DNA of 64,000 bases from Actinomycetota bacterium (GTDB lineage Bacteria; Actinomycetota; Acidimicrobiia; Acidimicrobiales; Ilumatobacteraceae), in NCBI GenBank assembly GCA_016213625.1, contig JACQZZ010000116.1, positions 1 to 64,000 of the forward strand, given 5' to 3'. Each line of letters starts with the position of its first letter. Within the stretch, counting starts at the first letter, position 1. A program made the position numbers and the translations under genes. Below the pieces are notes generated by a model. That model searched no databases. It was not told where the DNA came from and saw only the letters and a program-made list of their open reading frames with translations. This document shows, piece after piece, positions 1 through 64,000 of the stretch.

Positions 1-3000
1 CCCCGGTCGCGTCCTGGGAGCCCTCGTTGGCGACCAGCAGGGTGTAGGTGATCGTGTCACCGGGTGCCGCCTGGTTGGTCGACGCCGACTTCACGATGCG
101 CATGTCCGGTGCGGCATCGAGGTCGTCGGTGTCGGTGTCGATGTTGTTCGCCGGGTTGGCGTCGATGCCGTTGGCGCCGTCATCGGCGACGGTCACCACA
201 TTGACGAACTCGTGGATGCCGGCGGCCGCGGGGCTGTCGACCACGACCTCGATCTCGAGCGAGGCGTGTCCGCCGGCTCCGGCGAGCCCGGCGTAGGTGA
301 TGGAGACCACGCCGCCCGACTCGGCGCAGCCGAGCGTCACCGAGCCAGCGGTGGACGCGCACGACACGAACGAGAGCCCCGCCGGCAGCGTGTCCTCGAC
401 GAGGACGTTGGTGACTCCGATGTTGCCGTTGTTGACGACGTCGATCGTGTAGCGGTAGGTCTCGCCCGGCGCCCGCAACTGCACACCATCGTCCTTCGTC
501 ACCTGCACGTCGGGCACCTGTCCGACGAGGGTGTCGTTGTCGTCGTTCAGATTGTTGTCGGGCGTCGGATCGGTCCCGTGGGTCCCGTCATCGGTGACGG
601 CCGCGCCGTTGAAATACCCGGCGGTGCCCGCAGCGGCGGGCGCGTCGATCCGCAGTGTGAGCGTGCAGGTCACCGTGCCGCCGTTGGCGGCGATCGTGCC
701 CGCGATGCCGATGCGTCGGGCTCCCGCCACCACGCCGCCGTCGGTGCACGCTGCGCCTCCCACGCCCATGAACGCGGTGCCGGGCGGCAGCGTGTCGTCG
801 ATGTGGACGCCAGTGGCGGGCGCGCCACCGACGTTGGTGACCACCAGTTGGTAGGTCGTCTGCTGGCCGGGGATCACGGTGTCGATGCCGTCGTCCTTGC
901 TCAGCACCAGGTCGGCGGCGACGGCGTTGAGCACCGCCTGCGAGCTGGCATCGGGTTCGTTGCGTTCGCCGGTCACCGTGCCCGGCAGCGTGGTCGCGTC
1001 GGTCACCGTCGCGGTGTTCGGCACCACGGTGCCGGCCGCGAGCGGCGAGACCAGCGCCACTGTCATCGTGAACGTTCGCGACTGGCCGAACGGAATGGTG
1101 CCACCCGAGTAGGTGATGGTGCTGCCCGAGCGTGAGTAGGTGAATCCGGCCGGCGTGGACAGCGGCGCCGCCGTGGCCGCGGCGTAGCCGGCGTTCAAGA
1201 CGTCCTGCACCACGACGTCGAAGGCGTCGGACAGGCCGTTGTTCTCCACGACGAAGGACACCGTGATCGTCTGGCCTTGGACAGCCACGCTGGGCGAGAC
1301 CGTCTTCGAGATGTCCATGTGCGGCTCGACCACTGCGACGCGGACCACGCCCGACGAGATGACGTTGCCGCCCACCAGTTGCACGCGCCCGACGTTGTCG
1401 AGCGACACCTGGCCCGGCAGTAGGCCGACGTTCGACGCGACATCGGAGACGACCGCCGTCAATCGAATGGTGAAGCTGTCGTCGGTGGCATCGTTGTTGG
1501 CCACCACGGAACTGGCGCCGAACGTCAGCACCACGTCATCGCCGTCCGCCGCGCCGCCGGTGACGGCCGGTGCCGGCAAGGTGCCGTTGAACCCGGTGGT
1601 GATCACCTGTGCCGAGCCGGCCACGTACTTCAGTCCGGGCGGGAGCACGTCGGTGACCGCGAAGCCGGCCGGGATGGAACCTTCGGGGAGCGTGACGCGC
1701 AGGTCGTAGGTGATCTGCTCGCCGATGGTGACGTCGGCCGCCGTCGTGCTCGCGGCGTCGGTGGAGACGAGCGACTTCGCGATCGCAGCGGCGGTGATGT
1801 TCACCGTGGCGGAGCTGGTGGCCGCGTAATTGTCGAGGCCGGCTCCCGGACCGTTGGCGCCGGTGCGTTCGCTGCCCGCGGTGTTGAACGGCGAGACGGG
1901 GTCGCCGCCGGTGGGCAGGCTGGTCCACGTGAGTGAGGCCGTGTTCACCACCGACGCGGGCGCCACAGCATTGGCGGGAATGGTCGCGAGGTAGGTGATG
2001 GTGCTCGAACCGACCGCAGGGAAGCTGTTCCACGTGGCGGTGAACGTCGGCGCGGCCGCGTCGGTGAGGGTCGTCGGGGCGACGCCGCCCGTGAAGGCGA
2101 GCGAGCCGGGCACGTAGTTCACCGCGGCCGGCAACAGGTCGGTCAACGTCACGTTGTGGGCAGCCAGGTTCGAGCCGGCGGCCGGCTGGACCTGAATCGT
2201 GTACGTGACGGTGTCGCCGGCATCGGCGTTCGCCGGCGACACGGTCTTCGCCACCGCGAGTGTGGGCTCGACGACGGTGACCGCGGCGCTACGCGTGGCG
2301 GACCCGCCGCCCGTGTAGGTGAAGCGAGCGGAGTTGTTGAGGTTGACCGCGGGGACCACCTGCTGGTTGGTCAGGGTGTTCAGCACCACCGCGCGGTAGA
2401 CGATCGTGATCGTCTCTGCCGCAGCGTCGTTGGTGTCGCTGTTCGTCAGCGTGCCGAAGTTCACCGTCAACGGGCGACCCGGTGCCACCATCGCAGCCTG
2501 TGTGGTGGAGAGCATCGTCGCCATCGTTCCGACCGACGAGGTCAGGCCAGCGGACGCGGTGATGGAATCGATGCTGGTGATGGCCAGGCCGGCCGGCAGC
2601 GTGTCCACCAGCCGGGCATTGAGCGCCTGGCCCTCGGGCACGGTGATGTCCACGCGATACGTGGCGATCTCGCCGATCGCCACGTTGGCACCGGTGGTGT
2701 GGGCCTGGTTGGTGGCCGAGAGCACCTTGGCGAGGCCAGGGGTACGGGTGGTGACCGTGGCCGTGTCGGCCCTGCTCGCCGCCGGGAGCAGCGGTGTGAA
2801 GTCGGGACCGCTCTCGGAGGCAGCGAAACGGGTGATGGTCGCCGTGTTCGTCAGCGTGGTCTGTACGGCCACGGTGGGGTCCAGCTTCAGCTCGTAGCTG
2901 ATGACCGCGAGGTTGGTGCCGGCGGTGCGTGTCGCATTGTCCGGCGTCAGCGCGCCGGTGGCGCCGTCGGTGAGCGTGATCGTGCCGGTGTTCGGCCCGG

Positions 3001-5575
3001 TCGATGGTGTGCCGGTGAAGAACCCGGTGTCGGTGTGCGCCAGGTTCGTTCCGAGTCCGTTGGTGACGCACAGGCGGAGGCCGGTCGGGGGGATCGAGAA
3101 CCCGGCGGGCAGGGTGTCGCTAATGGCCACGTCGAACGCGCCGTTCAGTCCCTTGCCCGTGTTCTCGACGACGATCGCGAAACGCACGATGTCGTCGGCG
3201 TCGACCCCCGAAGTGTTGGCGTTCGGTGCGTTGTTCAGCTTCGACGAGTTCAACGTCGCCGGGCTGAACCCGGGGCACGCTGCGCCGACGGCGCCGAACG
3301 TGACGCCCGTGGGGTTGCGGGTGCCGGTGTAGGTCTCGACCGGCGAGTCCGAGTCGACCACGCCCTTCAGGACACGAAGGTTCGGCTCCGTGAGTTCGAT
3401 CTGCACGATCGCCGGTGTGGTCTGCAGGACGCCGAAGCTGTTGTTGTAGGTGGCCTGCACCTGGTTGGTCAGGAACAACCCGTCGCGGAATGGCGAGTCC
3501 GACAGGCGCAGGGTGAACAGCAGTTCCACCGTCGTGGTCTGGTTGCCCGGGTCCTGATAGGTGCCGTAGTTCCAGGTGAGGCTGTTCCCCACGGCGTCGG
3601 AGGTCACCGTGGGTGTGGGGGCGCCGGGCAGCAGGTGGAAGGTGTCGGCCGGGCCGTAGCACCACTGACCAGCGGCCGGCGTGGTGCACGCGGCCAGTGT
3701 CTGGGTGAGCGGGATCGCGGTCAACACCGGCAGCGGCAAATAGTCCGCGAGCTTGAACGACGTGATGTCGGTGGACGGCATGTCGAAGTGCAGGCGATAG
3801 GTGATGGTGTCGAAGGCGGCGAACTGCACGGGCGAACCAGAGCCGCCGCCGATCACGCCATTGCGCGCATAGATCGACTTCGAGAGCGCACCGGTGCGAA
3901 TGGTGACCGAGGTGCCACTGCCGTCCGACTCGAACTGCGGCGCCGCTTGCGGTGCCTGCGTCAGGTTGTCGAGGATCTCACCGGTGACGGTGACCGCGTT
4001 CTCGACGTGGTCGTTCGGGTCCAGTGCGTCGTTCGCGCTGGGAGTGCACCGATAGCGGTCGTCGATGGTCGCCCGGAACGTGATCGTGAAGGTCGCGGGT
4101 CCGCCGGCGATGTTGACGCGACCGCCGGTGAAGATGCCGCCCTGGCCCAACAGCGCGCCGCTGGACACATACGCATCGCTGACGGCGAACTCCAGTCGAG
4201 TGGCACCGTCGCCGCATGTGGTGCGCTGCGACTCGTCGACGGTGGTGTTGCCGGCCAGGTCGGTCGCCGTGGTCACGCCACCTTCGGTGATGGTGAGGCT
4301 GGGCGTCGTCGACGCCAGGTAGGTCTGCCCGTCGCTCAGCAGGTCCGTCACGCCGATTCCGGCGATGGTGAAGTAGTCGCTCACCTGCCCGCTGATGGTG
4401 TACTGCAGCACGTCGCCGGGCGACGCGCCGCTGGCGCCATTGTCGACCGCGATCGAGACCGACTTCTGGACCGCGATCGACTTGGCGATCATCTGCACGT
4501 CGTCGGGCGTCGAGCCGGCCGTGGTGTTCGGATCGATGAGGAACGCCTGGTCCGCGTCGCGGACGTCCTTCGGACGCACCGTGCCGCTCGTCTTGCCGTC
4601 GTTGCGCGTGGGAGCGTCGTCGCCGGTCGTCGCGTCGACGATCACGGCCGGAGTCGCGTCGAAGTCGGGGATGAAGTACTGGAACTCGACGAAGGCGTCC
4701 TCGTTGGCGCCGGTGCCCGTGAGTGGGCCGGCCCAGGTGCGCACCAGGTCGTTGTCGGGCGCCAGCGCCACCCCGCCGACCATCGGAGTGGCGGTGTCGG
4801 CGGAGCCTGCCGGACCGATGGCGGTGACGGCGAGGAATGCGTACTGCGGGGGGAGCAGGTCGGTGATCGCGAGGTTGTTCACCTGCAGACCGGTGGCGAT
4901 GTCCACCGACAAGCGGAAGCGGCGCGGATAGTTGGGTCCGGTCGCCGTCTCCAACTCTGGTCCGATGTAGGTCTTCGTGAACCGCACCGCCTGAGGCGTG
5001 AGGGCCACCGTCGCCGCGGTACCGATGACCGGAGTGTTCCCGGTCGGCGTGGAGCCGTAGGCGAAGCCCGGCGTCGCCGTCACCGACAACGGCGTGCCGA
5101 TGTCCGCGAGATCGCTCAGGGCGGCGATCACGGTGAGCGGTGCTGGGGGCTGCGTGGCGGTGAACGACCCGAACGGCAACTGGAGGACGACGAGTTGCTG
5201 GCCGAGTGCACAGGCCACCGCGGCGCCGGTGAGCGGATGCGTCACGGTCGCGCCGGTGCAGGTGGTGGTCGATCGAGGGACGACCGCCGCACCCAGGTAT
5301 GTCGCCGCGCTGAACGAGAGTCCGTCGTTCCCGTCGGCGCCGGCGATGGGCAGGCGCAGGTCGATGTACGGCCCGTACCCCACGTCGGTGGCCGAGGTGT
5401 TGTCGAACGTCAACGTGAGCGTCGTCGTCTCGCCGATCATCGGGGTCGTCGACGCAGGCGTGATGGTCGCCGTGGGTACGGGTGCTGCGAACACCGTGGT
5501 CACCGGCGCCACCACGATCGCGGAGGAGATGACCAGCGTCGCTGCGAGCGCGCGTCGGAACAGATGTGTGCCCAT
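1..5575 (-). CDS. Giant secreted DUF11-repeat surface protein (C-terminus beyond window)
   Basis: One reading frame stays open from ATG 5575 to the window edge, giving 1858 residues with no stop. The N-terminus is a signal peptide: MGTHLFRR, a hydrophobic stretch, then cleavage near VFA-AP. The rest is a string of DUF11/'conserved repeat' modules. Each has a G[DE]xxxYxxxV strand followed by NxG and DxLPAG turns, for example GDTITYTLLVANEG near nt 20-60, GETYRYTIDVVNNG near 430-470, GEQITYDLRV near 1700 and GEIATYRVDITV near 2660. I count about ten such strands. DUF11 proteins are extracellular, often adhesive or envelope-associated, with possible Ca2+ or isopeptide stabilisation; here the role is inferred. 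Whether the end carries a sorting signal or membrane anchor cannot be seen. High-GC codon use matches the neighbours. Numerous opposite-strand open frames over this stretch are shadows. Confidence 0.88.
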   Translation of the reverse strand, partial: MGTHLFRRALAATLVISSAIVVAPVTTVFAAPVPTATITPASTTPMIGETTTLTLTFDNTSATDVGYGPYIDLRLPIAGADGNDGLSFSAATYLGAAVVPRSTTTCTGATVTHPLTGAAVACALGQQLVVLQLPFGSFTATQPPAPLTVIAALSDLADIGTPLSVTATPGFAYGSTPTGNTPVIGTAATVALTPQAVRFTKTYIGPELETATGPNYPRRFRLSVDIATGLQVNNLAITDLLPPQYAFLAVTAIGPAGSADTATPMVGGVALAPDNDLVRTWAGPLTGTGANEDAFVEFQYFIPDFDATPAVIVDATTGDDAPTRNDGKTSGTVRPKDVRDADQAFLIDPNTTAGSTPDDVQMIAKSIAVQKSVSIAVDNGASGASPGDVLQYTISGQVSDYFTIAGIGVTDLLSDGQTYLASTTPSLTITEGGVTTATDLAGNTTVDESQRTTCGDGATRLEFAVSDAYVSSGALLGQGGIFTGGRVNIAGGPATFTITFRATIDDRYRCTPSANDALDPNDHVENAVTVTGEILDNLTQAPQAAPQFESDGSGTSVTIRTGALSKSIYARNGVIGGGSGSPVQFAAFDTITYRLHFDMPSTDITSFKLADYLPLPVLTAIPLTQTLAACTTPAAGQWCYGPADTFHLLPGAPTPTVTSDAVGNSLTWNYGTYQDPGNQTTTVELLFTLRLSDSPFRDGLFLTNQVQATYNNSFGVLQTTPAIVQIELTEPNLRVLKGVVDSDSPVETYTGTRNPTGVTFGAVGAACPGFSPATLNSSKLNNAPNANTSGVDADDIVRFAIVVENTGKGLNGAFDVAISDTLPAGFSIPPTGLRLCVTNGLGTNLAHTDTGFFTGTPSTGPNTGTITLTDGATGALTPDNATRTAGTNLAVISYELKLDPTVAVQTTLTNTATITRFAASESGPDFTPLLPAASRADTATVTTRTPGLAKVLSATNQAHTTGANVAIGEIATYRVDITVPEGQALNARLVDTLPAGLAITSIDSITASAGLTSSVGTMATMLSTTQAAMVAPGRPLTVNFGTLTNSDTNDAAAETITIVYRAVVLNTLTNQQVVPAVNLNNSARFTYTGGGSATRSAAVTVVEPTLAVAKTVSPANADAGDTVTYTIQVQPAAGSNLAAHNVTLTDLLPAAVNYVPGSLAFTGGVAPTTLTDAAAPTFTATWNSFPAVGSSTITYLATIPANAVAPASVVNTASLTWTSLPTGGDPVSPFNTAGSERTGANGPGAGLDNYAATSSATVNITAAAIAKSLVSTDAASTTAADVTIGEQITYDLRVTLPEGSIPAGFAVTDVLPPGLKYVAGSAQVITTGFNGTLPAPAVTGGAADGDDVVLTFGASSVVANNDATDDSFTIRLTAVVSDVASNVGLLPGQVSLDNVGRVQLVGGNVISSGVVRVAVVEPHMDISKTVSPSVAVQGQTITVSFVVENNGLSDAFDVVVQDVLNAGYAAATAAPLSTPAGFTYSRSGSTITYSGGTIPFGQSRTFTMTVALVSPLAAGTVVPNTATVTDATTLPGTVTGERNEPDASSQAVLNAVAADLVLSKDDGIDTVIPGQQTTYQLVVTNVGGAPATGVHIDDTLPPGTAFMGVGGAACTDGGVVAGARRIGIAGTIAANGGTVTCTLTLRIDAPAAAGTAGYFNGAAVTDDGTHGTDPTPDNNLNDDNDTLVGQVPDVQVTKDDGVQLRAPGETYRYTIDVVNNGNIGVTNVLVEDTLPAGLSFVSCASTAGSVTLGCAESGGVVSITYAGLAGAGGHASLEIEVVVDSPAAAGIHEFVNVVTVADDGANGIDANPANNIDTDTDDLDAAPDMRIVKSASTNQAAPGDTITYTLLVANEGSQDATG

Positions 5576-5611
5576 GTGGGAAAGAGACCTCGGGGTGACG
5601 GGATTGAATCG

Positions 5612-5628
5612 AGTCCTTCGTCAGGACT
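5612..5628. promoter_or_regulatory. Small hairpin in the leader of the DUF11 gene
   Basis: AGTCCT and AGGACT form a 6-bp inverted repeat around a 5-nt loop, 37-53 bp upstream of the DUF11 start. The surrounding 147-bp gap (5576-5722) must hold this gene's promoter and the end of the leftward oxygenase transcript. I see no TANNNT box close to the ATG, so this message is probably leadered. The hairpin could be an operator, a weak terminator or chance. Confidence 0.3.
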
Positions 5629-5722
5629 TGACCTGGTTCATCGGCCCGCCGTGACGAGATCTTGAGGATTCTGTGCGGAAAGGAGAGCAGAAAATTCTGA
5701 CGGTCGCCGGTGGCGCAGCGGC

Positions 5723-6658
5723 TCAGTACGTGTTGACCGTGGACCGGAACTTCTGCATCAGGTGCGGGCCGGCCTCGATGGGTGCGTACCTGGCGGACTC
5801 GCCGTCGGCGAGGCAACTGGGCAGGCACTCGATGGCGGCGTCCCAGTTGGCGTTGTGGAAGAACGCGATGGACTGGCGGCGCCGCTGGGGCACCACCACC
5901 CGGTGCATGGTGGAGCGCCAGCGGTCGTTGGTCCAGCGAGCCATCGCGTCGCCGAGGTTCACCACGAGCGAACCCGGCTCGGGGACGGCATCGCGCCACG
6001 TACCGTCGGCGGCCTGCACCTGCAGCCCGCTCTGCGTGTGATCGGCGAGCAGGATGGTGAGCGTGCCGTAGTCGGTGTGGGCGCTCGCGCCCAGTTGATC
6101 GGGCAGCGCGCCGTTCATCGGCGGGTAGTTCAGCGAGCGCATCGCGCTGGTGTGGCGATCGATGAGCGGGTCGAACCAGTGCTGCTCCAGGTCGAGGGCG
6201 ACCGCCATGACGCGCAGGATTCGGGCAGCGAGGTCGGACATCGCGCGGTAGTACGCCTCCCAGGCCGCCTGGAAGTGGGGGACGTCGGCGGGCCACAGAT
6301 TGGCCGACCAGGCGAACTCCTCGTCGGGAGCGGCGAACGCGTGCGTGGGCGGGTCGACCGGGCCGATGGCGAAACTCTCCTTCAGGTCCGGGTGGTGCCG
6401 TTCGCCCAGCGATGCCGAGAGCGTCTCCCCCGCGATGGGCGAGTAGCCGTACGGGTAGCCCGGGCGCGGCATGGCGACCCGCATCTTGGCCGGCATCGGC
6501 AGATCGAAGAACTCCGTGGCGGTGTTCCACGCGTCGTCGAGGACACCCTGGGCGACCTCGTGACCGGCGACCGTGAGGAACCCCACCCGCTCGCACGCAT
6601 CGGCGACCGCCGCCACGGCGTTCGAGTCGGACAGATCCACCACCGGCACCCAGCTCAT
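5723..6658 (-). CDS. Isopenicillin-N-synthase-like Fe(II)/2-oxoglutarate dioxygenase
   Basis: This 311-residue cytosolic oxygenase belongs to the IPNS/2OG-Fe(II) family. The N-terminal part (MSWVPVVDLSD...GFLTVAGH) matches the DIOX_N domain. The C-terminal jelly roll carries the iron site H-T-D (GASAHTDYGTLTILLAD), the distal His (MHRVVVPQ) and the 2-oxoglutarate-binding RxS (RRQSIAFF). Length is normal for the family. The ATG at 6658 is preferred because TAGTGT lies 7 nt upstream as a -10 box; an in-frame GTG 9 nt earlier is possible. It is divergent from an alpha/beta hydrolase with only 24 bp between starts, which suggests joint expression. The substrate is unknown; members hydroxylate or desaturate small metabolites or make ethylene or antibiotics. 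Confidence 0.88.
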   Translation of the reverse strand: MSWVPVVDLSDSNAVAAVADACERVGFLTVAGHEVAQGVLDDAWNTATEFFDLPMPAKMRVAMPRPGYPYGYSPIAGETLSASLGERHHPDLKESFAIGPVDPPTHAFAAPDEEFAWSANLWPADVPHFQAAWEAYYRAMSDLAARILRVMAVALDLEQHWFDPLIDRHTSAMRSLNYPPMNGALPDQLGASAHTDYGTLTILLADHTQSGLQVQAADGTWRDAVPEPGSLVVNLGDAMARWTNDRWRSTMHRVVVPQRRRQSIAFFHNANWDAAIECLPSCLADGESARYAPIEAGPHLMQKFRSTVNTY

Positions 6659-6682
6659 CGGGTTCACACTACGGTTCGGGCC
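6659..6682. promoter_or_regulatory. Overlapping divergent leaderless promoters
   Basis: The 24-bp gap contains TAGTGT on the minus strand (6671-6666, 7 nt before ATG 6658) and TACGGT on the plus strand (6670-6675, 7 nt before GTG 6683). The two -10 boxes share two bases, so both messages would start at or next to the start codon. The -35 regions then lie inside the opposite coding sequence. Confidence 0.55.
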
Positions 6683-7483
6683 GTGGCCACCTGTCATCTC
6701 AACGGCATCGACATCGAGTTCGACCAGCGAGGGAGCGGGCACCGGCTGCTGCTGTTCAACGGGTCGGGCGCCACCATCGCCGCCGTCGCCCCGTTGGTCG
6801 ACAAGCTCGTCGACCGGTTCGAGGTGCTCATCCACGATCAACGGTGCTTGGGCGGCACCACCGTCACCGACGACATCCCCACGATGGCCGACTACGCCGC
6901 CGACGGGGCGGCCCTGCTGGACCACGTCGGTTGGCCCGCGGCGCGGGTGATGGGTATCAGCTTCGGTGGCATGGTGGCCCAGGAGTTCGCCGTCACCTGG
7001 CCCGAGCGCGTGGAGCGGCTCGCGTTGCTGTGCACGTCGTCCGGCGGCGCCGGCGGCTCGAGTCATCCGTTGCACACCGTGGCGTCGTTGCCGGTGGACG
7101 AGCAGGACGCACTGCGGCTGACGTTGATGGACTCCCGCTACACCGCCGAGTTCCTCGCGGAACATCCCTTCGACCGCATGCTGGTCGACCTCGCAGTTGC
7201 CGGTCGCCACGCGCCGAAGTCCGAGACGCAACTGCGCGGCGAGCGGCTCCAGTTGCAGGCCCGCGCCGATCACGACGTGTGGGACCGGCTGCCGCGCATC
7301 ACGTGCCCCACCCTGGTGGCGTGCGGCGAGTTCGATGTGCTGGCCCCACCGGACAACAGCGTGGCCATCGCCGCTCGCATCACCGGCAGCGAGTTGCGCC
7401 GCTATCAGGGCGGACACGGATTCCTGTGGCAGGACCGGTCGGCGTTGCCCGACATCATGTCGTTCTTGGGCGCAGGCTGCTAG
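6683..7483 (+). CDS. Alpha/beta hydrolase
   Basis: This 266-residue hydrolase has the complete alpha/beta-hydrolase layout. The nucleophile elbow is GISFGG (Ser, about residue 91), the acid is in GEFDVLAPP near 216, and the catalytic His is in GGHGFLWQ near 239. The early strand LLLFNGSG supplies the oxyanion region. It resembles 3-oxoadipate enol-lactonase and other small-ester hydrolases, but the substrate cannot be assigned. The start is GTG with TACGGT 7 nt upstream. It is divergent from the Fe(II) oxygenase, and the phosphofructokinase gene follows after 11 nt. Confidence 0.88.
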   Translation: MATCHLNGIDIEFDQRGSGHRLLLFNGSGATIAAVAPLVDKLVDRFEVLIHDQRCLGGTTVTDDIPTMADYAADGAALLDHVGWPAARVMGISFGGMVAQEFAVTWPERVERLALLCTSSGGAGGSSHPLHTVASLPVDEQDALRLTLMDSRYTAEFLAEHPFDRMLVDLAVAGRHAPKSETQLRGERLQLQARADHDVWDRLPRITCPTLVACGEFDVLAPPDNSVAIAARITGSELRRYQGGHGFLWQDRSALPDIMSFLGAGC

Positions 7484-7494
7484 ACCTGCACCGT

Positions 7495-8592
7495 ATGCGC
7501 ATTGCTCTGTCCACCGGTGGTGGCGACGCGCCCGGCCTGAACGCAGTCATCCGGGCGGCCACCTTCGCCGCTCGTCGTCGCGGTTGGGACGTCGTGGGAA
7601 TCCGCGACGGGTTCAACGGTCTGCTGTTCCCCGACCAGTACCCCGAGGGCTCCGGCGTGTACTCGCTCGATGCATCGAACGTGCGCAGCATCGGTCACCT
7701 CGGCGGCACCGTGTTGGGCAGCACCAACCGGGGCAACCCGTGTCACTATCCTGTCACCCAGGCCGACGGCACGGTGGTCTACGAGGACCGCACCGCCGAA
7801 CTGGTGCAGCGGTTCGCCGACGAGCACAACGACGCGCTCATCACCATCGGCGGCGACGGTTCGCTCTCCATCGCGCAGCGGTTGTTCGAAGAGGGCCTGC
7901 GCGTCATCGGTGTGCCGAAGACCATCGACAACGATCTCGATCGCACGCTCGTCACGTTCGGCTTCGACACCGCCGTCGAGATCGCCTGCGAGTCCATCGA
8001 CCGCCTGTTCACCACCGCGGCCTCGCACAGCCGAGTGTTCGTGGTCGAGGTGATGGGCCGCAACGCCGGATGGATCGCGCTGTACGCCGGCGTCGCGAGC
8101 GGCGCCCACGTCATCCTCATACCGGAGATCCCGTTCACGTACGAATCGGTGGCGCGAGCCATCCGCCGGCGCGAGGAGGGCGGTGCGCACTACACCATCG
8201 TCGTCGTCGCCGAAGGTGCCGCGCCGCTGCACGGTCACCAGGAGGTCATCGCGAAGCCGCTCGACCACGCCGAGCGCCTCGGCGGCATCGGTCATGCGGT
8301 GGCCGACGAGCTCACCCGCATCACTGGCAAGGAGGCTCGCACCGTCGTGCTCGGCCACCTCGTGCGTGGTGGTACCCCGACTGCCACCGACCGCCTGTTG
8401 GGCAGTCGGTTCGGTGCTGCGGCAGTGCGTGCGCTCGACGAGGGGATGAACGGTGTGATGGTGGCGCTCAACGAGCCACACGTGGAGTACGTCAGCATCG
8501 CCGAGGCCGTGGGGCGCTTGCGCACGGTGCCGCTCGATTGCGACACGCTGCTGGCCGGTCGCGAGCTCGGCACGTCGTTCGGGGACGACTGA
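7495..8592 (+). CDS. pfkA: 6-phosphofructokinase (mixed ATP/PPi clade)
   Basis: This 365-residue enzyme phosphorylates fructose 6-phosphate in glycolysis. The N-terminal phosphoryl-donor loop is STGGGDAPGLN. The donor-specificity motif is IGGDGSL (Gly where PPi enzymes carry Asp). The catalytic loop is PKTIDNDLD (Lys where classical ATP enzymes such as E. coli PfkA have Gly). MGRNAGWIA and GHLVRGGTPTATDR complete the family signatures. G with K is the combination of the actinobacterial mixed-substrate clade, most members of which use ATP. Start ATG 7495 lies 11 nt after the hydrolase stop, and TAGACC overlaps that stop 8 nt before the ATG. The bicupin gene follows after one base, so they are probably co-transcribed. 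Confidence 0.93.
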   Translation: MRIALSTGGGDAPGLNAVIRAATFAARRRGWDVVGIRDGFNGLLFPDQYPEGSGVYSLDASNVRSIGHLGGTVLGSTNRGNPCHYPVTQADGTVVYEDRTAELVQRFADEHNDALITIGGDGSLSIAQRLFEEGLRVIGVPKTIDNDLDRTLVTFGFDTAVEIACESIDRLFTTAASHSRVFVVEVMGRNAGWIALYAGVASGAHVILIPEIPFTYESVARAIRRREEGGAHYTIVVVAEGAAPLHGHQEVIAKPLDHAERLGGIGHAVADELTRITGKEARTVVLGHLVRGGTPTATDRLLGSRFGAAAVRALDEGMNGVMVALNEPHVEYVSIAEAVGRLRTVPLDCDTLLAGRELGTSFGDD

Positions 8593-8593
8593 C

Positions 8594-9289
8594 GTGTACG
8601 TGCACGACATCCTGACCGCGGAGCTCACCCCCACCGGCCCGCTCACCCCGGATCTGCCGTTCGTGGACGATGGCGAGCTGTCCATCGGCATCTGGGAGTG
8701 CGCACCGGGCGAACTCGACGAACCCACCGAGGACTACGACGAGAGCATGTTCATGGTGTCCGGACGGGTCACGGTGGCGCATCCCGATGTCACCCTCGAC
8801 ATCGCGCCCGGCACGCTCTGGGCGACGCCCCGCCACTGGAACGGTCGGTGGCACGTGCACCAGACGGTGCGGAAGCTCTACGTCATCGATCAGCGCTCCG
8901 GAGGGCCGGCCGAGCACGGCCACCTGTCCAATGCGCACCTGCTGGATCTCGGTGCTCCCACGCCGCGCCCGGTGGTCATCAGCGGCGATCCGCAGGAGCG
9001 TGCCCTGCCGCTGTGGGCGCACAACCGGCTCGAAGTCGGTGTCTGGGACTGCACGCCCGGCGAGTTCCCGTTCCGTCGCGACGGCTACGACGAAGTGTTC
9101 TGCGTGCTGTCGGGCGACGCGACGCTCCACTTCGACGACGGGCGGTCGTTCGAGCTCCGGCCCGGCTCGGTGATCCTCACGCCCGCCGGCACCACCGGGA
9201 AGTGGGACGTGCGCTCCACGATTCGCAAGGCGTACACGATCATCCTCGACCGCGGCCACCACGACCGCGGCCACCACGACAAGGGCTGA
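8594..9289 (+). CDS. Tandem-cupin (bicupin) protein
   Basis: This 231-residue protein consists of two cupin_3-type (DUF861-like) barrels. Barrel 1 is residues ~20-100 (GIWECAPGELDEP...MFMVSGRVTV...PGTLWATP) and barrel 2 ~130-225 (GVWDCTPGEFPFRRDGYDEVFCVLSG...PGSVILTPAGTTGKWDV). Both end in a KxY[VT]I strand (RKLYVID, RKAYTII), pointing to internal duplication. Similar proteins include ethanolamine-utilisation and (S)-ureidoglycine-type cupins. Metal ligands are sparse because the usual HxH is absent, so it may bind a ligand rather than catalyse. The start is GTG, one base after the pfkA stop. The C-terminus ends in a repetitive RGHHDRGHHDKG tail. Confidence 0.75.
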   Translation: MYVHDILTAELTPTGPLTPDLPFVDDGELSIGIWECAPGELDEPTEDYDESMFMVSGRVTVAHPDVTLDIAPGTLWATPRHWNGRWHVHQTVRKLYVIDQRSGGPAEHGHLSNAHLLDLGAPTPRPVVISGDPQERALPLWAHNRLEVGVWDCTPGEFPFRRDGYDEVFCVLSGDATLHFDDGRSFELRPGSVILTPAGTTGKWDVRSTIRKAYTIILDRGHHDRGHHDKG

Positions 9290-9291
9290 CG

Positions 9292-9335
9292 TACACTCGC
9301 CTCATCGGCCCAGTCGGCCGGTCGACCTCAGGAGG
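9292..9335 (+). promoter_or_regulatory. Leadered promoter and strong Shine-Dalgarno of the SPFH gene
   Basis: TACACT (9292-9297) is a good -10 hexamer, and AGGAGG (9330-9335) lies 5 nt before ATG 9341. This gene therefore has a roughly 40-nt leader, unlike many neighbours whose -10 boxes abut the start codon. Confidence 0.5.
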
Positions 9336-9340
9336 TCAAC

Positions 9341-10291
9341 ATGAGCGGAAGCCTTCTCGGCATCATCATCGGTGGAGCCGTCGTGTTCCTGCTGGTGTTG
9401 CTGAGCCTGAAAACCGTGCAACAGGGCACGGTGGGCGTCACCACCATCTTCGGCAAGTACCACCGCACGCTGCGCCCGGGCCTCAACGTCATCTTCCCGA
9501 TCGTGGAGAAGGTGTACCGGCGCATCAGCGTGCAGAACCGCGCGGTGGAGCTGCAGTTCCAGGCGATCTCGCAGGACCAGGCCAACATCTACTTCACCGC
9601 GATGATGGTCTACAGCGCCATCAACGAGAGCGAAGAGACCATCAAGAACATCGCCTTCAAGTTCGTCAGCGAGAAGGACTTCCTGACGGCGCTCGTCCGC
9701 AGCGTCGAGGGCAGTACTCGTGGCTTCGTCGCCACCAAGCGACAGGCCGAGATCCTCGCCCTGCGCGGCGAGATCGTCGCCGAGGTGAAGGAGAACCTCG
9801 ACCACGTCATCGAGACGTGGGGCTTCCACCTCATCGACCTCCAGCTCAACGACATCACCTTCGACCAGGCCATCACCACCTCGATGGCTCAGGTGGTGGC
9901 CAGCAACAACCTGAAGGCCGCCGCCACCAACGAGGGCGACGCGCTGCTCATCCGCAAGACGAAGGAGGCCGAGGCGCTCGGTACGGCCGTGCGCATCGAG
10001 GCCGAGGCCGAACGCACCGCCGCACAGTTGCGCGGCCAGGGCGTCGCGCTCTTCCGCGAGGAAGTGGCACGCGGCCTCACCCAGGCCGCCCGAGAGATGG
10101 ACGCCAACAGCGTCGACTCGTCGCTCATCCTGTTCTCGATGTGGACCGAGAGCATTCGCCACATGGCCGAGAACGGCAAGGGCAACGTGCTGTTCCTCGA
10201 CGGCTCGCCGCAGGGCATGCAGAAGCAGATGCAGGATCTCATCGCGCTGCAGCAGCTGCAGGTGGTGCAGGGTCAACAACCCACGCAATGA
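9341..10291 (+). CDS. SPFH/band 7 (prohibitin-like) membrane protein
   Basis: This 316-residue membrane-anchored scaffold has an N-terminal transmembrane segment (residues ~5-25) followed by the SPFH domain (VQQGTVGVTTIFGKYHRTLRPGLNVIFP...). Beyond ~190 comes a long Ala/Glu-rich coiled coil (LLIRKTKEAEALGTAVRIEAEAERTAAQLRGQG). A Gln-rich tail closes it. SPFH proteins form ring oligomers that organise membrane microdomains and control membrane proteases. No NfeD partner is adjacent. An AGGAGG ribosome site 5 nt before ATG fixes the start. It appears to be a single-gene unit ahead of the Rieske gene, which has its own -10 box. Confidence 0.87.
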   Translation: MSGSLLGIIIGGAVVFLLVLLSLKTVQQGTVGVTTIFGKYHRTLRPGLNVIFPIVEKVYRRISVQNRAVELQFQAISQDQANIYFTAMMVYSAINESEETIKNIAFKFVSEKDFLTALVRSVEGSTRGFVATKRQAEILALRGEIVAEVKENLDHVIETWGFHLIDLQLNDITFDQAITTSMAQVVASNNLKAAATNEGDALLIRKTKEAEALGTAVRIEAEAERTAAQLRGQGVALFREEVARGLTQAAREMDANSVDSSLILFSMWTESIRHMAENGKGNVLFLDGSPQGMQKQMQDLIALQQLQVVQGQQPTQ

Positions 10292-10325
10292 CCACGCACA
10301 CGCCCACACGAGCAAGGGGTCGCGG

Positions 10326-10331
10326 TAGCAT
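10326..10331 (+). promoter_or_regulatory. -10 box of the Rieske oxygenase gene
   Basis: TAGCAT lies 8 nt before the GTG start, and no Shine-Dalgarno is visible, which fits a leaderless transcript. Confidence 0.5.
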
Positions 10332-10339
10332 CTCGGCCA

Positions 10340-11344
10340 GTGGAACTCGCCCAGACCCTCCCCGCACGCTGGTACAACGATCCAGGCATCTGGCAACGCG
10401 AGCGGTGGCCCATCTTCGGGAGCAACTGGGTGCACGTCGCCTACGACCACCAGTTGCGCAATTCCGGCGACTACGTCACCGAGAACCTCGCCGGCTGGCC
10501 CATCTTCATCCGCCGCAACGACGACGGCTCGCTGCGCGCGTTCTACAACCTCTGCCCGCACCGTGCGGGCCCGCTGGTCTTCGAGGGCGAAGGGTGCACC
10601 AAGAACCTGGTGTGCAAGTACCACGGCTGGGCCTTCAACGCCGACGGCAAGCTGCTCAGTGCGCGCGACTTCGGCGCCGATGCCCCGGCCGACATGGATC
10701 TCACCTCCATCCAGGTGGGTTCCTGGCGGGGCATGGTGTTCGTGTGCCTCAACCCCATGGTGCCGCCCCTGCACGAATGGCTGGGCGAGTTCCCGCTCGA
10801 GGTGAAGGACGTGCCGCTCGAGACCTATCGCTTCCACAGCCGCAGCGTCCGCCACGTGGCCTGCAACTGGAAGACCTACGGCGACAACTTCCTCGAGGGC
10901 TACCACCTGCCCACCACGCACCCCGCGATGAGCCGCGATGCGGACGCCCTGAACTACAAGGTCATCTACAAGGGCGACCCGCGGTGGAACATCCACACCA
11001 TGCCGCCACGCGACTCCAGCACGTTCAGTGTGTTCGGCTACTTCTGGCCCACGTTCGCGTTCGACATCTTCCCCGGCGGCTTCGCCGTCGAACGGTGGCT
11101 GCCGCGTGGTCACAGCTACAGCGACCTCATCTTCGAGTACTTCTTCGCCGACGACGCCGAGGGCGTGGAGGAGATCGTGAAGTTCAGCGAAGAAGTGGCC
11201 GACGAGGACGCGCGCATGTGCGAGCACGTGCAACGCAACCTCGATGCCGGCAACTACGACATCGGTGTGCTCAGCCCCAAGTGGGAGTACCCGCTCAGCG
11301 TGTTCCACGGCATGGTGCGCGACGCCGTCGGCCCCATCGACTGA
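10340..11344 (+). CDS. Rieske non-heme iron oxygenase, alpha subunit type
   Basis: This 334-residue oxygenase belongs to the aromatic-ring-hydroxylating family. The Rieske [2Fe-2S] cluster ligands are in CPHRAGPLVF (C-x-H) and CKYHGWAFN (C-x-x-H), residues ~74-97. The catalytic mononuclear iron site sits in DNFLEGYHLPTTHP (two His, ~185-198), with a downstream carboxylate likely in FADDAEG. The protein is shorter than classical ~450-residue alpha subunits and resembles the choline-monooxygenase/SRPBCC-type branch. No beta subunit, ferredoxin or reductase lies nearby, so electron partners must be elsewhere. The substrate is unknown. The start is GTG. The SCO6745-family gene begins one base after the stop, making a probable two-gene operon. 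Confidence 0.88.
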   Translation: MELAQTLPARWYNDPGIWQRERWPIFGSNWVHVAYDHQLRNSGDYVTENLAGWPIFIRRNDDGSLRAFYNLCPHRAGPLVFEGEGCTKNLVCKYHGWAFNADGKLLSARDFGADAPADMDLTSIQVGSWRGMVFVCLNPMVPPLHEWLGEFPLEVKDVPLETYRFHSRSVRHVACNWKTYGDNFLEGYHLPTTHPAMSRDADALNYKVIYKGDPRWNIHTMPPRDSSTFSVFGYFWPTFAFDIFPGGFAVERWLPRGHSYSDLIFEYFFADDAEGVEEIVKFSEEVADEDARMCEHVQRNLDAGNYDIGVLSPKWEYPLSVFHGMVRDAVGPID

Positions 11345-11345
11345 C

Positions 11346-12176
11346 GTGCAGTCCACGGCTCGCTTCCTGTGGCAACGGCTCGAGCCGTACCACGGGATGA
11401 TCTACTTCGTTCCCGAGGCCGACCAGCACTACACGGCCCTCGGGCTCGACCCGGGCATGATGGGCTACTTCGGTTCCCGCTCGGCAGCGATGGGTGCGGT
11501 CACCGCTCCGGTGGTGGTGGCCACGTTCTTCAACTTCAACCCGGCCATCATCCACGCGGTGGTGCCGGAGGTGTGGCGTCGAACCTCGCCCGAGGCGCTG
11601 TGGTCGGCGCGCATCGCTGCGGTCGACGCAGCACTCCAACGGTTGCTGGGCCATCGGCTCGGCCATCCCGACATCGAGCGCGCCGCCGATCTGCTGCGCG
11701 GCATCGTGCCGGCCTGCCATCCCGAAGGTCGCCCGTTGTTCGCCGGTCACCTCGCCCAGGACTGGCCGAGCGAGCCGCACCTCGCACTGTGGTTCGGCAT
11801 CACCCTGCTCCGCGAGTACCGCGGCGACGGCCACATCGCCGCCCTCACCGCTGAAGGCGTGACCGGCATCGAAGCGTTGGTGGTGCATGGCGCCACTGGC
11901 GCGGTCCCTCCGTCGGTGTTGCAGCGCACGCGTGCGTGGGGCGATGTCGAGTGGACGAGTGCGCAGCGGAGCCTGTTGGCCAAGGGCTGGCTGTCGCCTG
12001 ACGGCACGCTCACCGCCAACGGGAAGGCGCACCGCGACGAGATCGAGCGGCGTACCGACGCGTTGGCGGCCGCACCCTGGGCCCTGCTGTCCGACGACGA
12101 CGCCGTGTGGCTCGCCGCATTGGGCAAGGAACTGAGCACGACCATCGTCGCGGCGGGAACTTTTCCCGGCAGGTGA
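11346..12176 (+). CDS. SCO6745/SalK-family protein
   Basis: This 276-residue, largely helical protein of the actinobacterial SCO6745 (SalK-type) family starts at GTG one base after the Rieske stop. Recognisable features are the N-terminal RLEPYHGMIYFVPEA, GYFGSRSAAMGAV, the FFNFNP motif and a C-terminal winged-helix-like region (LAKGWLSPDGTLTANGKAHRDEIERRTDAL). That C-terminal part resembles a MarR/PadR-type DNA-binding fold, hence the 'transcriptional regulator' label sometimes applied. The biochemical function of the family is not established as far as I know. Its adjacency to an oxygenase suggests a shared pathway, by inference only. Confidence 0.7.
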   Translation: MQSTARFLWQRLEPYHGMIYFVPEADQHYTALGLDPGMMGYFGSRSAAMGAVTAPVVVATFFNFNPAIIHAVVPEVWRRTSPEALWSARIAAVDAALQRLLGHRLGHPDIERAADLLRGIVPACHPEGRPLFAGHLAQDWPSEPHLALWFGITLLREYRGDGHIAALTAEGVTGIEALVVHGATGAVPPSVLQRTRAWGDVEWTSAQRSLLAKGWLSPDGTLTANGKAHRDEIERRTDALAAAPWALLSDDDAVWLAALGKELSTTIVAAGTFPGR

Positions 12177-12277
12177 CGACTGCCCTGGGCAGCACGTCCG
12201 CGCACTCCGTGACCATGTTGAGCGAATCGTCACGGAGAGTAGGTATGCGATGACTCGAACTGGGTCATCATGTCGAC

Positions 12278-13693
12278 ATGGCCCGAGACAGCGGTGGTGG
12301 TGACGCGTCGTCCCTCACCGTCGTCGCCAACCGCCTGCCCGTGGAGGTGGCGGCCGACGGTCAGGTGAGCGTCAGCCCCGGAGGGTTGGTGTCGGCGCTG
12401 TCGGCGGTGCTGAGCGATGGCGACCGATGGGTGGGCTGGCCCGGCGCGGGTCGCCTTCCGTCGGAGCACGGACAACTCGACGGGGTGGTGCTGCATCCGG
12501 TGCCGCTCACACCGTTCGAGATGCGGCAGTACTACGGCGGGTTCGCCAACTCCGTGCTGTGGCCGCTCTTTCACGGCAGATTGCGCGAAGTGGAACTGAA
12601 CCGCACGTGGTGGCGTGCGTACCGCACGGTGAACGAACGGTTCGCCGCCACCGTGATCGAATCGACGCCGCTGGGCGGCATCGTCTGGCTGCACGATTAT
12701 CACCTGCTGCTCGTGCCCAGGATGATCCGCCGTCGCCGCCCCGACCTGCGCATCGGTTCGTTCCTGCACATTCCCTTTCCCAATGCCCAGCTGTTCTCCA
12801 CGCTGCCGTGGCGCAAGGAGGTACTGCTCGGCATGTTCGGGGCTGATCTCATCGGCATGCAACTGCCCGAAGACGTCGACAACTTCCTCGCCGCGGCCGA
12901 ACGCTGCACCGATGCCGTCGTGCGCGACCGGTCGATCGTGTTGCGACGGCGCTCGGTCACGGTGGGGGAGTTCCCGATCTCGATCGACTTCGAGCACTGG
13001 GACGCGTTGGGTGAGTCGGTCGTTAAGGCCGCGGCAGCTGCGCGCCAGCGGCTGTCGGCAGCCGTGGTACTGCTCGGCGTCGATCGGCTGGACTACACGA
13101 AGGGCATCGTGCAACGTGTGGAGGCGTTCGGCGAACTCCTCGACGACCGGCTGCTCGACCCGGAACAGTGCGTGTTCGTGCAGGTCGCCGTTCCCTCCCG
13201 CAGCGACCTCCCCGCGTACCGCGACGAGCGCGACGACGTGGAGTCGGCGATCGCCAGGGTGAACGCCCGTCACCCGCGGGCCGATGGTTCGCCAGTGGTC
13301 TGCTACCTCCACGTCGGGTTGGATGAGGCGGAACTGGCGACGTGGTACCGCGCTGCCGACATCCTCGTGGTCACGTCGCTGGCCGACGGGATGAACCTGG
13401 TCGCCAAGGAGTTCGTCGCGTCCCGCGGCGACGGTCGTGCGGCGGTGGTGCTCAGTGAGTTCGCCGGGTCGTCGCACGATCTCGCCGACGGTGCGGTCAT
13501 CGTCAATCCGTACGACATCGAGGCCATCAAGCACGGCATCACGGCCGCGATCGGCTTGTCCGACGAGGTGAAGGCGGCTCGCGTGGCCGCGATGCGCGCC
13601 GTGGTGCGCCGTCACGACGTGCGTCGGTGGGCCGAAGGGTTCCTCGAGCGCCTCGACGACGTGAGCGTGCAGTCCCGACGGTCGGCGAGCTGA
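12278..13693 (+). CDS. otsA: Trehalose-6-phosphate synthase (GT20)
   Basis: This 471-residue cytosolic enzyme makes trehalose 6-phosphate from a nucleotide-glucose and glucose 6-phosphate. Visible GT20 signatures are VVANRLP at the N-terminus, SPGGLVSAL, WVGWPG, GFANSVLWPLFH, VWLHDYHLLLVP and GSFLHIPFPN. The nucleotide-sugar-binding half carries GVDRLDYTKGI, LVVTSLADGMNLVAKEF and VLSEFAGS. Length is normal. No otsB phosphatase follows; the nearest phosphatase candidate is the HAD-IIB gene at 16,868-17,551. A GT4 glycosyltransferase and a debranching enzyme follow at 9-nt and -4-nt spacing, so the three form an operon for storage or osmoprotective glucans. Confidence 0.93.
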   Translation: MARDSGGGDASSLTVVANRLPVEVAADGQVSVSPGGLVSALSAVLSDGDRWVGWPGAGRLPSEHGQLDGVVLHPVPLTPFEMRQYYGGFANSVLWPLFHGRLREVELNRTWWRAYRTVNERFAATVIESTPLGGIVWLHDYHLLLVPRMIRRRRPDLRIGSFLHIPFPNAQLFSTLPWRKEVLLGMFGADLIGMQLPEDVDNFLAAAERCTDAVVRDRSIVLRRRSVTVGEFPISIDFEHWDALGESVVKAAAAARQRLSAAVVLLGVDRLDYTKGIVQRVEAFGELLDDRLLDPEQCVFVQVAVPSRSDLPAYRDERDDVESAIARVNARHPRADGSPVVCYLHVGLDEAELATWYRAADILVVTSLADGMNLVAKEFVASRGDGRAAVVLSEFAGSSHDLADGAVIVNPYDIEAIKHGITAAIGLSDEVKAARVAAMRAVVRRHDVRRWAEGFLERLDDVSVQSRRSAS

Positions 13694-13702
13694 GGTCGCT
13701 GC

Positions 13703-14749
13703 ATGCGCATCGCACTCATCGCCCCGCCGTGGTTGCCCATCCCGGCGCCGGGGTACGGCGGCACCGAGACCGTGATCGATCATCTCGCCCGCGGACTGCA
13801 GGACGCCGGGCACTCGGTGCTCCTCGTGTCACACCCACAGTCGCGGTGCCCGGTCGACAGGGTGTCCGTGGTCCCGGCCGAGGACACCGTGCAGATGGGC
13901 CGCGGGAGCATCGAACTCGAACACGTCGTCGGTGCGTACCGACTGGTCGACGGGTGCGATGTGGTGCACGATCACACGCTCGCCGGCGCGCTGTTCGCCG
14001 CGTCGCGCCCGTGGCTTCCCGTGGTGGCGACGAATCACAATCGCTTCGATCGCACTCGCGTCGCGGTGTACTCGGCGGTCGGACCCAACGTGGGCCTCGT
14101 GGCGATCTCCCGATCGCACGCGGCATCCACGTCGCTGGCGATGGCCGCGGTGGTGCATCACGGCATCCACGTCGACGACTTCCCCGTCGGCACCGGCTCG
14201 GGAGGGTACGCAGCGGTGTTGTCGCGCCTGTCGCCCGACAAGGGAATCGACCGTGCCATCGGCATCGCCCGCGCTGCAGGTGTGCCGTTGCGGATCGCGG
14301 CCAAGCAACGCGAGCCGCACGAGCGCGCCTACTTCGACGAGTGCATCAGGCCGCTGCTCGGTGACGGTGTCGAGTACCTCGGCGAGTTGACCGCCGCTGA
14401 GAAGAAGATCTTGCTGGCCGATGCGGTGGCGCTGCTCAATCCGATCCGCTGGGCAGAGCCGTTCGGCATGGCGATGGTGGAGTCGTTGGCGTGTGGCACC
14501 CCCGTCGTGTCGTCGTCCAGCGGCGCCGCGCCGGAGATCGTCGAGCACGGCGTGAGCGGACTGCTCGGCGACTCCGATGACGACCTGATCGCCGCACTCG
14601 GCGAGGTGCATCGAATCGACCGCGGCGCGTGTCGTCGGCGGGTGGAGGAGCATTTCAGCGTGGAGCAGATGGTGCGTGGATACGTCGACGCCTACAGCCG
14701 CCAACGCGACCTGGTGGCGAGTGGCGGCCACGGGAGCGCCGTCTCATGA
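13703..14749 (+). CDS. Family 4 glycosyltransferase
   Basis: This 348-residue retaining GT-B transferase has the N-terminal Rossmann half MRIALIAPPWLPIPAPGYGGTE (glycine loop after PG). The C-terminal donor-binding half contains AVLSRLSPDKGIDRAI, the E-x7-E motif region AEPFGMAMVESLACGTPVV, and APEIVEHGVSGLL. It is similar to actinobacterial GT4 enzymes found beside amylo-1,6-glucosidases. The acceptor is unknown; an alpha-glucan or sugar-phosphate role fits its place between otsA and the debranching enzyme. GAGG lies ahead of ATG 13703. The stop overlaps the next start (ATGA), indicating translational coupling. Confidence 0.87.
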   Translation: MRIALIAPPWLPIPAPGYGGTETVIDHLARGLQDAGHSVLLVSHPQSRCPVDRVSVVPAEDTVQMGRGSIELEHVVGAYRLVDGCDVVHDHTLAGALFAASRPWLPVVATNHNRFDRTRVAVYSAVGPNVGLVAISRSHAASTSLAMAAVVHHGIHVDDFPVGTGSGGYAAVLSRLSPDKGIDRAIGIARAAGVPLRIAAKQREPHERAYFDECIRPLLGDGVEYLGELTAAEKKILLADAVALLNPIRWAEPFGMAMVESLACGTPVVSSSSGAAPEIVEHGVSGLLGDSDDDLIAALGEVHRIDRGACRRRVEEHFSVEQMVRGYVDAYSRQRDLVASGGHGSAVS

Positions 14750-16854
14750 GCGCGCAGGGCGACCGCCCCAGCCCGTGGGTGTTGGCCGGGGAACCCACGA
14801 GCCTCGGTGATCCGTCGAGCCTGGTCACCCTGGTCAACGGACAGACGTTCTGCCTCAGTGGTCGGTCGGGTGACTTCAGCGCCAACCCCGCCCACGGCGT
14901 GTTCTTCGCCGACATGCGCGTGCTGAGCATGGCGCGGTTGCTGGTGGGTGGGGCGACCGTCGAGTCGCTGGCGGTGAACCTCGACGATGCCAGCAGTGCC
15001 ACGTTCGTCGGTCGTTCGGTGCCGTTGCTGCCCACCGACCCGAGAGTGCTCGTCATCCGTCGTCGCCAACTGGGCTCGGTGTGGCACGAGGACCTCGAGT
15101 TCCTCAACACCGGGTCCGTGCCGATGTCGGTGGCGGTGGAGTTGGAGGTGGCGGCCGACTTCGCCGACGTGTACGCGCTGAAGGAGGGGCGTGTCACCAG
15201 CGAGGGACAGCACTCGCTGGAGGTGCACGACGACGGCCTGCTGTTCGGGTGGCGACTCGATCACCTCCATCGTCAGGCCGCCTTCCAGGTGCGGGGGGTG
15301 GACATGCGGACCTCCATCCGCGGCTGCAGTTGGACGCTCGACCTCGATGCGCACTCGTCGCACACGGTGGAGCTCGATCTGTCGGTGGCCCTGGGCGAGG
15401 CCTGGATCGAGCGTCGCCATCACGTGCCACGGCTTCCCGGCGCCGGCCAGCGTCACCGCGAGTGGATCGCGACGGTGCCCCGCGTGCGGACGTCCGACCG
15501 CTCGCTGAGCGCGGCGTACGAGCGCTCCGTCGCCGATGTCGCCGCGCTCCGGCTGCACGATCCGTCCGGGCGCAATCGGCCCGTCATCGCCGCCGGCGCA
15601 CCGTGGTACATGACCTTGTTCGGTCGCGATGCGTTGCTGTGCTCGTACATGGCCATGCCGGTGGACCCGAGTCTGGCGCTCGGTGTGCTGGACGCGTTGG
15701 CCGAGTTGCAGGGCGACACCTCCGACCCGATGACGGAGGAGCAGCCGGGTCGGATCCTGCACGAGACCCGCTCGCTGGACGTCGAGGAACCGACGTTGAC
15801 GGGCGGCTCCACCTACTACGGCAGCGTCGACGCGACCCCGCTCTTCGTGATGGTGCTGGGCGAGCTCGCGCGCTGGGGCATCGACGACGCCGACCTCGCG
15901 CGGCTGCTCCCGCACGCCGACCGCGCGCTCCAGTGGGTCGCCACCTTCGGCGACCCCGACCAGGACGGCTTCGTGGAGTACGAACGGTCCTCGGAGCGTG
16001 GACTCATCAACCAGGGGTGGAAGGACTCGGTCGACGGCATCCGCTTCGACGACGGGCGCATCGCCACCGCGCCACTGGCGCTGTGCGAGGCGCAGGGCTA
16101 CGTGTACGCCGCCCATCTCGCACGGGCGGACCTCGCCGACCGATTGTCCGACACGCGAACGGCGGCTCGCCACCGCGCGCTTGCGGCCGAGTTGAAGGAT
16201 CGGTTCAACCGAGCGTTCTGGATGCCGCGACGCGGCTGGTATGCCGTGGCGCTGGGTCCCGACAAGGAACAGGTGGACTCGTTGACCTCGAACATCGGCC
16301 ACTGCCTGTGGACCGGCATCGTCGACGATGACCATGCGGAACAGGTGGTCGAGCGACTGCTCGCCAGCGACATGTACTCGGGGTGGGGCGTGCGCACGAT
16401 GAGTTCGTCGTCGGCGGGGTACGACCCGATGAGCTACCACTGCGGCACCGTGTGGCCACACGACAGTGCGCTCTGCGCCGCGGGCATGCGACGTTACGGA
16501 TTCGACCGCGAGGCCAGCACCATCGCCGACGGCCTGTTCGCTGCTGCAGCGGTGTGGAGCGGCCGGTTGCCCGAGCTGTTCTCCGGGCTCGATCGATCGC
16601 ACGTCGGCATTCCGGTGCCGTTCCCCACCTCGTGCTCACCGCAGGCGTGGGCGGCGACGACGCCCTTCCTGCTCCTGCGAACGCTGCTCGGCCTGGAGCC
16701 GACGCCGTCGGGTCCGACCATCGACCCGGTGAACCGCGCGTTCGACAACGACCTCGCGCTCACGGGCGTGTGGTGCTCCGGGCGACGCTACGACGTGCGC
16801 GTCGTGGGCGGTGTTGCCACCGTCAGCGAGTCGGCCCCGCCACCGTCGATCTGA
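14746..16854 (+). CDS. Amylo-alpha-1,6-glucosidase (glycogen debranching enzyme type)
   Basis: This 702-residue enzyme has an N-terminal 'bacterial GDE' domain (GQTFCLSGRSGDFSANPAHGVFFADMR..., ~25-260) followed by a GH63/GDE_C-type (alpha/alpha)6 barrel. Barrel landmarks are PWYMTLFGRDALLCSY (~285-300), GSTYYGSVDATPLFV, the likely catalytic acidic stretch DQDGFVEYERSSERGLINQGWKDS and GYDPMSYHCGTVWPHDSALCAAGM. It is expected to remove alpha-1,6 branch residues from limit glucans in the cytosol. The ATG overlaps the stop of the GT4 gene. It is the last gene of the otsA-GT4-GDE operon and meets the HAD gene tail to tail with 13 bp between stops. Confidence 0.87.
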   Translation: MSAQGDRPSPWVLAGEPTSLGDPSSLVTLVNGQTFCLSGRSGDFSANPAHGVFFADMRVLSMARLLVGGATVESLAVNLDDASSATFVGRSVPLLPTDPRVLVIRRRQLGSVWHEDLEFLNTGSVPMSVAVELEVAADFADVYALKEGRVTSEGQHSLEVHDDGLLFGWRLDHLHRQAAFQVRGVDMRTSIRGCSWTLDLDAHSSHTVELDLSVALGEAWIERRHHVPRLPGAGQRHREWIATVPRVRTSDRSLSAAYERSVADVAALRLHDPSGRNRPVIAAGAPWYMTLFGRDALLCSYMAMPVDPSLALGVLDALAELQGDTSDPMTEEQPGRILHETRSLDVEEPTLTGGSTYYGSVDATPLFVMVLGELARWGIDDADLARLLPHADRALQWVATFGDPDQDGFVEYERSSERGLINQGWKDSVDGIRFDDGRIATAPLALCEAQGYVYAAHLARADLADRLSDTRTAARHRALAAELKDRFNRAFWMPRRGWYAVALGPDKEQVDSLTSNIGHCLWTGIVDDDHAEQVVERLLASDMYSGWGVRTMSSSSAGYDPMSYHCGTVWPHDSALCAAGMRRYGFDREASTIADGLFAAAAVWSGRLPELFSGLDRSHVGIPVPFPTSCSPQAWAATTPFLLLRTLLGLEPTPSGPTIDPVNRAFDNDLALTGVWCSGRRYDVRVVGGVATVSESAPPPSI

Positions 16855-16867
16855 CGCGGCTGCCCGG

Positions 16868-17551
16868 TCAGGGCACGAGGAACCGGCGCAGCGCCTCGGC
16901 CACGCCGGCGCCGAATGGTGCCTCCATCAGGGTGATGCCGGCGGCGACGACGTCGGCGTCGGCATTGGCAACGGCGACGGGGAAGGTGGCCACCGCGAAC
17001 ATCGGCAGGTCGTTCGCCGCGTCGCCGATGGCCAGGACCGGCAGCGTGGAACAGCCCAGCAGCTCGAGCGCGGCGCGCAGCCCCGTGCCCTTGTCGCAGC
17101 CCTGCGGCACGAGCGCGACCGATCCCTTGTTCACGACGACCTCGTGGTTCGGGGCGTGCGTGCGGTGGACCGTGCGCATCGCTGTCTCGAACCGGCGATC
17201 CGCTCCCACCGCGACACGTCCGACATCGAGGTCGGTCACGCCGCCCGAGGTGAGCGCGGCGACCACGACCTCGTCGATCGGTGGAGCGAGCAGGGTGGTC
17301 GCACCGGTGGCCACATCGACCAGCACGCCGCCCTCCTCAGCGACGACCATCGTGCAGAGCGGGAGCACGGCCGGCACGACGTCTGCCAGGGTGTCGGATC
17401 GACGACCGGTGACGATGAGGAGCACGTGCCCGTCGCGATGCGCGTCGCGGAGCGCGGCGACCGCCGCGTCGGCGACCTCGGTGCCGTCGTACAAGGTGCC
17501 ATCCACGTCGAGCGCCACCACCATGCGCGGGTGGTGGCCGAGGTGGGACAT
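16868..17551 (-). CDS. HAD-IIB (Cof-type) sugar-phosphatase-like hydrolase
   Basis: This 227-residue haloacid-dehalogenase-fold phosphatase has motif I ALDVDGTLYDG (nucleophile and acid Asp), motif II LIVTGR, motif III Lys in NKGSVALVPQGCDKGTGL and motif IV AIGDAANDLPMF. The C2b cap lies between motifs II and III, as in Cof/trehalose-phosphatase-type enzymes. The start ATG overlaps the aminotransferase stop by one base, so the two leftward genes are coupled. It converges on the trehalose/glycogen operon, so a sugar-phosphate substrate is plausible. Replacement of the missing OtsB is only a guess. Confidence 0.85.
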   Translation of the reverse strand: MSHLGHHPRMVVALDVDGTLYDGTEVADAAVAALRDAHRDGHVLLIVTGRRSDTLADVVPAVLPLCTMVVAEEGGVLVDVATGATTLLAPPIDEVVVAALTSGGVTDLDVGRVAVGADRRFETAMRTVHRTHAPNHEVVVNKGSVALVPQGCDKGTGLRAALELLGCSTLPVLAIGDAANDLPMFAVATFPVAVANADADVVAAGITLMEAPFGAGVAEALRRFLVP

Positions 17552-19257
17552 CAGCGCAGCGACGCGGTGGGGAGGTCGAACCAGCGAAGGTGTTCGAACT
17601 CGGCCGAGAGCAACCCGTTCGCCGGCTCGTCGGTGTCCCACGCGGAGGCAGACTCGAGCACGTTGCGGGCTTCGGCGAGGTACTCGGCGAGGGCGGACTC
17701 GGGCGCCCGCACGTTGGGCACCTCGGGCCGCACCAGCTCGCCCGTGTCGGGGTCGTAGCTGATGTCGGTGAGGCGCAGCGGTGGCTCGACCGGGCCGTTG
17801 CGATGCCGCCACAGACCCGTCGGTGCGTCGAACCGATACTCGGGCAACAGCTTCCAGCCGTGCGTGGCGATGAGGTCGACCGCGTCGACCAGATACCGGA
17901 AGACGGTGTCGGAGATGAAGTAGTTGAAGCTCACCCGGGTCCAGCCCGGCTTGATGCCTTCGCAGCCGTGGGTGATCTCGTGCTCGAACTCGTGCGACCG
18001 CTCGAGGTCGATGCCCAGCAAGCGGTGGCCGTACGGGCCGGCGCAGGAGCAACCGCCCCGCGATTGGATGCCGAACAGGTCGCTCAGCAGCGCGACCACG
18101 AAGTTGTGGTGCAGGTAGCGGCCATGTGGGCGGCGCACCACGAACGACACGATGCTCAGGCGATCGGCCGTGGTGTTGCCGAGCACCTGGATGCTCGGAT
18201 TCTTCGACCAGGTCTCGATGGCACGGTGCCAGTAGGCGTGTTCGTGCTCCTTGATGGTGTCCACGCCCACCGCCTGCTTCAGCTGGAACACCATCCCGGC
18301 GCGGATGCTCTCGATGATGGCGGGCGTGCCGCCCTCCTCGCGATGCACCGGGTCGTCGAGGTAGCGATGCTCGAGCGGATTCACGTAGGCCACGGTGCCG
18401 CCACCCACCACGTCGGGCACGCGGTTGGTGAGCAGGTCGCGCCGGACGACCAGCACGCCGGGCGTGCCCGGGCCGCCGACGAACTTGTGCGGGCTGATGA
18501 ACACAGCGTCCTTGTACGCATGCGGGTGTTCTGCGCACTGCGGGTACATGTCGATGTCGACGTACGGTGCCGCGCAGGCGAAGTCCCAGAACGAGAGCGC
18601 GCCGTGGCGGTGCAGCAGGTCGGCGATGTCGCACGTGTTGGAGATGATGCCGGTCACGTTGGAGGCCGCCGAGAACGAGCCGATCTTCATCGGTCGGTCG
18701 GCGAAGCGCACCAGCTCGGCCTCGAGATGCGTCAGATCGATGTGACCGTCGGCGTCCTCGGGGATGGTGACCACATCGGCGATCGACTCGCGCCAGGGCA
18801 ACTCGTTCGAGTGGTGCTCGAACGGGCCGACGAACACCACCGGCCGCTGATCGCGAGGAATGTGATCCGACAGATGGAACCGATCGTCGAGGTCGGCCGG
18901 CAGCCGCAGGTTCATGATGCCGATGAGCTTGTCGATGGCACCGGTGGAGCCCGACCCACAGAAGATGACGCACGTGTCGTCGTGGCCACGCACGGCCTGG
19001 TGAATGATGCGTCGGGCGTCCTCGCGCAGACGCGTGGTCTGCAGGCCGGTGCCCGACGACTCGGTGTGCGTGTTCGCGTAGCGGGGGAGCACCTCGTCGT
19101 GGAGGTAGTCCTCGATGAAGGTGAGCGCACGCCCCGACGCGGTGTAATCGGCGTACGTGATGCGTCGGGGACCGAACGGCCCCGGCATCACCAGGTCGTC
19201 GCCGATGACGGACTCGCGGATCCGGCGCAGCAGCGGGGTTTCGCGAGGTTCGGTCAT
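17551..19257 (-). CDS. Class V aminotransferase / cysteine-desulfurase-like PLP enzyme, long form
   Basis: This 568-residue PLP enzyme is much longer than IscS/SufS (~400). The fold-type-I core carries NTHTESSGTGLQTTRLREDA, GSGSTGAIDKLIG, GPFEHHSN, the Asp in LSFWDFACAAPYVDIDM and the PLP lysine in FISPHKFVGGPGTPGVLV. A Cys pair in QSRGGCSCAGPYG is near the place of the desulfurase active-site loop. A ~100-residue C-terminal extension follows the core. The family is annotated as 'aminotransferase class V' in many bacteria without a known substrate. TAGCGT 7 nt before ATG 19257 suggests a leaderless promoter. The gene flanks the left end of the genomic island, so before insertion it lay directly downstream of tRNA-Pro. 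Confidence 0.85.
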   Translation of the reverse strand: MTEPRETPLLRRIRESVIGDDLVMPGPFGPRRITYADYTASGRALTFIEDYLHDEVLPRYANTHTESSGTGLQTTRLREDARRIIHQAVRGHDDTCVIFCGSGSTGAIDKLIGIMNLRLPADLDDRFHLSDHIPRDQRPVVFVGPFEHHSNELPWRESIADVVTIPEDADGHIDLTHLEAELVRFADRPMKIGSFSAASNVTGIISNTCDIADLLHRHGALSFWDFACAAPYVDIDMYPQCAEHPHAYKDAVFISPHKFVGGPGTPGVLVVRRDLLTNRVPDVVGGGTVAYVNPLEHRYLDDPVHREEGGTPAIIESIRAGMVFQLKQAVGVDTIKEHEHAYWHRAIETWSKNPSIQVLGNTTADRLSIVSFVVRRPHGRYLHHNFVVALLSDLFGIQSRGGCSCAGPYGHRLLGIDLERSHEFEHEITHGCEGIKPGWTRVSFNYFISDTVFRYLVDAVDLIATHGWKLLPEYRFDAPTGLWRHRNGPVEPPLRLTDISYDPDTGELVRPEVPNVRAPESALAEYLAEARNVLESASAWDTDEPANGLLSAEFEHLRWFDLPTASLR

Positions 19258-19264
19258 AGAGCGA

Positions 19265-19270
19265 ACGCTA
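19265..19270 (-). promoter_or_regulatory. -10 box of the class V aminotransferase gene
   Basis: TAGCGT on the minus strand lies 7 nt before ATG 19257. It sits 12 bp from the island's left attachment site, so the insertion left only a short native upstream region and the -35 may now be island-derived. Confidence 0.45.
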
Positions 19271-19281
19271 CCGGTCACACC

Positions 19282-19329
19282 GTCGGGGAGGGGAGATTCG
19301 AACTCCCGACCTCCTGCACCCAAAGCAGG
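19282..19329. repeat. attL: 48-bp tRNA-Pro 3' fragment
   Basis: Identical over 48 bp to 32131-32178. It spans the anticodon stem-loop, T arm and acceptor 3' strand of tRNA-Pro plus one flanking base. Sequence on either side differs, and no 5' tRNA half exists here, so this is an att remnant rather than a gene. Confidence 0.93.
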
Positions 19330-19455
19330 CTGGAGCCGTATTCGTTGGTGTTGTCCTGTGCTGCCTTCTGGTGTAAAAGCCCAGCTGAGCAGGGGTGTTC
19401 GAGGACAGCACGGCAGAAGGCAACACTCGGCAACACAGGCCGGTGCACGCCGGAT

Positions 19456-19474
19456 TGATACATTTCTGATACAT
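19456..19474 (+). promoter_or_regulatory. Candidate integrase arm-binding site, left end
   Basis: Two TGATACAT octamers (19456-19463 and 19467-19474) repeat with an 11-nt period. The same pair with the same spacing occurs between the integrase start and tRNA-Pro (32065-32083). Paired arm-type sites near both att cores are typical of lambda-like tyrosine recombinases. Confidence 0.55.
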
Positions 19475-19540
19475 CGCGGGTCGCAAGGCCGAGGTGTCGG
19501 AGGCCGGTGTGGCTCGATCGTGACGCTGTAGCATTCGCTC

Positions 19541-19720
19541 ATGAGCAGTCCTCGGAAGGTCGTCACAGCAGCCGAGATGGATGCGATGACGCCACAGCAG
19601 CGCGCCGACCTGATCGACGCCAGCGTCGTTCGTTCGTGGGACGAGGTCGACCCGGAGTTTCGGGAGCAGGCGTTGCAGGCGGCTCGGGTCCTCAACGCTC
19701 AACACCGCAACGATGCCTGA
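19541..19720 (+). CDS. Small antitoxin-like protein
   Basis: This 59-residue acidic protein (MSSPRKVVTAAEMDAM TPQ..., with a helical D/E-rich middle) overlaps the next gene's start by 8 nt, the usual antitoxin-first arrangement. TAGCAT 6 nt before the ATG gives a leaderless -10. The TAAEMDAMTPQQRADLIDA opening resembles short antitoxin-type proteins in actinobacteria, but I cannot name the family. Function is inferred from size, coupling and position in a mobile element, where such pairs stabilise the element. Confidence 0.5.
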   Translation: MSSPRKVVTAAEMDAMTPQQRADLIDASVVRSWDEVDPEFREQALQAARVLNAQHRNDA

Positions 19721-20006
19721 GCGGCAGGTTCGCTTCACTCCCTCGTTCTTCGACCGCCTCGACGAGCTGCTGCCGGCCGAACGCGGCGCGGACGGGAGCC
19801 TCTCGGCGACCGACTTCTTGCTCTACGAGCTCCCTCGCATGCGCGACCTGCTGGCAGCGGACTTCGAGCGGAACACGCTCCCGGCTGATGAACCACCCGT
19901 CCGGCTCTTCGTTGGTGCAGGGGCGCTGGTGAAGTCGGTCGCCCTGTATGCGCTCGTCGCTCCCGATGGCGCCGTCGAGGTGATCTGGGTGCTCATCGAC
20001 AGGTGA
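19713..20006 (+). CDS. Putative RelE/ParE-like toxin
   Basis: This 97-residue protein starts inside the stop region of the 59-residue gene. It opens with VRFTPSFFDRLDELLP, has a helical middle (LYELPRMRDLLAADFERNTLP) and ends in alternating beta strands (VRLFVGAGALVKSVALYALVAPDGAVEVIWVLID). That alpha-then-beta layout fits the RelE/ParE fold, and F-x-L-P-x2-R elements recur in actinobacterial toxin-like proteins. I see no decisive catalytic residues. A small cargo gene of other function is the alternative. Confidence 0.5.
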   Translation: MPERQVRFTPSFFDRLDELLPAERGADGSLSATDFLLYELPRMRDLLAADFERNTLPADEPPVRLFVGAGALVKSVALYALVAPDGAVEVIWVLIDR

Positions 20007-20309
20007 CCCGATCTGGTCGAGAGTTCGGAGTAGCTGAGGCGCACGGGTTGGCCAAGCAGCTCCTACGCCTTCATCCACAGGGGGCTGTTGATGTCCGTTG
20101 GAGGGTGTGCATCACGAGATCGCGGCTGGGCAAGCCACTGAACGGGTGGTACCGCATCGCGATTCTCGGGATGTTGTCGATACGTCGTGCTGCGGTTGGC
20201 GGATTTCGACCTCTGTAAGGGGTGTGAGGTTTGTTCCGATCTCCCGTTTCCGGTCGCTCGCGTCCCGTACTCCTGCAGTGATGTGTGACGCGTGCCGTCC
20301 TGGGGAGGC
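20007..20309. other. Gene-free stretch upstream of the mobilization genes
   Basis: No convincing coding sequence. Open frames here have no recognisable protein features. It lies between the TA-like pair and the HTH gene and is a natural place for promoters and the transfer origin, but I could not identify a nic site or a clear oriT inverted repeat. Confidence 0.4.
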
Positions 20310-20672
20310 ATGACTCCGGTGAGTCCGATGATCGAGCCCACCGAGTCCGTGTCGAGCGCCCCGCCCGACTTCCTCACGTTGGATGAGGCAGCGGCGGTGT
20401 TGCGCGTCGGGCGGAGCACGGCGTATCGGGAGGCGAATGCCTTCGAGGCGTCTGGCGGGACGACCGGCATTCCGGTGGTTCGGTATGGCAAGCAGTTTCG
20501 AGTGCCGCGCTGTCGGCTCGAGGAACAGCTCGGTGGCCCGATCACGTGGCCGCTGCCGACACCGCCGGTCTCCCCGAAGTCGACCGCGCAGTTGTCGTTC
20601 CCCTCCAAGCGCGCTGAGCGCGCTGTGGCCAAGCGGTCCACCGCCCAGCTGTCGCTCGCGATCGAGTCCTGA
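20310..20672 (+). CDS. Excisionase-like helix-turn-helix protein
   Basis: This small DNA-binding protein (120 residues from ATG 20310; ATG 20328 and GTG 20292 are alternatives) has a helix_turn_helix_17/MerR-like domain in its first half (FLTLDEAAAVLRVGRSTAYRE...VVRYGKQFRVPRCRLEE). That pattern is standard for Xis/excisionase-family proteins: HTH, then a wing with arginines. The C-terminal half is Pro/Ser/Lys-rich. GGGGAGG precedes the first ATG at very short spacing. It lies 78 nt ahead of the relaxase. It may control excision with the integrase at the other end of the element or regulate transfer genes. Confidence 0.7.
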   Translation: MTPVSPMIEPTESVSSAPPDFLTLDEAAAVLRVGRSTAYREANAFEASGGTTGIPVVRYGKQFRVPRCRLEEQLGGPITWPLPTPPVSPKSTAQLSFPSKRAERAVAKRSTAQLSLAIES

Positions 20673-20750
20673 GGCGCACGCGATGACCACTCCCCGAACC
20701 ACCGCAGCGATGTTTGACAGACAGGTGCCCGCGGGCGGGAGGGAGTCCTC

Positions 20751-23700
20751 ATGCTGCGCGTGACGACCCTGTACGCGGGCTCGGCGGTCGCGACTGCGAG
20801 CTACTACACGAAGTATCTGACGCAGGCGCCGCGCGAGGAGCCGGGTGTGTGGTCGGGCACCCAGGCGGCAGGTCTCGGTCTGTCGGGTGAGGTGTCGACC
20901 GACGCGCTCGAGCAGCTACTCACTGGTTGCGATCCACTCACCGGGGTGACGCTCGGGCGTCCGCTGGCCGATCGGACGACGGCGAGTGGCACGGTGATTC
21001 GGGCGGTGGCGGGGTTTGATGCGACGGTGTCGGCGCCGAAGTCGTTGTCGGTGTGGTGGGCGCTCACCGGTGACCCCGGCTTGGCCGAGTGTCATGACGT
21101 CGCGGTCAACGCGGTCGTCGACCACCTGGAGCGCTTCGGCTCGACCACCCGGATCCGCTCGAACGGCGGGCGGTTGCATCCCGATAGCCAGGGGCTGATC
21201 GTGGCCGCCTTCCGGCAGACGACATCGAGGTTGGATGACCCGCAGTTGCATACGCATCTGGTGATCTCATCGAAGGTGCAGACCGACGACGGCCGCTGGC
21301 TCGCCCTCGACGCCCGCGTGTTGAAGCAACACCAGCGCGCGTTTGGAGGTCTGTATCAGTCGGCGTTGCGTGCAGAGCTCACTCACCGGTACGGGGTCGC
21401 GTTTGCCGAGATCGTCAATGGTCAGGCGGAGATCGCCGGTGTACCGACCGAGCTGTTGGAGCAGTTCTCCAAACGTGCTGCGCAGGTGCGGGGAGAGTTG
21501 CAGGTGAAGGTGGCCGAGTTCCGCCAGCGTGAGGGCCGGCACCCGACGAAGTTCGAGCACGCCGCATTGGAGCGTGAAGCAGCCGCGGATACTCGTCTGC
21601 GTAAGGCCGCCAATGGTGTCCCGGGCCTGTCGGCACGGTGGCGGGGCGAAGCCGCCGGCATCGGTGTCACTGCCGAGTCGCTCGGCCAGTCGATCGCGCA
21701 TGCTGCACGGGCGGTGGTGCCACCAGGGAGCGTGAGTGTCGCCGAGGTGATCGAGGACCTGTCAGCCGAACGGTCGGCGTGGCATCGCATGGACATTCTC
21801 CGCGCGGTTACCGACCGGCTGCGCCCGCAGCCGGGGATGTCGGGTGAGCGGTGGGCGCGACTGGTTGACCGGGCGGTGGACCGTGTGCTGGGCGAGTGTG
21901 TGGTGCTCGACCCCGAGGGTGACGGAACGAGGCGTGGCTCGGATGGCCGGTCGGTGTGGATCGAACCCGTCGCCGCCCAGGTCACCAGCCGCCAGGTCCT
22001 CGCCCAAGAGGAAGCGATCCTCACATGGGTGCTGGACTCCCAACTCGACGACCCTCAGCCGTCGACGATGGTCACTCGCGGAGCGCTCGACGTGCTCCAG
22101 GCTGACGCGGCAGCGGCCGTGGCGGGTGAGGATCGGGTGGTGGTGATCGTCGGACCGGCCGGCACCGGCAAGACCACCACACTCCACACGGCGGTGAACG
22201 ATCTGCACCGTCACAGCCGGCCGGTCTTCGGGGTCGCGCCGACCGCCAAGGCCGCCAAGGAGTTGGGCTGCGAGACCGGCATGCACACCGACACGGTCGC
22301 CAAGCTGCTCCACGAATGGGCCCGACACGATGGGCCGAGCCCGCGGTGGCGGCTCCTGACGGGAACCACATTGATCGTCGACGAAGCCGGCATGCTCTCC
22401 ACTCCCAATATGCACCAGCTCACCCGGTTGGCGACGAGTGAGCGGTGGCGTCTGGTGTTGGTTGGTGATCACCGCCAACTCCAAGCCGTGGGTCGTGGTG
22501 GCCTGTTCGGCGAGATCTGCGCCACCAGTCGCGTCATCGAGTTGGAGCGGATCCACCGGTTCACCCACGACTGGGAAGCCGCCGCGTCGTTGCGTCTGCG
22601 CCACGGCGACCTCCGCGCCCTCGGCACGTACGAGTCCCATGGGCGGATCATCCCCGGCAGCTTCGACGAGCATCTCGGCGCGATCGCGCAGGAATGGATG
22701 CAACGCCACGCCGCCGGGGAAACGGTGGCGATCACGGCGGCGACGAACGAGCACGTCGACGAGATCAACCGCACCATCCGCCGACTGAGGGCGCGGACGG
22801 GGGACACCGACACCACCGCGATCGCGTGGATCGCAGATGGTCCGGTGGTGGTGGGGGACATCGTCGCGACGCGTCGGAATCATCGGCAGTTGCAGACCAC
22901 CAGCGGTGACATCGTCCGCAACCGCGAACTGTGGACCGTCACCGAGATCAACGACGACGGTGACCTCACCGTCACCGACCTGAGTGGGTCGAGCACAGTG
23001 ACTCTGCCGGCCGAGTACGCGATGGAGCATGTGCGGCTCGGGTACGCGGCCACCGAATACGGCACCCAGTCCGCGACCGAGACCGCGTCGATCACCCTCG
23101 CCGGGCCTGCGACGACCGGTCGCGGCCTGTATGTGGCGATGACCCGCGGCCGCGACGACAACCGTGTCTACGTCGTCACCGACACCCACGACATGAGCGA
23201 CGCACGCGACGTCCTCGAAGGGATCATCGCCTCCGATCGCGCCGACATCCCCGCGGTGGTCCAGCGTCGCCAGCTCGCCCAGCAAGACCGCCAGCCACCA
23301 CGCCCCCAACCGCGCTGCCAGATTCCCGACTGGTTCCACGACCTACGCGCCGACGCCGCCGACAACTACCGCCAGGCACGCCAAGCAATCGACAACTCGA
23401 CTGCGGCCAGAGAGCGACTCGTCGGAATCGTCGATGTGGCGTCGCAATGGATCGCCGATGCCAACGCGATCTGCGCCCCGTTCGATGCCGAACTCGATAC
23501 GGCCCACGACGCCGTGAAACAGGCCCAGGCCGCGCGGCGGGCCGCCCAACAACGACTCGACCAGTCCGGGCTTCGCGGTCGACGCCAAGCACGCACCGAA
23601 CTCGCCGCAGCAAACGAGAGCGTTGCCAGCACCGGCGAGATCCTCGCGGTCGCGCGAGAACAGGCCCGCGAGCCCCACGCGCAACGCAACATCGCCCGCA

Positions 23701-24032
23701 CACAGATCGAGACCGCCCGAGACGCATTGAGGACCCACGACATCCTCGCCAAGTGGCAGTACTTCCCTGACCACCTTGCGGCGGCCGAGACGCGAATCGA
23801 CTCCTTGGACACCTGGCACGACTGGGCCTCAGGAAGATCGGTCGACCAGAACCGTCTCGAGCAGGCCGTCACCACCCTGCACGAGATCGCCGTACACGAA
23901 CCTGACAACGGCACCCGCCAACTCGCCGACGTCATCCACGAATGGGCCGAACAGCACGGCGTCGAGCTCACCCGGCCGTCCGTGCAACAGCACAGAACAA
24001 TCGAAACCGGCCTCGAGATCGACCTCCCTTGA
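20751..24032 (+). CDS. MobF-family conjugative relaxase with helicase domain (TrwC/TraA type)
   Basis: This 1093-residue protein nicks DNA at oriT and unwinds the transferred strand. The relaxase domain (1 to ~300) carries paired catalytic tyrosines Y18-Y19 (ASYYTKYL) and the metal-binding triad ending in LHTHL (His167, His169) after GFDATVSAPKSLSVWW. The helicase domain has Walker A GPAGTGKTTTL (~468-478) and Walker B TLIVDEAGML (~540). Further SF1 motifs are LVGDHRQLQAVGRGG and the late YVAMTRGRDDNRVYV. The C-terminal ~230 residues are Gln/Arg/Ala-rich coiled coil. The ATG is preceded by GGGAGGGAG. No coupling protein or T4SS genes follow, so it depends on a helper. It appears intact. Confidence 0.92.
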   Translation: MLRVTTLYAGSAVATASYYTKYLTQAPREEPGVWSGTQAAGLGLSGEVSTDALEQLLTGCDPLTGVTLGRPLADRTTASGTVIRAVAGFDATVSAPKSLSVWWALTGDPGLAECHDVAVNAVVDHLERFGSTTRIRSNGGRLHPDSQGLIVAAFRQTTSRLDDPQLHTHLVISSKVQTDDGRWLALDARVLKQHQRAFGGLYQSALRAELTHRYGVAFAEIVNGQAEIAGVPTELLEQFSKRAAQVRGELQVKVAEFRQREGRHPTKFEHAALEREAAADTRLRKAANGVPGLSARWRGEAAGIGVTAESLGQSIAHAARAVVPPGSVSVAEVIEDLSAERSAWHRMDILRAVTDRLRPQPGMSGERWARLVDRAVDRVLGECVVLDPEGDGTRRGSDGRSVWIEPVAAQVTSRQVLAQEEAILTWVLDSQLDDPQPSTMVTRGALDVLQADAAAAVAGEDRVVVIVGPAGTGKTTTLHTAVNDLHRHSRPVFGVAPTAKAAKELGCETGMHTDTVAKLLHEWARHDGPSPRWRLLTGTTLIVDEAGMLSTPNMHQLTRLATSERWRLVLVGDHRQLQAVGRGGLFGEICATSRVIELERIHRFTHDWEAAASLRLRHGDLRALGTYESHGRIIPGSFDEHLGAIAQEWMQRHAAGETVAITAATNEHVDEINRTIRRLRARTGDTDTTAIAWIADGPVVVGDIVATRRNHRQLQTTSGDIVRNRELWTVTEINDDGDLTVTDLSGSSTVTLPAEYAMEHVRLGYAATEYGTQSATETASITLAGPATTGRGLYVAMTRGRDDNRVYVVTDTHDMSDARDVLEGIIASDRADIPAVVQRRQLAQQDRQPPRPQPRCQIPDWFHDLRADAADNYRQARQAIDNSTAARERLVGIVDVASQWIADANAICAPFDAELDTAHDAVKQAQAARRAAQQRLDQSGLRGRRQARTELAAANESVASTGEILAVAREQAREPHAQRNIARTQIETARDALRTHDILAKWQYFPDHLAAAETRIDSLDTWHDWASGRSVDQNRLEQAVTTLHEIAVHEPDNGTRQLADVIHEWAEQHGVELTRPSVQQHRTIETGLEIDLP

Positions 24033-24171
24033 CTGAGAACCGGGGCCGATCGTGCTCTCACGGTTGTGGTGTTCCACGTCCTCTACCGAAGCGAGTGTTG
24101 CGTTGCGACCTTCTTTTCGATCGTCGGGCGCCGCCATCGCCGTGTATCAACTCGGATGGTGGAGTCAACGG

Positions 24172-24789
24172 TCATTGATATCGCAAGTGACTGTGAGGCA
24201 TTCTCGCCAGGATCAATGGCGTGAACGTATCAAGCATTGCGAGCCCCTTGACGGCTAGCACCGTGGCATCCGATGGTCTTACGTCTAGACAACCATTAAG
24301 TGCACTCATGAAGGCGAAATGGCCATCAATGGCACCGCCATCCTCGAGCACATCACCTATTTCCCTCACGCCCGCGAAGTATCCGGAAACGACACCAAAT
24401 CTGCCGATCACGGTGAGATCGGCCCCCGGGGAAGAGTCGTAATCCATGACACGAGCGCCCGCGCTGGAGAATTCCAGCCGGAGCGAGCAGTCACCGAACA
24501 GTTGCGAAACAAGGGCAACACGAACATCGAACACGCAGTCACCGAGCTCGGGTAAACCCGCAGACGGCAGGATCAGCGGTCCAGCGAACCAGTCTTCCCC
24601 GATACCGATCGAGAGGCTCGAATGTCGACTCGGCGCCCTCAGCAGCGCCCCAGGCGTCGACGACCTCGATCCGCGCAGCACAACGGCGGCCGAACGACCC
24701 GGACGCGTTGATTCGGTTCCATCGGACAGATCAACCGCGTGACGAGTGACGTGCCCGCGATCGAGTATCTCCACAGCAGCGAGCGTCAC
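24172..24789 (-). CDS. Uncharacterised protein, possibly SCP2-like
   Basis: This 205-residue protein's GTG start overlaps the stop of the serine-hydrolase gene (GTGA), making it the last of five coupled leftward genes. There are no signal or membrane segments. The middle and C-terminal part (residues ~95-185) reads SLRLEFSSAGARVMDYD, then ADLTVIGRF, SGYFAGVREIGDVLEDGG and IDGHFAFMSALNGCLD. The order 'strands, AD-[LV]-T, helix with G-x-G, G-x2-x-G, helix' resembles SCP2-type lipid-carrier domains. This is my pattern reading only and could be wrong. GC is lower than the chromosome. The 139 bp between it and the relaxase stop (24033-24171) holds nothing recognisable. Confidence 0.55.
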   Translation of the reverse strand: MTLAAVEILDRGHVTRHAVDLSDGTESTRPGRSAAVVLRGSRSSTPGALLRAPSRHSSLSIGIGEDWFAGPLILPSAGLPELGDCVFDVRVALVSQLFGDCSLRLEFSSAGARVMDYDSSPGADLTVIGRFGVVSGYFAGVREIGDVLEDGGAIDGHFAFMSALNGCLDVRPSDATVLAVKGLAMLDTFTPLILARMPHSHLRYQ

Positions 24790-25820
24790 GTCGCACGCAG
24801 TCCGGCGAGTTCGAACACAGCCTGGAGCGCGGCGGCGCGACGTCGCTCCACCTCGGGCTGGCCAGCGAGCTGTGTGTCGACCACTACCATCGAGAGATCA
24901 CGAGCGGGGTCCACCAGGCCAACCGTGGCTGTATATCCTGTCGAGTGCCCAATCGCCTTGCCCCCGAGATAAGAGATATCCGTCATCAGCATCGCCGCGA
25001 ACCCGACTTCCCTTCGCAGGACATAGTCGTACCCGCTATCGGCGGTCGCTAGCCATTCTCGCAGAACGGCCGGACTTGGCCAGGCTGGAACCTCATGGCC
25101 ACGAAGTGTTCGACTGAGCTCCGAGTAGAAGCTGAGCAGTGCCTCCGCTGTCATCAAGCCATCGAAAGCCGGCGACAAGCGCGCCAGCCGACCATCGCGA
25201 GTCTCGCTCACTAGCGGGACGTTGCGACCGTCAGCCATTTTGTACAGTGGGCTCGCCAACTGCCAACCCGCCAGCCGAAGCTCACGGGCGCGCGGAAGAG
25301 AGCACGCGGCCACGTTACTCTCTGGACCCAGGTGAGCGAGCAAACCCTCGGTGACCGATGCTAGATCCACGTCAAGGTCGCGAAACACCCGATCGAGAAT
25401 CCAGCCGGCAACGTACTCACTGTACTCTCGGCGCCCAGACGACTCTGCCAAGGAGAGAGCTCTATCCGAGGCAGACTCGGTAGCGAGAAGAATCAACGTG
25501 GCTGACGGCTGTCCGAGGCCGGCCGTGTGGGAAAGAAGGTTCCGAAGCGTGACGGAGGGATGCCGAAGACTGAGCCACTCGGCGGTGCGCGGCCGGAGAA
25601 ACGGCAGCCGCGGCAGCGGGCAGTCTGCCTGCAAGGAGTAGCGGTCGATGAGGCTCAAGACGGCAATTCCCACCAGAGGTTTGAAGGCGCAGTACAAATG
25701 CAGCAGCTTGTCAGGCATCGTCGCTTCGGCGACAAAACCATCTTGCGTCCCACGAACCACAAATCGCCCGTCGGAGGTCTGTAGTGCAGCGCTGAGCCCA
25801 GCGACGTCCGAAATTGTCAT
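24786..25820 (-). CDS. Serine-hydrolase (class C beta-lactamase fold) protein with Cys at nucleophile position
   Basis: This 344-residue protein has the PF00144 (EstB/class C beta-lactamase) architecture. It shows LLHLYCAFKPLVGIAVLSLID where family members read IASxTKPxTA, then the TLRNLLSHTAGL signature (~91-102), YSEY (~133) at the Tyr-150 position and GHSTGYTATVGLVDP (~291) at the KTG/HxG strand. The SxxK serine is replaced by cysteine (C44-A-F-K47, codon TGC), while the general-base Lys and Tyr are kept. No signal peptide is visible, so it is probably cytosolic, unlike most beta-lactamases. Start ATG overlaps the lipoprotein stop (ATGA) and its own stop overlaps the next gene. It may act as an acyl/peptidyl hydrolase or transferase; antibiotic resistance should not be assumed. 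Confidence 0.8.
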   Translation of the reverse strand: MTISDVAGLSAALQTSDGRFVVRGTQDGFVAEATMPDKLLHLYCAFKPLVGIAVLSLIDRYSLQADCPLPRLPFLRPRTAEWLSLRHPSVTLRNLLSHTAGLGQPSATLILLATESASDRALSLAESSGRREYSEYVAGWILDRVFRDLDVDLASVTEGLLAHLGPESNVAACSLPRARELRLAGWQLASPLYKMADGRNVPLVSETRDGRLARLSPAFDGLMTAEALLSFYSELSRTLRGHEVPAWPSPAVLREWLATADSGYDYVLRREVGFAAMLMTDISYLGGKAIGHSTGYTATVGLVDPARDLSMVVVDTQLAGQPEVERRRAAALQAVFELAGLRAT

Positions 25821-26665
25821 ACCTGGTTAAAGGATGCGGCGGCCAACTTCCGAACCTCATCAACGGTGGAGGGCAGCCCTGTGACCCAGGACGAGGCAAG
25901 AAGGGCGCCGTCCGGAGTCTGCAGCTGTACCCCAAAGCTCTCGTAGGCAGGCATCAAGACAACCAATGGCGACACCGGCCCGCTCTTAGAAAGCTGCGCT
26001 GACGGGAAACTCCGTCGAGAGAGATACAGCAGCGCCTGGTCACCCAGATGGAGGTCTACCTCAGCGGATTGAGAGATCTCAAGGACCAGAGGACCGTTCT
26101 CTGCGAGCGGCGGAGACCATTCGTCAGGTTGCATCGGCGTCAAGCGCTCGGCATAGGCCAGCCCGGCAGTCGTCGATAGCCGGATCGAGCCACCGACCAT
26201 GGCGACCGTGATCGTGCTGCCGGTCTTGGCGCCGACCCGATCCGCGCCGCCTGGGCGCTCCGCCAGCAGCTCCAGGACCTCAAATCTAACGTCAGTCAGT
26301 GGGGTAATGCTGGGAACTTCTAGCCCATTCGCAAGGGCATCGACCGGCTCCAAGCCTCCAGACAACGTGTTCAATCGGCTTGGCTGGATGGACTGAACCC
26401 GCACACGCACGACAATGTCTGTCGCTTCGAGAAGGCTCTTTGCATCGATCGGCTGGAAGTCGACCGATATGGTCGGGGTGCCGACAAAGAGTTCAGAGGC
26501 CGGGGAGGCGGACTCAACTACGATCTTTGGCGTGGGCGCCAAGACCTCCGTTGATTGGAGAGCACTGGACGGCTCGGAGTGCGCCTGAGTTTGTCCGGAA
26601 TCTCCGCCACACGCCGCGACTGTCGCGGCGAGCGTCGCCGTAAGGGCAATCATTATTTTGGACAC
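25817..26665 (-). CDS. Secreted lipoprotein, unknown function
   Basis: About 282 residues from GTG 26665. Signal peptide MSKIMIALTATLAATVAAC-GGD contains a lipobox (VAAC) and a Ser/Gln-rich linker, so the mature protein is tethered to the outer face of the membrane. The body is beta-rich (ISVDFQPIDAKSLLEATDIVVRVRV..., VRFEVLELLAE, TITVAMVGG, LHLGDQALLYLSRRSF). This resembles repeat-like beta proteins whose 'ATDIVVRVRV' and 'GDQALLYL' elements recur in actinobacterial lipoproteins, but I cannot name a domain. GTG 26671 or ATG 26653 are alternative starts, the latter overlapping the protease stop as TAATG. It is coupled on both sides to protease and hydrolase genes, so co-production is nearly certain. 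Confidence 0.72.
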   Translation of the reverse strand: MSKIMIALTATLAATVAACGGDSGQTQAHSEPSSALQSTEVLAPTPKIVVESASPASELFVGTPTISVDFQPIDAKSLLEATDIVVRVRVQSIQPSRLNTLSGGLEPVDALANGLEVPSITPLTDVRFEVLELLAERPGGADRVGAKTGSTITVAMVGGSIRLSTTAGLAYAERLTPMQPDEWSPPLAENGPLVLEISQSAEVDLHLGDQALLYLSRRSFPSAQLSKSGPVSPLVVLMPAYESFGVQLQTPDGALLASSWVTGLPSTVDEVRKLAAASFNQV

Positions 26666-27318
26666 GAGCACCCACCCCACAACCCTAATGCGTGACCGTA
26701 CACCTGGCACCGTCCTTCGATATCTGGAGCGGTTAGGGCAGTGACCCCATTCGAGATATGCCACATGATAGTGGTGTTTAGGGAACTATGGCCGAGACCG
26801 AGTGCGTGTCCAAACTCATGCCCGGCCGCCCACTTCCAATTGCTTGGGCTCCGGAACTGCATTTGCGTCACGGAGATCACATTTCCGTTCACAGCCGTGC
26901 TCGTACAGCCCACTGAACTCGAGGAGCCGCAAATCATTGCCGTGCGAAAGTACACCGGGAAGCCGCTAAGACCATCCGGCGGATACGCGTCCTCAGTGTA
27001 GTTCCATTGATGCCCGTTAGTCTGATCCCAGAGCCCTGATCCGAAGCGCACGTCACTCAGATTCTGTGGAGTGAACCCACCGCCTTCGAAATGCCACACG
27101 AGAGATGCCCCGACCACATATCTGTAGCAGCCTCCGCTCGTTCCTAGTTGTCCCTCGCCGTTGTGACAGGTCCATTGGTATCCAGAGTCGGGCGGCGTAT
27201 GCGCCGAAACCTGACCAGGCACGAAACCGGAGATCGCAGAGCCTGCAGAAGCCACGGCGACGCCTCGGAGCCAAAGTGGCTGGCGCCTTGGCTGCTGACG
27301 AGCTTTGCCTGCGCTCAC
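26653..27318 (-). CDS. Secreted matrixin-like zinc metalloprotease
   Basis: This 221-residue exported metzincin has a signal sequence (RRQPLWLRGVAVASAGSAI... with likely cleavage after VSA at ~39) and a mature domain with HEFGHALGLGH (167-177). That is the HExxHxxGxxH zinc site, with the catalytic Glu at 168. A Met-turn follows (TTIMWH, Met185). This is the layout of peptidase family M10A/M57-type enzymes. Six cysteines in the mature part (for example CHNGEG, GGCYRY, MICG, VGCT, GRCQ, GCSCP) point to an extracellular disulfide-rich protein. The start overlaps the GNAT stop by 4 nt. It might process a partner encoded in the same element or degrade a competitor's surface protein; neither is shown. 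Confidence 0.82.
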   Translation of the reverse strand: MSAGKARQQPRRQPLWLRGVAVASAGSAISGFVPGQVSAHTPPDSGYQWTCHNGEGQLGTSGGCYRYVVGASLVWHFEGGGFTPQNLSDVRFGSGLWDQTNGHQWNYTEDAYPPDGLSGFPVYFRTAMICGSSSSVGCTSTAVNGNVISVTQMQFRSPSNWKWAAGHEFGHALGLGHSSLNTTIMWHISNGVTALTAPDIEGRCQVYGHALGLWGGCSCPK

Positions 27319-27911
27319 GACTCCACCTGGGCCCTAGCGTCATCGGCTACGTAGATCACCTGGAGGTCGTCTGCTGTCGGGGTCTGTCCAGACAGCACTT
27401 GGAGAAGCCACTGCTCGCGATACACCGCAAATATGTGTGTATCCCAGTAGCTGCCCATCGCCAGGAAGTGCGAACGGAGAACTCCCTCCTTTTGGAACGC
27501 GTCGGTCATGCGACCCTCCACTGACGCGACAGTGAAGTCTGGGATCTCCATATAGAGCTTCCGGAACGGGAATGTCTCAAAGAGATACGAGATGAGTAGG
27601 GCGCCAGCCTCTGCTCCGTAGCCACCACCGAGGACCGATTCGTCGACTGCAACAGCGATGTATGCGTACCCGTGCCGTAGGTTGACGCCATATGTGCAAG
27701 CCAAGCCGAGCACCCTTGAAGTACCTCGCTCTATGGCGACGAATGTCTGCGAGTCTTCGGCTTGGAGCGAACGAACGAATTCCTCGGACGCGAGGAGTGC
27801 ACCGTGGAATCGCCACCTCACAACATTTCCAGGTTGATTGAGGATGCGGTGAAGGTCCTCAAGGTGGTGGCCCTCGCACGGGACCAATTGAATCCGGATA
27901 CCCCGAGACAT
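27315..27911 (-). CDS. GNAT-family N-acetyltransferase
   Basis: This 198-residue RimJ/RimL-like acyltransferase opens IRIQLVPCEGHHLEDLHRIL (strand 1, helix 1). It then has FVAIERGTSRVLGLA and the acyl-CoA loop in VLGGGYGAEAGALLISYLFE (~93-111), followed by FRKLYMEIPDF (strand 5). A purine-rich G-tract just before ATG 27911 is a strong ribosome site. It heads the five-gene leftward operon and is coupled to the metalloprotease. It aligns over most of its length with the N-terminal domain of the divergently encoded GNAT-carrier protein (RxxG...EEF; FRKLYMEIPDF versus SVAKVYFEIPAF), so the two are paralogs. The acceptor substrate is unknown. Confidence 0.78.
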   Translation of the reverse strand: MSRGIRIQLVPCEGHHLEDLHRILNQPGNVVRWRFHGALLASEEFVRSLQAEDSQTFVAIERGTSRVLGLACTYGVNLRHGYAYIAVAVDESVLGGGYGAEAGALLISYLFETFPFRKLYMEIPDFTVASVEGRMTDAFQKEGVLRSHFLAMGSYWDTHIFAVYREQWLLQVLSGQTPTADDLQVIYVADDARAQVES

Positions 27912-28375
27912 TCCCCCCCACCTCTCGTTGACTCATAGTCGATCGCCAGCAGGGCCCGGCAGACCAACTTGACGGCGCGATCGATCCATTGGCAGCATGA
28001 CAGCCGAGGCAACATGTGTCAATGCGACTCTCGACGTGACGAGCTCGGCTAGGATCAATCTCCTGGCAAGTCTGTTGCCGGGAGCCAGGCGCGCAACATT
28101 CGGCGGTTGTTGTCGAGCATGCCGACCGACCAAACCTCCGAAGGAACCTGCCAACACGCTGCAGTTCATGAGCCAGTAGCGCTGCAGGTGGGTCACGAAC
28201 GGTGCGACTGGCTGCAACCCTTACGACAGTCAGCCGCAACAGCGATAGCTCCATTCCGCCGAAGCACTTGGACGTTCACCCGCGCCCGCCGGGGCAAGAT
28301 CATGATCGAGCCCCAGCGACGATCCGGGTGGTACAGCTAGTCGCGAAGGGAGCGTCTCCTGTCGCGGACTTCGTG

Positions 28376-28394
28376 GCGTATCAAGGATGTATCA
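28376..28394 (-). promoter_or_regulatory. Third copy of the TGATACAT pair
   Basis: On the minus strand TGATACAT (28394-28387) is followed 11 nt later by TGATACGC (28383-28376), 6 of 8 matching. Period and sequence match the arm-like sites at both element ends, but this copy is internal and inverted. Confidence 0.4.
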
Positions 28395-28860
28395 AACCGT
28401 CTGCTACATCGCCGTGTTGAGTCGTGTCATCTCGTCCGTCGACGGCGAGATAAGTGCAGCTCGGCGGCATGATTCGATACGAGACGAAACCGGGCGGACA
28501 CGCTGGACTTCTTCTACGGAGCAAGGATAGGCCCGGTCGGAGACCGGGTCAGTGGAGCATGATGCTCGAGATCGTGAACCACACACGGAGAAAGGGAGCA
28601 CCTCTTGGTCCGCCGGCGCCAAATGCCGAGGAATCCGACCACGGAAAGTGTCATCGGTAGAAGTCGGTGAAGGCATCCTTCTTGGCCCTTGGCCTAGCCC
28701 CTCCATCGTGAGTCTCGAAGCGCCGACCGTCATACGCAGGGTGAGACATGGCAGATCGAGAGGCCGGTTTGGTTGCACACGGTTTGTATGGCGCAGCGTC
28801 CGCTGGGCACGCCGAGGACTCCGCCGGGGGCAGTCTGTCGACGTTGGGTCAGCGCACCTT

Positions 28861-28898
28861 TGAACCAATAGAGATCGACTGAACCAATAGACATCGAC
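28861..28898 (+). repeat. 19-bp tandem duplication before the GNAT-carrier gene
   Basis: TGAACCAATAGAGATCGAC is followed directly by the same 19-mer with one change (G to C at position 13), ending at the base before GTG 28899. It replaces the place of a normal Shine-Dalgarno, so it may be a regulatory or protein-binding element or a recent slippage product. Confidence 0.6.
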
Positions 28899-29726
28899 GT
28901 GGATCAGGATTATCGTGCAGGAGTGACAGGAGTGGCAGGAGGTCTGTTAGTCGGGCTTGACACCGTCCAGGAGGCGGACATGCCCCGGCTGTACGAGGCA
29001 GCTCTCTCTCCGTGGAACTGGACGAAGAGCCGCTGGCGTGGCACGACCCCGTCTCCTGACGAGTTTCGTCAAAGTCTGTGGCGCGGAGTTCATGCGCAGT
29101 ATGCGGTTCGATCGAGTAGGAATCGCAGACTCGTGGGCTTGGTTTCCTCGTACAACTTTAATCCGCCTGCGTCGGTGCACGCTGCTTTCATGCCTGCAGT
29201 CCCGGAGATGGAAGGTCCGCCCGTTGTCGAAGCGCTTCTGCAGTTCGTTGAGCTGACATTCCGAGCAACCTCGGTGGCCAAGGTCTACTTTGAGATCCCT
29301 GCCTTCGTGGGGCTCGATCACAGTCCTTTTGGCGAGTACATCAGTCTCGAAGCTGTCCTGCGGAACTATGTGTATTGGGACGGAGAGCTATGGGATCTGT
29401 CGCACTGGTCGCTGTCCAGGACGGCGTTCGATACATACCTCAACTCTCTCCGCGTTGCGACACAGCCTGGTCAGGACTTTCTGAGTCTTGAGGCCTTCCG
29501 CGCGCGTTTGATGGCCGTTTGCTGCTTGGGTGATGACACCCTTCAGCTATCGAACTGTGATTCTCTGGCGCTGCTTGAAACAGCGCTACTGCTCGAAGCA
29601 CTCTGTGGACTGGACGCCGAGACGACGGTTCTGGAGAGTCGGACCTTGATTCTCAAGGTCGAGGATCTCTATCGAACGGCAATTGGTCGAAGCGCAAGCA
29701 AGCTCGTGCAAGGAGCAGAGAGATGA
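28899..29726 (+). CDS. GNAT-like domain fused to an acyl-carrier-like domain
   Basis: 275 residues from GTG 28899 (GTG 28923 and 28932 are possible). Residues ~18-180 follow the GNAT paralog encoded divergently: VGLDTVQEADMPRLYEAA, RWRG...DEFRQSL, RRLVGLVSSYNFNP, SVAKVYFEIPAF. The acyl-CoA loop is poorly kept (PEMEGPPVVEALL), so activity may be altered. Residues ~195-262 read like an acyl or peptidyl carrier protein: F-x3-L, GDDTLQL, then CDSLALLETALLLEALCGL and LILKVEDLYRTAIG. Ser222 in DSL sits where phosphopantetheine is attached. No stand-alone phosphopantetheinyl transferase, KS or adenylation gene is near. It heads the rightward operon; its stop overlaps the lipoprotein start (ATGA). 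Acyl loading and transfer is inferred. Confidence 0.68.
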   Translation: MDQDYRAGVTGVAGGLLVGLDTVQEADMPRLYEAALSPWNWTKSRWRGTTPSPDEFRQSLWRGVHAQYAVRSSRNRRLVGLVSSYNFNPPASVHAAFMPAVPEMEGPPVVEALLQFVELTFRATSVAKVYFEIPAFVGLDHSPFGEYISLEAVLRNYVYWDGELWDLSHWSLSRTAFDTYLNSLRVATQPGQDFLSLEAFRARLMAVCCLGDDTLQLSNCDSLALLETALLLEALCGLDAETTVLESRTLILKVEDLYRTAIGRSASKLVQGAER

Positions 29727-30334
29727 AATGTCGTCGAAGCGCGGCGAGCTTGGTGCTTTGCGCCACAGTCTTGCCCCTCGTAGGTTGTGGAACCTCTGAT
29801 ATGTCATCGCCCAGCGGTGAACCCTCCAGTTCTGAAATGTCCGTTGGTGACGTCTCCTCGACTGGTCCTGCGGTGCAGTCTTCCGTTGAGTCGGTAGTTC
29901 CCGAAAGCTCCTCAGCAACGGCAACCCGGACACTTGAGCTCGAGGGAGGCCGAGTTCTTGAGCTCCCGATGATCGCAGGCTTCGATGTAGAGGCGGCCCG
30001 ACTCACAACCAATGTCGCAGGCATCCAGGGCAGCCATGCGGTCTACCGTAACACGACGACCGGACAAAGCTTTGTGGTTGGTGAGTTGCGAGGTGAGCTC
30101 GTAGCAGCACAGTTGGCGAACCCGGCGGAGCATGGATATCAGCTTTTGAAGGGCAGCGATATCATGGGTGCACAGATCTATGTTAAGACTTACGGTGACC
30201 CAACAACCCAGGACTGGGCAAGCGTCGAGATAGCGTGGCCGATTAGTGACGATGAGGCGCTTCTGGTGAATGGGCAACACATGACCGTTGATGAATTGGT
30301 ATCGATCGGCCGGCAGCTGACGGTGAGGAAGTAA
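29723..30334 (+). CDS. Secreted lipoprotein, unknown function
   Basis: This 203-residue protein has a clear lipoprotein signal: MKCRRSAASLVLCATVLPLVGC-GTS, lipobox LVGC. A Ser/Pro/Glu-rich linker (~24-68) and a compact C-terminal domain follow, with TLELEGGRVLELPMIAGFDVEAARLT, AVYRNTTTGQSFVVGEL and DEALLVNGQHMTVDELVSIGRQL. No family recognised. ATG overlaps the stop of the GNAT-carrier gene, and the secreted gene starts one base after its stop (TAAcATG). Like the leftward lipoprotein it would sit on the outer membrane face, but the two show no obvious sequence relation. Confidence 0.72.
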   Translation: MKCRRSAASLVLCATVLPLVGCGTSDMSSPSGEPSSSEMSVGDVSSTGPAVQSSVESVVPESSSATATRTLELEGGRVLELPMIAGFDVEAARLTTNVAGIQGSHAVYRNTTTGQSFVVGELRGELVAAQLANPAEHGYQLLKGSDIMGAQIYVKTYGDPTTQDWASVEIAWPISDDEALLVNGQHMTVDELVSIGRQLTVRK

Positions 30335-30335
30335 C

Positions 30336-30893
30336 ATGACGCACTTACGAAGGATCGGCGCGTCGGCGCTCTTAGCATCAACCTCTGTCATTGCGGCGAC
30401 AAACGACGCAGCTGACGCCAGTGTGGCGGGGGGCAGCTGGGCCGCCACTGCATCCACGCTGTCACTCGGCTCCCTGTCAAACCAAGTTGGGTTCTGGCAG
30501 ACGCTTCTCTGCTCGAACAACCTGCTGCCGGTCGATGGCAGTTTTGGCTCGCTGACGAAGTCGAGAACAATTGCGTTTCAGAGCCAAATGCTTCATTACA
30601 CGGGGGGATGGCTAGATGGGGTCGTTGGTTGGCACACGTGGAGCGATACTCAGGCCGCGCGCGACCCGGATGCTCCGACGTACCCTGCACTCCAGTCGCT
30701 GACGGGCGGTTTCTACAGCTACATGGCCGGTGGGAATCCCGTGAAGCTCTACTGGGATGGCGGCTCCACTTCGCTGTGGAAGTTCGAGTTCAATCCCGGA
30801 GCTGGATCGGGAAACTTCGAAAACTCCAGTTCTCAGTGGATTCAAGCCACGAACTCACGGACCATAACAACTGGCAACTGCGTGTTCGCCTAG
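30336..30893 (+). CDS. Secreted peptidoglycan-binding-like protein
   Basis: This 185-residue exported protein has an N-terminal signal (LRRIGASALLASTSVIAATNDAADA, cleavage near ADA-SVA). Residues ~45-110 resemble the PG_binding_1 fold: LSNQVGFWQTLLCSNNLLPVDGSFGSLTKSRTIAFQ, then LDGVVGWHTWSDTQ. These are the three-helix pattern with 'VDGxFGxxT' and 'DGxVGxxTW'. The C-terminal ~70 residues are aromatic and Gly/Ser-rich (GGFYSYMAGGNPVKLYWDGG, LWKFEFNPG) and could be a small beta domain. Paired cysteines suggest extracytoplasmic folding. It is the last gene of the rightward cargo operon, convergent with the integrase (13 bp between stops). Confidence 0.7.
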   Translation: MTHLRRIGASALLASTSVIAATNDAADASVAGGSWAATASTLSLGSLSNQVGFWQTLLCSNNLLPVDGSFGSLTKSRTIAFQSQMLHYTGGWLDGVVGWHTWSDTQAARDPDAPTYPALQSLTGGFYSYMAGGNPVKLYWDGGSTSLWKFEFNPGAGSGNFENSSSQWIQATNSRTITTGNCVFA

Positions 30894-30906
30894 CGGGAGG
30901 GCGTGG

Positions 30907-32031
30907 TCAGTTCCGCTCCAGGCGCGCGACCACGGCGCTTTGACTACGCGGCAGCGCGTGCGAATACGTGTTGAGCAGCATCTCGGGGCTGTGGCCGAGG
31001 ATGTCGGCGATTGCTCGGAGTTCGCCGACGTCTCCAGCGTTGCTCACCATGTGGGTGGCCGCAGTGTGGCGGAGTCCGTGGGAGGTGAGCCGGGGGAGTC
31101 CGGTGTTCTTGACGATGCGTTCCAACGCCCGGTCGTAGGAGCGGGGGAGCACGATGCCGCCTTGGCGCGTCGTCACGATCAGGTTGCCGCCCTCCCATGC
31201 CGGACCAGCAGCAAGTCGTTCCGCGGCCTGGTCGGCGCGGCGTCGGGCAAGACATCGCAGGGTGGCGTCGTCGAGGGGGATGATCCTCCGCGAGCGTTCG
31301 TTCTTGGCGTCGCCCCATGCGGCGCCGCCGCTGACAGCCACGAGGCTCTCGTCGATGCGCAGTGTCTGCTTGTCGAGGTCGACGTCGTCCCATCGAAGGG
31401 CGAGCACCTCGCTACGGCGCAGACCGTAGAGCACGCCGAGCCGGAAGGCGATGGCCCACCGATGCGTGGAGGTGGCCTCGAGGAACAGATCGACCTCGTC
31501 CTCGGACCAGGCGACGGCGTCCTTGACGTTCACCGGCTTGGCGACTGTTCGAGGGAGCCCCACGCGAGCCGCGGGGCTGCGTGCGATGAGCCCCTCGTCG
31601 ACCGCCTCGGACAACGCTGCACGCAACACGTTGCGACAGATCTGCACGCTCCGCCTCGACAGCCTGCCGCCGGCAGCGAGCTTCTCGACCCACTCGGCAA
31701 CATCATCGCGATCCAAGCGCGAGAGTGGGATGGCGCCGAGGCCGGCCTCGATGTGGGGGATGGCCCAGGCGTACTGCTCGCGGGCCTTCTCGGTGATGTC
31801 GGTGCGGCCGGCGACGTATCGGCGCACCAGCCACCCCACGGTGCCGCGCTCCGTCGTGGCGTCGTTGGCCCGGACCCCGCGAGCCGCCGCCAACGCGGAC
31901 CGCTGCGACGCGAACGTGCCGAGCTGTCGCGGACGGTGCTTGCCGGTGGTGGTGTCGATGCCGTCGACGCGCACGACCCACTTGTCGCGCTGCTGGCGCA
32001 CCGTCGGCTGGCCGGTTGCCTTCCACGACAT
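30907..32031 (-). CDS. int: Tyrosine-family site-specific integrase
   Basis: This 374-residue phage-type recombinase has an N-terminal arm-binding AP2-like region (VRQQRDKWVVRVDGIDTTTGKHRPRQLGTF) and a SAM-like core-binding domain (~62-160). The catalytic domain carries Arg in YGLRRSEVL (~205), Lys in AKNERSRR (~243), HGLRHT (His318, Arg321), GHS (His347) and the nucleophile Tyr356 in NTYSH. All catalytic residues are present, so it should be functional. A GGAGGTGAC ribosome site precedes the ATG. It lies between the cargo and attR, and reads away from the tRNA, the standard arrangement for tRNA-targeting elements. It presumably uses the 48-bp tRNA-Pro repeat as core and the TGATACAT pairs as arm sites. 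Confidence 0.94.
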   Translation of the reverse strand: MSWKATGQPTVRQQRDKWVVRVDGIDTTTGKHRPRQLGTFASQRSALAAARGVRANDATTERGTVGWLVRRYVAGRTDITEKAREQYAWAIPHIEAGLGAIPLSRLDRDDVAEWVEKLAAGGRLSRRSVQICRNVLRAALSEAVDEGLIARSPAARVGLPRTVAKPVNVKDAVAWSEDEVDLFLEATSTHRWAIAFRLGVLYGLRRSEVLALRWDDVDLDKQTLRIDESLVAVSGGAAWGDAKNERSRRIIPLDDATLRCLARRRADQAAERLAAGPAWEGGNLIVTTRQGGIVLPRSYDRALERIVKNTGLPRLTSHGLRHTAATHMVSNAGDVGELRAIADILGHSPEMLLNTYSHALPRSQSAVVARLERN

Positions 32032-32064
32032 GCGTCACCTCCGTGCATTTCTGCGACCGGTGTT

Positions 32065-32083
32065 TGATACATCGCTGATACAT
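32065..32083 (+). promoter_or_regulatory. Candidate integrase arm-binding site, right end
   Basis: TGATACAT at 32065-32072 and 32076-32083, 11-nt period, 48 bp from the attR repeat and 34 bp upstream of the integrase ATG. It could serve recombination and also integrase autoregulation. Confidence 0.55.
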
Positions 32084-32130
32084 GGGCCGGTCGGCGAGTG
32101 ATGGTCACTCTATCAGACCTGGTCAGACCA

Positions 32131-32178
32131 GTCGGGGAGGGGAGATTCGAACTCCCGACCTCCTGCACCCAAAGCAGG
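32131..32178. repeat. attR: 48-bp repeat within tRNA-Pro
   Basis: Perfect copy of 19282-19329. It restores the 3' half of the tRNA after insertion, so the host keeps a working gene. Confidence 0.93.
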
Positions 32179-32203
32179 AACGCTACCACTGCGCCACTCC
32201 CCG
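32132..32203 (-). tRNA. tRNA-Pro(TGG)
   Basis: 72 nt folding as a full cloverleaf: acceptor CGGGGAG/CTCCCCG with discriminator A, D stem GCGC/GCGT with AGTGGTA loop, and anticodon arm CCTGC-TTTGGGT-GCAGG giving anticodon TGG. The variable loop is AGGTC, and the T arm is GGGAG-TTCGAAT-CTCCC. CCA is not encoded. It reads Pro CCA codons. The island enters at its anticodon stem-loop to 3' end. Confidence 0.95.
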
Positions 32204-32254
32204 GCGCCGCCGATGCTATCTGGGGGAAGGGATCGGCGGCGGGGGAGTGACCGC

Positions 32255-33142
32255 TCAGTCCGGATGGCGGATGACGGCCACCGGGACGACGGAGTGTTGC
32301 AGCACGGTGCGGCTGACCGAGCCGAGCAGCAGCGAGGCGAAGCCACCATGGCCACGTGAGCCGACGACCACGAGGTCGGCGTCCTTGCCGGCGTCGATGA
32401 TGGCCTTCGCGGGGCTCTGTTCGCTGATGATGGAGTGGCACCGCAACGAGGGGGCCGCCTCCTTGACCTTCAGCGTGCTGGCTTCCAGCGTGCGCATGGC
32501 GTCGAGGCGCATGTCGTCGCGCGGTTCGCTGACTCCCGTGCGCGGCCCCTGATACGGATACGTCCATCCGTGCACGAGCACCAACTCGGCCATGCACCGC
32601 ACGGCCTCGTCGGCTGCCCACAGCAGGGCGGCGTCGCTGCCGGGCGACCCGTCGACACCGACGGCCACCCGGCCGATGGCGGCGTCGCGCCGATCGGAAC
32701 CGTGCACCACCACGACCGCACCATGCGCGCGGTGAGCGACGACGGAGGCGACGGACCCGAGCACATCGCTGAGGCGACCGGGGTGCGAGGTGGCACCGAT
32801 GACGATGATGTCGTCGCCGTGCGCTGCACCCACGAGGGCGTACGCGGGAGCGCCGAGCACGGTCTCTCCGGTGACCTCGATGGGCAGACCGAACGAGCGG
32901 GCCAGATTGACGGCCCGTTGGTTGACGGCCTCGTGCTCACTGACGATGCCTTCCATGGCCGTGCCGGTGATGGCACCGCTCCCGATCATGCCCGCCTCCA
33001 CTGCCACGGGCAGTTCGGCACAGGTGATGACGTGGAGTGGCCAACTGCGGCGGGCTGCTTCATGAGCAGCCCACCGCAGGGCCTCGACCGAACCTTCGGT
33101 GCCGTCCACGCCGACCAGCAGCCGCGGGGCACGAGAGGTCAT
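32255..33142 (-). CDS. Universal stress protein, tandem Usp domains
   Basis: This 295-residue cytosolic protein has two Usp folds: domain 1 ~6-148 (LLVGVDGTEGSVEALRWAA...GATSHPGRLSDVLGSVASVV) and domain 2 ~157-292 (VAVGVDGSPGSDAALLWAADEA...GSRGHGGFASLLLGSVSRTV). The second G-x2-G-x9-G-[ST] motif is canonical for ATP binding; the first is slightly degraded. Tandem Usp proteins are abundant in actinobacteria and are often induced by hypoxia or stationary phase. The gene begins 4 nt after the multicopper oxidase stop, so they share a transcript, which has a DosR-like box upstream (34585-34598). Confidence 0.9.
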   Translation of the reverse strand: MTSRAPRLLVGVDGTEGSVEALRWAAHEAARRSWPLHVITCAELPVAVEAGMIGSGAITGTAMEGIVSEHEAVNQRAVNLARSFGLPIEVTGETVLGAPAYALVGAAHGDDIIVIGATSHPGRLSDVLGSVASVVAHRAHGAVVVVHGSDRRDAAIGRVAVGVDGSPGSDAALLWAADEAVRCMAELVLVHGWTYPYQGPRTGVSEPRDDMRLDAMRTLEASTLKVKEAAPSLRCHSIISEQSPAKAIIDAGKDADLVVVGSRGHGGFASLLLGSVSRTVLQHSVVPVAVIRHPD

Positions 33143-33146
33143 GCCG

Positions 33147-34526
33147 TCAGCGCTCCACGATCAATGCGGTCACCATGTACCGCATGCCATCGGCGGTCTC
33201 GGCGTGGGTGAGGATGTGGCAGTGCCACGCCCACACGCCGGGGTCGGTGCCCATGTAGAGCACGGTGTAGCGCTCGCCGGGGGCGACGAGGATGGTGTCG
33301 GTGGGCATCGGCTCGTCGAGCGGCACACCGTCCTTGGCGACGACCCAACCCATCGGCTGGTGGAGGTGCATCGGGTGCACCAACAGGCCCTCGTTCATGT
33401 AGTGCACCATGATCGTCTCGCCGACGCGGATGGTGTAGGGCTCGGTGGCGGGGAAGCTCTTGCCGTTGAGGCTGAGGCCGATGACGCCGGCGTCGTTGAG
33501 CACCATGTTCATCGTCTTGGTCGGCTTCTCGGGGTAACCCTTGTCGATGAGCTTCTGCGGCACGGGCATCTCGTCGATGGTGAACGCACCGAACATGCCG
33601 TTGGGGATCTGCTCCTGCGCGTTGTGGTGCGAGTGGTAGATGCCGACGGACGGGCCCTTGGCCTCGAACTCGTAGATGTGCTCGCCGCCGGGGGTGGTGG
33701 GAGCCTCGGTGTAGGGATCCACGCCGTCCATCACGTTCGGGACCCGGATGCCGTGGAAGTGGAGCGAGGTGCTCTGCGGCAGCGCGTTCTTGAAGATGAT
33801 GCGCACGAGGTCGCCACTGGTGACGTGGATCTCGGGGGCGGGCACCTCACCGTTGTACGTCCAGGCCTTGACGATCTTGCCCGGCTCGACCTCCCAGTCG
33901 ACGATCTTCGCCTCGACCACGAACTCCTTGTAGCCATCGGCCGACATCGTGTACTCGGCCATGCTGCCATTGGTGCCGAGCGTCTTGGCGGGATAGAGCT
34001 GCGCAGCGGCGAGCATCCTCGCGTCCATGTCGGCGTTCGACTGGGCGGTCATCTCCATCTCGGTGCCGCCACCGGTGGTCTCACCACCGGCCGACTCGCC
34101 ACCGGAGCTGGCAGTGTCGCTGACCACCAGCGAACCGACCATGCCGGCGCCCTCGTGACCCGGCTGCGGGCAGACGACCCGGTAGGTGCCGGCCGGCGTG
34201 GCGGGAATGGTGAGGTCGTACGACACGCCTGCGGCGATGTCGATGCTCTTGATGCCGAGTTCGGCCACCTGGAAGTTGTGGACGGCCGCGCCGCCGTTCA
34301 TCAGGTGCAGGATCGCGCCGCCGGTCGGGATCTCGATGTTGGCGGGCTCGAAGGAGAAGTCCTTCATCGTGACGTTGATGGTGGGTAGGGCGCCGCCGCC
34401 TCCACCGCCTTCTGCGCTGCCCCCCGACGAACTGTCGTTGTTGAGGCCGAGAATCGCGACGCACAGTGCGGCAAGAGCCGCCACGAACGCGAGCCAACTG
34501 AGTACTGACCGGTCATCCTTGCTCAT
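33147..34526 (-). CDS. Membrane-anchored multicopper oxidase with N-terminal cupredoxin
   Basis: This 459-residue protein has one transmembrane anchor (~11-28) and a Gly/Ser linker. A plastocyanin-like domain (~47-136) carries type 1 copper ligands His83, Cys119, His124 and Met129 (VHNFQV; CPQPGHEGAGM). A laccase-like part with all four MCO motifs follows: LHFHGI (254-259), YHSHHN (297-302), HPMHLHQ (384-390) and WAWHCHILTHAETADGM (432-448). With two MCO cupredoxin domains plus the fused blue-copper domain it resembles two-domain laccases or copper nitrite reductase relatives with a built-in electron donor or acceptor. It is outside the cell. Possible roles are Cu(I), metal or phenol oxidation. 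It is upstream of and co-transcribed with the Usp gene. Confidence 0.88.
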   Translation of the reverse strand: MSKDDRSVLSWLAFVAALAALCVAILGLNNDSSSGGSAEGGGGGGALPTINVTMKDFSFEPANIEIPTGGAILHLMNGGAAVHNFQVAELGIKSIDIAAGVSYDLTIPATPAGTYRVVCPQPGHEGAGMVGSLVVSDTASSGGESAGGETTGGGTEMEMTAQSNADMDARMLAAAQLYPAKTLGTNGSMAEYTMSADGYKEFVVEAKIVDWEVEPGKIVKAWTYNGEVPAPEIHVTSGDLVRIIFKNALPQSTSLHFHGIRVPNVMDGVDPYTEAPTTPGGEHIYEFEAKGPSVGIYHSHHNAQEQIPNGMFGAFTIDEMPVPQKLIDKGYPEKPTKTMNMVLNDAGVIGLSLNGKSFPATEPYTIRVGETIMVHYMNEGLLVHPMHLHQPMGWVVAKDGVPLDEPMPTDTILVAPGERYTVLYMGTDPGVWAWHCHILTHAETADGMRYMVTALIVER

Positions 34527-34527
34527 G

Positions 34528-34552
34528 CCCGCCAGCCTGCTGGCTGGGCGGG
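34528..34552. promoter_or_regulatory. Strong hairpin just before the multicopper oxidase start
   Basis: CCCGCCAGCC and GGCTGGGCGGG pair (one bulged base) around a TGCT loop, ending one base from the ATG. In the mRNA it would mask the start region, so it may control translation or be an operator. A metal response is possible but not shown. Confidence 0.45.
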
Positions 34553-34584
34553 TGCGTCAGTAGGGCATGAAGCACACCGGGCTT

Positions 34585-34598
34585 GGGACCAAAGTCCC
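34585..34598. promoter_or_regulatory. DosR/DevR-like palindromic box
   Basis: GGGACCAAAGTCCC matches the core GGGACTWWAGTCCC of the mycobacterial DosR box at 13 of 14 positions on either strand. It lies 59-72 bp upstream of the multicopper oxidase ATG, in front of an operon that ends with a universal stress protein, a typical DosR target class. Regulation is inferred. Confidence 0.5.
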
Positions 34599-34611
34599 AC
34601 CCGGCCGGGAT

Positions 34612-35781
34612 TCAGGTCGCGGCGAGCCGTTCGACCACCCGGAGCAGGCGTTGTACGTCGTCGGGCTCCAGGTAACGGGAGATGCCGGCCCGTACGACCC
34701 CGCCGGTGGTGTCAAGGCCCAGCTGGCCCACGACCTCGATCGCGTAGTTGTGGCCGTCCCACACGGCGATCTTCTCGGCCGCCAGTTCCCTGGCCACTTC
34801 CGAGGGTGTGTGGCCGGCCACGGTGAACGCCGCCGTGGGCGTGCGTCCTTCCAGGCCCGCCACGCCGTACACGGTGACACCGGCGATGGACTGCAGCCCG
34901 GAGAGCAGCGGCGCGAACAGCTCGTTCTCGGCGGCCTGCAACCGGTCCATGCCTTCTTCCATGAGGAAGCCGACGGTGGCCTCGATGCCGGCGATCGCCT
35001 CGAAGTTCGGCATACCGGTCTCGAACCGCGACGGGCCTTCATCGTGCGACGGGCGCACTTTGAACACGGGGAGCGCCTGCAGCAGCGCAGGGTCGCACCA
35101 CAGCACGCCCGAATGCGGGGCGTACCACTTGTAGGGAGAGGTGACCATCGCGTCGCACCCGAGCACGGCGATGTCGATGCGCTGGTGCGGCGCCAGCGCC
35201 ACGGCGTCGATGAACACGCGGGCGCCGGCGGCGTGCGCGGCATCGATGATGGGCTTGAGATCCGGTGCGGTGCCCAACAGGTTGCTGGCACCCGGCAGGG
35301 TGACCCACTTGGTGCGTTCGTCGATGAGGTCGATGACGTTCGCCGGTGGCAACGTGCACGACACGGGGTCGAACGGCGCCAGCACGTGCTCGGCCCCGGC
35401 GGTCTGCGCCGCACGCATCCAGGTGGACACGTTGGCGTCGTGATCCATGCGGGTACCGACGATGCGGTCGCCCGGCTGGAGCGTGGCCCCGACGGCCCGC
35501 GAGAACGCGAACGTGAGGCTGGTCATGTTGGGACCGAAGGTCACACCATCGGCTGGGGCGTTGAACAGGCGACCCACCGCGGCGCGAGTGCGCTCGACCA
35601 GTTCGTCGGCCTTCACGGCCGCGGCGAAGTGGCCGCCGCCGCACCCGTTCGAGCCATCGGAGAGCCACGTGGTCATCGCGGTGATCGCGCTGTCGACCAC
35701 CTGCGTGCCGGCGGGACCGTCGAAGCGCGCCCACCCGTCGGACACACCGGGGAACCGGTGGCGGAGTGAGGTGAAGGTCAT
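34612..35781 (-). CDS. Cysteine-desulfurase-like class V aminotransferase
   Basis: This 389-residue fold-type-I PLP enzyme has GNATs absent and the csd-like order GWARFDGPAGTQVVDSAI, TFGPNMTSLTFAFSRA, GTRMDHDANVSTW (PLP-stacking His), ARVFIDAVALAPHQRIDIA (Asp) and the PLP lysine in VTSPYKWYAPHSGVLW. The C-terminal small domain (AAFTVAGHTPSEVARELAAEKIAVWDGHNYA) matches the CsdA/'cysteine desulfurase-like, SAM-dependent-methyltransferase-associated' type. I see no clear active-site cysteine loop of SufS type, so desulfurase activity is uncertain. ATG overlaps the stop of the small upstream gene. It is separated from the MCO by a 85-bp gap containing the DosR-like box. Confidence 0.83.
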   Translation of the reverse strand: MTFTSLRHRFPGVSDGWARFDGPAGTQVVDSAITAMTTWLSDGSNGCGGGHFAAAVKADELVERTRAAVGRLFNAPADGVTFGPNMTSLTFAFSRAVGATLQPGDRIVGTRMDHDANVSTWMRAAQTAGAEHVLAPFDPVSCTLPPANVIDLIDERTKWVTLPGASNLLGTAPDLKPIIDAAHAAGARVFIDAVALAPHQRIDIAVLGCDAMVTSPYKWYAPHSGVLWCDPALLQALPVFKVRPSHDEGPSRFETGMPNFEAIAGIEATVGFLMEEGMDRLQAAENELFAPLLSGLQSIAGVTVYGVAGLEGRTPTAAFTVAGHTPSEVARELAAEKIAVWDGHNYAIEVVGQLGLDTTGGVVRAGISRYLEPDDVQRLLRVVERLAAT

Positions 35782-36056
35782 CAGGGGCGCTTGGCCGCTT
35801 TGGCGAGCCGCTTGGCGGTCTTGCCGACGGGCTCGATGTTGCGCTGGTCGAGGTCGCCCATCTCCACGCCGTTCACGAACAGCACGCGATAGCGCTGCCA
35901 GTTGAACCCGTTGGCCAGGATGACCTTGCCCTGGGTGCCGGCCGGCACGTCCTGCAGCTCGATGGTGTTCTGCACCTTGTCGCCGATGCGCAGGTCGAGT
36001 TGGTTCGGGTGCGGCTTGGCGAGGGCGTGCGGCTTCCACAACGTCATGACACGCAT
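35781..36056 (-). CDS. Small SH3-like barrel protein
   Basis: 91 residues from ATG 36056, or 88 from ATG 36047 (MTLWKPHAL). The body, GDKVQNTIELQDVPAGTQGKVILANGFNWQRYRVLF, reads as a KOW/SH3-like small beta barrel with 'VPAGTQGKV' as its turn motif. The tail is Lys/Arg-rich (GKTAKRLAKAAKRP) and may contact nucleic acid. No family name can be given. It is coupled to the aminotransferase downstream through ATGA overlap and divergent from tig with 70 bp between starts. Confidence 0.65.
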   Translation of the reverse strand: MRVMTLWKPHALAKPHPNQLDLRIGDKVQNTIELQDVPAGTQGKVILANGFNWQRYRVLFVNGVEMGDLDQRNIEPVGKTAKRLAKAAKRP

Positions 36057-36111
36057 TCTGCACGATTCATGCCGTCCACCGGGCATTCGGCACGAACCGG
36101 AGTGCTCCCGG

Positions 36112-36117
36112 TAGAGT
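36112..36117 (+). promoter_or_regulatory. -10 box of tig
   Basis: TAGAGT lies 9 nt before the GTG start with no Shine-Dalgarno between, consistent with a leaderless or nearly leaderless tig mRNA. Confidence 0.5.
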
Positions 36118-36126
36118 CGTCGCTCT

Positions 36127-37593
36127 GTGAAAAGCACGATCGAACCCGCCGACGACACCCTCGCCACCAGCATCGACACCGCCGACGGCGACGATGCCAG
36201 CACCGAGACGCCCGCCCGTACCCCCCGTGATCTCGTGAAGCTGACGGTGGTGATCGACGAGGACGAATTCGACCGCGACATCGATCAGGCCTTCCGCAAG
36301 ATCGGCCGCGAGGCCAGCCTCCCCGGCTTCCGTGCGGGCAAGGTGCCGCGCAAGGTGCTCGAGGCCCGCATCGGCATCGCTGCCGCTCGCGAGGAAGCCC
36401 TCCGCGACGCCATTCCTCAGTACCTGGCGAAGGCGGTGCGCGAACACGACGTGGATCTCATCGCCACCCCCGAGGTCGAGATCCTCAGCGGAGCGGACGC
36501 CGGCCCGGTCGAGTTCGAGGCCGTGTGCGAGGTTCGCCCCGTCATCACCGTGCCCGGCTACGGCGGGCTGCGCGTGGAACTGCCCAATCCGCAGGCCACC
36601 GAAGAGGAGATCCAGGAAGCCATCGAGGCCGAGCGCCGTCGCCAGGGCAGCCTGGTCGACGTCACCCGTCCCGTCGAGGCCGGCGACCACGTCACCCTCA
36701 CCCTCGCGGCCAGCCGCGACGGCGAACCCGTCCCCGGCCTCAACACCGAGGACTGGCTGTACGAGGTGGGCAAGGGCTGGGTGGCCGAGGGCTTCGACGA
36801 TCAGCTCGTCGGCACCACCGCCGGTGCCGAGCTGTCGTTCAGCGCCAACCCCACCGGCATGAACGAGCCGGCCGAGTTCGAGGTCACCGTCACCAACGTG
36901 CAGGAGATGCAGCTGCCCGAGGTCACCGACGAATGGGTGTCCGAGAACCTCGGCGAGTTCGACACGCTCGAGGCGTGGCGCGAAGCCATCGCCCTGCGCG
37001 TCGGCACCGCCAAGCTCAACCAGGCGCGCAACCTCTACATCGACCGGGCCACCACGGCGCTCGCCGAACTGGTCGAGGCCGATCCGCCCGCCAGCATGGT
37101 GCAGGGCGACCTGCAGGCTCGCGTGCAGAACACCGTGCAGCAGTTCCAGCAGCAGGGCATCAGCATCGACCAGTGGCTGCAGGCCACCGGCCAGGACGCC
37201 AACTCCTTCGTCGCCTCGCTGCAGGTGCAGAGCGAGAAGGCCGTGAAGGTCGATCTGGCGCTGCGCGCCGTCGCCACCGCCGAGGGCATCGACGCCACCG
37301 ACGACGATCTCAACGCCGAGTACGCCCGCATCGCGATGCAGGTGCGCCAGAAGGCCAGCGAAGTGCGCAAGGCCTACGAGAAGAACGACGCGGTCACCGA
37401 TCTGCTCGCGCAGATCCGCAAGACCAAGGCGCTCGACTGGGTGCTCGAGCACGCCGAAGTGGTCGACGAGGCGGGCAACGCCATCGACCGTGCCCAGCTG
37501 ATGGGCGACCACGATCACGACCATGATCACGATCACGATCACGACCACCACGATCACGATCACGATCACGACCACCACGATCACGAGCACTGA
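36127..37593 (+). CDS. tig: Trigger factor with His/Asp-rich tail
   Basis: This 488-residue ribosome-associated chaperone and prolyl isomerase has an N-terminal ribosome-binding domain (~38-165) with the signature [17 protein letters not shown]. The FKBP-type domain (~180-275) reads [22 protein letters not shown]...[16 protein letters not shown], followed by the long helical C-terminal domain (~275-455). After MGDHD the protein ends in about 28 residues made almost only of His and Asp (37,503-37,590). This acts as a likely metal-binding tail like that of SlyD, unusual for trigger factor. The start is GTG; the first 36 residues are acidic and Thr/Asp-rich, ahead of the conserved domain. clpP follows after 11 nt and clpX next, the usual tig-clpP-clpX order. 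Confidence 0.95.
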
Positions 37594-37604
37594 GGAGCGC
37601 CGGA

Positions 37605-38243
37605 GTGAAGGATTTCACGATGATGTCGGGGTACCAGATTCCCGGTGTGGTCGAGCAGACCAGCCGCGGTGAGCGCAGCTACGACCTGTACAGCCGCCTC
37701 CTGCGCGACAACATCATCTGGCTCGACACGCCCATCGACGACGCGTCCGCCAGCCTCACCTGCGCCAAGTTGGTGTATCTCGAGAGCGAGAACCCCGACA
37801 AGGACATCAGCATCTACATCAACAGCCCCGGTGGCGACATCACCGCGCTGTTCGCCATCTACGACACGATGCAGTTCATCAAGAACGACATCGCCACCAT
37901 CTGCCTCGGCCAGGCCGCCTCGGCTGCCGCGGTGTTGCTCGCAGCCGGCACCAAGGGCAAGCGTCTCGCCCTGCCGCACAGTCGCATCCTCCTCCACCAG
38001 CCGTACGGCCAGGTGGGCTACGGCCAGGTCACCGACCTCGAGCTCGCGGCCAAGGAGATCCTGCGGATGCGCGACCTGCTCGAGGAACTTCTGGCCAAGC
38101 ACACGGGTCAGCCCATCGAGCGCGTCCACACCGATACCGACCGCGACTTCGTGATGGAAGCACCCGAGGCCCTCGCGTATGGCATCATCGACGATGTCAT
38201 CACGTCGCGAGAGATGGTCGACCGCACCGGTCCGATCCGCTGA
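37605..38243 (+). CDS. clpP: ATP-dependent Clp protease proteolytic subunit
   Basis: This 212-residue serine peptidase forms the ClpP tetradecamer that degrades proteins unfolded by ClpX. The catalytic triad is visible: Ser in [14 protein letters not shown], His in [11 protein letters not shown] and Asp in [23 protein letters not shown] is the oligomer/substrate-binding signature. The GTG start follows GAGGAG at good spacing; ATG 37620 would give a shorter form. A propeptide (~15 residues) is probably removed. Only one clpP copy occurs here, although actinobacteria often have two. Confidence 0.95.
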
Positions 38244-38297
38244 TCACGACGCGACGACAGCTCGTCCAGTCAGAGGGCCTGTTCAGAGGAGATCGCA

Positions 38298-39578
<1,281 letters not shown>

Positions 39579-39608
39579 CCCGGGGCGCCGCGCCCCCATG
39601 GCCACCCG

Positions 39609-40904
39609 ATGAACTACCAGGACGCTCTCGACTACCTCGACGCGCACGCGAGCTACGAGACCACCGGCCGCATCGAGTCGCCCACGCTCGACCGGATGCG
39701 GGCGCTCGTGGCCGCGATGGGCGACCCGCAACTGGCATACCCCGTCATCCACATCACCGGCACCAATGGCAAGGGCTCCACCACGCAGATGATCACCCGT
39801 CTGCTGATGGCGCACGGCCTCACCGTGGGCACGTACACCAGCCCACACCTGGAACGCCTGAACGAGCGCATCAGCGTGAACTGCGAACCCATCCCCGACG
39901 ACGACTTCGCCGAACAGATCGCGGCCATCGCCGACCTTGAGGGACTCACCGGTGTCCGCCCTTCGTACTTCGAGGCCATCACGGCCGCCGCCTACCGATG
40001 GTTCGCCGACGTGGCGGTCGACGTCGCGGTCATCGAGGTCGGCCTGCTCGGCCGCTGGGACGCCACCAACGTGTGTGAATCGCAGGTCGCGGTCATCACC
40101 AACATCGGCGTGGACCACACCGAGTTCGCCGGGCCCACGCTGGAACACATCGCCCGCGAGAAGTCGGGCATCATCAAACCCGGCAGCGCGGTGGTCATCG
40201 GCGAGACCGACCCCGAGCTCGTGCGTGTCTTCACCGCGGCCGGGGGAGCGAGCAACCTGGTTCGTGGCGAGGACTTCGAGGTGCTCGAGCAGAGCCTGGC
40301 GCTCGGCGGACGCGTCGTCGATCTGCGTACGCCCACCACCATCTACCCCGAGGTGTTCGTGCCGTTGAACGGCCGCCACCAGTGCGAGAACGCGGCGGTG
40401 GCGCTCACCGCGGTCGAGGCCTTCTTCGCCGCGCCAGTGCCGGGCGAGATCGTGTCCGATGGCTTCGCCCAGGTCTCGATGCCGGGTCGGTTCGAGGTGC
40501 TGGGGCACCAGCCGCTGGTCATCGTCGACGGCGCGCACAACCCGCCCGGCGCCGACTCGTGCGCCACGGTGTTCTTCGAGGACTTCGACCCGGCCGGCCG
40601 GCGCCTGCTGGTGGTCGGCTGCCTGAAGGGCCGCGATGCTCGCGAGATGCTGTCCGCGCTGCGCGCCGACGAGTTCGACACGGTGTTCGTGTGCACCGCG
40701 CCCTCGCCTCGCGGCCTGCCCTCCGAGGAGATGTACGCCGCGGCGAAGGCCATCGGCTGCGACCACGTGGTGCGCTCCGACACGGTCGAGCGGGCCATCG
40801 ACAAGGCCCGCACCGACGCCATGGCGGAGGACGCCATCCTCGTCACCGGCTCGCTGTACATCGTCGGTGCGGCTCGGCCGTACCTGCGCGACTCGCTCCG
40901 CTGA
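39609..40904 (+). CDS. folC: Dihydrofolate synthase / folylpolyglutamate synthase
   Basis: This 431-residue Mur-ligase-family enzyme adds glutamate to dihydropteroate or folates. It has ATP-binding ITGTNGKGSTTQM, YTSPHLERLNERI, VEVGLLGRWDATN, ITNIGVDHTEF and EKSGIIKPGS, with the C-terminal ligase domain containing VDGAHNPPGA. All are classical FolC signatures. ATG 39609 lies 30 nt after clpX, with no strong ribosome site. Unlike many actinobacteria, valS is not between clpX and folC. Confidence 0.95.
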   Translation: MNYQDALDYLDAHASYETTGRIESPTLDRMRALVAAMGDPQLAYPVIHITGTNGKGSTTQMITRLLMAHGLTVGTYTSPHLERLNERISVNCEPIPDDDFAEQIAAIADLEGLTGVRPSYFEAITAAAYRWFADVAVDVAVIEVGLLGRWDATNVCESQVAVITNIGVDHTEFAGPTLEHIAREKSGIIKPGSAVVIGETDPELVRVFTAAGGASNLVRGEDFEVLEQSLALGGRVVDLRTPTTIYPEVFVPLNGRHQCENAAVALTAVEAFFAAPVPGEIVSDGFAQVSMPGRFEVLGHQPLVIVDGAHNPPGADSCATVFFEDFDPAGRRLLVVGCLKGRDAREMLSALRADEFDTVFVCTAPSPRGLPSEEMYAAAKAIGCDHVVRSDTVERAIDKARTDAMAEDAILVTGSLYIVGAARPYLRDSLR

Positions 40905-40931
40905 CGCATCCGCTCGGGGCGTATGGGCCGG

Positions 40932-40937
40932 TAGCGT
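40932..40937 (+). promoter_or_regulatory. -10 box of ndk
   Basis: TAGCGT 8 nt before ATG 40946, no Shine-Dalgarno; suggests a leaderless ndk transcript separate from folC. Confidence 0.5.
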
Positions 40938-40945
40938 TGCTCGCC

Positions 40946-41356
40946 ATGTCCGACCGCACTCTCGTTCTGCTGAAGCCCGACGCCGTGAAGCGCAAGCTCA
41001 CCGGCCAGATCATCGCCCGCATCGAGGCGAAGGATCTCACCATCGTGGCCATGGACCTGCGCCAGCTCGACGAGTCCGTGCTGTCGCGTCACTACGCCGA
41101 GCACGTCGGCAAGGGCTTCTACGCCGACCTCGTGTCGTTCATGAGCAGCGGCCCCGTCGTCGCCATGGTCGTCGAGGGCCCCGAGGACACCTGGGAAGTC
41201 ATGCGCACGCTCATGGGCGCCACCAACTCGCGCAAGGCGGCCGGTGGCACCATCCGTGGCGACCTCAGCGCCTCGTTCACCGAGAACCTGGTGCACGGCT
41301 CCGACTCGCTCGAATCCGCCCAGCGCGAGATCGACATCTTCTTCCCGAATCTGTAA
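40946..41356 (+). CDS. ndk: Nucleoside-diphosphate kinase
   Basis: This 136-residue enzyme balances NTP pools by phosphate transfer through a phospho-histidine. The catalytic His is in NLVHGSDS; TLVLLKPDAVKRKL, GATNSRKAAGGTIRGDL and the C-terminal EIDIFFPN are standard. Length is exactly typical. It lies between folC and mreB, an order shared by many actinobacteria. Confidence 0.97.
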   Translation: MSDRTLVLLKPDAVKRKLTGQIIARIEAKDLTIVAMDLRQLDESVLSRHYAEHVGKGFYADLVSFMSSGPVVAMVVEGPEDTWEVMRTLMGATNSRKAAGGTIRGDLSASFTENLVHGSDSLESAQREIDIFFPNL

Positions 41357-41372
41357 CAAACCATCGGGCCGC

Positions 41373-41378
41373 TACACT
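41373..41378 (+). promoter_or_regulatory. -10 box upstream of mreB
   Basis: TACACT, 37 nt before ATG 41416. The leader contains GAGGAGGAG close to the ATG, so the elongasome operon would have a leadered message with a strong ribosome site. Confidence 0.45.
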
Positions 41379-41415
41379 GGCTCGTCATGTTCGGGCGACG
41401 TCGAGGAGGAGTGTG

Positions 41416-42450
41416 ATGGCTCGGAGCAATCCGCTCGCGTTGGGTCGCGATCTCGCCATCGACCTCGGTACGGCGAACACCCTCATCTATGCACGCGGTC
41501 AGGGCGTGGTGCTCAACGAGCCCTCCGTCGTGGCCATCGACATCACCGACGGTCGCCCGGTGGCGGTCGGTCTGGAAGCCAAGCGCATGATGGGCCGCAC
41601 GCCCGGTCGCATCAAGACCATCCGCCCCTTGAAGGACGGCGTCATCGCCGACTTCGAGGTGTGCGAGAAGATGCTGCGCTACTTCATCCAGAAGGTGCAC
41701 GCCAGCCGGTGGAGCAAGCCGCGCATGGTCATCTGCGTGCCGTCGGGCATCACCGGTGTGGAACAGCGCGCCGTGCAGGACGCTGCTGAGTACGCCGGCG
41801 CTCGCAAGCCGGTGCACATCATCGAAGAACCCATGGCAGCGGCCATCGGGGCCGACATGCCGGTGCACGAGCCCAGCGGCAACATGATCGTCGACATCGG
41901 CGGTGGCACCACGGAAGTGGCCGTCATCTCGCTCGGCGGCATCGTCACCGCGCAGTCGGTGCGCGTGGCCGGCGACGAACTCGACGACGCGGTGCTGCAG
42001 TACGTGAAGAAGGAATTCTCGCTGGCCATCGGCGATCGCACTGCCGAAGAGATCAAGATCCACATGGGTTCTGCGTGGCCGCTCGACGACGAGCTCACCG
42101 CCGACATCCGAGGTCGCGACCTCATCAGCGGCCTACCGCGCACCATTCCGCTCACCACCGAACAGGTTCGTGAAGCCCTTTCCGAGCCGGTGTCTGCCAT
42201 TGTCGATGCTGTGAAAGCAACACTCGACCGCACGCCGCCGGAACTCGCGGCCGACATCATGGAGCAAGGCATCATGATCACCGGTGGTGGCGCGCTGCTC
42301 GCCGGGCTCGACCGCCGGCTGTCGCACGAGACCGGCATGCCCATCAACATCGCACGCGACCCGCTGTTCAGCGTGGTCATCGGCTCAGGCCGCGCGTTGG
42401 AGAACATCGACGCGATGCGGGGGCTCATGTCGCTCGGCGGCGACGACTAA
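41416..42450 (+). CDS. mreB: Rod-shape-determining actin homolog MreB
   Basis: This 344-residue bacterial actin organises lateral wall synthesis. It has phosphate-1 loop AIDLGTANTLIY, phosphate-2 MIVDIGGGTTEVAVISLGG and adenosine motif IMITGGGALLAGL. The MreB-typical VCVPSGITGVEQRAV is present, as VICVPSGITGVEQRAV. There is no obvious extra amphipathic N-terminus beyond MARSNPLALGRD. First gene of mreB-mreC-mreD-mrdA-rodA. Confidence 0.97.
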   Translation: MARSNPLALGRDLAIDLGTANTLIYARGQGVVLNEPSVVAIDITDGRPVAVGLEAKRMMGRTPGRIKTIRPLKDGVIADFEVCEKMLRYFIQKVHASRWSKPRMVICVPSGITGVEQRAVQDAAEYAGARKPVHIIEEPMAAAIGADMPVHEPSGNMIVDIGGGTTEVAVISLGGIVTAQSVRVAGDELDDAVLQYVKKEFSLAIGDRTAEEIKIHMGSAWPLDDELTADIRGRDLISGLPRTIPLTTEQVREALSEPVSAIVDAVKATLDRTPPELAADIMEQGIMITGGGALLAGLDRRLSHETGMPINIARDPLFSVVIGSGRALENIDAMRGLMSLGGDD

Positions 42451-42468
42451 GCAACGGCGGCCCATCTC

Positions 42469-43539
42469 ATGTTCTCCTCGTTGAGTCGCCGCAGGGTCAT
42501 CCTGCTCGTCGTGCTCACGTGCGTCCTGCTCATCACGCTCGACAAGCGCGGCAACCCGGTCATCGACCGCACCCGTGGCGTCTTCGCGCGCATCATCCAA
42601 CCCTTCGACACCGCGACTCGGGCCATCTCGCTGCCCATCGAGCGAGCGTGGAACGGTGTCACCAACTACGACGACGTCGAGCGCGAGAACGAAGCGCTCC
42701 GCGATCAGATCGAGCACATGAAGGGCAACGACGTCGAGGCCCGCTCGGCCGTGCTCGAGTACCGCGAGTTGTTGAAGCTGAACCAGCTCACCTCGAAGTT
42801 CCAGTTCGACACCGTGGCCGCGCAGGTGGTGGGTGAGTCGCCCAGCAACTTCCAGAACACGGTCGAGATCAACGTCGGCTCGCGTCAAGGCGTGGCGGTG
42901 GGCATGCCGGTCACCGACGGCGCCGGTCTCATCGGCCGCATCACCAAGGTGTTCCCCACGCGCAGCATCGTGCTGCTCCTCACCGACCCCGAGTTCAGCA
43001 TCCAGGCGCAGGTGCTCACCGCCGACGATGCGCCCACCGGTACCAGCTCGCCCACCGAGAGCACCACGCTGTCGGGCATCCCCATCAGCGATCTCACCAG
43101 CAGCACCACCAGCACCTCCACGACCACCACCACCCGCCCGCTGCCCGAGGGTCTCGAGCCGTTGCCCACCACCACGGTCGCCGGTCAGCCGGGGGCCACC
43201 ACACCGGCCCAGAGCACCACCACCTCCACCACCACACCGGAGGTCGTGCGCGAGACCGGTCTGCTCGAGGGGCAGGGCGCCGACAAGCCGATGCTGCTGC
43301 GTTTCGTCGACACGAACTCGTCGAACAGCAACGTGAAGGTGGGTGCCATCGTCGACACCGCGGGTGGCAACAGCGGCCTTGCTCCGCAGGGCATCCCCAT
43401 CGGCATCATCACCAAGGTCGAGCGGCAGACCGGCAGCAGTGCCTCTCGGGTGGAGGTCACACCCAACGCCAGCCTGAAGCGACTGAACTTCGTCGCGGTC
43501 GTGCTGTACGTGCCCAACCAAGACGCCGTCGGGAAGTAG
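42469..43539 (+). CDS. mreC: Rod-shape-determining protein MreC with Thr/Ser-rich insertion
   Basis: This 356-residue membrane-bound elongasome scaffold has a transmembrane segment ~9-25 (RVILLVVLTCVLLITL). A coiled coil ~60-100 (DDVERENEALRDQIEHMKG) precedes a two-barrel extracellular domain starting AAQVVGESPSNFQNTVEINVGSRQGVAVGMPV. The second barrel is interrupted by about 70 low-complexity residues (~190-260) rich in Thr and Ser, containing runs such as STTSTSTTTTTRP. Family core resumes with LLRFVDTNSSNSNVKVGAIVDTAG. ATG lies 18 nt after mreB. Confidence 0.92.
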   Translation: MFSSLSRRRVILLVVLTCVLLITLDKRGNPVIDRTRGVFARIIQPFDTATRAISLPIERAWNGVTNYDDVERENEALRDQIEHMKGNDVEARSAVLEYRELLKLNQLTSKFQFDTVAAQVVGESPSNFQNTVEINVGSRQGVAVGMPVTDGAGLIGRITKVFPTRSIVLLLTDPEFSIQAQVLTADDAPTGTSSPTESTTLSGIPISDLTSSTTSTSTTTTTRPLPEGLEPLPTTTVAGQPGATTPAQSTTTSTTTPEVVRETGLLEGQGADKPMLLRFVDTNSSNSNVKVGAIVDTAGGNSGLAPQGIPIGIITKVERQTGSSASRVEVTPNASLKRLNFVAVVLYVPNQDAVGK

Positions 43540-43542
43540 GCG

Positions 43543-44070
43543 ATGCGCAGCATCGTGCTCGGCCCGCTGCTGCGGTTGGTTCCCGTCGGACTGGTCGCGC
43601 TGAGCATTCAGCGCGTCGTGTTCGCGGCACACCCGGTGTTCCACGACGTGAAGCTGCAGTTCGTGCTGGCGCTCGTGGTGGCCGCAGGTGCGGGCGGCGG
43701 CGCGGACCGTGGTGCGGTGGCCGGCTTCGTGCTCGGCCTGATGTACGACATCAGCGGCAACACGCCGCTGGGGCTGATGGCGTTGGCGTACGGCCTGGGC
43801 GGGATGACCGCGGGGTACGTGCACAGCTTCACCCCCGACCCGCAGTGGTGGCTGGCGAGCATCTTCGCCTTCTTCGGTGCCGCGGTGGGGGAGGCCGCCA
43901 TCCCGGTCGCCGAGGTCATCACGGGCGAGAACGGGTGGCTCACCAGCGAGGTGAAGTGGACCATTCCCATCGTCGCCGGCTTCGCGGCCCTGATGTGCCC
44001 ACTGCTGATGCCCGTGGGTCGGTGGATGATGGGCGTGAAACGCAAGAAGTGGAAAGCCATGCTGGAATGA
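43543..44070 (+). CDS. mreD: Rod-shape-determining membrane protein MreD
   Basis: This 175-residue integral membrane protein has about five hydrophobic segments, from PLLRLVPVGLVALSIQRVVF to IVAGFAALMCPLLMPVG, consistent with MreD of the elongasome. The conserved DRGAVAGFVLGLMYDISGNTPLGLMAL stretch (here read in parts) is the usual MreD core. It starts 3 nt after mreC. The stop lies inside a 14-bp tandem repeat. Confidence 0.88.
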   Translation: MRSIVLGPLLRLVPVGLVALSIQRVVFAAHPVFHDVKLQFVLALVVAAGAGGGADRGAVAGFVLGLMYDISGNTPLGLMALAYGLGGMTAGYVHSFTPDPQWWLASIFAFFGAAVGEAAIPVAEVITGENGWLTSEVKWTIPIVAGFAALMCPLLMPVGRWMMGVKRKKWKAMLE

Positions 44071-44098
44071 GGGGGCTGGAATGAGGGGGCTGGAGTGA
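44061..44098 (+). repeat. 14-bp tandem repeat over the mreD stop
   Basis: GCTGGAATGAGGGG occurs twice head to tail, followed by a partial third copy with GTGA in place of ATGA. Each unit carries a TGA stop, so mreD ends in the first. Probably a slippage duplication. Confidence 0.7.
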
Positions 44099-44173
44099 CC
44101 GCTCCGGCGACGGCGATGCACGTCACACCCTCCGCGCGCCCCATTTCGTCATCAAATCGACAAGAATGGTGCG

Positions 44174-46477
44174 ATGGCCGTCGATAAGCGCTCCGCACGT
44201 CTCGGTGTGCTGGCGACGGTCTCCCTCCTGCTCATCGGACTGCTCGGCGCGCGCCTGTGGTTCCTGCAGAGCGTGCAGAGCGAGGAGTACCAGGCCAAGG
44301 TCACCGCGGCCAAGACGCGCGAGGTCTACGTGGCGGCCGAGCGCGGCCGCATCTTCGACGCGGACGGCCGCGTGCTGGCCGACAACCAGCGCATCCTGAC
44401 GGTCACCGTCGACTGGTCGGTGGTGCGCAAGGAGAAGAATCGCAAGGCGTTGTTCGAGCGGCTGTCGGGTCCGTTGAAGACCCCGGTCGACGACCTCATG
44501 CGCCGCTACGACCCGTGCTACCAGCTGCCCAAGCCGTGCAAGAAGGGCCAGCTGTACGACTCGCTGTTGCCGCTGCCCTTGAAGGAGGACGTCGACGAGG
44601 CCACGGTGGCGTTCCTGAAGGAGCGCAGCGAGGACTATCCCGGCGTCGACGTGGTCGAGCAGTACAAGCGCGTGTACCCGTATGCGCCGCTCGCATCGCA
44701 CGTGGTGGGCTACATGGGGGCCATCAATGCCGAGACCCTCGACAGCTACGTCCTGCAGGGGTACAAGCGCAACGAACGCGTCGGCCAGTTCGGCGTGGAA
44801 CTCAGCATGGAGCGCGAGCTGCACGGGCAGTGGGGCAAGCGGGTGTACGAGGTCGACGCGTCCGGCGGCATCGTGCGCGAGCTCACCGATCAACGCATCG
44901 AACCGGTGGCAGGTTTCGACATCCAGCTGAGCGTCGATCTCGACATCCAGCAGTACGCCGAGCAGGCGCTCGAGACCGAGCTGCGTCAGCGGCGGGCCCT
45001 GCCCGAGGATCTCGCCCAGAACGACTCGGCACCGCACAACCCGTGCGACATCAAGACCAACTGCAAGACCCGGGTGTATCAGAAGACCCTGCCCGACGGC
45101 ACCAAGATCGACTATCCGGAGTGGGTGCAGCACAAGGCGCCCGCCGGCTCGGTGATCGTGCAGAACCACCAGAACGGCCAGATCCTGGCGATGGCCAGCT
45201 ACCCCACCTTCGACAACCGATGGATGGAGAGCGGCATCACCGGGACGAAGTACAAGCAGCTCTTCCCGAGCACGAACCCCGACGGCACCAAGATCGACCC
45301 CGACCAGTCGATCCTCGTCAACCGCGCGGTGCAGGGCAACTACAACCTGGGGTCCACCATCAAGCCCTTCGTGGCGTGGTCGGCCATGCACGCCGGCATC
45401 ATCGACCAGAACACGGTGTGGAAGGACGAGGGCGAGTACCGCCTCACCACCATCGACCCGAGTGACTGCCAGGACAAGGGCGGCATCGCTCGCTGCATCT
45501 TCAAGAACGCCACCAACAAGCGCACCAACCGTCCCAGTTCGTACGGCAACGTGCGAGTGAGCGATGCACTCGCGGTGTCGTCCGACACGTTCTTCTACCA
45601 TCTGGGTGAGCAGTTCTGGGCCCTCAGTGAGGACCTTCCCGACCAGCAGAGCCTGCTCAAGACGAACCTCGAGCGGTTCGGCTTCGGCAGCAAGAGCGGT
45701 GTGCAGCTGCCCTTCGAGTGGAAGGGCCGTGTGCCCGACGACTCGGTGAAGAAGGCGCTCGTCGAGAAGGGTGTGCTCGCCAAGGGCGAGGTGCCCCGCC
45801 TGGTGGTGGGCGACAACGTGCAGGTGGCCATCGGTCAGGGCCTCATGGCGGCCACGCCGCTGCAGCTCACCGGTGCCTACTCCACCTTCGCCAACGGCGG
45901 GTTCCTGCTCCAGCCCACCATCGTGAAGGCCATCTACGAGCCGCTCACCCCCGACGCAGGGCCGGCCGTCGCCGATCTTGCCGCCGGCACCATCGCCCAG
46001 TCGTTCGACAAGCCGGTGGTGCGCGACCAGTTGGAGATGCCGCCCGAGGTGCTCCAGCCCATCATCGAAGGCTTGCATCGCGTAATCCGTGGCCGCGGTG
46101 TCACCGACACGAGTGGCTTCTATCACGGCACCACCGGCGAGCAACTCTTCAAGGGCTTCCCGGTCGACATCTACGGCAAGACCGGTACCGCACAGGGTGC
46201 GGCCACCCTTCCGTGGAACGACTCCTCGGCGTTCGGTGCCTTCAGCGAGGAGGAAGGACTGCCGTACACGGTGGTCGCTTATCTCGAGAAGAGCGGCTAC
46301 GGCTCGAAGGCCGCCGCGCCCGTCACCAAGTGCATGTTCCTCGCGCTGTCGAACAACGTCGCCACCGATCCGGTGTACGTGAGCGACCCGCTCGACATGA
46401 ACTCCACCGTGCCCGCCCCGCCCAAGCAACTCGCCGACGCCACCTGCCTGGGCGGTTCGGCCGGCGTGCGCGACTGA
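44174..46477 (+). CDS. mrdA: Penicillin-binding protein 2 (elongasome transpeptidase)
   Basis: This 767-residue class B PBP has an N-terminal membrane anchor (~12-30), a dimerization domain with RGRIFDADGRVLADN, and a transpeptidase domain. The three active-site motifs are STIK (Ser394), SSDTFFY (SxD/N equivalent) and YGKTGTAQG (KTG near 669). RPSSYGNVRVSDALAVSSDTF precedes the second motif. It cross-links peptidoglycan during elongation together with RodA, whose gene follows 7 nt after the stop. A C-terminal extension after the KTG motif ends in AGVRD. It is larger than E. coli PBP2 (633) because of inserts before the transpeptidase core. Confidence 0.94.
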   Translation: MAVDKRSARLGVLATVSLLLIGLLGARLWFLQSVQSEEYQAKVTAAKTREVYVAAERGRIFDADGRVLADNQRILTVTVDWSVVRKEKNRKALFERLSGPLKTPVDDLMRRYDPCYQLPKPCKKGQLYDSLLPLPLKEDVDEATVAFLKERSEDYPGVDVVEQYKRVYPYAPLASHVVGYMGAINAETLDSYVLQGYKRNERVGQFGVELSMERELHGQWGKRVYEVDASGGIVRELTDQRIEPVAGFDIQLSVDLDIQQYAEQALETELRQRRALPEDLAQNDSAPHNPCDIKTNCKTRVYQKTLPDGTKIDYPEWVQHKAPAGSVIVQNHQNGQILAMASYPTFDNRWMESGITGTKYKQLFPSTNPDGTKIDPDQSILVNRAVQGNYNLGSTIKPFVAWSAMHAGIIDQNTVWKDEGEYRLTTIDPSDCQDKGGIARCIFKNATNKRTNRPSSYGNVRVSDALAVSSDTFFYHLGEQFWALSEDLPDQQSLLKTNLERFGFGSKSGVQLPFEWKGRVPDDSVKKALVEKGVLAKGEVPRLVVGDNVQVAIGQGLMAATPLQLTGAYSTFANGGFLLQPTIVKAIYEPLTPDAGPAVADLAAGTIAQSFDKPVVRDQLEMPPEVLQPIIEGLHRVIRGRGVTDTSGFYHGTTGEQLFKGFPVDIYGKTGTAQGAATLPWNDSSAFGAFSEEEGLPYTVVAYLEKSGYGSKAAAPVTKCMFLALSNNVATDPVYVSDPLDMNSTVPAPPKQLADATCLGGSAGVRD

Positions 46478-46484
46478 GGCTGGC

Positions 46485-47657
46485 ATGGCTCTGAGCTTCA
46501 TGCAGCGCAAGCCCGACTCGGGGCTCGGCAACATCCACGCCAGCCCGTCGGCGCCCGGGCGCAACATCGACTGGGTGCTCATGTTCGCGCAGGGCGGGCT
46601 GGCCATCATCGGGCTGTTCGTCATCTACTCGGCGTCGCACACGAAGTTCACCGACCCGTTCCTGTTCGTCACCCGCCAAGAGGTGTTCCTCATCGGTGCC
46701 GTCCTCGTGATGGTGGTGGTGATGGCCTTCGACTACGACTGGTGGAAGGACCACGCCCGCTTCCTGTACGGGGTGTCGTTGATGCTGCTCACGCTCATCG
46801 CGCTGATGAACCTGCTGCACGTGCGTGGCAACCAGACCGTGCTGAGCTTCGACCTCGGCCCGCTGAACCTGCAACCGGCGGAGTTCGCCAAGTTCACGAC
46901 GCTGCTCACCGTGGCGTCGTACCTGTCCGAGGATCGCAGCGACGATCTGCCGTACCACCGGTTCATCGTCGGTCTCATGATCGTCGGTGCGCCCACCGCG
47001 CTCATCATCATCCAGCCCGACCTCGGCTCGGCGTCGGTGCTCATCGCGATGGTGATGGGCATCATGCTCGTGGCCGGAGCCAAGCTGCGCTACATCTTCA
47101 TGATCACCGTGCTCAGCATCGCCACCGTGGGCGCCGCCGTGCTCACCCGTGTCGTGAACGAGTACCAGCTGCGTCGGTTCACCGCCTTCTTCCATCAGAA
47201 CTCCAACGATCCCGACCTGAAGGACGTGCTGTACCAGGGGCGCAATGCCATCCGCGCGCTCGCCACCGGTGGCCTCACCGGCAAGGGCTGGCTGGAAGGC
47301 CCCATCACCAACGCCAAGAACGACATCCCCGTGCAGTGGGCCGACTTCCCGTTCTCTGCAGTGGGCGAACAGTTCGGTCTCATCGGGTGTGCCGTGGTCA
47401 TCGGGCTCTACGCGCTCGTGCTGCTGCGCATCTGGCGCATCGCCCACCTGTCGCGCGACCTGCTCGGCACGTATCTCTGTGTGGGCGTGTTCTCGATGCT
47501 GCTGTGGCAGCTGTTCCAGAACATCGCGATGACGATCGGTGTCATGCCCATCACCGGCTTGCCACTGCCGTTCATCAGTTACGGCGGTTCGGGCATCGTG
47601 ACGTTCTTCGCCCTCATGGGTCTGGTCCAGAACGTCCACATGCGCCGCTACCGCTGA
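46485..47657 (+). CDS. rodA: RodA/FtsW-family SEDS glycosyltransferase
   Basis: This 390-residue polytopic protein polymerises lipid II with PBP2. It has about ten transmembrane segments. The SEDS signatures NLQPAEFAKFTTLLTVA, IIIQPDLGSASVLIAM (catalytic-region Asp) and GLPLPFISYGGSGIVTFF are all present. The N-terminal ~30 residues are cytoplasmic (QRKPDSGLGNIHASPSAPGRNIDW). Last gene of the mre operon. Confidence 0.95.
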   Translation: MALSFMQRKPDSGLGNIHASPSAPGRNIDWVLMFAQGGLAIIGLFVIYSASHTKFTDPFLFVTRQEVFLIGAVLVMVVVMAFDYDWWKDHARFLYGVSLMLLTLIALMNLLHVRGNQTVLSFDLGPLNLQPAEFAKFTTLLTVASYLSEDRSDDLPYHRFIVGLMIVGAPTALIIIQPDLGSASVLIAMVMGIMLVAGAKLRYIFMITVLSIATVGAAVLTRVVNEYQLRRFTAFFHQNSNDPDLKDVLYQGRNAIRALATGGLTGKGWLEGPITNAKNDIPVQWADFPFSAVGEQFGLIGCAVVIGLYALVLLRIWRIAHLSRDLLGTYLCVGVFSMLLWQLFQNIAMTIGVMPITGLPLPFISYGGSGIVTFFALMGLVQNVHMRRYR

Positions 47658-47681
47658 CCAGTCCCCGCGCCAGGCGTGACA

Positions 47682-47707
47682 GAACTCGCGTGTACGGGCG
47701 CGAGTTC
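47682..47707 (+). terminator. Hairpin after rodA
   Basis: GAACTCGCG and CGCGAGTTC form a perfect 9-bp stem with an 8-nt loop, 25 nt after the rodA stop. No U-tract follows. It may terminate the mre operon or be part of the structured element just downstream. Confidence 0.45.
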
Positions 47708-47715
47708 ACTCGTCC

Positions 47716-47754
47716 GTGAGCGGTTTCGCGCCCGCGGGTTCGATTCCCTCTCAC
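47716..47754 (+). ncRNA. tRNA-like structured element (D-armless) or tRNA relic
   Basis: GTGAG (47716-47720) pairs with CTCAC (47750-47754). Between them are one arm CGG/CCG with an 8-nt loop and one perfect T-arm-like hairpin GGG-TTCGATT-CCC that matches the B-box consensus GGTTCRANTCC. No D arm or full acceptor is present, so it is not a normal tRNA. Only intergenic sequence surrounds it. Confidence 0.3.
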
Positions 47755-47882
47755 CTGCGAACGATGTCGCGCCCGACCTGGCGAGCGTGCCCTCGACCGT
47801 CACGGTGATGGGAGTTGAGGTGAGTATCGCTCGTGGAGATGGGTGGGTATCGGTCATCACTGTGCTGAGGAATCCCTCGGGG

Positions 47883-47888
47883 TAGACT
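47883..47888 (+). promoter_or_regulatory. -10 box of the radical SAM gene
   Basis: TAGACT 9 nt before ATG 47898 without a Shine-Dalgarno; a leaderless promoter that separates this operon from mre. Confidence 0.5.
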
Positions 47889-47897
47889 CGGCGCACC

Positions 47898-49856
47898 ATG
47901 ACTTCTCTCTGGGCGCGGGTCGAACCGCTCCTGGCCCGGGTACAAAAACCAGCCCGTTACATCGGGTGCGAGGACGGCGCCATCACACCCCGGCACGGGC
48001 CGGGCAAGGTGTCCTGGCTGCTCGCCTACCCCGACACGTACGAAATCGGCTTGCCCAACCAGGGGCTCCAGATCCTCTTCGAAATCCTCAACGAACGCGA
48101 CGACGCTGTCGCCGAGCGTACGTACGCGCCGTGGAGCGATCTCGAAGCCCTCATGCGTCAGCGCGACGTGCCGCTGTTCTCGGTCGACACGCACCAGGCC
48201 GCGGGCGACTTCGATCTGCTGGCGTTCAGCCTGGCCGCCGAGCTCGTCTACACGAACGTCATCAACATGATCGACCTCGCCGGCGTGCCCGTGCGGTCGG
48301 CGCAGCGCGAGCCACACCATCCGCTGGTGGTGCTCGGCGGGCACTGCGCGTTCAACCCCGAGCCGCTGGCCGATTTCGTCGATCTGGTGGTGCTGGGCGA
48401 GGGCGAGGAGGTCATCGGCGAGATCACCGAGGTCGTGCGCGACTGGAAGGCCAGTGGTCGCACGCCGGGCAGCCGCGAGGGCGTGCTGCGCGAGTTGTCG
48501 AAGGTGCCCGGCGTGTACGTGCCCAGCATGTACGACGTGGAGTACGACGGCCCGGCGTTGCGCGCGGTGACGCCCCGGTACGGCGACGTGCCGGCGGTGG
48601 TGCACAAGCGCACCGTGGCCGACCTGGGGCAGTGGCCGTATCCCAAGAGCCCGCTGGCGCCGCTCACCGAAGTGGTGCACGACCGGCTCGCGGTGGAGGT
48701 GTTCCGTGGGTGCACCCGCGGCTGCCGGTTCTGCCAGGCGGGCATGATCACCCGACCGGTGCGCGAACGGCCGGCGGATCAGGTGCGCACGATGATCGAA
48801 TCCGGCCTGCGCCGCACCGGCTACGACGAGGTGAGCCTCACCTCGCTCTCCACCGCCGACTTCAGCGGCATCGAACAGGTCACCAAGAGCATCAACCCCG
48901 CCGGGTGCGGCGCCAGCGACACGGTGTCCATCAGTCTCCCGTCGCTGCGGGTCGATGCGTTCACCGTGGGCCTGGCCGGTGAGGTGTCGGGCGGTCGCCG
49001 CAGCGGCCTCACCTTCGCCCCCGAGGCCGGCAGCTGGCGGTTGCGCCAGGTCATCAACAAGCTCATCACCGAGGAAGACCTGTACGGCGCGGTCGAGAGT
49101 GCGTTCAGTCAGGGCTGGCACCGCGCCAAGCTCTACTTCCTCACCGGTCTTCCCACCGAGGCCGATCTCGACACGTTGGGCATCGTCGACCTCGCGCGCA
49201 ATTGCGTGCAGATCGGCCGCAAGCACACCAACCGCGCCAGCGTCACCGTCAGCCTCGGCGGGTTCGTGCCCAAGCCGCACACCCCGTTCCAGTGGTTCGG
49301 CCAGAACACCACGGCCGAACTGCGCCGCAAGGTGCAGTTGGTGCGCGACGCAGCGCAGCGCGCCAAGGGTGTGAACGTGAAGTGGCACGACCCGGCCGCC
49401 ACGTGGGCCGAGGGCATCGCCGCACGCGGCGACCGCCGCATCGGCGCCGTGATGGAGCGCGTGTGGCGCGATGGCGGCATCTTCCAGGAGTGGAGCGAGT
49501 TCTTCCGCCTGGCCCGCTGGGAGCAGGCGATGGAGGCCGAAGGGCTGTCGGTCGACTGGTACGTGCACCGCCACCGCGACGAGCACGAGGTGCTGCCGTG
49601 GGACCACCTGTCGGCCGGGCTGCACAAGGACTTCCTGTGGATGGACTGGCAGTCGGCGCTCGCCGAGCACGGACTGCCCGACTGCCGCTGGACCCCGTGC
49701 TACGACTGCGGCGTGTGCACCGGCTACGGCATCGAGCACGTGGTCGCCTCGGCCGTGGCACCTGCGGGGGGCAGCCAAGGCACCGGGCAAGACCTGTCGC
49801 GCGGCGGCGAGGTGCCTGTCTCGTTGTTGCCCCGCAAGCCCGAGGTGGTCGCGTGA
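47898..49856 (+). CDS. B12-binding/radical SAM protein, TIGR03960 family
   Basis: This 652-residue protein has an N-terminal cobalamin-binding-like Rossmann region (VSWLLAYPDTYEIGLPNQGLQILFEIL...VVLGGHCAFNPEPLADFVDLVVLGEGEEV) and a radical SAM core. The [4Fe-4S] ligands are in CTRGCRFCQAG (CxxxCxxC), with RSGLTFAPEAGSWRLRQVINK downstream. The C-terminal part has a Cys cluster (WTPCYDCGVCTG) for an additional metal site. Family TIGR03960 is nearly always followed by a DUF2344 partner, as here (GTGA overlap). The reaction is unknown; an RNA modification role has been proposed because of the rne/rplU neighbourhood. It is complete. Confidence 0.9.
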   Translation: MTSLWARVEPLLARVQKPARYIGCEDGAITPRHGPGKVSWLLAYPDTYEIGLPNQGLQILFEILNERDDAVAERTYAPWSDLEALMRQRDVPLFSVDTHQAAGDFDLLAFSLAAELVYTNVINMIDLAGVPVRSAQREPHHPLVVLGGHCAFNPEPLADFVDLVVLGEGEEVIGEITEVVRDWKASGRTPGSREGVLRELSKVPGVYVPSMYDVEYDGPALRAVTPRYGDVPAVVHKRTVADLGQWPYPKSPLAPLTEVVHDRLAVEVFRGCTRGCRFCQAGMITRPVRERPADQVRTMIESGLRRTGYDEVSLTSLSTADFSGIEQVTKSINPAGCGASDTVSISLPSLRVDAFTVGLAGEVSGGRRSGLTFAPEAGSWRLRQVINKLITEEDLYGAVESAFSQGWHRAKLYFLTGLPTEADLDTLGIVDLARNCVQIGRKHTNRASVTVSLGGFVPKPHTPFQWFGQNTTAELRRKVQLVRDAAQRAKGVNVKWHDPAATWAEGIAARGDRRIGAVMERVWRDGGIFQEWSEFFRLARWEQAMEAEGLSVDWYVHRHRDEHEVLPWDHLSAGLHKDFLWMDWQSALAEHGLPDCRWTPCYDCGVCTGYGIEHVVASAVAPAGGSQGTGQDLSRGGEVPVSLLPRKPEVVA

Positions 49857-50575
49857 AGTTGCGCATCCGCCACACCAAGCTCGGCAAGATCCGCTTCACC
49901 AGTCACCGCGACACCGCTCGCCACTGGGAGCGTGCGGTCCGCAAGGCGGGCGTGCCGCTCGCGTACTCGGCCGGCTTCACGCCGCGGCCGCGCATGTCGT
50001 TCGGGCTCGCGCTGCCCACTGGCGCGGAGAGCTTCGCCGAATACCTCGACATCGAGCTCGCGCCCGATCACGTGGCTGACCTCGACGATCTCTGCGTTCG
50101 TTTCGGCGCGGCCCTGCCCGCGGGCTACGACGTCACACACATCGTGCCGCGCGATCAGGTCAGCCCGTCGTTGCAGGAGGACGTGGTGGCCTGCACGTGG
50201 CGCCTCACCCTGCACGACGTGAGCAACCAGCAATTGCTCGAGGCCATCGACGCCACGCTGGCATCCGCCACGTTGCCGGTGGCTCGTGAACGAAAGGGGC
50301 AGCGCAGCACCGACGACGTGCGCCCTGCCATCCTCGATCTGTCGGTGGACCCCTCCACCGACGATCCTCGGCCGCATCTGTGCGCGATGTTGGCCACCAA
50401 CGGACGGGGACTGCGACCCACGGAACTCGTGGCCGCCATGTTCCCAGCACTCGATCCGGTCGACACGGCCGCCCGGGTGCTGCGCACACAGCAATGGATC
50501 GAGCGCGACGGCGTCCGTCGGGAGATCATTCCCGCCACGCCGGTCGCGCCGCGCACCCCAGTGGAGTGCGCATGA
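49853..50575 (+). CDS. DUF2344 / TIGR03936 partner of the radical SAM protein
   Basis: 240 residues; GTG overlaps the radical SAM stop. The N-terminal domain KLRIRHTKLGKIRFTSHRDTARHWERAVRKAG, then PLAYSAGFTPRPRMSFGLALPTGAES, is the DUF2344 signature (read here in parts). In some bacteria it is fused to the C-terminus of the radical SAM protein, supporting physical partnership. The function is unknown. The C-terminal ~60 residues look like a flexible extension. Confidence 0.88.
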   Translation: MKLRIRHTKLGKIRFTSHRDTARHWERAVRKAGVPLAYSAGFTPRPRMSFGLALPTGAESFAEYLDIELAPDHVADLDDLCVRFGAALPAGYDVTHIVPRDQVSPSLQEDVVACTWRLTLHDVSNQQLLEAIDATLASATLPVARERKGQRSTDDVRPAILDLSVDPSTDDPRPHLCAMLATNGRGLRPTELVAAMFPALDPVDTAARVLRTQQWIERDGVRREIIPATPVAPRTPVECA

Positions 50576-50587
50576 GAAGGGACCCCC

Positions 50588-52684
50588 ATGGACAATTCCG
50601 AACTCGAGACGTCGCCGTTGGCGCCGGATCACACCCCCGCTCCGACGGTCGACACCGCCGCTGACCAGGCCGCGGCTCCGTCCGCCGACCTCGTCGAACG
50701 CAACGACCACGACCACGACGTCGACAACGACCACGACGACGACAGCGATGGCACCGATGCCATCGCCGACCCCACGGTGAGCGCGGCCGCCAAGAAGCGG
50801 CGCCGCGGTTCGCGCGGTGGCAAGAACCGCAAGAAGCCGGCTCGTCCGCAGGCCGACGGGGTCGAGGGGTCGGATGCCGACGACGAGGACGACGACGCTG
50901 ACGATGCCGACGATGCTGATGAGGCGCAGCACGCGCCCATCATCGACACGCTCGAGCACCACCATCCCGAGCTTCCCGAGCGGATGAGCGAGAACAAGCC
51001 GACGGCCGATGCGGCCGATCGCGCGTTGGTGCGCAAGCCGCAGATCGGCGACACGCGGCCGGCGCCCGCTGCGGCGAACGGCGCCGCGGCACCGTCGAAC
51101 GCCAACGCCAACGCCGGCGGCAACGGCACGGGGCAGCGCTCGCGTGCGAAGGGCGGCGCCAAGCAGCCCGCGGGCGGTCGCGAGCGTGCCGGTGGTGCCC
51201 GTGCCGCCACCGATCAGGTCGCGGTCGACGAGGGAGTCGACGAGCGCAGCGAGACCGAGGCCCAGCGCAAGAAGCGCCGCCGTGGCGGCAAGGGTCGCGG
51301 CACGGGAACGGGTACGGGCTCGGCGAGCGTGGCGGTCAGCCGCGCCCAGAGCCTGTCGGAGATGGACCCGGATGTGCTGGAACGGCGCCGTGGTCGCGAG
51401 CGCAACGGTCGACCCGTTGGCCGGTATCTGATGTGCGTGCAGGTGCGCCCCACGCTCACCCAGGTGGCCGTGCTGGAAGGCCGCACCCTCATCGAGCACT
51501 ACGTCAGCCGTCCGGCCGACGACGTCAGCCAGATCCACGGGAACATCTACGTGGGCAAGGTGCAGAACGTGCTGCCCGGCATGGAGGCCGCGTTCGTCGA
51601 CATCGGTACGCCGAAGAACGCGGTGCTCTATCGCGGCGACGTGCAGTACGAGGCCGAGGACATCGTCGAGAAGAACAAGGAGCCGCGCATCGAGCAGATG
51701 CTGCGCGCCAAGCAGCTCATCGTCTGTCAGGTCACCAAGAACCCCATCGGGGCGAAGGGCGCTCGCCTCACGCAAGAGGTGTCGCTGCCCGGGCGCTTCG
51801 TGGTGCTCATCCCGAACTCGAAGACCTATGGCATCTCCAAGCGGCTGCCCGACGACGTGCGCAAGCGCCTTCGCAACATCCTCGACCGTGTGAAGCCCGC
51901 CGAGCACGGCCTCATCGTGCGTACGGCCGCCGAGAACGCCAGTGAGCACGAACTGCGTGCCGACATGACCCGCCTGCTCGACCAGTGGAACGCCATCGAG
52001 GCCAAGGCGAAGAAGGCCCAGGGCCCGTCGCTGCTGTACCGCGAGCCCGAGCTGGCGGTGCGTGTCATCCGCGAGGAGTTCAACGCGGAATACCGCGGCG
52101 TGGTCATCGACGACCAGCGCCTGTACGACGACGTGAAGGACTACGTGTCGGCCTTCAACCCCGAACTCGCCGATCGAGTCGAGTACTTCGACGCCGTCGA
52201 GGACGGCCTGCCGCTGTACGAGCGGTTCCACATCCACGAGCAGCTGCACAAGGCCCTCGACCGCAAGGTGTGGCTGCCCAGCGGCGGCTCGCTGATCATC
52301 GAGCACACCGAGGCGCTGACGGTCATCGACGTGAACACCGGCAAGAACGTGGGCACCTCGAACCTCGAGGAGACCGTGTTCCGCAACAACCTCGAGGCCG
52401 CCGAAGAGGTGGCCAAGCAGCTGCGCCTGCGCGACATCGGCGGCATCGTGGTCATCGACTTCATCGACATGGAGATCAAGGAGAACCGCCGCAAGGTGGT
52501 CGACTCGTTCCGTGGCGCGCTGGCCCGCGACAAGACCCGCACGCAGGTGTTCGACATCAGCGAGCTCGGTCTGGTGGAGATGACCCGCAAGCGCATCGGC
52601 GAGGGTCTGCTGGTGAACTTCGCCGATCAGTGCCCGAACTGCGAGGGCCGCGGACTGGTCATCGACAAGGCCATGCTCGAATGA
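50588..52684 (+). CDS. rne: Ribonuclease E/G family endoribonuclease
   Basis: 698 residues. The first ~275 are a low-complexity tail: acidic blocks (DHDHDVDNDHDDDSDG, DADDEDDDADDADDADE) alternating with Lys/Arg blocks (AAKKRRRGSRGGKNRKK, RKKRRRGGKGRG). It is probably an RNA- and protein-binding scaffold placed N-terminally, as in other actinobacterial RNase E. The catalytic half begins with the S1 domain (IHGNIYVGKVQNVLPGMEAAFVDIG) and 5'-sensor region. DNase-I-like residues are in LTVIDVNTGKNVG and IGGIVVIDFIDME, and a Zn-link CPNCEGRG follows near the end. It processes rRNA and turns over mRNA. It lies 13 nt after DUF2344 and upstream of rplU. Confidence 0.93.
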   Translation: MDNSELETSPLAPDHTPAPTVDTAADQAAAPSADLVERNDHDHDVDNDHDDDSDGTDAIADPTVSAAAKKRRRGSRGGKNRKKPARPQADGVEGSDADDEDDDADDADDADEAQHAPIIDTLEHHHPELPERMSENKPTADAADRALVRKPQIGDTRPAPAAANGAAAPSNANANAGGNGTGQRSRAKGGAKQPAGGRERAGGARAATDQVAVDEGVDERSETEAQRKKRRRGGKGRGTGTGTGSASVAVSRAQSLSEMDPDVLERRRGRERNGRPVGRYLMCVQVRPTLTQVAVLEGRTLIEHYVSRPADDVSQIHGNIYVGKVQNVLPGMEAAFVDIGTPKNAVLYRGDVQYEAEDIVEKNKEPRIEQMLRAKQLIVCQVTKNPIGAKGARLTQEVSLPGRFVVLIPNSKTYGISKRLPDDVRKRLRNILDRVKPAEHGLIVRTAAENASEHELRADMTRLLDQWNAIEAKAKKAQGPSLLYREPELAVRVIREEFNAEYRGVVIDDQRLYDDVKDYVSAFNPELADRVEYFDAVEDGLPLYERFHIHEQLHKALDRKVWLPSGGSLIIEHTEALTVIDVNTGKNVGTSNLEETVFRNNLEAAEEVAKQLRLRDIGGIVVIDFIDMEIKENRRKVVDSFRGALARDKTRTQVFDISELGLVEMTRKRIGEGLLVNFADQCPNCEGRGLVIDKAMLE

Positions 52685-52690
52685 CCCCCG

Positions 52691-52716
52691 TGCATCAGAA
52701 CTTAAGTTCTGGTGCA
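52691..52716. promoter_or_regulatory. 26-nt palindrome between rne and rplU
   Basis: A 13-bp inverted repeat (one mismatch) centred on AGAACTTAAGTTCT begins 6 nt after the rne stop and ends just upstream of the rplU -35 region. It may terminate rne or act as an operator for the ribosomal protein operon. Its core recurs at 56938-56974. Confidence 0.55.
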
Positions 52717-52742
52717 GGGTGTCGAGGCCCTACCTACGCCGC

Positions 52743-52748
52743 TAGGAT
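52743..52748 (+). promoter_or_regulatory. -10 box of rplU
   Basis: TAGGAT 9 nt before ATG 52758, with a weak -35 (TGTCGA, 52720-52725) 17 bp upstream; no Shine-Dalgarno. Suggests a leaderless ribosomal-protein mRNA. Confidence 0.5.
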
Positions 52749-52757
52749 CGCAGGGCT

Positions 52758-53069
52758 ATGTATGCAGTGATCGCTTCCGGTGGGAAACAAGCCCGAGTCG
52801 AGGAAGGCCAGCAGATCCATGTGGAACTGCTGAACGCCGAACAGGGCTCCGACGTTTCCCTCACCCCCGTCCTCCTGGTCGACGGCGACAATGTGCTCGC
52901 CACGCCCGACCAGCTGAAGGGCGCCACCGTCACCGCCAAGGTGGTCGGCTGGGCCAAGGGCCCCAAGATCGACGGTTTCACGTACAAGCGGCGCACCAAC
53001 CAGCGCCGTCGGTACGGCCACCGTCAGAAGTACCACGTCGTCGAGATCACCTCCATCAAGAAGGGCTGA
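52758..53069 (+). CDS. rplU: 50S ribosomal protein L21
   Basis: 103 residues, usual length. [18 protein letters not shown] at the start, then [19 protein letters not shown], with KRR-x-GHRQ near the end as the L21 signature. It binds 23S rRNA. rpmA follows after 5 nt. Confidence 0.97.
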
Positions 53070-53074
53070 CCGAA

Positions 53075-53329
53075 ATGTCGAAGACCAAGGGCGGCGGCTC
53101 TACTCGTAACGGCCGCGACAGCAACGCACAGCGCCTCGGCGTGAAGGCCTTCGGTGGCACCACGGTCACCGCCGGCGCCATTCTCGTCCGCCAGCGCGGC
53201 ACCCGTTTCCACCCTGGCCGCAACGTCGGCATCGGTGGCGACGACACCCTGTTCGCACTCACCGACGGTCAGGTGAAGTTCGGCGAGCGCAAGGGCCGCC
53301 GGGTCATCGACATCGAACCCGTCGCCTGA
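53075..53329 (+). CDS. rpmA: 50S ribosomal protein L27
   Basis: 84 residues. [26 protein letters not shown], with [10 protein letters not shown] as the L27 signature, then [19 protein letters not shown]. The N-terminus begins MSKTKGGGS directly, so no Firmicutes-type cleaved extension. It acts at the peptidyl-transferase centre. Confidence 0.97.
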
Positions 53330-53348
53330 GCAACCAGATCTGCACGAA

Positions 53349-53380
53349 GGCCCGGCCCTCCTCGGAGGCGCCGGGCCTTT
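53349..53380 (+). terminator. Rho-independent terminator after rpmA
   Basis: GGCCCGGC pairs with GCCGGGCC (8 bp), extended inside by CCTCC/GGAGG, then TTTG. It lies 19 nt after the rpmA stop and may also serve the convergent dgt-like gene. Confidence 0.8.
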
Positions 53381-53417
53381 GTCGTTTCCCGACCGGTCGT
53401 TTTCGGACCGGTCGTTG

Positions 53418-54542
53418 TCAGACGGGCGTGTCGATGCCCTTCGGCAGTCGGTCGAGCGGCCAGTCGAGCAACGTGACGCCTTGCCGGCAGGCGAAGCGGT
53501 CGGTCATGCCGCCCACGTAGGTGACCGCGGCGTGCACGGCTTCGGCGCTGCCACCCTCGAACTCGTTCGGGTCGGGCAGTTCGGCGGGGCGCGCGGCGTA
53601 GTACTCGACGAGTGCGCGCAGCAGGCTGACCACCGCCGAGGCCTGCTCCTTGCTGGCCGGGCGGAGGTAGATGTTCTCGTAGTTGAACCGGCGGAACTCG
53701 GCGAGCGCTTCGGCCTGACGGGCCACCATGCCGATGCGGCCGGCCTCGGCCGCGGCGTCGATCATCCCGTAGATGAACGCGCCCAGCTGCTCGCGACGGG
53801 TGACGCCGCAGCGGTCGCGCACCAGCGCGGGCAACATGTCGGGCGACACCACGCCCGACGCCACCGCGTCCTCGAAGTCGTGGCACACGTAGGCGATGCG
53901 GTCGGCCCAGCTGACGACTTCGCCCTCGGGCGTGCCCGGCGCGGGCCTGCTCCACGAGTGGTTGCGGATGCCATCGAGGGTCTCGCTGCACAGGTTGAGC
54001 GACGTGAGCGTGACATCGGCGCCCCAGGTGGCGTGGTCGAACCCGCCCGGCACGAACGGGCTGAGCGCGTCCTCGCTGGCGTGACCGCCGGGGCCGTGGC
54101 CGCAATCGTGGCCCAACGCGATGGCTTCGGTGAGCGCGACGTTCAGTCCGAGCGCACGGGCGACGCTGACCGCCACCTGCGCCACCTCCAGCGCGTGGGT
54201 GAGTCGCGTGCGCTGGTGGTCGTCGGGGAACACGAACACCTGTGTCTTGCCCGCCAGCCGTCGGAACGCCGAGGCGTGGAGGATGCGATCGCGGTCGCGC
54301 TCGAAGCAGGTGCGCCACGGGTCGGCCTGTTCGTCGATGGCCCGGTGCCCGGCATCGTGGCTGCGGGTGGCGAGCGTGGCGAGCATCTCGTGCTCGCGTT
54401 CCTCGCGAGCAGTGCGGGGGAGGAGGAGGTTGCTGCCACTGCCCGCCCATGAGTTGGCGTGGGCGAGATGGATGCCCGCGGGTGCCCGATGGCCCGACAT
54501 CGTGGAGGCCCATTTCTCGGCTCGCTCGTCCATCTCGGTCAT
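53418..54542 (-). CDS. dgt: dGTPase-like HD-domain triphosphohydrolase
   Basis: This 374-residue HD-family dNTP triphosphohydrolase converts dNTPs to deoxynucleoside and triphosphate. The HD motifs are visible: RRLAGKTQVFVFPDDHQRTRLTHALE, then LGHDCGHGPGGHASEDAL (His-Asp) and a later Asp in WADRIAYVCHDFEDA. The start ATG 54542 has TACGCT 7 nt upstream, supporting it over later Met codons. Paired divergently with obgE (55 bp), it shares the promoter region. Homologs are often placed near dnaG in actinobacteria; here the neighbour is obgE. Confidence 0.88.
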   Translation of the reverse strand: MTEMDERAEKWASTMSGHRAPAGIHLAHANSWAGSGSNLLLPRTAREEREHEMLATLATRSHDAGHRAIDEQADPWRTCFERDRDRILHASAFRRLAGKTQVFVFPDDHQRTRLTHALEVAQVAVSVARALGLNVALTEAIALGHDCGHGPGGHASEDALSPFVPGGFDHATWGADVTLTSLNLCSETLDGIRNHSWSRPAPGTPEGEVVSWADRIAYVCHDFEDAVASGVVSPDMLPALVRDRCGVTRREQLGAFIYGMIDAAAEAGRIGMVARQAEALAEFRRFNYENIYLRPASKEQASAVVSLLRALVEYYAARPAELPDPNEFEGGSAEAVHAAVTYVGGMTDRFACRQGVTLLDWPLDRLPKGIDTPV

Positions 54543-54549
54543 CCGCGCC

Positions 54550-54586
54550 AGCGTACCGACCCGGCACGGCGGCGTGCCGGTAGCCT
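54550..54586. promoter_or_regulatory. Divergent promoters of dgt and obgE
   Basis: TACGCT on the minus strand (54555-54550) is 7 nt before the dgt ATG. TAGCCT on the plus strand (54581-54586) is 11 nt before the obgE ATG. Both look like -10 boxes of short-leader or leaderless transcripts. Confidence 0.5.
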
Positions 54587-54597
54587 CTGAGGGTCCT

Positions 54598-55839
54598 ATG
54601 AGCAGCGGATTCGTCGACGAAGCACAACTGAACGTGACGGCCGGCGACGGTGGCGCCGGCTGTGTGTCGTTCCGTCGCGAGGGTCCGGTTGCCTTCGGCG
54701 GTCCCAACGGTGGCGATGGCGGCAAGGGTGGCGACATCTGGCTCGTCGCCGATCGCAACGTCGCCTCGCTGTTGGCGTTCAAGGATCACCCGCACCGCAA
54801 GGCCGACAACGGCGTGCACGGCCAGGGCAAGGACATGCACGGCAAGCGCGGCAAGGACCTCGAGGTGCACGTGCCCGAGGGCACCGTGGTCACCGATCTC
54901 TACACCGGTGAACTGCTGGCCGACCTCGCCAACCACGGCGACCGTTGGATGTGCGCTGCCGGCGGCCGTGGCGGCCGTGGCAACGCGAAGTTCGCCAGCA
55001 ACCGGCGCCGCGCCCCAACGTTCGCCGAACAGGGCGAGCACGGCGAAGAGAAGTGGTTGAAGCTCGAACTGAAGCTCATGGCCGACGTCGCGCTGGTGGG
55101 CTTCCCCAACGTGGGCAAGAGCACGCTCATCAGCGTCATCAGCGCGGCCAAGCCGAAGATCGCCAACTATCCGTTCACCACGCTCGAGCCGAACCTCGGC
55201 GTGGTGCGCCAGCCCGGTCTCACCGAGTTCGTCGTCGCCGACATCCCGGGCCTCATCGAAGGTGCCAGCGAGGGCAAAGGCCTCGGCCACCAGTTCCTCA
55301 AGCACATCGAGCGCGCCCGCGTGCTGTGCATCATGGTCGACCTCGAGAACATCGACGGACCCGACCCGCAGGAACAGGAGCGCGTGCTGCTGCACGAGTT
55401 GGGCGAGTACCAGCCCGAACTGCTCGAGCGGCCGCGCCTCGTGGTGGGCACCAAGGGCGACAGCGCCATCTTCGACTGGGATGGCGAGGTCATCAGCTCC
55501 ATCACCAATCAGGGCGTGCGCGAGCTCGTGCAGCGATTGTCGGCGCTGGTGCACCAAGCCCGACAGGCGCAGCCCGACACAGAAGGCATCGTCATCATTC
55601 GGCCCGAGGCCGAGGGTGCTCGCGTGGATCGACTCGGTGAGCACGAGTTCCGGCTCATCGGCAAGCAGGTTGAGCGAGTCGTCGCGCTGAACGACGTCAC
55701 CACGCCGGAGGCACTGTCGTACATCGACTACGCACTCAAGCGGTTGAACGTGCCGAAGATGCTCGCCCGGGCCGGTGCCCGCGACGGCGACATCGTGTGG
55801 ATCGCCGGATTCAGTTTCGAGTACCAGGAAGAGGCCTGA
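54598..55839 (+). CDS. obgE: GTPase Obg/CgtA
   Basis: This 413-residue ribosome-assembly and stress GTPase has a glycine-rich OBG fold (~2-158; GDGGAGCVSFRREG, GGPNGGDGGKGGD). The G domain has G1 GFPNVGKSTL, switch NYPFTTLEPNLG, G3 DIPGLIEGA and G4 VVGTKGD. The C-terminal OCT domain (~340-413) ends GDIVWIAGFSFEYQEE. G4 is TKGD instead of NKxD, a variant worth noting. proB begins 2 nt after the stop. Confidence 0.95.
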   Translation: MSSGFVDEAQLNVTAGDGGAGCVSFRREGPVAFGGPNGGDGGKGGDIWLVADRNVASLLAFKDHPHRKADNGVHGQGKDMHGKRGKDLEVHVPEGTVVTDLYTGELLADLANHGDRWMCAAGGRGGRGNAKFASNRRRAPTFAEQGEHGEEKWLKLELKLMADVALVGFPNVGKSTLISVISAAKPKIANYPFTTLEPNLGVVRQPGLTEFVVADIPGLIEGASEGKGLGHQFLKHIERARVLCIMVDLENIDGPDPQEQERVLLHELGEYQPELLERPRLVVGTKGDSAIFDWDGEVISSITNQGVRELVQRLSALVHQARQAQPDTEGIVIIRPEAEGARVDRLGEHEFRLIGKQVERVVALNDVTTPEALSYIDYALKRLNVPKMLARAGARDGDIVWIAGFSFEYQEEA

Positions 55840-55841
55840 CC

Positions 55842-56927
55842 GTGCGGGTCGTGGCCAAGATCGGGACGTCGTCGATCACCGATCAGATGGGCGTCATCGA
55901 TGTCGGGGTCATCGACACGATGTGCGACCAGCTCGCGGCGCTGCGCGCTGCGGGTCACGAAGTGGTGCTGGTCAGTTCGGGCGCGGTGTCGGCCGGCGTG
56001 TCGGCGCTGGGGCTCCCCAGCCGGCCCACCGACATGCCCACGCTGCAGGCCATCTCCGCGGCCGGACAGAGCCGGTTGATGGAGACCTACAACCGGTCGC
56101 TACATCGTCACGACCTGGTGGCCGCGCAGGTGTTGTTGGTGCCGCACGATTTCGTCGACCGCCGCCAGTACCTCCACACGCGCCAGACCCTGGTGCGATT
56201 GATGGAGCTGGGGTGTGTGCCCATCGTCAACGAGAACGACGCCATCGCGGCCGACGAACTGCGCTTCGGCGACAACGACCGCATCGCCACGCTCGTGGCC
56301 CACAACGTCGCCGCGGATCTCCTCGTGCTGCTCACCGACATGCCCGGGCTGTACACCGCCGATCCGCGCACCGACACGTCGGCCACGCTCATCGACACCG
56401 TGCCGGCCGACGACCCGTTGCTCTCGGTGGAGGCCACCAAGTCGGGCAGCACTCGGGGCAGCGGTGGCATGGCCAGCAAGCTGTCGGCGGCGCGGATGGC
56501 GTCGTGGGCAGGTGTGCGCGCGGTCATCGCCAGTTCGTCACGGCCCGACGTGTTGATCGACGCGGTGAAGGGGCTCGACGTGGGCACCACGTTCCTGCCC
56601 AGCAGCCGGAACCTGCCGGCCCGCAAGCTGTGGATCGGCTTCGCCACCAACGTCGAGGGTCGCCTGGTGGTCGACGACGGCGCACGCCGTGCGCTCCTCG
56701 AACGCGGCACTTCGCTGCTGCCGGCGGGCATCACCGAGGTCGCTGGTTCGTTCGCTGCGGGCGACGTGGTCGACATCTGCGATCAGCAGGGCAACACGCT
56801 GGCTCGCGGCCTCGCCCTGGTCGACAGCGACGTCATGCGCGACATCAAGGGTCGCCGCACCAGCGAGCTGCCCACCAGCGTCGCCCATGAGGCCGTCCAC
56901 CGCGACGACCTCATGCTCCTCGTCTGA
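55842..56927 (+). CDS. proB: Glutamate 5-kinase
   Basis: This 361-residue enzyme catalyses the first step of proline synthesis. The amino-acid-kinase domain has VVAKIGTSSITD, VLVSSGAVSAG, VPIVNENDAIA and FGDNDRIATLVA. GSGGMASKLSAA is followed by a C-terminal PUA domain (~275-361, KLWIGFATNVEGRLVVDDGAR). The GTG start comes two bases after obgE, a common obgE-proB order; proA is not in the window. Confidence 0.96.
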   Translation: MRVVAKIGTSSITDQMGVIDVGVIDTMCDQLAALRAAGHEVVLVSSGAVSAGVSALGLPSRPTDMPTLQAISAAGQSRLMETYNRSLHRHDLVAAQVLLVPHDFVDRRQYLHTRQTLVRLMELGCVPIVNENDAIAADELRFGDNDRIATLVAHNVAADLLVLLTDMPGLYTADPRTDTSATLIDTVPADDPLLSVEATKSGSTRGSGGMASKLSAARMASWAGVRAVIASSSRPDVLIDAVKGLDVGTTFLPSSRNLPARKLWIGFATNVEGRLVVDDGARRALLERGTSLLPAGITEVAGSFAAGDVVDICDQQGNTLARGLALVDSDVMRDIKGRRTSELPTSVAHEAVHRDDLMLLV

Positions 56928-56937
56928 CCGCGCAACA

Positions 56938-56974
56938 GAACTTAAGTTCGCGCGTTGGAACTTAAGTTCGCGCG
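56938..56974. repeat. Duplicated palindromic repeat between proB and murJ
   Basis: GAACTTAAGTTCGCGCG occurs at 56938-56954 and 56958-56974 (20-nt period). Each copy contains the 12-bp palindrome also found upstream of rplU. The murJ stop codon TAA lies inside the second copy. The position between convergent genes suits bidirectional termination or a REP-like element. Confidence 0.65.
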
Positions 56975-58536
56975 AAGCGGGTCTTGAGTTGGGTGAGCTC
57001 GGGCACCTTCAGCACCGCCAACATGCCCACGTACACCGCTGCTCCGGCGAGGGTGCACACGATCACGCGTAGCCAGGCGCCGGCGCCGGCGTTGTCGCCC
57101 ACGAGTCGGGCGACGAGCCAGACGACCTCGGCCATCACCACCGAGGCGAGCGCCATTCGGTACAGCCCAGACAGCAGCGGCTTCAGCGGGAAGCCCGGCA
57201 CCTTGTACGCCACGATCTGCAGTGACCACAACGCGCTGATGAGGTACGCGAGGGCGAATGCGGCGCCGAGCCCCAGCAGGCCCCAGCGGTCGACGAACAG
57301 CAGCGCGAGCACGATGTTGATGATGTTCTCGAACACGTTGATGACGAACGGGGTGCGCGCATCCTGGTGCGCATAGAACACGCGGATGACGAACAGGTAG
57401 ATGGAGAACCCGACGAGCCCGAGCGCGAATCCGCCGAGGGCGCGTGAGGTGACCAGCGCGTCCTCGGGGGTGACGTTGCCGTGCTGGAAGGCCGCGCCCA
57501 CGATGGCCCGCCGCAGGACGAACAGGCCGAATCCCGCAGGGAGCGTGACGAGGGCGATGAGCCGCACACCGAGTGAGGTGCGGTCGATGAGCGCGGGGCG
57601 ATCCCGGCGGTTGATCGCGCTGCTCATCTCCGGGAGGAACGTGGTGGCGATCGACACTGCGAGGAGGCCATGGGGGAGCACGAACCACAGGTACGCCCTC
57701 GAGTAGGCGAAGACCGACCCATCACCGCCGCGCAGGAGGTTGCGGATGACGATGACCGCGATCTGGTTGGCGACCACGTAGCCCAGCGCCCATCCCGACA
57801 GCGTGCGCAGGGTGGCCACCGCGGGGTGGCGGAAGTCCGGCTTGAAGCGCAGCCGCACCTTGGCCGCCATCAGTGCCGGCACGAGCGCGAAGGCCATCAC
57901 CGCGATGCCCAGGGTGGCGCCACCGCCGAGGAGCCACCGCAACTGCGAGTCGTCGAGCACGTCCTGCAGGGTCGGCACGGCGCCGTCGGTGACGCTGGGG
58001 ACGAGCAGCAACGAGGCGATGACGACCACGTTGGACAACGCGGGAACCCACGCGGCGGCGAAGAAGCGCCGGCGTGCGTTGAGGATTGCCGACGCGAGTG
58101 CGTTGAGGCCGTAGAAGAAGATCTGGATGAGGAAGATGCGGGCCAGCACCGTGCCCACCTGGCGGTACTGCGTGGCGTCGACGTTCTCGCTGGTGAGCAG
58201 TGAGTAGAGGCGGAACACCAGTGGGGCGGCCAACACGGCCATCACGGTGACGGCACCCATCACCACCACGGCGACGCTGACCACTGCGCTCGTGCCGTCG
58301 TCGTCGTCCTCGTCGCGCAGGCGGGTGAACAGCGGGACGAGGCTGGAGCTCAACACGCCGCCGATGAGGAGCTCGTAGATCATGTTGGGCGTGCCGTTGG
58401 CGAGGTCGTACGCGTCGGCGACGGCGCTGGGTGTGCCGAGCACTGCGCCCAACACGGCCACGCGGACGACGCCGGTGACCCGCGACACCGCAGTGCCGGT
58501 GGCGACCGCGACGTTCGACTTCAGCAGGCTGCCCAC
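56962..58536 (-). CDS. murJ: Lipid II flippase MurJ (MviN family)
   Basis: This 524-residue polytopic MOP-superfamily protein has about 14 transmembrane segments and moves lipid II across the membrane. The N-terminus SNVAVATGTAVSRVTGVVRV, then YDLANGTPNMIYELLIGGVLSSSLVPLF, is the MurJ/MviN signature. LLRGGDGSVFAYSRAYLWFVLPHGLLAVSIATTFLPEMS (seen in parts) follows in the middle. The GTG start has TACCCT 7 nt upstream on the minus strand. No long cytoplasmic pseudokinase tail as in mycobacterial MviN; this is a short form. Confidence 0.93.
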   Translation of the reverse strand: MGSLLKSNVAVATGTAVSRVTGVVRVAVLGAVLGTPSAVADAYDLANGTPNMIYELLIGGVLSSSLVPLFTRLRDEDDDDGTSAVVSVAVVVMGAVTVMAVLAAPLVFRLYSLLTSENVDATQYRQVGTVLARIFLIQIFFYGLNALASAILNARRRFFAAAWVPALSNVVVIASLLLVPSVTDGAVPTLQDVLDDSQLRWLLGGGATLGIAVMAFALVPALMAAKVRLRFKPDFRHPAVATLRTLSGWALGYVVANQIAVIVIRNLLRGGDGSVFAYSRAYLWFVLPHGLLAVSIATTFLPEMSSAINRRDRPALIDRTSLGVRLIALVTLPAGFGLFVLRRAIVGAAFQHGNVTPEDALVTSRALGGFALGLVGFSIYLFVIRVFYAHQDARTPFVINVFENIINIVLALLFVDRWGLLGLGAAFALAYLISALWSLQIVAYKVPGFPLKPLLSGLYRMALASVVMAEVVWLVARLVGDNAGAGAWLRVIVCTLAGAAVYVGMLAVLKVPELTQLKTRFART

Positions 58537-58596
58537 TGCTCAGAGGGTAGTCGGCAGGCCTTGCCCGGGATGGGCGAGTGAGCGCCCGGCGTCCGA

Positions 58597-58627
58597 TTGA
58601 CCTGAGGGTCAAGGCGACCGATAGGGT
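58597..58627 (+). promoter_or_regulatory. Promoter with palindromic operator of the MoxR operon
   Basis: TTGACC (58597-58602) is a -35 candidate and TAGGGT (58622-58627) the -10, with a long 19-bp spacer. TTGACC-TGAG-GGTCAA is a perfect 6-bp inverted repeat overlapping the -35. Only 6 nt separate the -10 from ATG 58634. Confidence 0.5.
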
Positions 58628-58633
58628 GCCCAC

Positions 58634-59500
58634 ATGGCTCAACGCTTCGAGAGCGTCGCGCAGGTCCGTCAGGGCCTGAAGGACGTCAACTACCTGGCCG
58701 ACGACGGAATCGCCGGTGTGGCCTTCCTCGCCGACCGTTTGGACAAGCCCGTGCTCGTCGAGGGTCCGGCCGGTACCGGCAAGACCCAGCTCGCCAAGAG
58801 CATCGCCGAGATGACCGGCTCGCGGCTCATCCGCCTGCAGTGCTACGAGGGCCTCGACGAGAGCAAGGCGCTCTACGAGTGGAACTACAAGAAGCAGCTG
58901 CTGCGCATCCAGGCCGACAAGAACAGCGACTCGTGGACCGAGGTGCACGACGACATCTTCAGCGACGAGTTCCTGCTCACCCGTCCGTTGCTCGAGGCCA
59001 TCACCGCGCCGGATCCCGTGGTGCTGCTCATCGACGAAGTCGACCGCGTGGAGGTGGAGACCGAGGCGCTGCTGCTCGAGATCCTCTCCGAATACCAGGT
59101 CTCCATCCCCGAGCTGGGCACGCTCACGGCCACGCAGATCCCGATGGTGTTCCTCACCTCGAACAACACGCGTGAGCTCAGCGAGGCGTTGAAGCGCCGC
59201 TGCCTGTACCTGCACGTGGACTACCCGAGCATGGAGCGCGAGAAGGAGATCGTCCTCACTCGCGTGCCCGAGGTGAGCGACAACCTGGCCGACCAGATCG
59301 CTCGCATCGTGCGCAGCATCCGCCAGCTCGACCTGAAGAAGGCCCCGAGCGTGAGCGAGACCATCGACTGGGCGCGCACCCTGGTGCTGCTCGGCATCGA
59401 GAGCATCGACGCACAGCAGGCCAAGGAGACTCTCCACATCCTGCTGAAGTACCAGACCGACATCGCCAAGGCAGCCAAGGAACTGTCGGTCGACAAGTAG
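58634..59500 (+). CDS. MoxR-family AAA+ ATPase
   Basis: 288 residues. Walker A GPAGTGKTQLAKS, Walker B VVLLIDEVDRVEVETEALLLE, sensor-1 FLTSNNTRELSEALKRRCL. It has MoxR/CbbQ-type features, including RLQCYEGLDESKALYEWNY. Such ATPases act with VWA-domain partners to insert metals or remodel complexes. The partner gene follows after 16 nt. No cytochrome, CO-dehydrogenase or methanol-dehydrogenase genes are nearby, so the client is unknown. Confidence 0.9.
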   Translation: MAQRFESVAQVRQGLKDVNYLADDGIAGVAFLADRLDKPVLVEGPAGTGKTQLAKSIAEMTGSRLIRLQCYEGLDESKALYEWNYKKQLLRIQADKNSDSWTEVHDDIFSDEFLLTRPLLEAITAPDPVVLLIDEVDRVEVETEALLLEILSEYQVSIPELGTLTATQIPMVFLTSNNTRELSEALKRRCLYLHVDYPSMEREKEIVLTRVPEVSDNLADQIARIVRSIRQLDLKKAPSVSETIDWARTLVLLGIESIDAQQAKETLHILLKYQTDIAKAAKELSVDK

Positions 59501-59516
59501 TCGGGCCACGACACTC

Positions 59517-60953
59517 ATGCTCGACCTGCTCGCCGGCTTCGTCACCGAACTCCGCAACGCGGGGCTCCCGGTCTCGCTCACCGAGAACCTCGACGCGATG
59601 GAGGCGGTGCAACACATCCCCATCGAGGACCGCGAGGCGTTCAAGTACGCCCTCGGCGCCACGATGGTGAAGAACAACTCGCACTGGCGCGCGTTCGAGA
59701 CCGTGTTCGAGGTGTACTTCAGCATCCGCGGCCCCGAGTACAACATCGCCGATGGCGACACCGACCTCGACGAGATGTGGCGCGAGATGCAGGAGCAACT
59801 GCGTCAGGGCGAGGGCAAGGGCACGCAGGGCGGGAGCATGGATCAGCTCACGCCCGAAGAGCTGGCCCAGATGCTGATGTCGGCACTGATGAACGGCGAC
59901 CAGGCGATGATGCGGGCGCTGGCCAAGCAGGCCGTGCAGCGCTTCGCCGGCATGGAGCCCGGTCGTCCGGTGGGCGGCACCTACTACCTGTACCGCACGC
60001 TCCGCAATCTGGATCTCGAGGGCATGCTCGAGAAGCTGATGGAGAAGAGCCGGGAGGAAGTCGGCGGCGAGCTCACCCCGCTCGAGGAGCGGCTGGAGCA
60101 CGACGAGTACAACGATCGCATCGAGCAGTTCAAGAAGGAGATCGAGGCCGAGATCCGTCGCCGCCTGGTCGCCGATCGCGGGGCCGAGGCCATGGCCAAG
60201 ACCCTGCGCAAGCCGCTGCCCGAAGACGTGGAGTTCATGCATGCGTCGCGCGACGAGATGCAGAACCTGAAGAAGGCGCTGCAGCCACTCACCCGCAAGC
60301 TCGCCGCTCGTCTGGCGCGCAAGCGTCGCCACGGGCGCAAGGGTCCGCTCGACTTCCGCAACACCGTGCGCCACAGCCTCAGCTATGGCGGCGTGCCGGC
60401 CGAGCCGAAGTTCAAGTACCCCCGCCCGGCCAAGCCCGAGCTCATGGTCGTGGCCGACATCAGCGGTTCGGTGGCGGCCTTCGCCCGCTTCACCTTGATG
60501 CTCGTGTACGCCATCCAGGGGCAGTTCTCCAAGGTGCGGTCGTTCGTGTTCATCGACGGCATCGACGAGGTCACCGACTACTTCAAGGGCGAGGAAGACA
60601 TCGCCAATGCCATCCATCGGGTGAACACCGAGGCCGACGTGGTGTGGGTCGATGGGCACAGCGACTACGGCCATGCCTTCGAGGTGTTCTGGGAACGCTA
60701 CGGCAAGGACGTCGGCCCGAAGACCACCGTGCTGCTGCTGGGCGACGCTCGCAACAACTACCACGCCAGCCAGGCCTGGGTCATCAAGGAGATGCGCCAG
60801 AAGGCGCGTCACGTGTACTGGTTGAACCCCGAGCCGAAGAGCTACTGGAACACCGGCGACTCCATCGTGGGCGACTACGGCACCCACACCGACGGGGTGT
60901 ACGAGTGTCGCAACCTTCGCCAACTCGAAGCGTTCGTCGAGAAGCTCGCCTGA
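59517..60953 (+). CDS. VWA-domain CoxE-like protein, partner of the MoxR ATPase
   Basis: 478 residues. The N-terminal helical part (LLAGFVTELRNAGLPVSLTENLDAMEAVQHIP) matches CoxE-like proteins. The middle is a charged, helical region rich in EEL/KEE. The C-terminal VWA domain (~310-470) has the MIDAS motif VVADISGSVAAF (DxSxS) and further ligands around DGIDEVTD and HSDYGHAFEVF. MoxR-VWA pairs act as metal-chelatase-like chaperones; here the substrate is unknown. Confidence 0.88.
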   Translation: MLDLLAGFVTELRNAGLPVSLTENLDAMEAVQHIPIEDREAFKYALGATMVKNNSHWRAFETVFEVYFSIRGPEYNIADGDTDLDEMWREMQEQLRQGEGKGTQGGSMDQLTPEELAQMLMSALMNGDQAMMRALAKQAVQRFAGMEPGRPVGGTYYLYRTLRNLDLEGMLEKLMEKSREEVGGELTPLEERLEHDEYNDRIEQFKKEIEAEIRRRLVADRGAEAMAKTLRKPLPEDVEFMHASRDEMQNLKKALQPLTRKLAARLARKRRHGRKGPLDFRNTVRHSLSYGGVPAEPKFKYPRPAKPELMVVADISGSVAAFARFTLMLVYAIQGQFSKVRSFVFIDGIDEVTDYFKGEEDIANAIHRVNTEADVVWVDGHSDYGHAFEVFWERYGKDVGPKTTVLLLGDARNNYHASQAWVIKEMRQKARHVYWLNPEPKSYWNTGDSIVGDYGTHTDGVYECRNLRQLEAFVEKLA

Positions 60954-60967
60954 CCGGCGGGTTGTCC

Positions 60968-62131
60968 GTGCGGCGATTCGGCAGCGCCACCCAACTGCGT
61001 CTCGACGCGGTGGTGTTCGGTTACTTCATGCCCATCGGCATGTTGTTCGTCGGTGTCTCGCGCTTCGTGCGCGAGGAGTTGGGCGGTGGCGACTTCGTGG
61101 TCGGCTTGTCCACCACCATCTTCTTCGTCAGTGCCATCGTCGCTCGACCCTGGGCCGGCCGGGTGATGGACCGCATCGGCCGCCGTCCGTTCATCGTTCC
61201 CCCGCTGGTGGGCATGGCGATGACGACGGTGCTGATCGCCATGTGCACGCAGGTGTGGATGGTGGTGGTGTTGCGCGTGGTGCAGGGTGCGATGGGGTCG
61301 ATGCTCTACACCGCGCTCGCGGCCACGGCCACCGACCTGTCGCCGCCGGAACGCCGTGGCGCGGCGATGGCGCGGCTGAGCGTGATGGTGTACCTGGGGT
61401 TCGCCATCGGACCGTTCGTCGGGGAGTTCCTGTTCGGGCGCCATCACTGGTGGCTGTTCGCCGTGGCGGGGTCGATGACCGCGTGCGCCGCGTTGGTGGC
61501 ACTGGGGTTGCCCGAGACCAAGCCGGAGGTCGCGGACGCCCCCGTCCCGCTGCGGTGGTGGGCGATGGTGCAGACCGTGTCGCGTCCCGGCTTCGCCCAG
61601 TTCACGGTGGGGTTCGGCTACGCGTGCCTCATCAGCTTCCTCCCGAAGTACTCGCGCGAGGTGGGCCTCGGTCAGTCGGGGCCACTGTTCGTCACGTTCG
61701 CGGTGTGCACCTTGCTCGTTCGAGCCGTCAGCGGTCCGATGGGCGACCGGGTGGGCTACGCGATGGTGGCGCTGCCGGGGGTGGTGTGCATCGGCCTGGG
61801 GCTCGCGTCGCTCGCGCTCGCACAACAGGCGTGGATGGCGTTCCCTGCCATCGCACTGGTGGGCACCGGGTTCGGCGCTTCGTTTCCCGCGCTCACGGCC
61901 ATCGCCGCCCAGCGCGCACCTGATGCAGCGCGCGCTGCAGCGCTGGGCACGTTCCTCAGCTTCAACGACCTCGGGAGCGCGCTGGCCGGGCCGTTGGTGG
62001 GAGCCATCGGCCAACAGGTCGGCTTCCGCTGGGTCTACGGCACACCCGCGCTGATGGCCATCGTCGGTGCCTTCGTCGTGACGACCCTGCTGCCCGGCCG
62101 CTCCGGGTACCACCCGCCCGCCGCCACGTGA
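60968..62131 (+). CDS. Major facilitator superfamily transporter
   Basis: 387 residues, about 12 transmembrane segments. The loop 2-3 signature is GRVMDRIGRRPFIVPP (G-x3-D-x2-G-R-R), repeated weakly as GPMGDRVGYAMVA between TM8 and TM9. Resembles drug/sugar efflux MFS of the YfcJ/ArsJ-like type, substrate unknown. GTG 60968 is preferred; TTG 60962 is possible. It follows the VWA gene by 14 nt and may be co-transcribed, then converges on guaB. Confidence 0.87.
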   Translation: MRRFGSATQLRLDAVVFGYFMPIGMLFVGVSRFVREELGGGDFVVGLSTTIFFVSAIVARPWAGRVMDRIGRRPFIVPPLVGMAMTTVLIAMCTQVWMVVVLRVVQGAMGSMLYTALAATATDLSPPERRGAAMARLSVMVYLGFAIGPFVGEFLFGRHHWWLFAVAGSMTACAALVALGLPETKPEVADAPVPLRWWAMVQTVSRPGFAQFTVGFGYACLISFLPKYSREVGLGQSGPLFVTFAVCTLLVRAVSGPMGDRVGYAMVALPGVVCIGLGLASLALAQQAWMAFPAIALVGTGFGASFPALTAIAAQRAPDAARAAALGTFLSFNDLGSALAGPLVGAIGQQVGFRWVYGTPALMAIVGAFVVTTLLPGRSGYHPPAAT

Positions 62132-62132
62132 T

Positions 62133-62228
62133 CCGAGTGGGACGTGCTCGCACGAGCAGCTGACACTCGGGTGGACCGCTGGCACTCGGAATGGGGATCA
62201 CCCACTCGGACAGGCGGCCACCCACTCG
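62133..62228. repeat. Short inverted and direct repeats between MFS and guaB
   Basis: CCGAGTGGG (62133-62141) and CCCACTCGG (62201-62209) are inverted copies. CACTCGG-type units recur at about 62164, 62183, 62203 and CCCACTCG at 62221. The stretch separates two convergent genes and may work as a bidirectional terminator. Confidence 0.5.
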
Positions 62229-62245
62229 CACGGAGCGAGCGGGCG

Positions 62246-63736
62246 TCAGGAGCGCTGGTAGTTGGGCGCTTCCTTGGTGATGGTCACGTCGTGGGGGTGG
62301 CTCTCGTTGCGGCCGGCGGTGGTGACCCGCATGAAGCGAGCGCCGCGGAGCGAGTCGAGCGTGGCCGCACCGGCATAGCCCATGCCGCTGCGCAGGCCGC
62401 CGACGAGCTGGTACACCACGTCGCCGAGGGTGCCGGCGTAGGGCACGCGGCCCTCGATGCCTTCTGGCACGAGCTTGCGCGACTGGCCGGCCACCTCGCT
62501 CTGGGCGGTGGCGTAGCGATCGGCGCCGAGGCCCTGCATCGCGCCCAGCGAGCCCATGCCGCGGTAGCTCTTGTACCGGCGCCCTTCGAACAGCTCCAGT
62601 TCACCCGGCGCCTCGTCGGTGCCGGCGAGCAGCGAGCCGAGCATCACGCAATCGGCGCCGGCGGCGATGGCCTTCACCACGTCACCCGAATAGGTGATGC
62701 CACCGTCACCGATGACCGGGATGCCGCGGGTGCGGGCGTGCTTGGCGGCGAAGTGGATGGCCGACAGCTGCGGCATGCCCGCACCGCTGACGACGCGAGT
62801 GGTGCAGATGGAACCGGCGCCCACGCCCACCTTCACCGCGGATGCGCCGGCCTTGTGGAGTGCATCCACGCCGTCCTCGGTGACCACGTTGCCGGCCACG
62901 ATGGGCAGGTCGGGCCATGAGCCGCGGATGCGCTCGATGGCCTTGATGACACCGGCCGAGTGGCCGTGCGCGGTGTCGAGCGCGACGGCGTCGACACCCA
63001 TCGCCACCAGGGCCTCCACCCGATCCTCGAGGTCGGCACCCACGCCCACCGCCGCGGCGCAGCGCAGGCGGCCTCGCGAGTCCTGGGTGGCGTTGGGGAA
63101 CTCCTGGCTCTTCTGAATGTCCTTCACGGTGATGAGACCCGTGAGCCGGCCTTCGTCGTCGACCAGGGGCAGTTTCTCGATGCGGTACTGCTGGAGGATG
63201 GCCTTGGCCTCGTGCAAGGTGGTGCCGAGCTTGGCGGTGATGAGCCGATCGCTGGTCATGAACTCGGTGACCAGGCGGTTGTAGTCGCTGGGCTGGCAGA
63301 AGCGCATGTCGCGGTTGGTGAGGATGCCCACCAGGCGGTGGTCGGCGTCGGTGATGGGCATCCCGCTGAACTTGAAGCGGCTCATCAGCTCCTCGGCGTC
63401 GGCCAGGGTGGCCGTGGGCGGCAGCGTGACCGGGTCGGTGATCATGCCGCTCTGGCTGCGCTTCACCTTCTGCACCTCCGCGGCCTGATCGGCCACGGGC
63501 AGGTTGCGGTGGATGACGCCGATGCCGCCCTCGCGGGCCATGGCGATGGCCATGCGGGCCTCGGTCACCTTGTCCATCGCCGCGCTCACGATGGGCACCT
63601 GCAGCACGATGTCGGCGGCGAAGGTGGCCGAGGTGTCGGCGGTGTCGGGCAACACGTCGGAGTAGCCCGGCACGATGACCACGTCGTCGAACGTGAGGGC
63701 TTCGAATCGGTCGAACAGTTCGTCGTTGATGCTCAT
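62246..63736 (-). CDS. guaB: IMP dehydrogenase
   Basis: This 496-residue enzyme makes XMP from IMP, the committed step to [19 protein letters not shown] opens the TIM barrel. Two CBS domains occupy ~100-215. The catalytic Cys loop is [11 protein letters not shown], flanked by [14 protein letters not shown] and the flap MGSLGAMQG with ADRYA. AGGGAG lies 6 nt before ATG 63736, supporting it over an upstream in-frame ATG. ATG overlaps the purN stop (ATGA), so purN and guaB are coupled, both in purine synthesis. Confidence 0.96.
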
Positions 63737-64000
63737 GCGAGTGCTCCCTGCGGGGGATGGGGGATCAGTGTGTGGGGTGAGGTGCACAGGGTGTGCAATG
63801 TTGCCACCAGCAGTCGGTGCTCGGTGGCGTGCACGCGATCCTCGAACGACGCCAGTGTGTCATCGTTCGTGATGGGCACGGTCTCGGTGGCCAGCACCGG
63901 GCCGTCGTCGACACCCTCGTCGGGCACCAGGTGCACCATGACGCCGCTGTGGGTGCGCAGACCGGCCTGGGCCTCGGTGAAGGCTCGGTCGATGGCGTGC
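63733..64000 (-). CDS. purN: Phosphoribosylglycinamide formyltransferase, C-terminal part
   Basis: The last 88 residues of a protein entering from the right edge. [42 protein letters not shown] (viewed in parts: [19 protein letters not shown]) matches PurN's C-terminal folate/GAR-binding loop [ST]G-x-T-x-H-x-VDEGVDTGP. The stop overlaps guaB's start. N-terminus outside the window. Confidence 0.85.

Follow-up and report, generated by a model that had tools for sequence, protein, structure and literature searches.

To our knowledge, cytosolic acyl-carrier-dependent acylation of exported proteins is known only from Gram-negative systems. Its precedents are CdiC, a cytosolic acyltransferase that uses acyl-ACP to lipidate class IV CdiA (PMC8510554), and IacP, a dedicated acyl carrier protein that serves in acylating the exported protein SipB (PMC5279801). 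CdiC/CdiA and the RTX toxin-activating acyltransferases (TAATs) resemble the arrangement proposed here in that an acyl-ACP enzyme modifies a co-encoded exported effector, but they are Gram-negative and their substrates are giant proteins of other secretion routes (available section of PMC8510554). In IacP-SipB, the acylated residue is a cysteine of a type III translocon, and the available section of PMC5279801 names no GNAT. The mobile-element-linked Mtz-Tim loci of Listeria and other Firmicutes encode a secreted metzincin followed by a TIMP-like lipoprotein and serve as our model for the mobile-element-borne genes D and C reported here, although the hosts differ, the likeness is one of gene arrangement, and the available section of PMC8235301 mentions neither a GNAT nor a carrier. 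Metzincin-lipoprotein pairs on mobile elements are thus already known; in the literature searched (titles and abstract openings), none was described as joined to a core of carrier and GNAT. Work by Craig from 2011, cited in PMC11631085, is said to have tied N-acyl amino acid synthases to PEP-CTERM/exosortase, likewise an acyltransferase tied to an exported-protein system; in contrast, no PEP-CTERM-like tail was seen by eye on the C-termini of the exported neighbours inspected at our GNAT loci. MbtK of the mycobactin cassette is a GNAT. The MbtM-MbtL(-MbtK) set of this acylation cassette also includes a ligase and an acyl carrier (available section of PMC11633376). It differs from our loci in having a small-molecule substrate and no exported protein partners.

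We show that, in the window (the whole stretch of 64,000 nucleotides analysed), a 12.85-kb integrative mobilizable element carries eight genes, A to H, as nearly its entire cargo (Table 1). The 48-bp direct repeats at tRNA-Pro, the tyrosine integrase and the MobF relaxase bear out the first-pass annotation, which had placed these genes on a mobile element. All genes seen between the repeats are a 97-aa gene, an HTH gene, the relaxase, the cargo and the integrase, and no mating-pair genes were noticed there on inspection. The GC content of the cargo is 0.58-0.62, compared with 0.64-0.71 in the remaining window. A tRNA-Leu called by ARAGORN at 22000-22085 was rejected, as it lies within the relaxase gene and was not reported by Rfam. 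By eye, a gene resembling the HTH_17-type gene adjoins the MobF gene in another locus, L129. Gene calls are ORF-based and junctions were taken from ORF coordinates; all eight ORFs lie at the positions and on the strands previously given. The claim that overlaps of 4 nt or less link almost all genes holds for A/B, B/C, D/E and F/G (4 nt each), with a 1-nt gap at G/H, while the D/C overlap depends on the start of C (112 nt for the longest ORF, 13 nt for GTG 26665, 1 nt for ATG 26653).

Table 1 Features of the element and its cargo (positions within the window).
Feature	Position	Strand	Evidence or remark
Left attachment repeat, copy of tRNA-Pro end	19282-19329		48-bp exact match to 32131-32178
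HTH_17-type protein, possibly excisionase/regulator	20292-20672	+	PF12728 E=4.5e-5, under curated cut-off
MobF/TrwC relaxase-helicase	20751-24032	+	NF041492 213.8 bits, PF08751 1.6e-70
A: partner of B, without family match	24172-24789	-	E=3.6e-5 to gene adjoining B homologue in L162
B: beta-lactamase-fold protein, Cys replaces nucleophilic Ser (CAFK)	24786-25820	-	PF00144 2.8e-16
C: lipoprotein (coordinates of longest ORF; possible true start at 26665)	25817-26764	-	lipobox VAAC after hydrophobic stretch
D: exported matrixin-type metzincin	26653-27318	-	PF00413 2.1e-7, motif HEFGHALGLGH, signal-like N-terminus
E: GNAT of carrier-associated family	27315-27911	-	PF13302 1.1e-7; A1 profile 217 bits
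Divergent region between two operons	27912-28898		987 bp
Palindrome in divergent region	28287-28318
19-nt tandem repeat in divergent region	28861-28898
F: GNAT + C-terminal carrier-like domain (~residues 194-264, CDSLALLE)	28899-29726	+	A1 profile 182 bits
G: lipoprotein	29723-30334	+	lipobox LVGC
H: exported protein, perhaps peptidoglycan-binding	30336-30893	+	signal-like N-terminus; weak NCBIfam hydrolase matches
Tyrosine integrase	30907-32031	-	PF00589 4.5e-20
Right attachment repeat	32131-32178		48-bp copy within tRNA-Pro(tgg) 32131-32203, minus strand

Most of the single-gene assignments made on first reading were upheld: D is a matrixin-like protease (PF00413, 2e-7), E a GNAT (PF13302, 1e-7), C and G carry lipoboxes (VAAC and LVGC, respectively), and B is a serine-hydrolase-fold protein with a Cys nucleophile (PF00144, 3e-16; C-A-F-K in place of S-x-x-K). 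The S-x-x-K nucleophilic Ser of the class C beta-lactamase/serine hydrolase family is absent from B, and C-x-x-K is kept in its homologues (CLFK and CLVK in L161 and L162). The secreted metzincin D and the adjoining lipoprotein C (PF00413; lipobox) form a candidate Mtz-Tim-like pair, the signal-like N-terminus of D having been called by a home-made predictor that also flags B and E, both expected to be cytosolic, in what are probably wrong calls. In a Pfam scan up to E 10, A, C, F, G and H gave no match, which leaves the reading of A as SCP2-like without any match behind it, and E matched PF13302 and PF00583 only, so that neither E nor F gave a HlyC/TAAT family match at this threshold. The suggestion that H is peptidoglycan-binding-like is backed by the look of its relatives and by two weak matches to NCBIfam hydrolase models, both under cut-off (E of 0.003 and of 0.007). 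G024 encodes a homologue of H with 38% identity. As for the proposed fusion in F, the GNAT part is supported by homologues and by its similarity to E (E = 8e-7, 24% identity); the carrier part is divergent and weak by itself, scoring 50 bits with the carrier HMM when F is in the model and 16.7 bits when F is excluded (E = 0.002 among 6590 ORFs), with no Pfam match. This domain occupies the position of the Pfam PP-binding domain in the homologue L040, and a candidate modifiable Ser lies at the expected place in CDSLALLE. No title or abstract opening in the literature searched reports a system of such a composition, and the PADLOC anti-phage models gave 0 families at E 0.01 for all 8 proteins.

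In samples of the window's order, own genome included, relatives of single cargo proteins number 3/198 for B, 5/198 for H, 2/198 for D, 2/173 for G and 6/178 for C, for which the other five are weak (E ~4e-4 or worse). A first profile scan of genome contigs with F as sole query gave none. Relatives of F were also absent from phage records, three Streptomyces plasmids matched it at E = 4e-4 among plasmid records, and a search of viral contigs with alignment A2 yielded no confirmed relative. E and F belong to the GNAT family of the A1 profile with scores (217 and 182 bits) well above those of other GNATs, although both are themselves rows of A1; the group of matches that follows in the phylum sample scores no more than 94 bits, and matches in the order sample extend to 95 bits, where the cut-off lay. 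In assembling the loci, 12 of the 24 from one search were dropped as copies of others, and six matches were left outside the follow-up (two in G157 and one each in G042, G154, G166 and G167).

At the 76 other loci of this family, phmmer searches (E up to 5) for relatives came back empty for A, B, C, G and H alike. A metzincin motif occurs within 6 kb of the GNAT at six of them, compared with none of 40 control loci (p = 0.07, not significant alone), and the unity of all eight genes is rejected. B-A recurs elsewhere as its own pair, the neighbour of the B homologue in L162 resembling A. The GNAT family of E and F is the conserved core, with B lying outside it. Of the two modules in the window, E-D-C comprises a GNAT, a matrixin and a lipoprotein, and F-G-H a GNAT-carrier fusion, a lipoprotein and a secreted protein; B-A is a separate pair. 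A chance collection of unrelated genes by the element would account for the missing relatives of A, B, C, G and H and for the independence of B-A, for which it stands. For E-D-C and F it is unlikely, given that GNAT, metzincin and lipoprotein occur together at L036, L039, L052 and L129 (the last cut by a contig end), that exported neighbours and carriers exceed those of control GNATs, and that two further MobF elements with attachment repeats, in tRNA-Lys and tRNA-Arg, bear such modules; as an account of the whole cargo, we regard it as very improbable.

Carrier domains accompany the GNAT family at 35 of the 76 other loci and at 0 of the 40 control loci, counted at a carrier HMM score of at least 35 bits, either fused (22) or at most 1.5 kb away (13), with HMM seeds chosen by eye at these same loci. 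The carrier is fused at either end of the GNAT or encoded by a separate gene, and 41 of the 76 loci have no clear nearby carrier. Pfam PP-binding was found in five of six carriers tested (L040, L048, L052, L121 and L144; not F), and the Ser is missing from five of the carrier-like domains located at the N-terminus (L036, L042, L043, L061 and L063). Furthermore, a FAAL-like gene in the same orientation lies no more than 300 nt away at 11/76 loci (L040, L052, L060, L113, L116-L121 and L131) and at 0/40 controls (p = 0.007); seven of the 11 are from Frankia, and at 60% identity the count becomes 7 of 65 clusters. A 128-aa ligase fragment near the L128 GNAT was left out of this count, and the ligase HMM also matches five control loci (51-147 bits), the nearest on the same strand being 4.8 kb from the GNAT. 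When five ligases were compared with NCBIfam, PRK07768 (long-chain-fatty-acid--CoA ligase) came top for four, followed in the same four by MbtM or fatty acyl-AMP ligase models, all under cut-off; the L052 ligase matches general acyl-CoA ligases, and MbtM was among the top three models in four of five. The PDB matches of two ligases were led by, or included, the fatty acyl-adenylate ligase 3pbk. There is no FAAL on the mobile element itself, and the window's genome has one FAAL-like gene, 43% identical to a Frankia one.

Such a carrier-GNAT (with FAAL) could instead make a small N-acylated molecule, such as an acyl amino acid, an acyl polyamine, an aminolipid or a siderophore-like compound, the exported proteins being a separate arsenal or acting on the molecule outside. 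A PDB search with the GNAT profile gave spermidine and diamine N-acetyltransferases as nearest, and these relatives make a small amine a possible substrate; the best-scoring models for the ligases include those of the MbtM type, MbtL works with MbtM on mycobactin (available section of PMC11633376), and SnoaL-like genes occur in seven clusters. However, carrier, ligase and SnoaL-like genes are the only recurring biosynthetic genes noticed, in passing and by a non-systematic look, and partners vary by locus. One genome, G033, holds five GNATs of the family, each beside a different exported protein, as would be expected of one enzyme per substrate more than of a single metabolite. We consider a small-molecule product somewhat unlikely.

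Exported proteins occupy 55 of 120 operon neighbour positions of the GNAT family, compared with 7 of 57 for control GNATs (p = 5e-6), and 49 of 102 with one locus per 60% cluster (p = 3e-6); the initial count of 61/120 fell to 55/120 once AMP ligases and three sigma factors were classed as non-exported, and the control count was kept without that correction. The 40 control GNATs were hand-picked from the weaker matches listed for the phylum sample, three from the window's order and the others elsewhere in the phylum, so that they are not clade-matched. With the remaining genes at these loci as reference, the figures before correction are 61/121 versus 77/462. By the home-made predictor, 36/76 loci are without an exported operon neighbour. 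In the window, E is encoded with the exported D and F with the exported H. The partners include metzincins, A4 peptidases, EEP-nuclease-like and chymotrypsin-like proteins and proteins without an assigned family, in some cases accompanied by a lipoprotein. That the GNAT recurs alongside carriers and exported proteins and that its partners vary was observed directly, as were the gene content and the mobile element.

We looked for a modified residue or a common recognition motif in the partners and found none. Their signal peptides differ little from the background (p = 0.006 before correction for the content of Gly/Ala/Ser; the remaining measures gave no significant difference), and the comparison lent no support to a dedicated type of signal peptide or to export by Tat (Tat-like 13/48 vs 11/58, p = 0.36). 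A single lipoprotein family was rejected, as C did not align with 12 other lipoproteins (best hhalign E 0.012, 10 columns); related lipoproteins occur at L138 and L139.

A conserved core that is carried on mobile elements and surrounded by changing exported hydrolases, several of them accompanied by a lipoprotein, would also suit antagonism, with the secreted enzyme attacking neighbours or element-free kin, the lipoprotein serving as immunity protein or inhibitor, and the GNAT maturing the toxin or modifying the producer's envelope so as to protect it. In Fem-like immunity to lysostaphin, the producer's own envelope is guarded by modification. The failure of C to align with other lipoproteins points the same way, as do the mobile-element-tied metzincin and TIMP-like lipoprotein pairs of Listeria, which affect neighbours' walls too (available section of PMC8235301). 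However, lipoproteins make up 15/120 neighbours against 2/57 in controls (p = 0.046), a lipoprotein and another exported neighbour share an operon at 7/76 loci, the hydrolases could be nutritional, and PADLOC gave no match; antagonism is in our view unlikely.

Tentatively, and with somewhat less than even confidence, we favour the reading that the cargo comprises a pair of modules, both of the same widespread type, and the hitch-hiking B-A, and that the GNAT acylates the co-encoded exported protein from a carrier. A phosphopantetheine-type carrier and the GNAT would constitute an N-acyltransferase, the carrier being fused in F and acting in trans for E. A FAAL-like ligase, encoded by an adjoining gene at some loci and perhaps chromosomal for the window's element, would load a carboxylic acid, probably fatty, onto the carrier, and the GNAT, acting in the cytosol, would pass the acyl group on to an amine of D or H while these are still awaiting export. 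This group might hold the secreted protein at the membrane or aid its entry into a target envelope, and the lipoprotein (C or G) may restrain the exported protein or act as its cell-surface partner or recipient. What we infer is that the transferred group is acyl, what it is attached to, in which order the steps run and what the lipoprotein does. The first-pass idea of cytosolic acyl handling joined to surface proteins gains support from the control comparison of exported neighbours, carriers and FAAL-like genes as far as GNAT and carrier are concerned, and loses its hydrolase part.

If this is true, actinobacteria would have cytosolic acyl-carrier-dependent acylation of exported proteins in the form of an exchangeable module, and the presence of an A1-family GNAT would predict which secreted proteins get modified. 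It would also provide a testable context for many uncharacterised exported proteases and lipoproteins of uncultured actinobacteria and a reason for small mobile elements to carry them. A wider proposal, which we hold to be rather unlikely, is that of a dedicated actinobacterial protein-lipidation machinery (ligase, carrier and GNAT), a conserved core with changing exported enzymes and lipoproteins, spread by small mobilizable elements. Such a machinery would be a polymorphic equivalent, in Gram-positive bacteria, of secreted effectors that are activated by acylation.

In a quick tree with poor support, E and F do not group as sisters, so the two modules were probably brought together. The tree gave no support to a single origin of the metzincin-linked GNATs (6 changes for 6 rows versus all others); among labelled rows the metzincin label needs 3 changes, a number as low in 48/500 shuffles. 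It also argues against free partner swapping: the labels of the four partner classes cluster (4 changes compared with a mean of 7.3 after shuffling; as few in 0/200 shuffles), a clustering that comes mainly from the EEP class, which has three rows, two of them from one genome.

The window carries a mobile element of ~12.85 kb, probably an integrative mobilizable element, nearly all of whose cargo consists of the eight genes A-H (24172..30893; A-E on the minus strand, F-H on the plus strand). The element is bounded by an exact 48-bp direct repeat (see table). Besides the cargo it holds a 97-aa gene without a Pfam match, an HTH_17-type gene, and genes for a MobF relaxase and a tyrosine integrase. 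GC content dips to 0.58-0.62 at the eight ORFs, compared with 0.64-0.71 elsewhere in the window. Checking the ORFs of the window confirmed that all eight are present, on the strands and with the close packing given in the first-pass annotation. Its proposal that they form one two-operon system combining GNATs with exported proteins did not hold up; what recurs is a smaller module, a carrier-GNAT with an exported protein.

Pfam identified D as a matrixin (PF00413), E as a GNAT (PF13302) and B as a PF00144 protein, in which the nucleophilic Ser is replaced by Cys; A, C, F, G and H had no Pfam match. Nothing in A-H exceeded NCBIfam cut-offs or matched PADLOC (E 0.01) or PHROGs (E 0.001). Lipoboxes are present in C and G, signal-like N-termini on D and H, and E is distantly related to F, a GNAT with a carrier-like domain (24% identity, E = 8e-7), both belonging to what we call the family GNATs. 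E-D-C and F-G-H are the two modules of the window. A counterpart of G-H occurs on a 3.9-kb contig of genome G024, where a probable lipoprotein (lipobox by eye) precedes an H homologue (38% identity) and no family GNAT was seen. B-A is a pair separate from the GNAT modules: a C-x-x-K homologue of B adjoins a relative of A in two genomes of the order (E = 3.6e-5 between A and one of these relatives), and family GNATs are absent from the 18-kb stretches around both pairs. The motif in these homologues extends the Cys-nucleophile branch of the beta-lactamase fold beyond the window. Separately, a tandem repeat and a palindrome (see table) are possible operator sites.

With F as query, 33/248 genomes of the order matched at E 1e-3, and A1, a family profile built from 36 members, matched 43/397 at 1e-26 (own genome included in both counts). 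In a phylum sample, A1 matched 117/396 genomes at 1e-10, eight of them above 130 bits and the others at 94 bits or less, which we take to be probably other GNATs; within the order the family edge is less sharp, scores continuing to 95 bits at the cut-off, some from fragments. Named relatives come from metagenome-assembled Actinomycetes bacterium and Acidimicrobiales bacterium genomes, Frankia and Parafrankia. We compared 77 loci, the window and 76 others, many on short contigs, so that neighbours are missed at contig edges.

Exported-looking proteins made up 55/120 operon neighbours of family GNATs vs 7/57 at 40 control GNAT loci (p = 5e-6), or 49/102 with one locus per 60% cluster (p = 3e-6), and at least one occurred at 40/76 loci vs 6/40 controls. 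Lipoproteins accounted for 15/120 vs 2/57 (p = 0.046); metzincins near the GNAT (6/76 vs 0/40) were not significant alone (p = 0.07). Many exported partners have no assignment. Five family GNATs in the 2.9-Mb genome G033 (L035, L058, L059, L062, L066) each adjoin a different exported protein. On a quick tree with 30/73 inner branches open and both window rows on long branches, metzincin-linked GNATs do not group together, nor is E sister to F. Partner labels over four classes were clustered on it (4 changes, shuffled mean 7.3, 0/200 as low), which indicates that, at short range, a GNAT keeps its kind of partner. Very large exported-looking proteins (~700-1200 aa, repeated modules) adjoin the GNAT at L033, L059 and L062.

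Features in the window and at compared loci (L)
Feature	Location	Description
Direct repeat	window 19282-19329, 32131-32178	right copy is the 3' part of tRNA-Pro(tgg)
Tandem repeat	window 28861-28898	19 nt, immediately 5' of F
Palindrome	window 28287-28318	divergent region between operons
Rejected tRNA-Leu	window 22000-22085	ARAGORN call inside relaxase gene, without an Rfam match; probably false
B-A-like pair	L161:7093-9683	PF00144-like protein with C-x-x-K + 254-259-aa protein
B-A-like pair	L162:8053-9880	PF00144-like protein with C-x-x-K + 254-259-aa protein
Metzincin partner	window, L036, L039, L052, L113, L129	L113, 1.7 kb from GNAT; L129, contig-end fragment
Metzincin motif	L147	opposite strand, 4.4 kb from GNAT
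Second metzincin-like + lipoprotein pair	L052:9592-10840	~8 kb downstream of GNAT
Tandem lipoprotein pair	L134:4065-6250	93% identical over 267 residues, preceding family GNAT
Peptidase A4 partner	L062, L068, L065	L065 by similarity, others by Pfam
EEP-nuclease-like partner	L138, L139, L055	L138 at Pfam cut-off; others below but similar
Chymotrypsin-like motif	L035, L150	L035, PF00089 E = 0.02, below cut-off; L150, by eye
Element at tRNA-Lys	L039	36-bp repeats, ~9.5 kb; integrase, MobF relaxase, metzincin, lipoprotein, GNAT-carrier
Element at tRNA-Arg	L144	40-bp repeats, ~10.9 kb; integrase, MobF relaxase, two exported proteins, GNAT, carrier, AMP ligase, small genes

A carrier HMM with 20 domains as its seed (threshold 35 bits or more) matched at 35/76 loci, fused to the GNAT at 22 and within 1.5 kb at 13 (27/64 clusters at 60% identity), and at 0/40 control loci. 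The carrier is C-terminal, N-terminal or a separate gene, with 22 layout changes on the quick tree. PP-binding was found by Pfam in 5/6 carriers tested, the exception being F, whose domain is weak alone (E = 0.002 among 6590 ORFs, model built without F). Five N-terminal carrier-like domains (L036, L042, L043, L061, L063) lack the modifiable Ser and are perhaps docking domains. At 11/76 loci (7/65 clusters) vs 0/40 controls (p = 0.007), a FAAL-like AMP ligase shares the strand of the GNAT and lies no more than 300 nt from it; seven of the 11 loci are Frankia. Among five ligases searched against NCBIfam, PRK07768 (named long-chain-fatty-acid--CoA ligase) ranked first in four, followed by MbtM or fatty acyl-AMP ligase models, all below curated cut-offs, and that of L052 resembles a general acyl-CoA ligase; against the PDB, the fatty acyl-adenylate ligase 3pbk ranked first or fourth for two. 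The window element has no ligase gene; its genome encodes one FAAL-like ligase, 43% identical to a Frankia ligase.

This gene anatomy suggests that a ligase would load the carrier with an acyl group, which the GNAT would then move to an amine. Since most of the other recurrent members are exported proteins that differ between copies even within one genome, the simplest target would be the exported protein encoded alongside, which would be acylated before it leaves the cell. A small-molecule product remains the main rival, since the nearest solved relatives of the GNAT are spermidine acetyltransferases. Exported proteins acylated with the help of an acyl carrier are known from CdiC/CdiA (PMC8510554) and IacP/SipB (PMC5279801). 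The window D-C pair resembles Mtz-Tim of Listeria, in which a secreted metzincin cleaves the TIMP-like lipoprotein paired with it; other Firmicutes have similar pairs close to genes of mobile elements (PMC8235301). The parts and logic of the module have precedents; their combination in actinobacteria did not turn up in our literature searches.

Mobility extends to two further modules, at L039 and L144 (see table). MobF genes or fragments also lie close to the GNAT at L129, L068 and L148; the frequency of MobF near the GNAT (5/76 vs 0/40 controls) is not significant alone (p = 0.12). A SnoaL-like gene is clustered with the GNAT at seven loci (L037, L038, L047, L116-L119).
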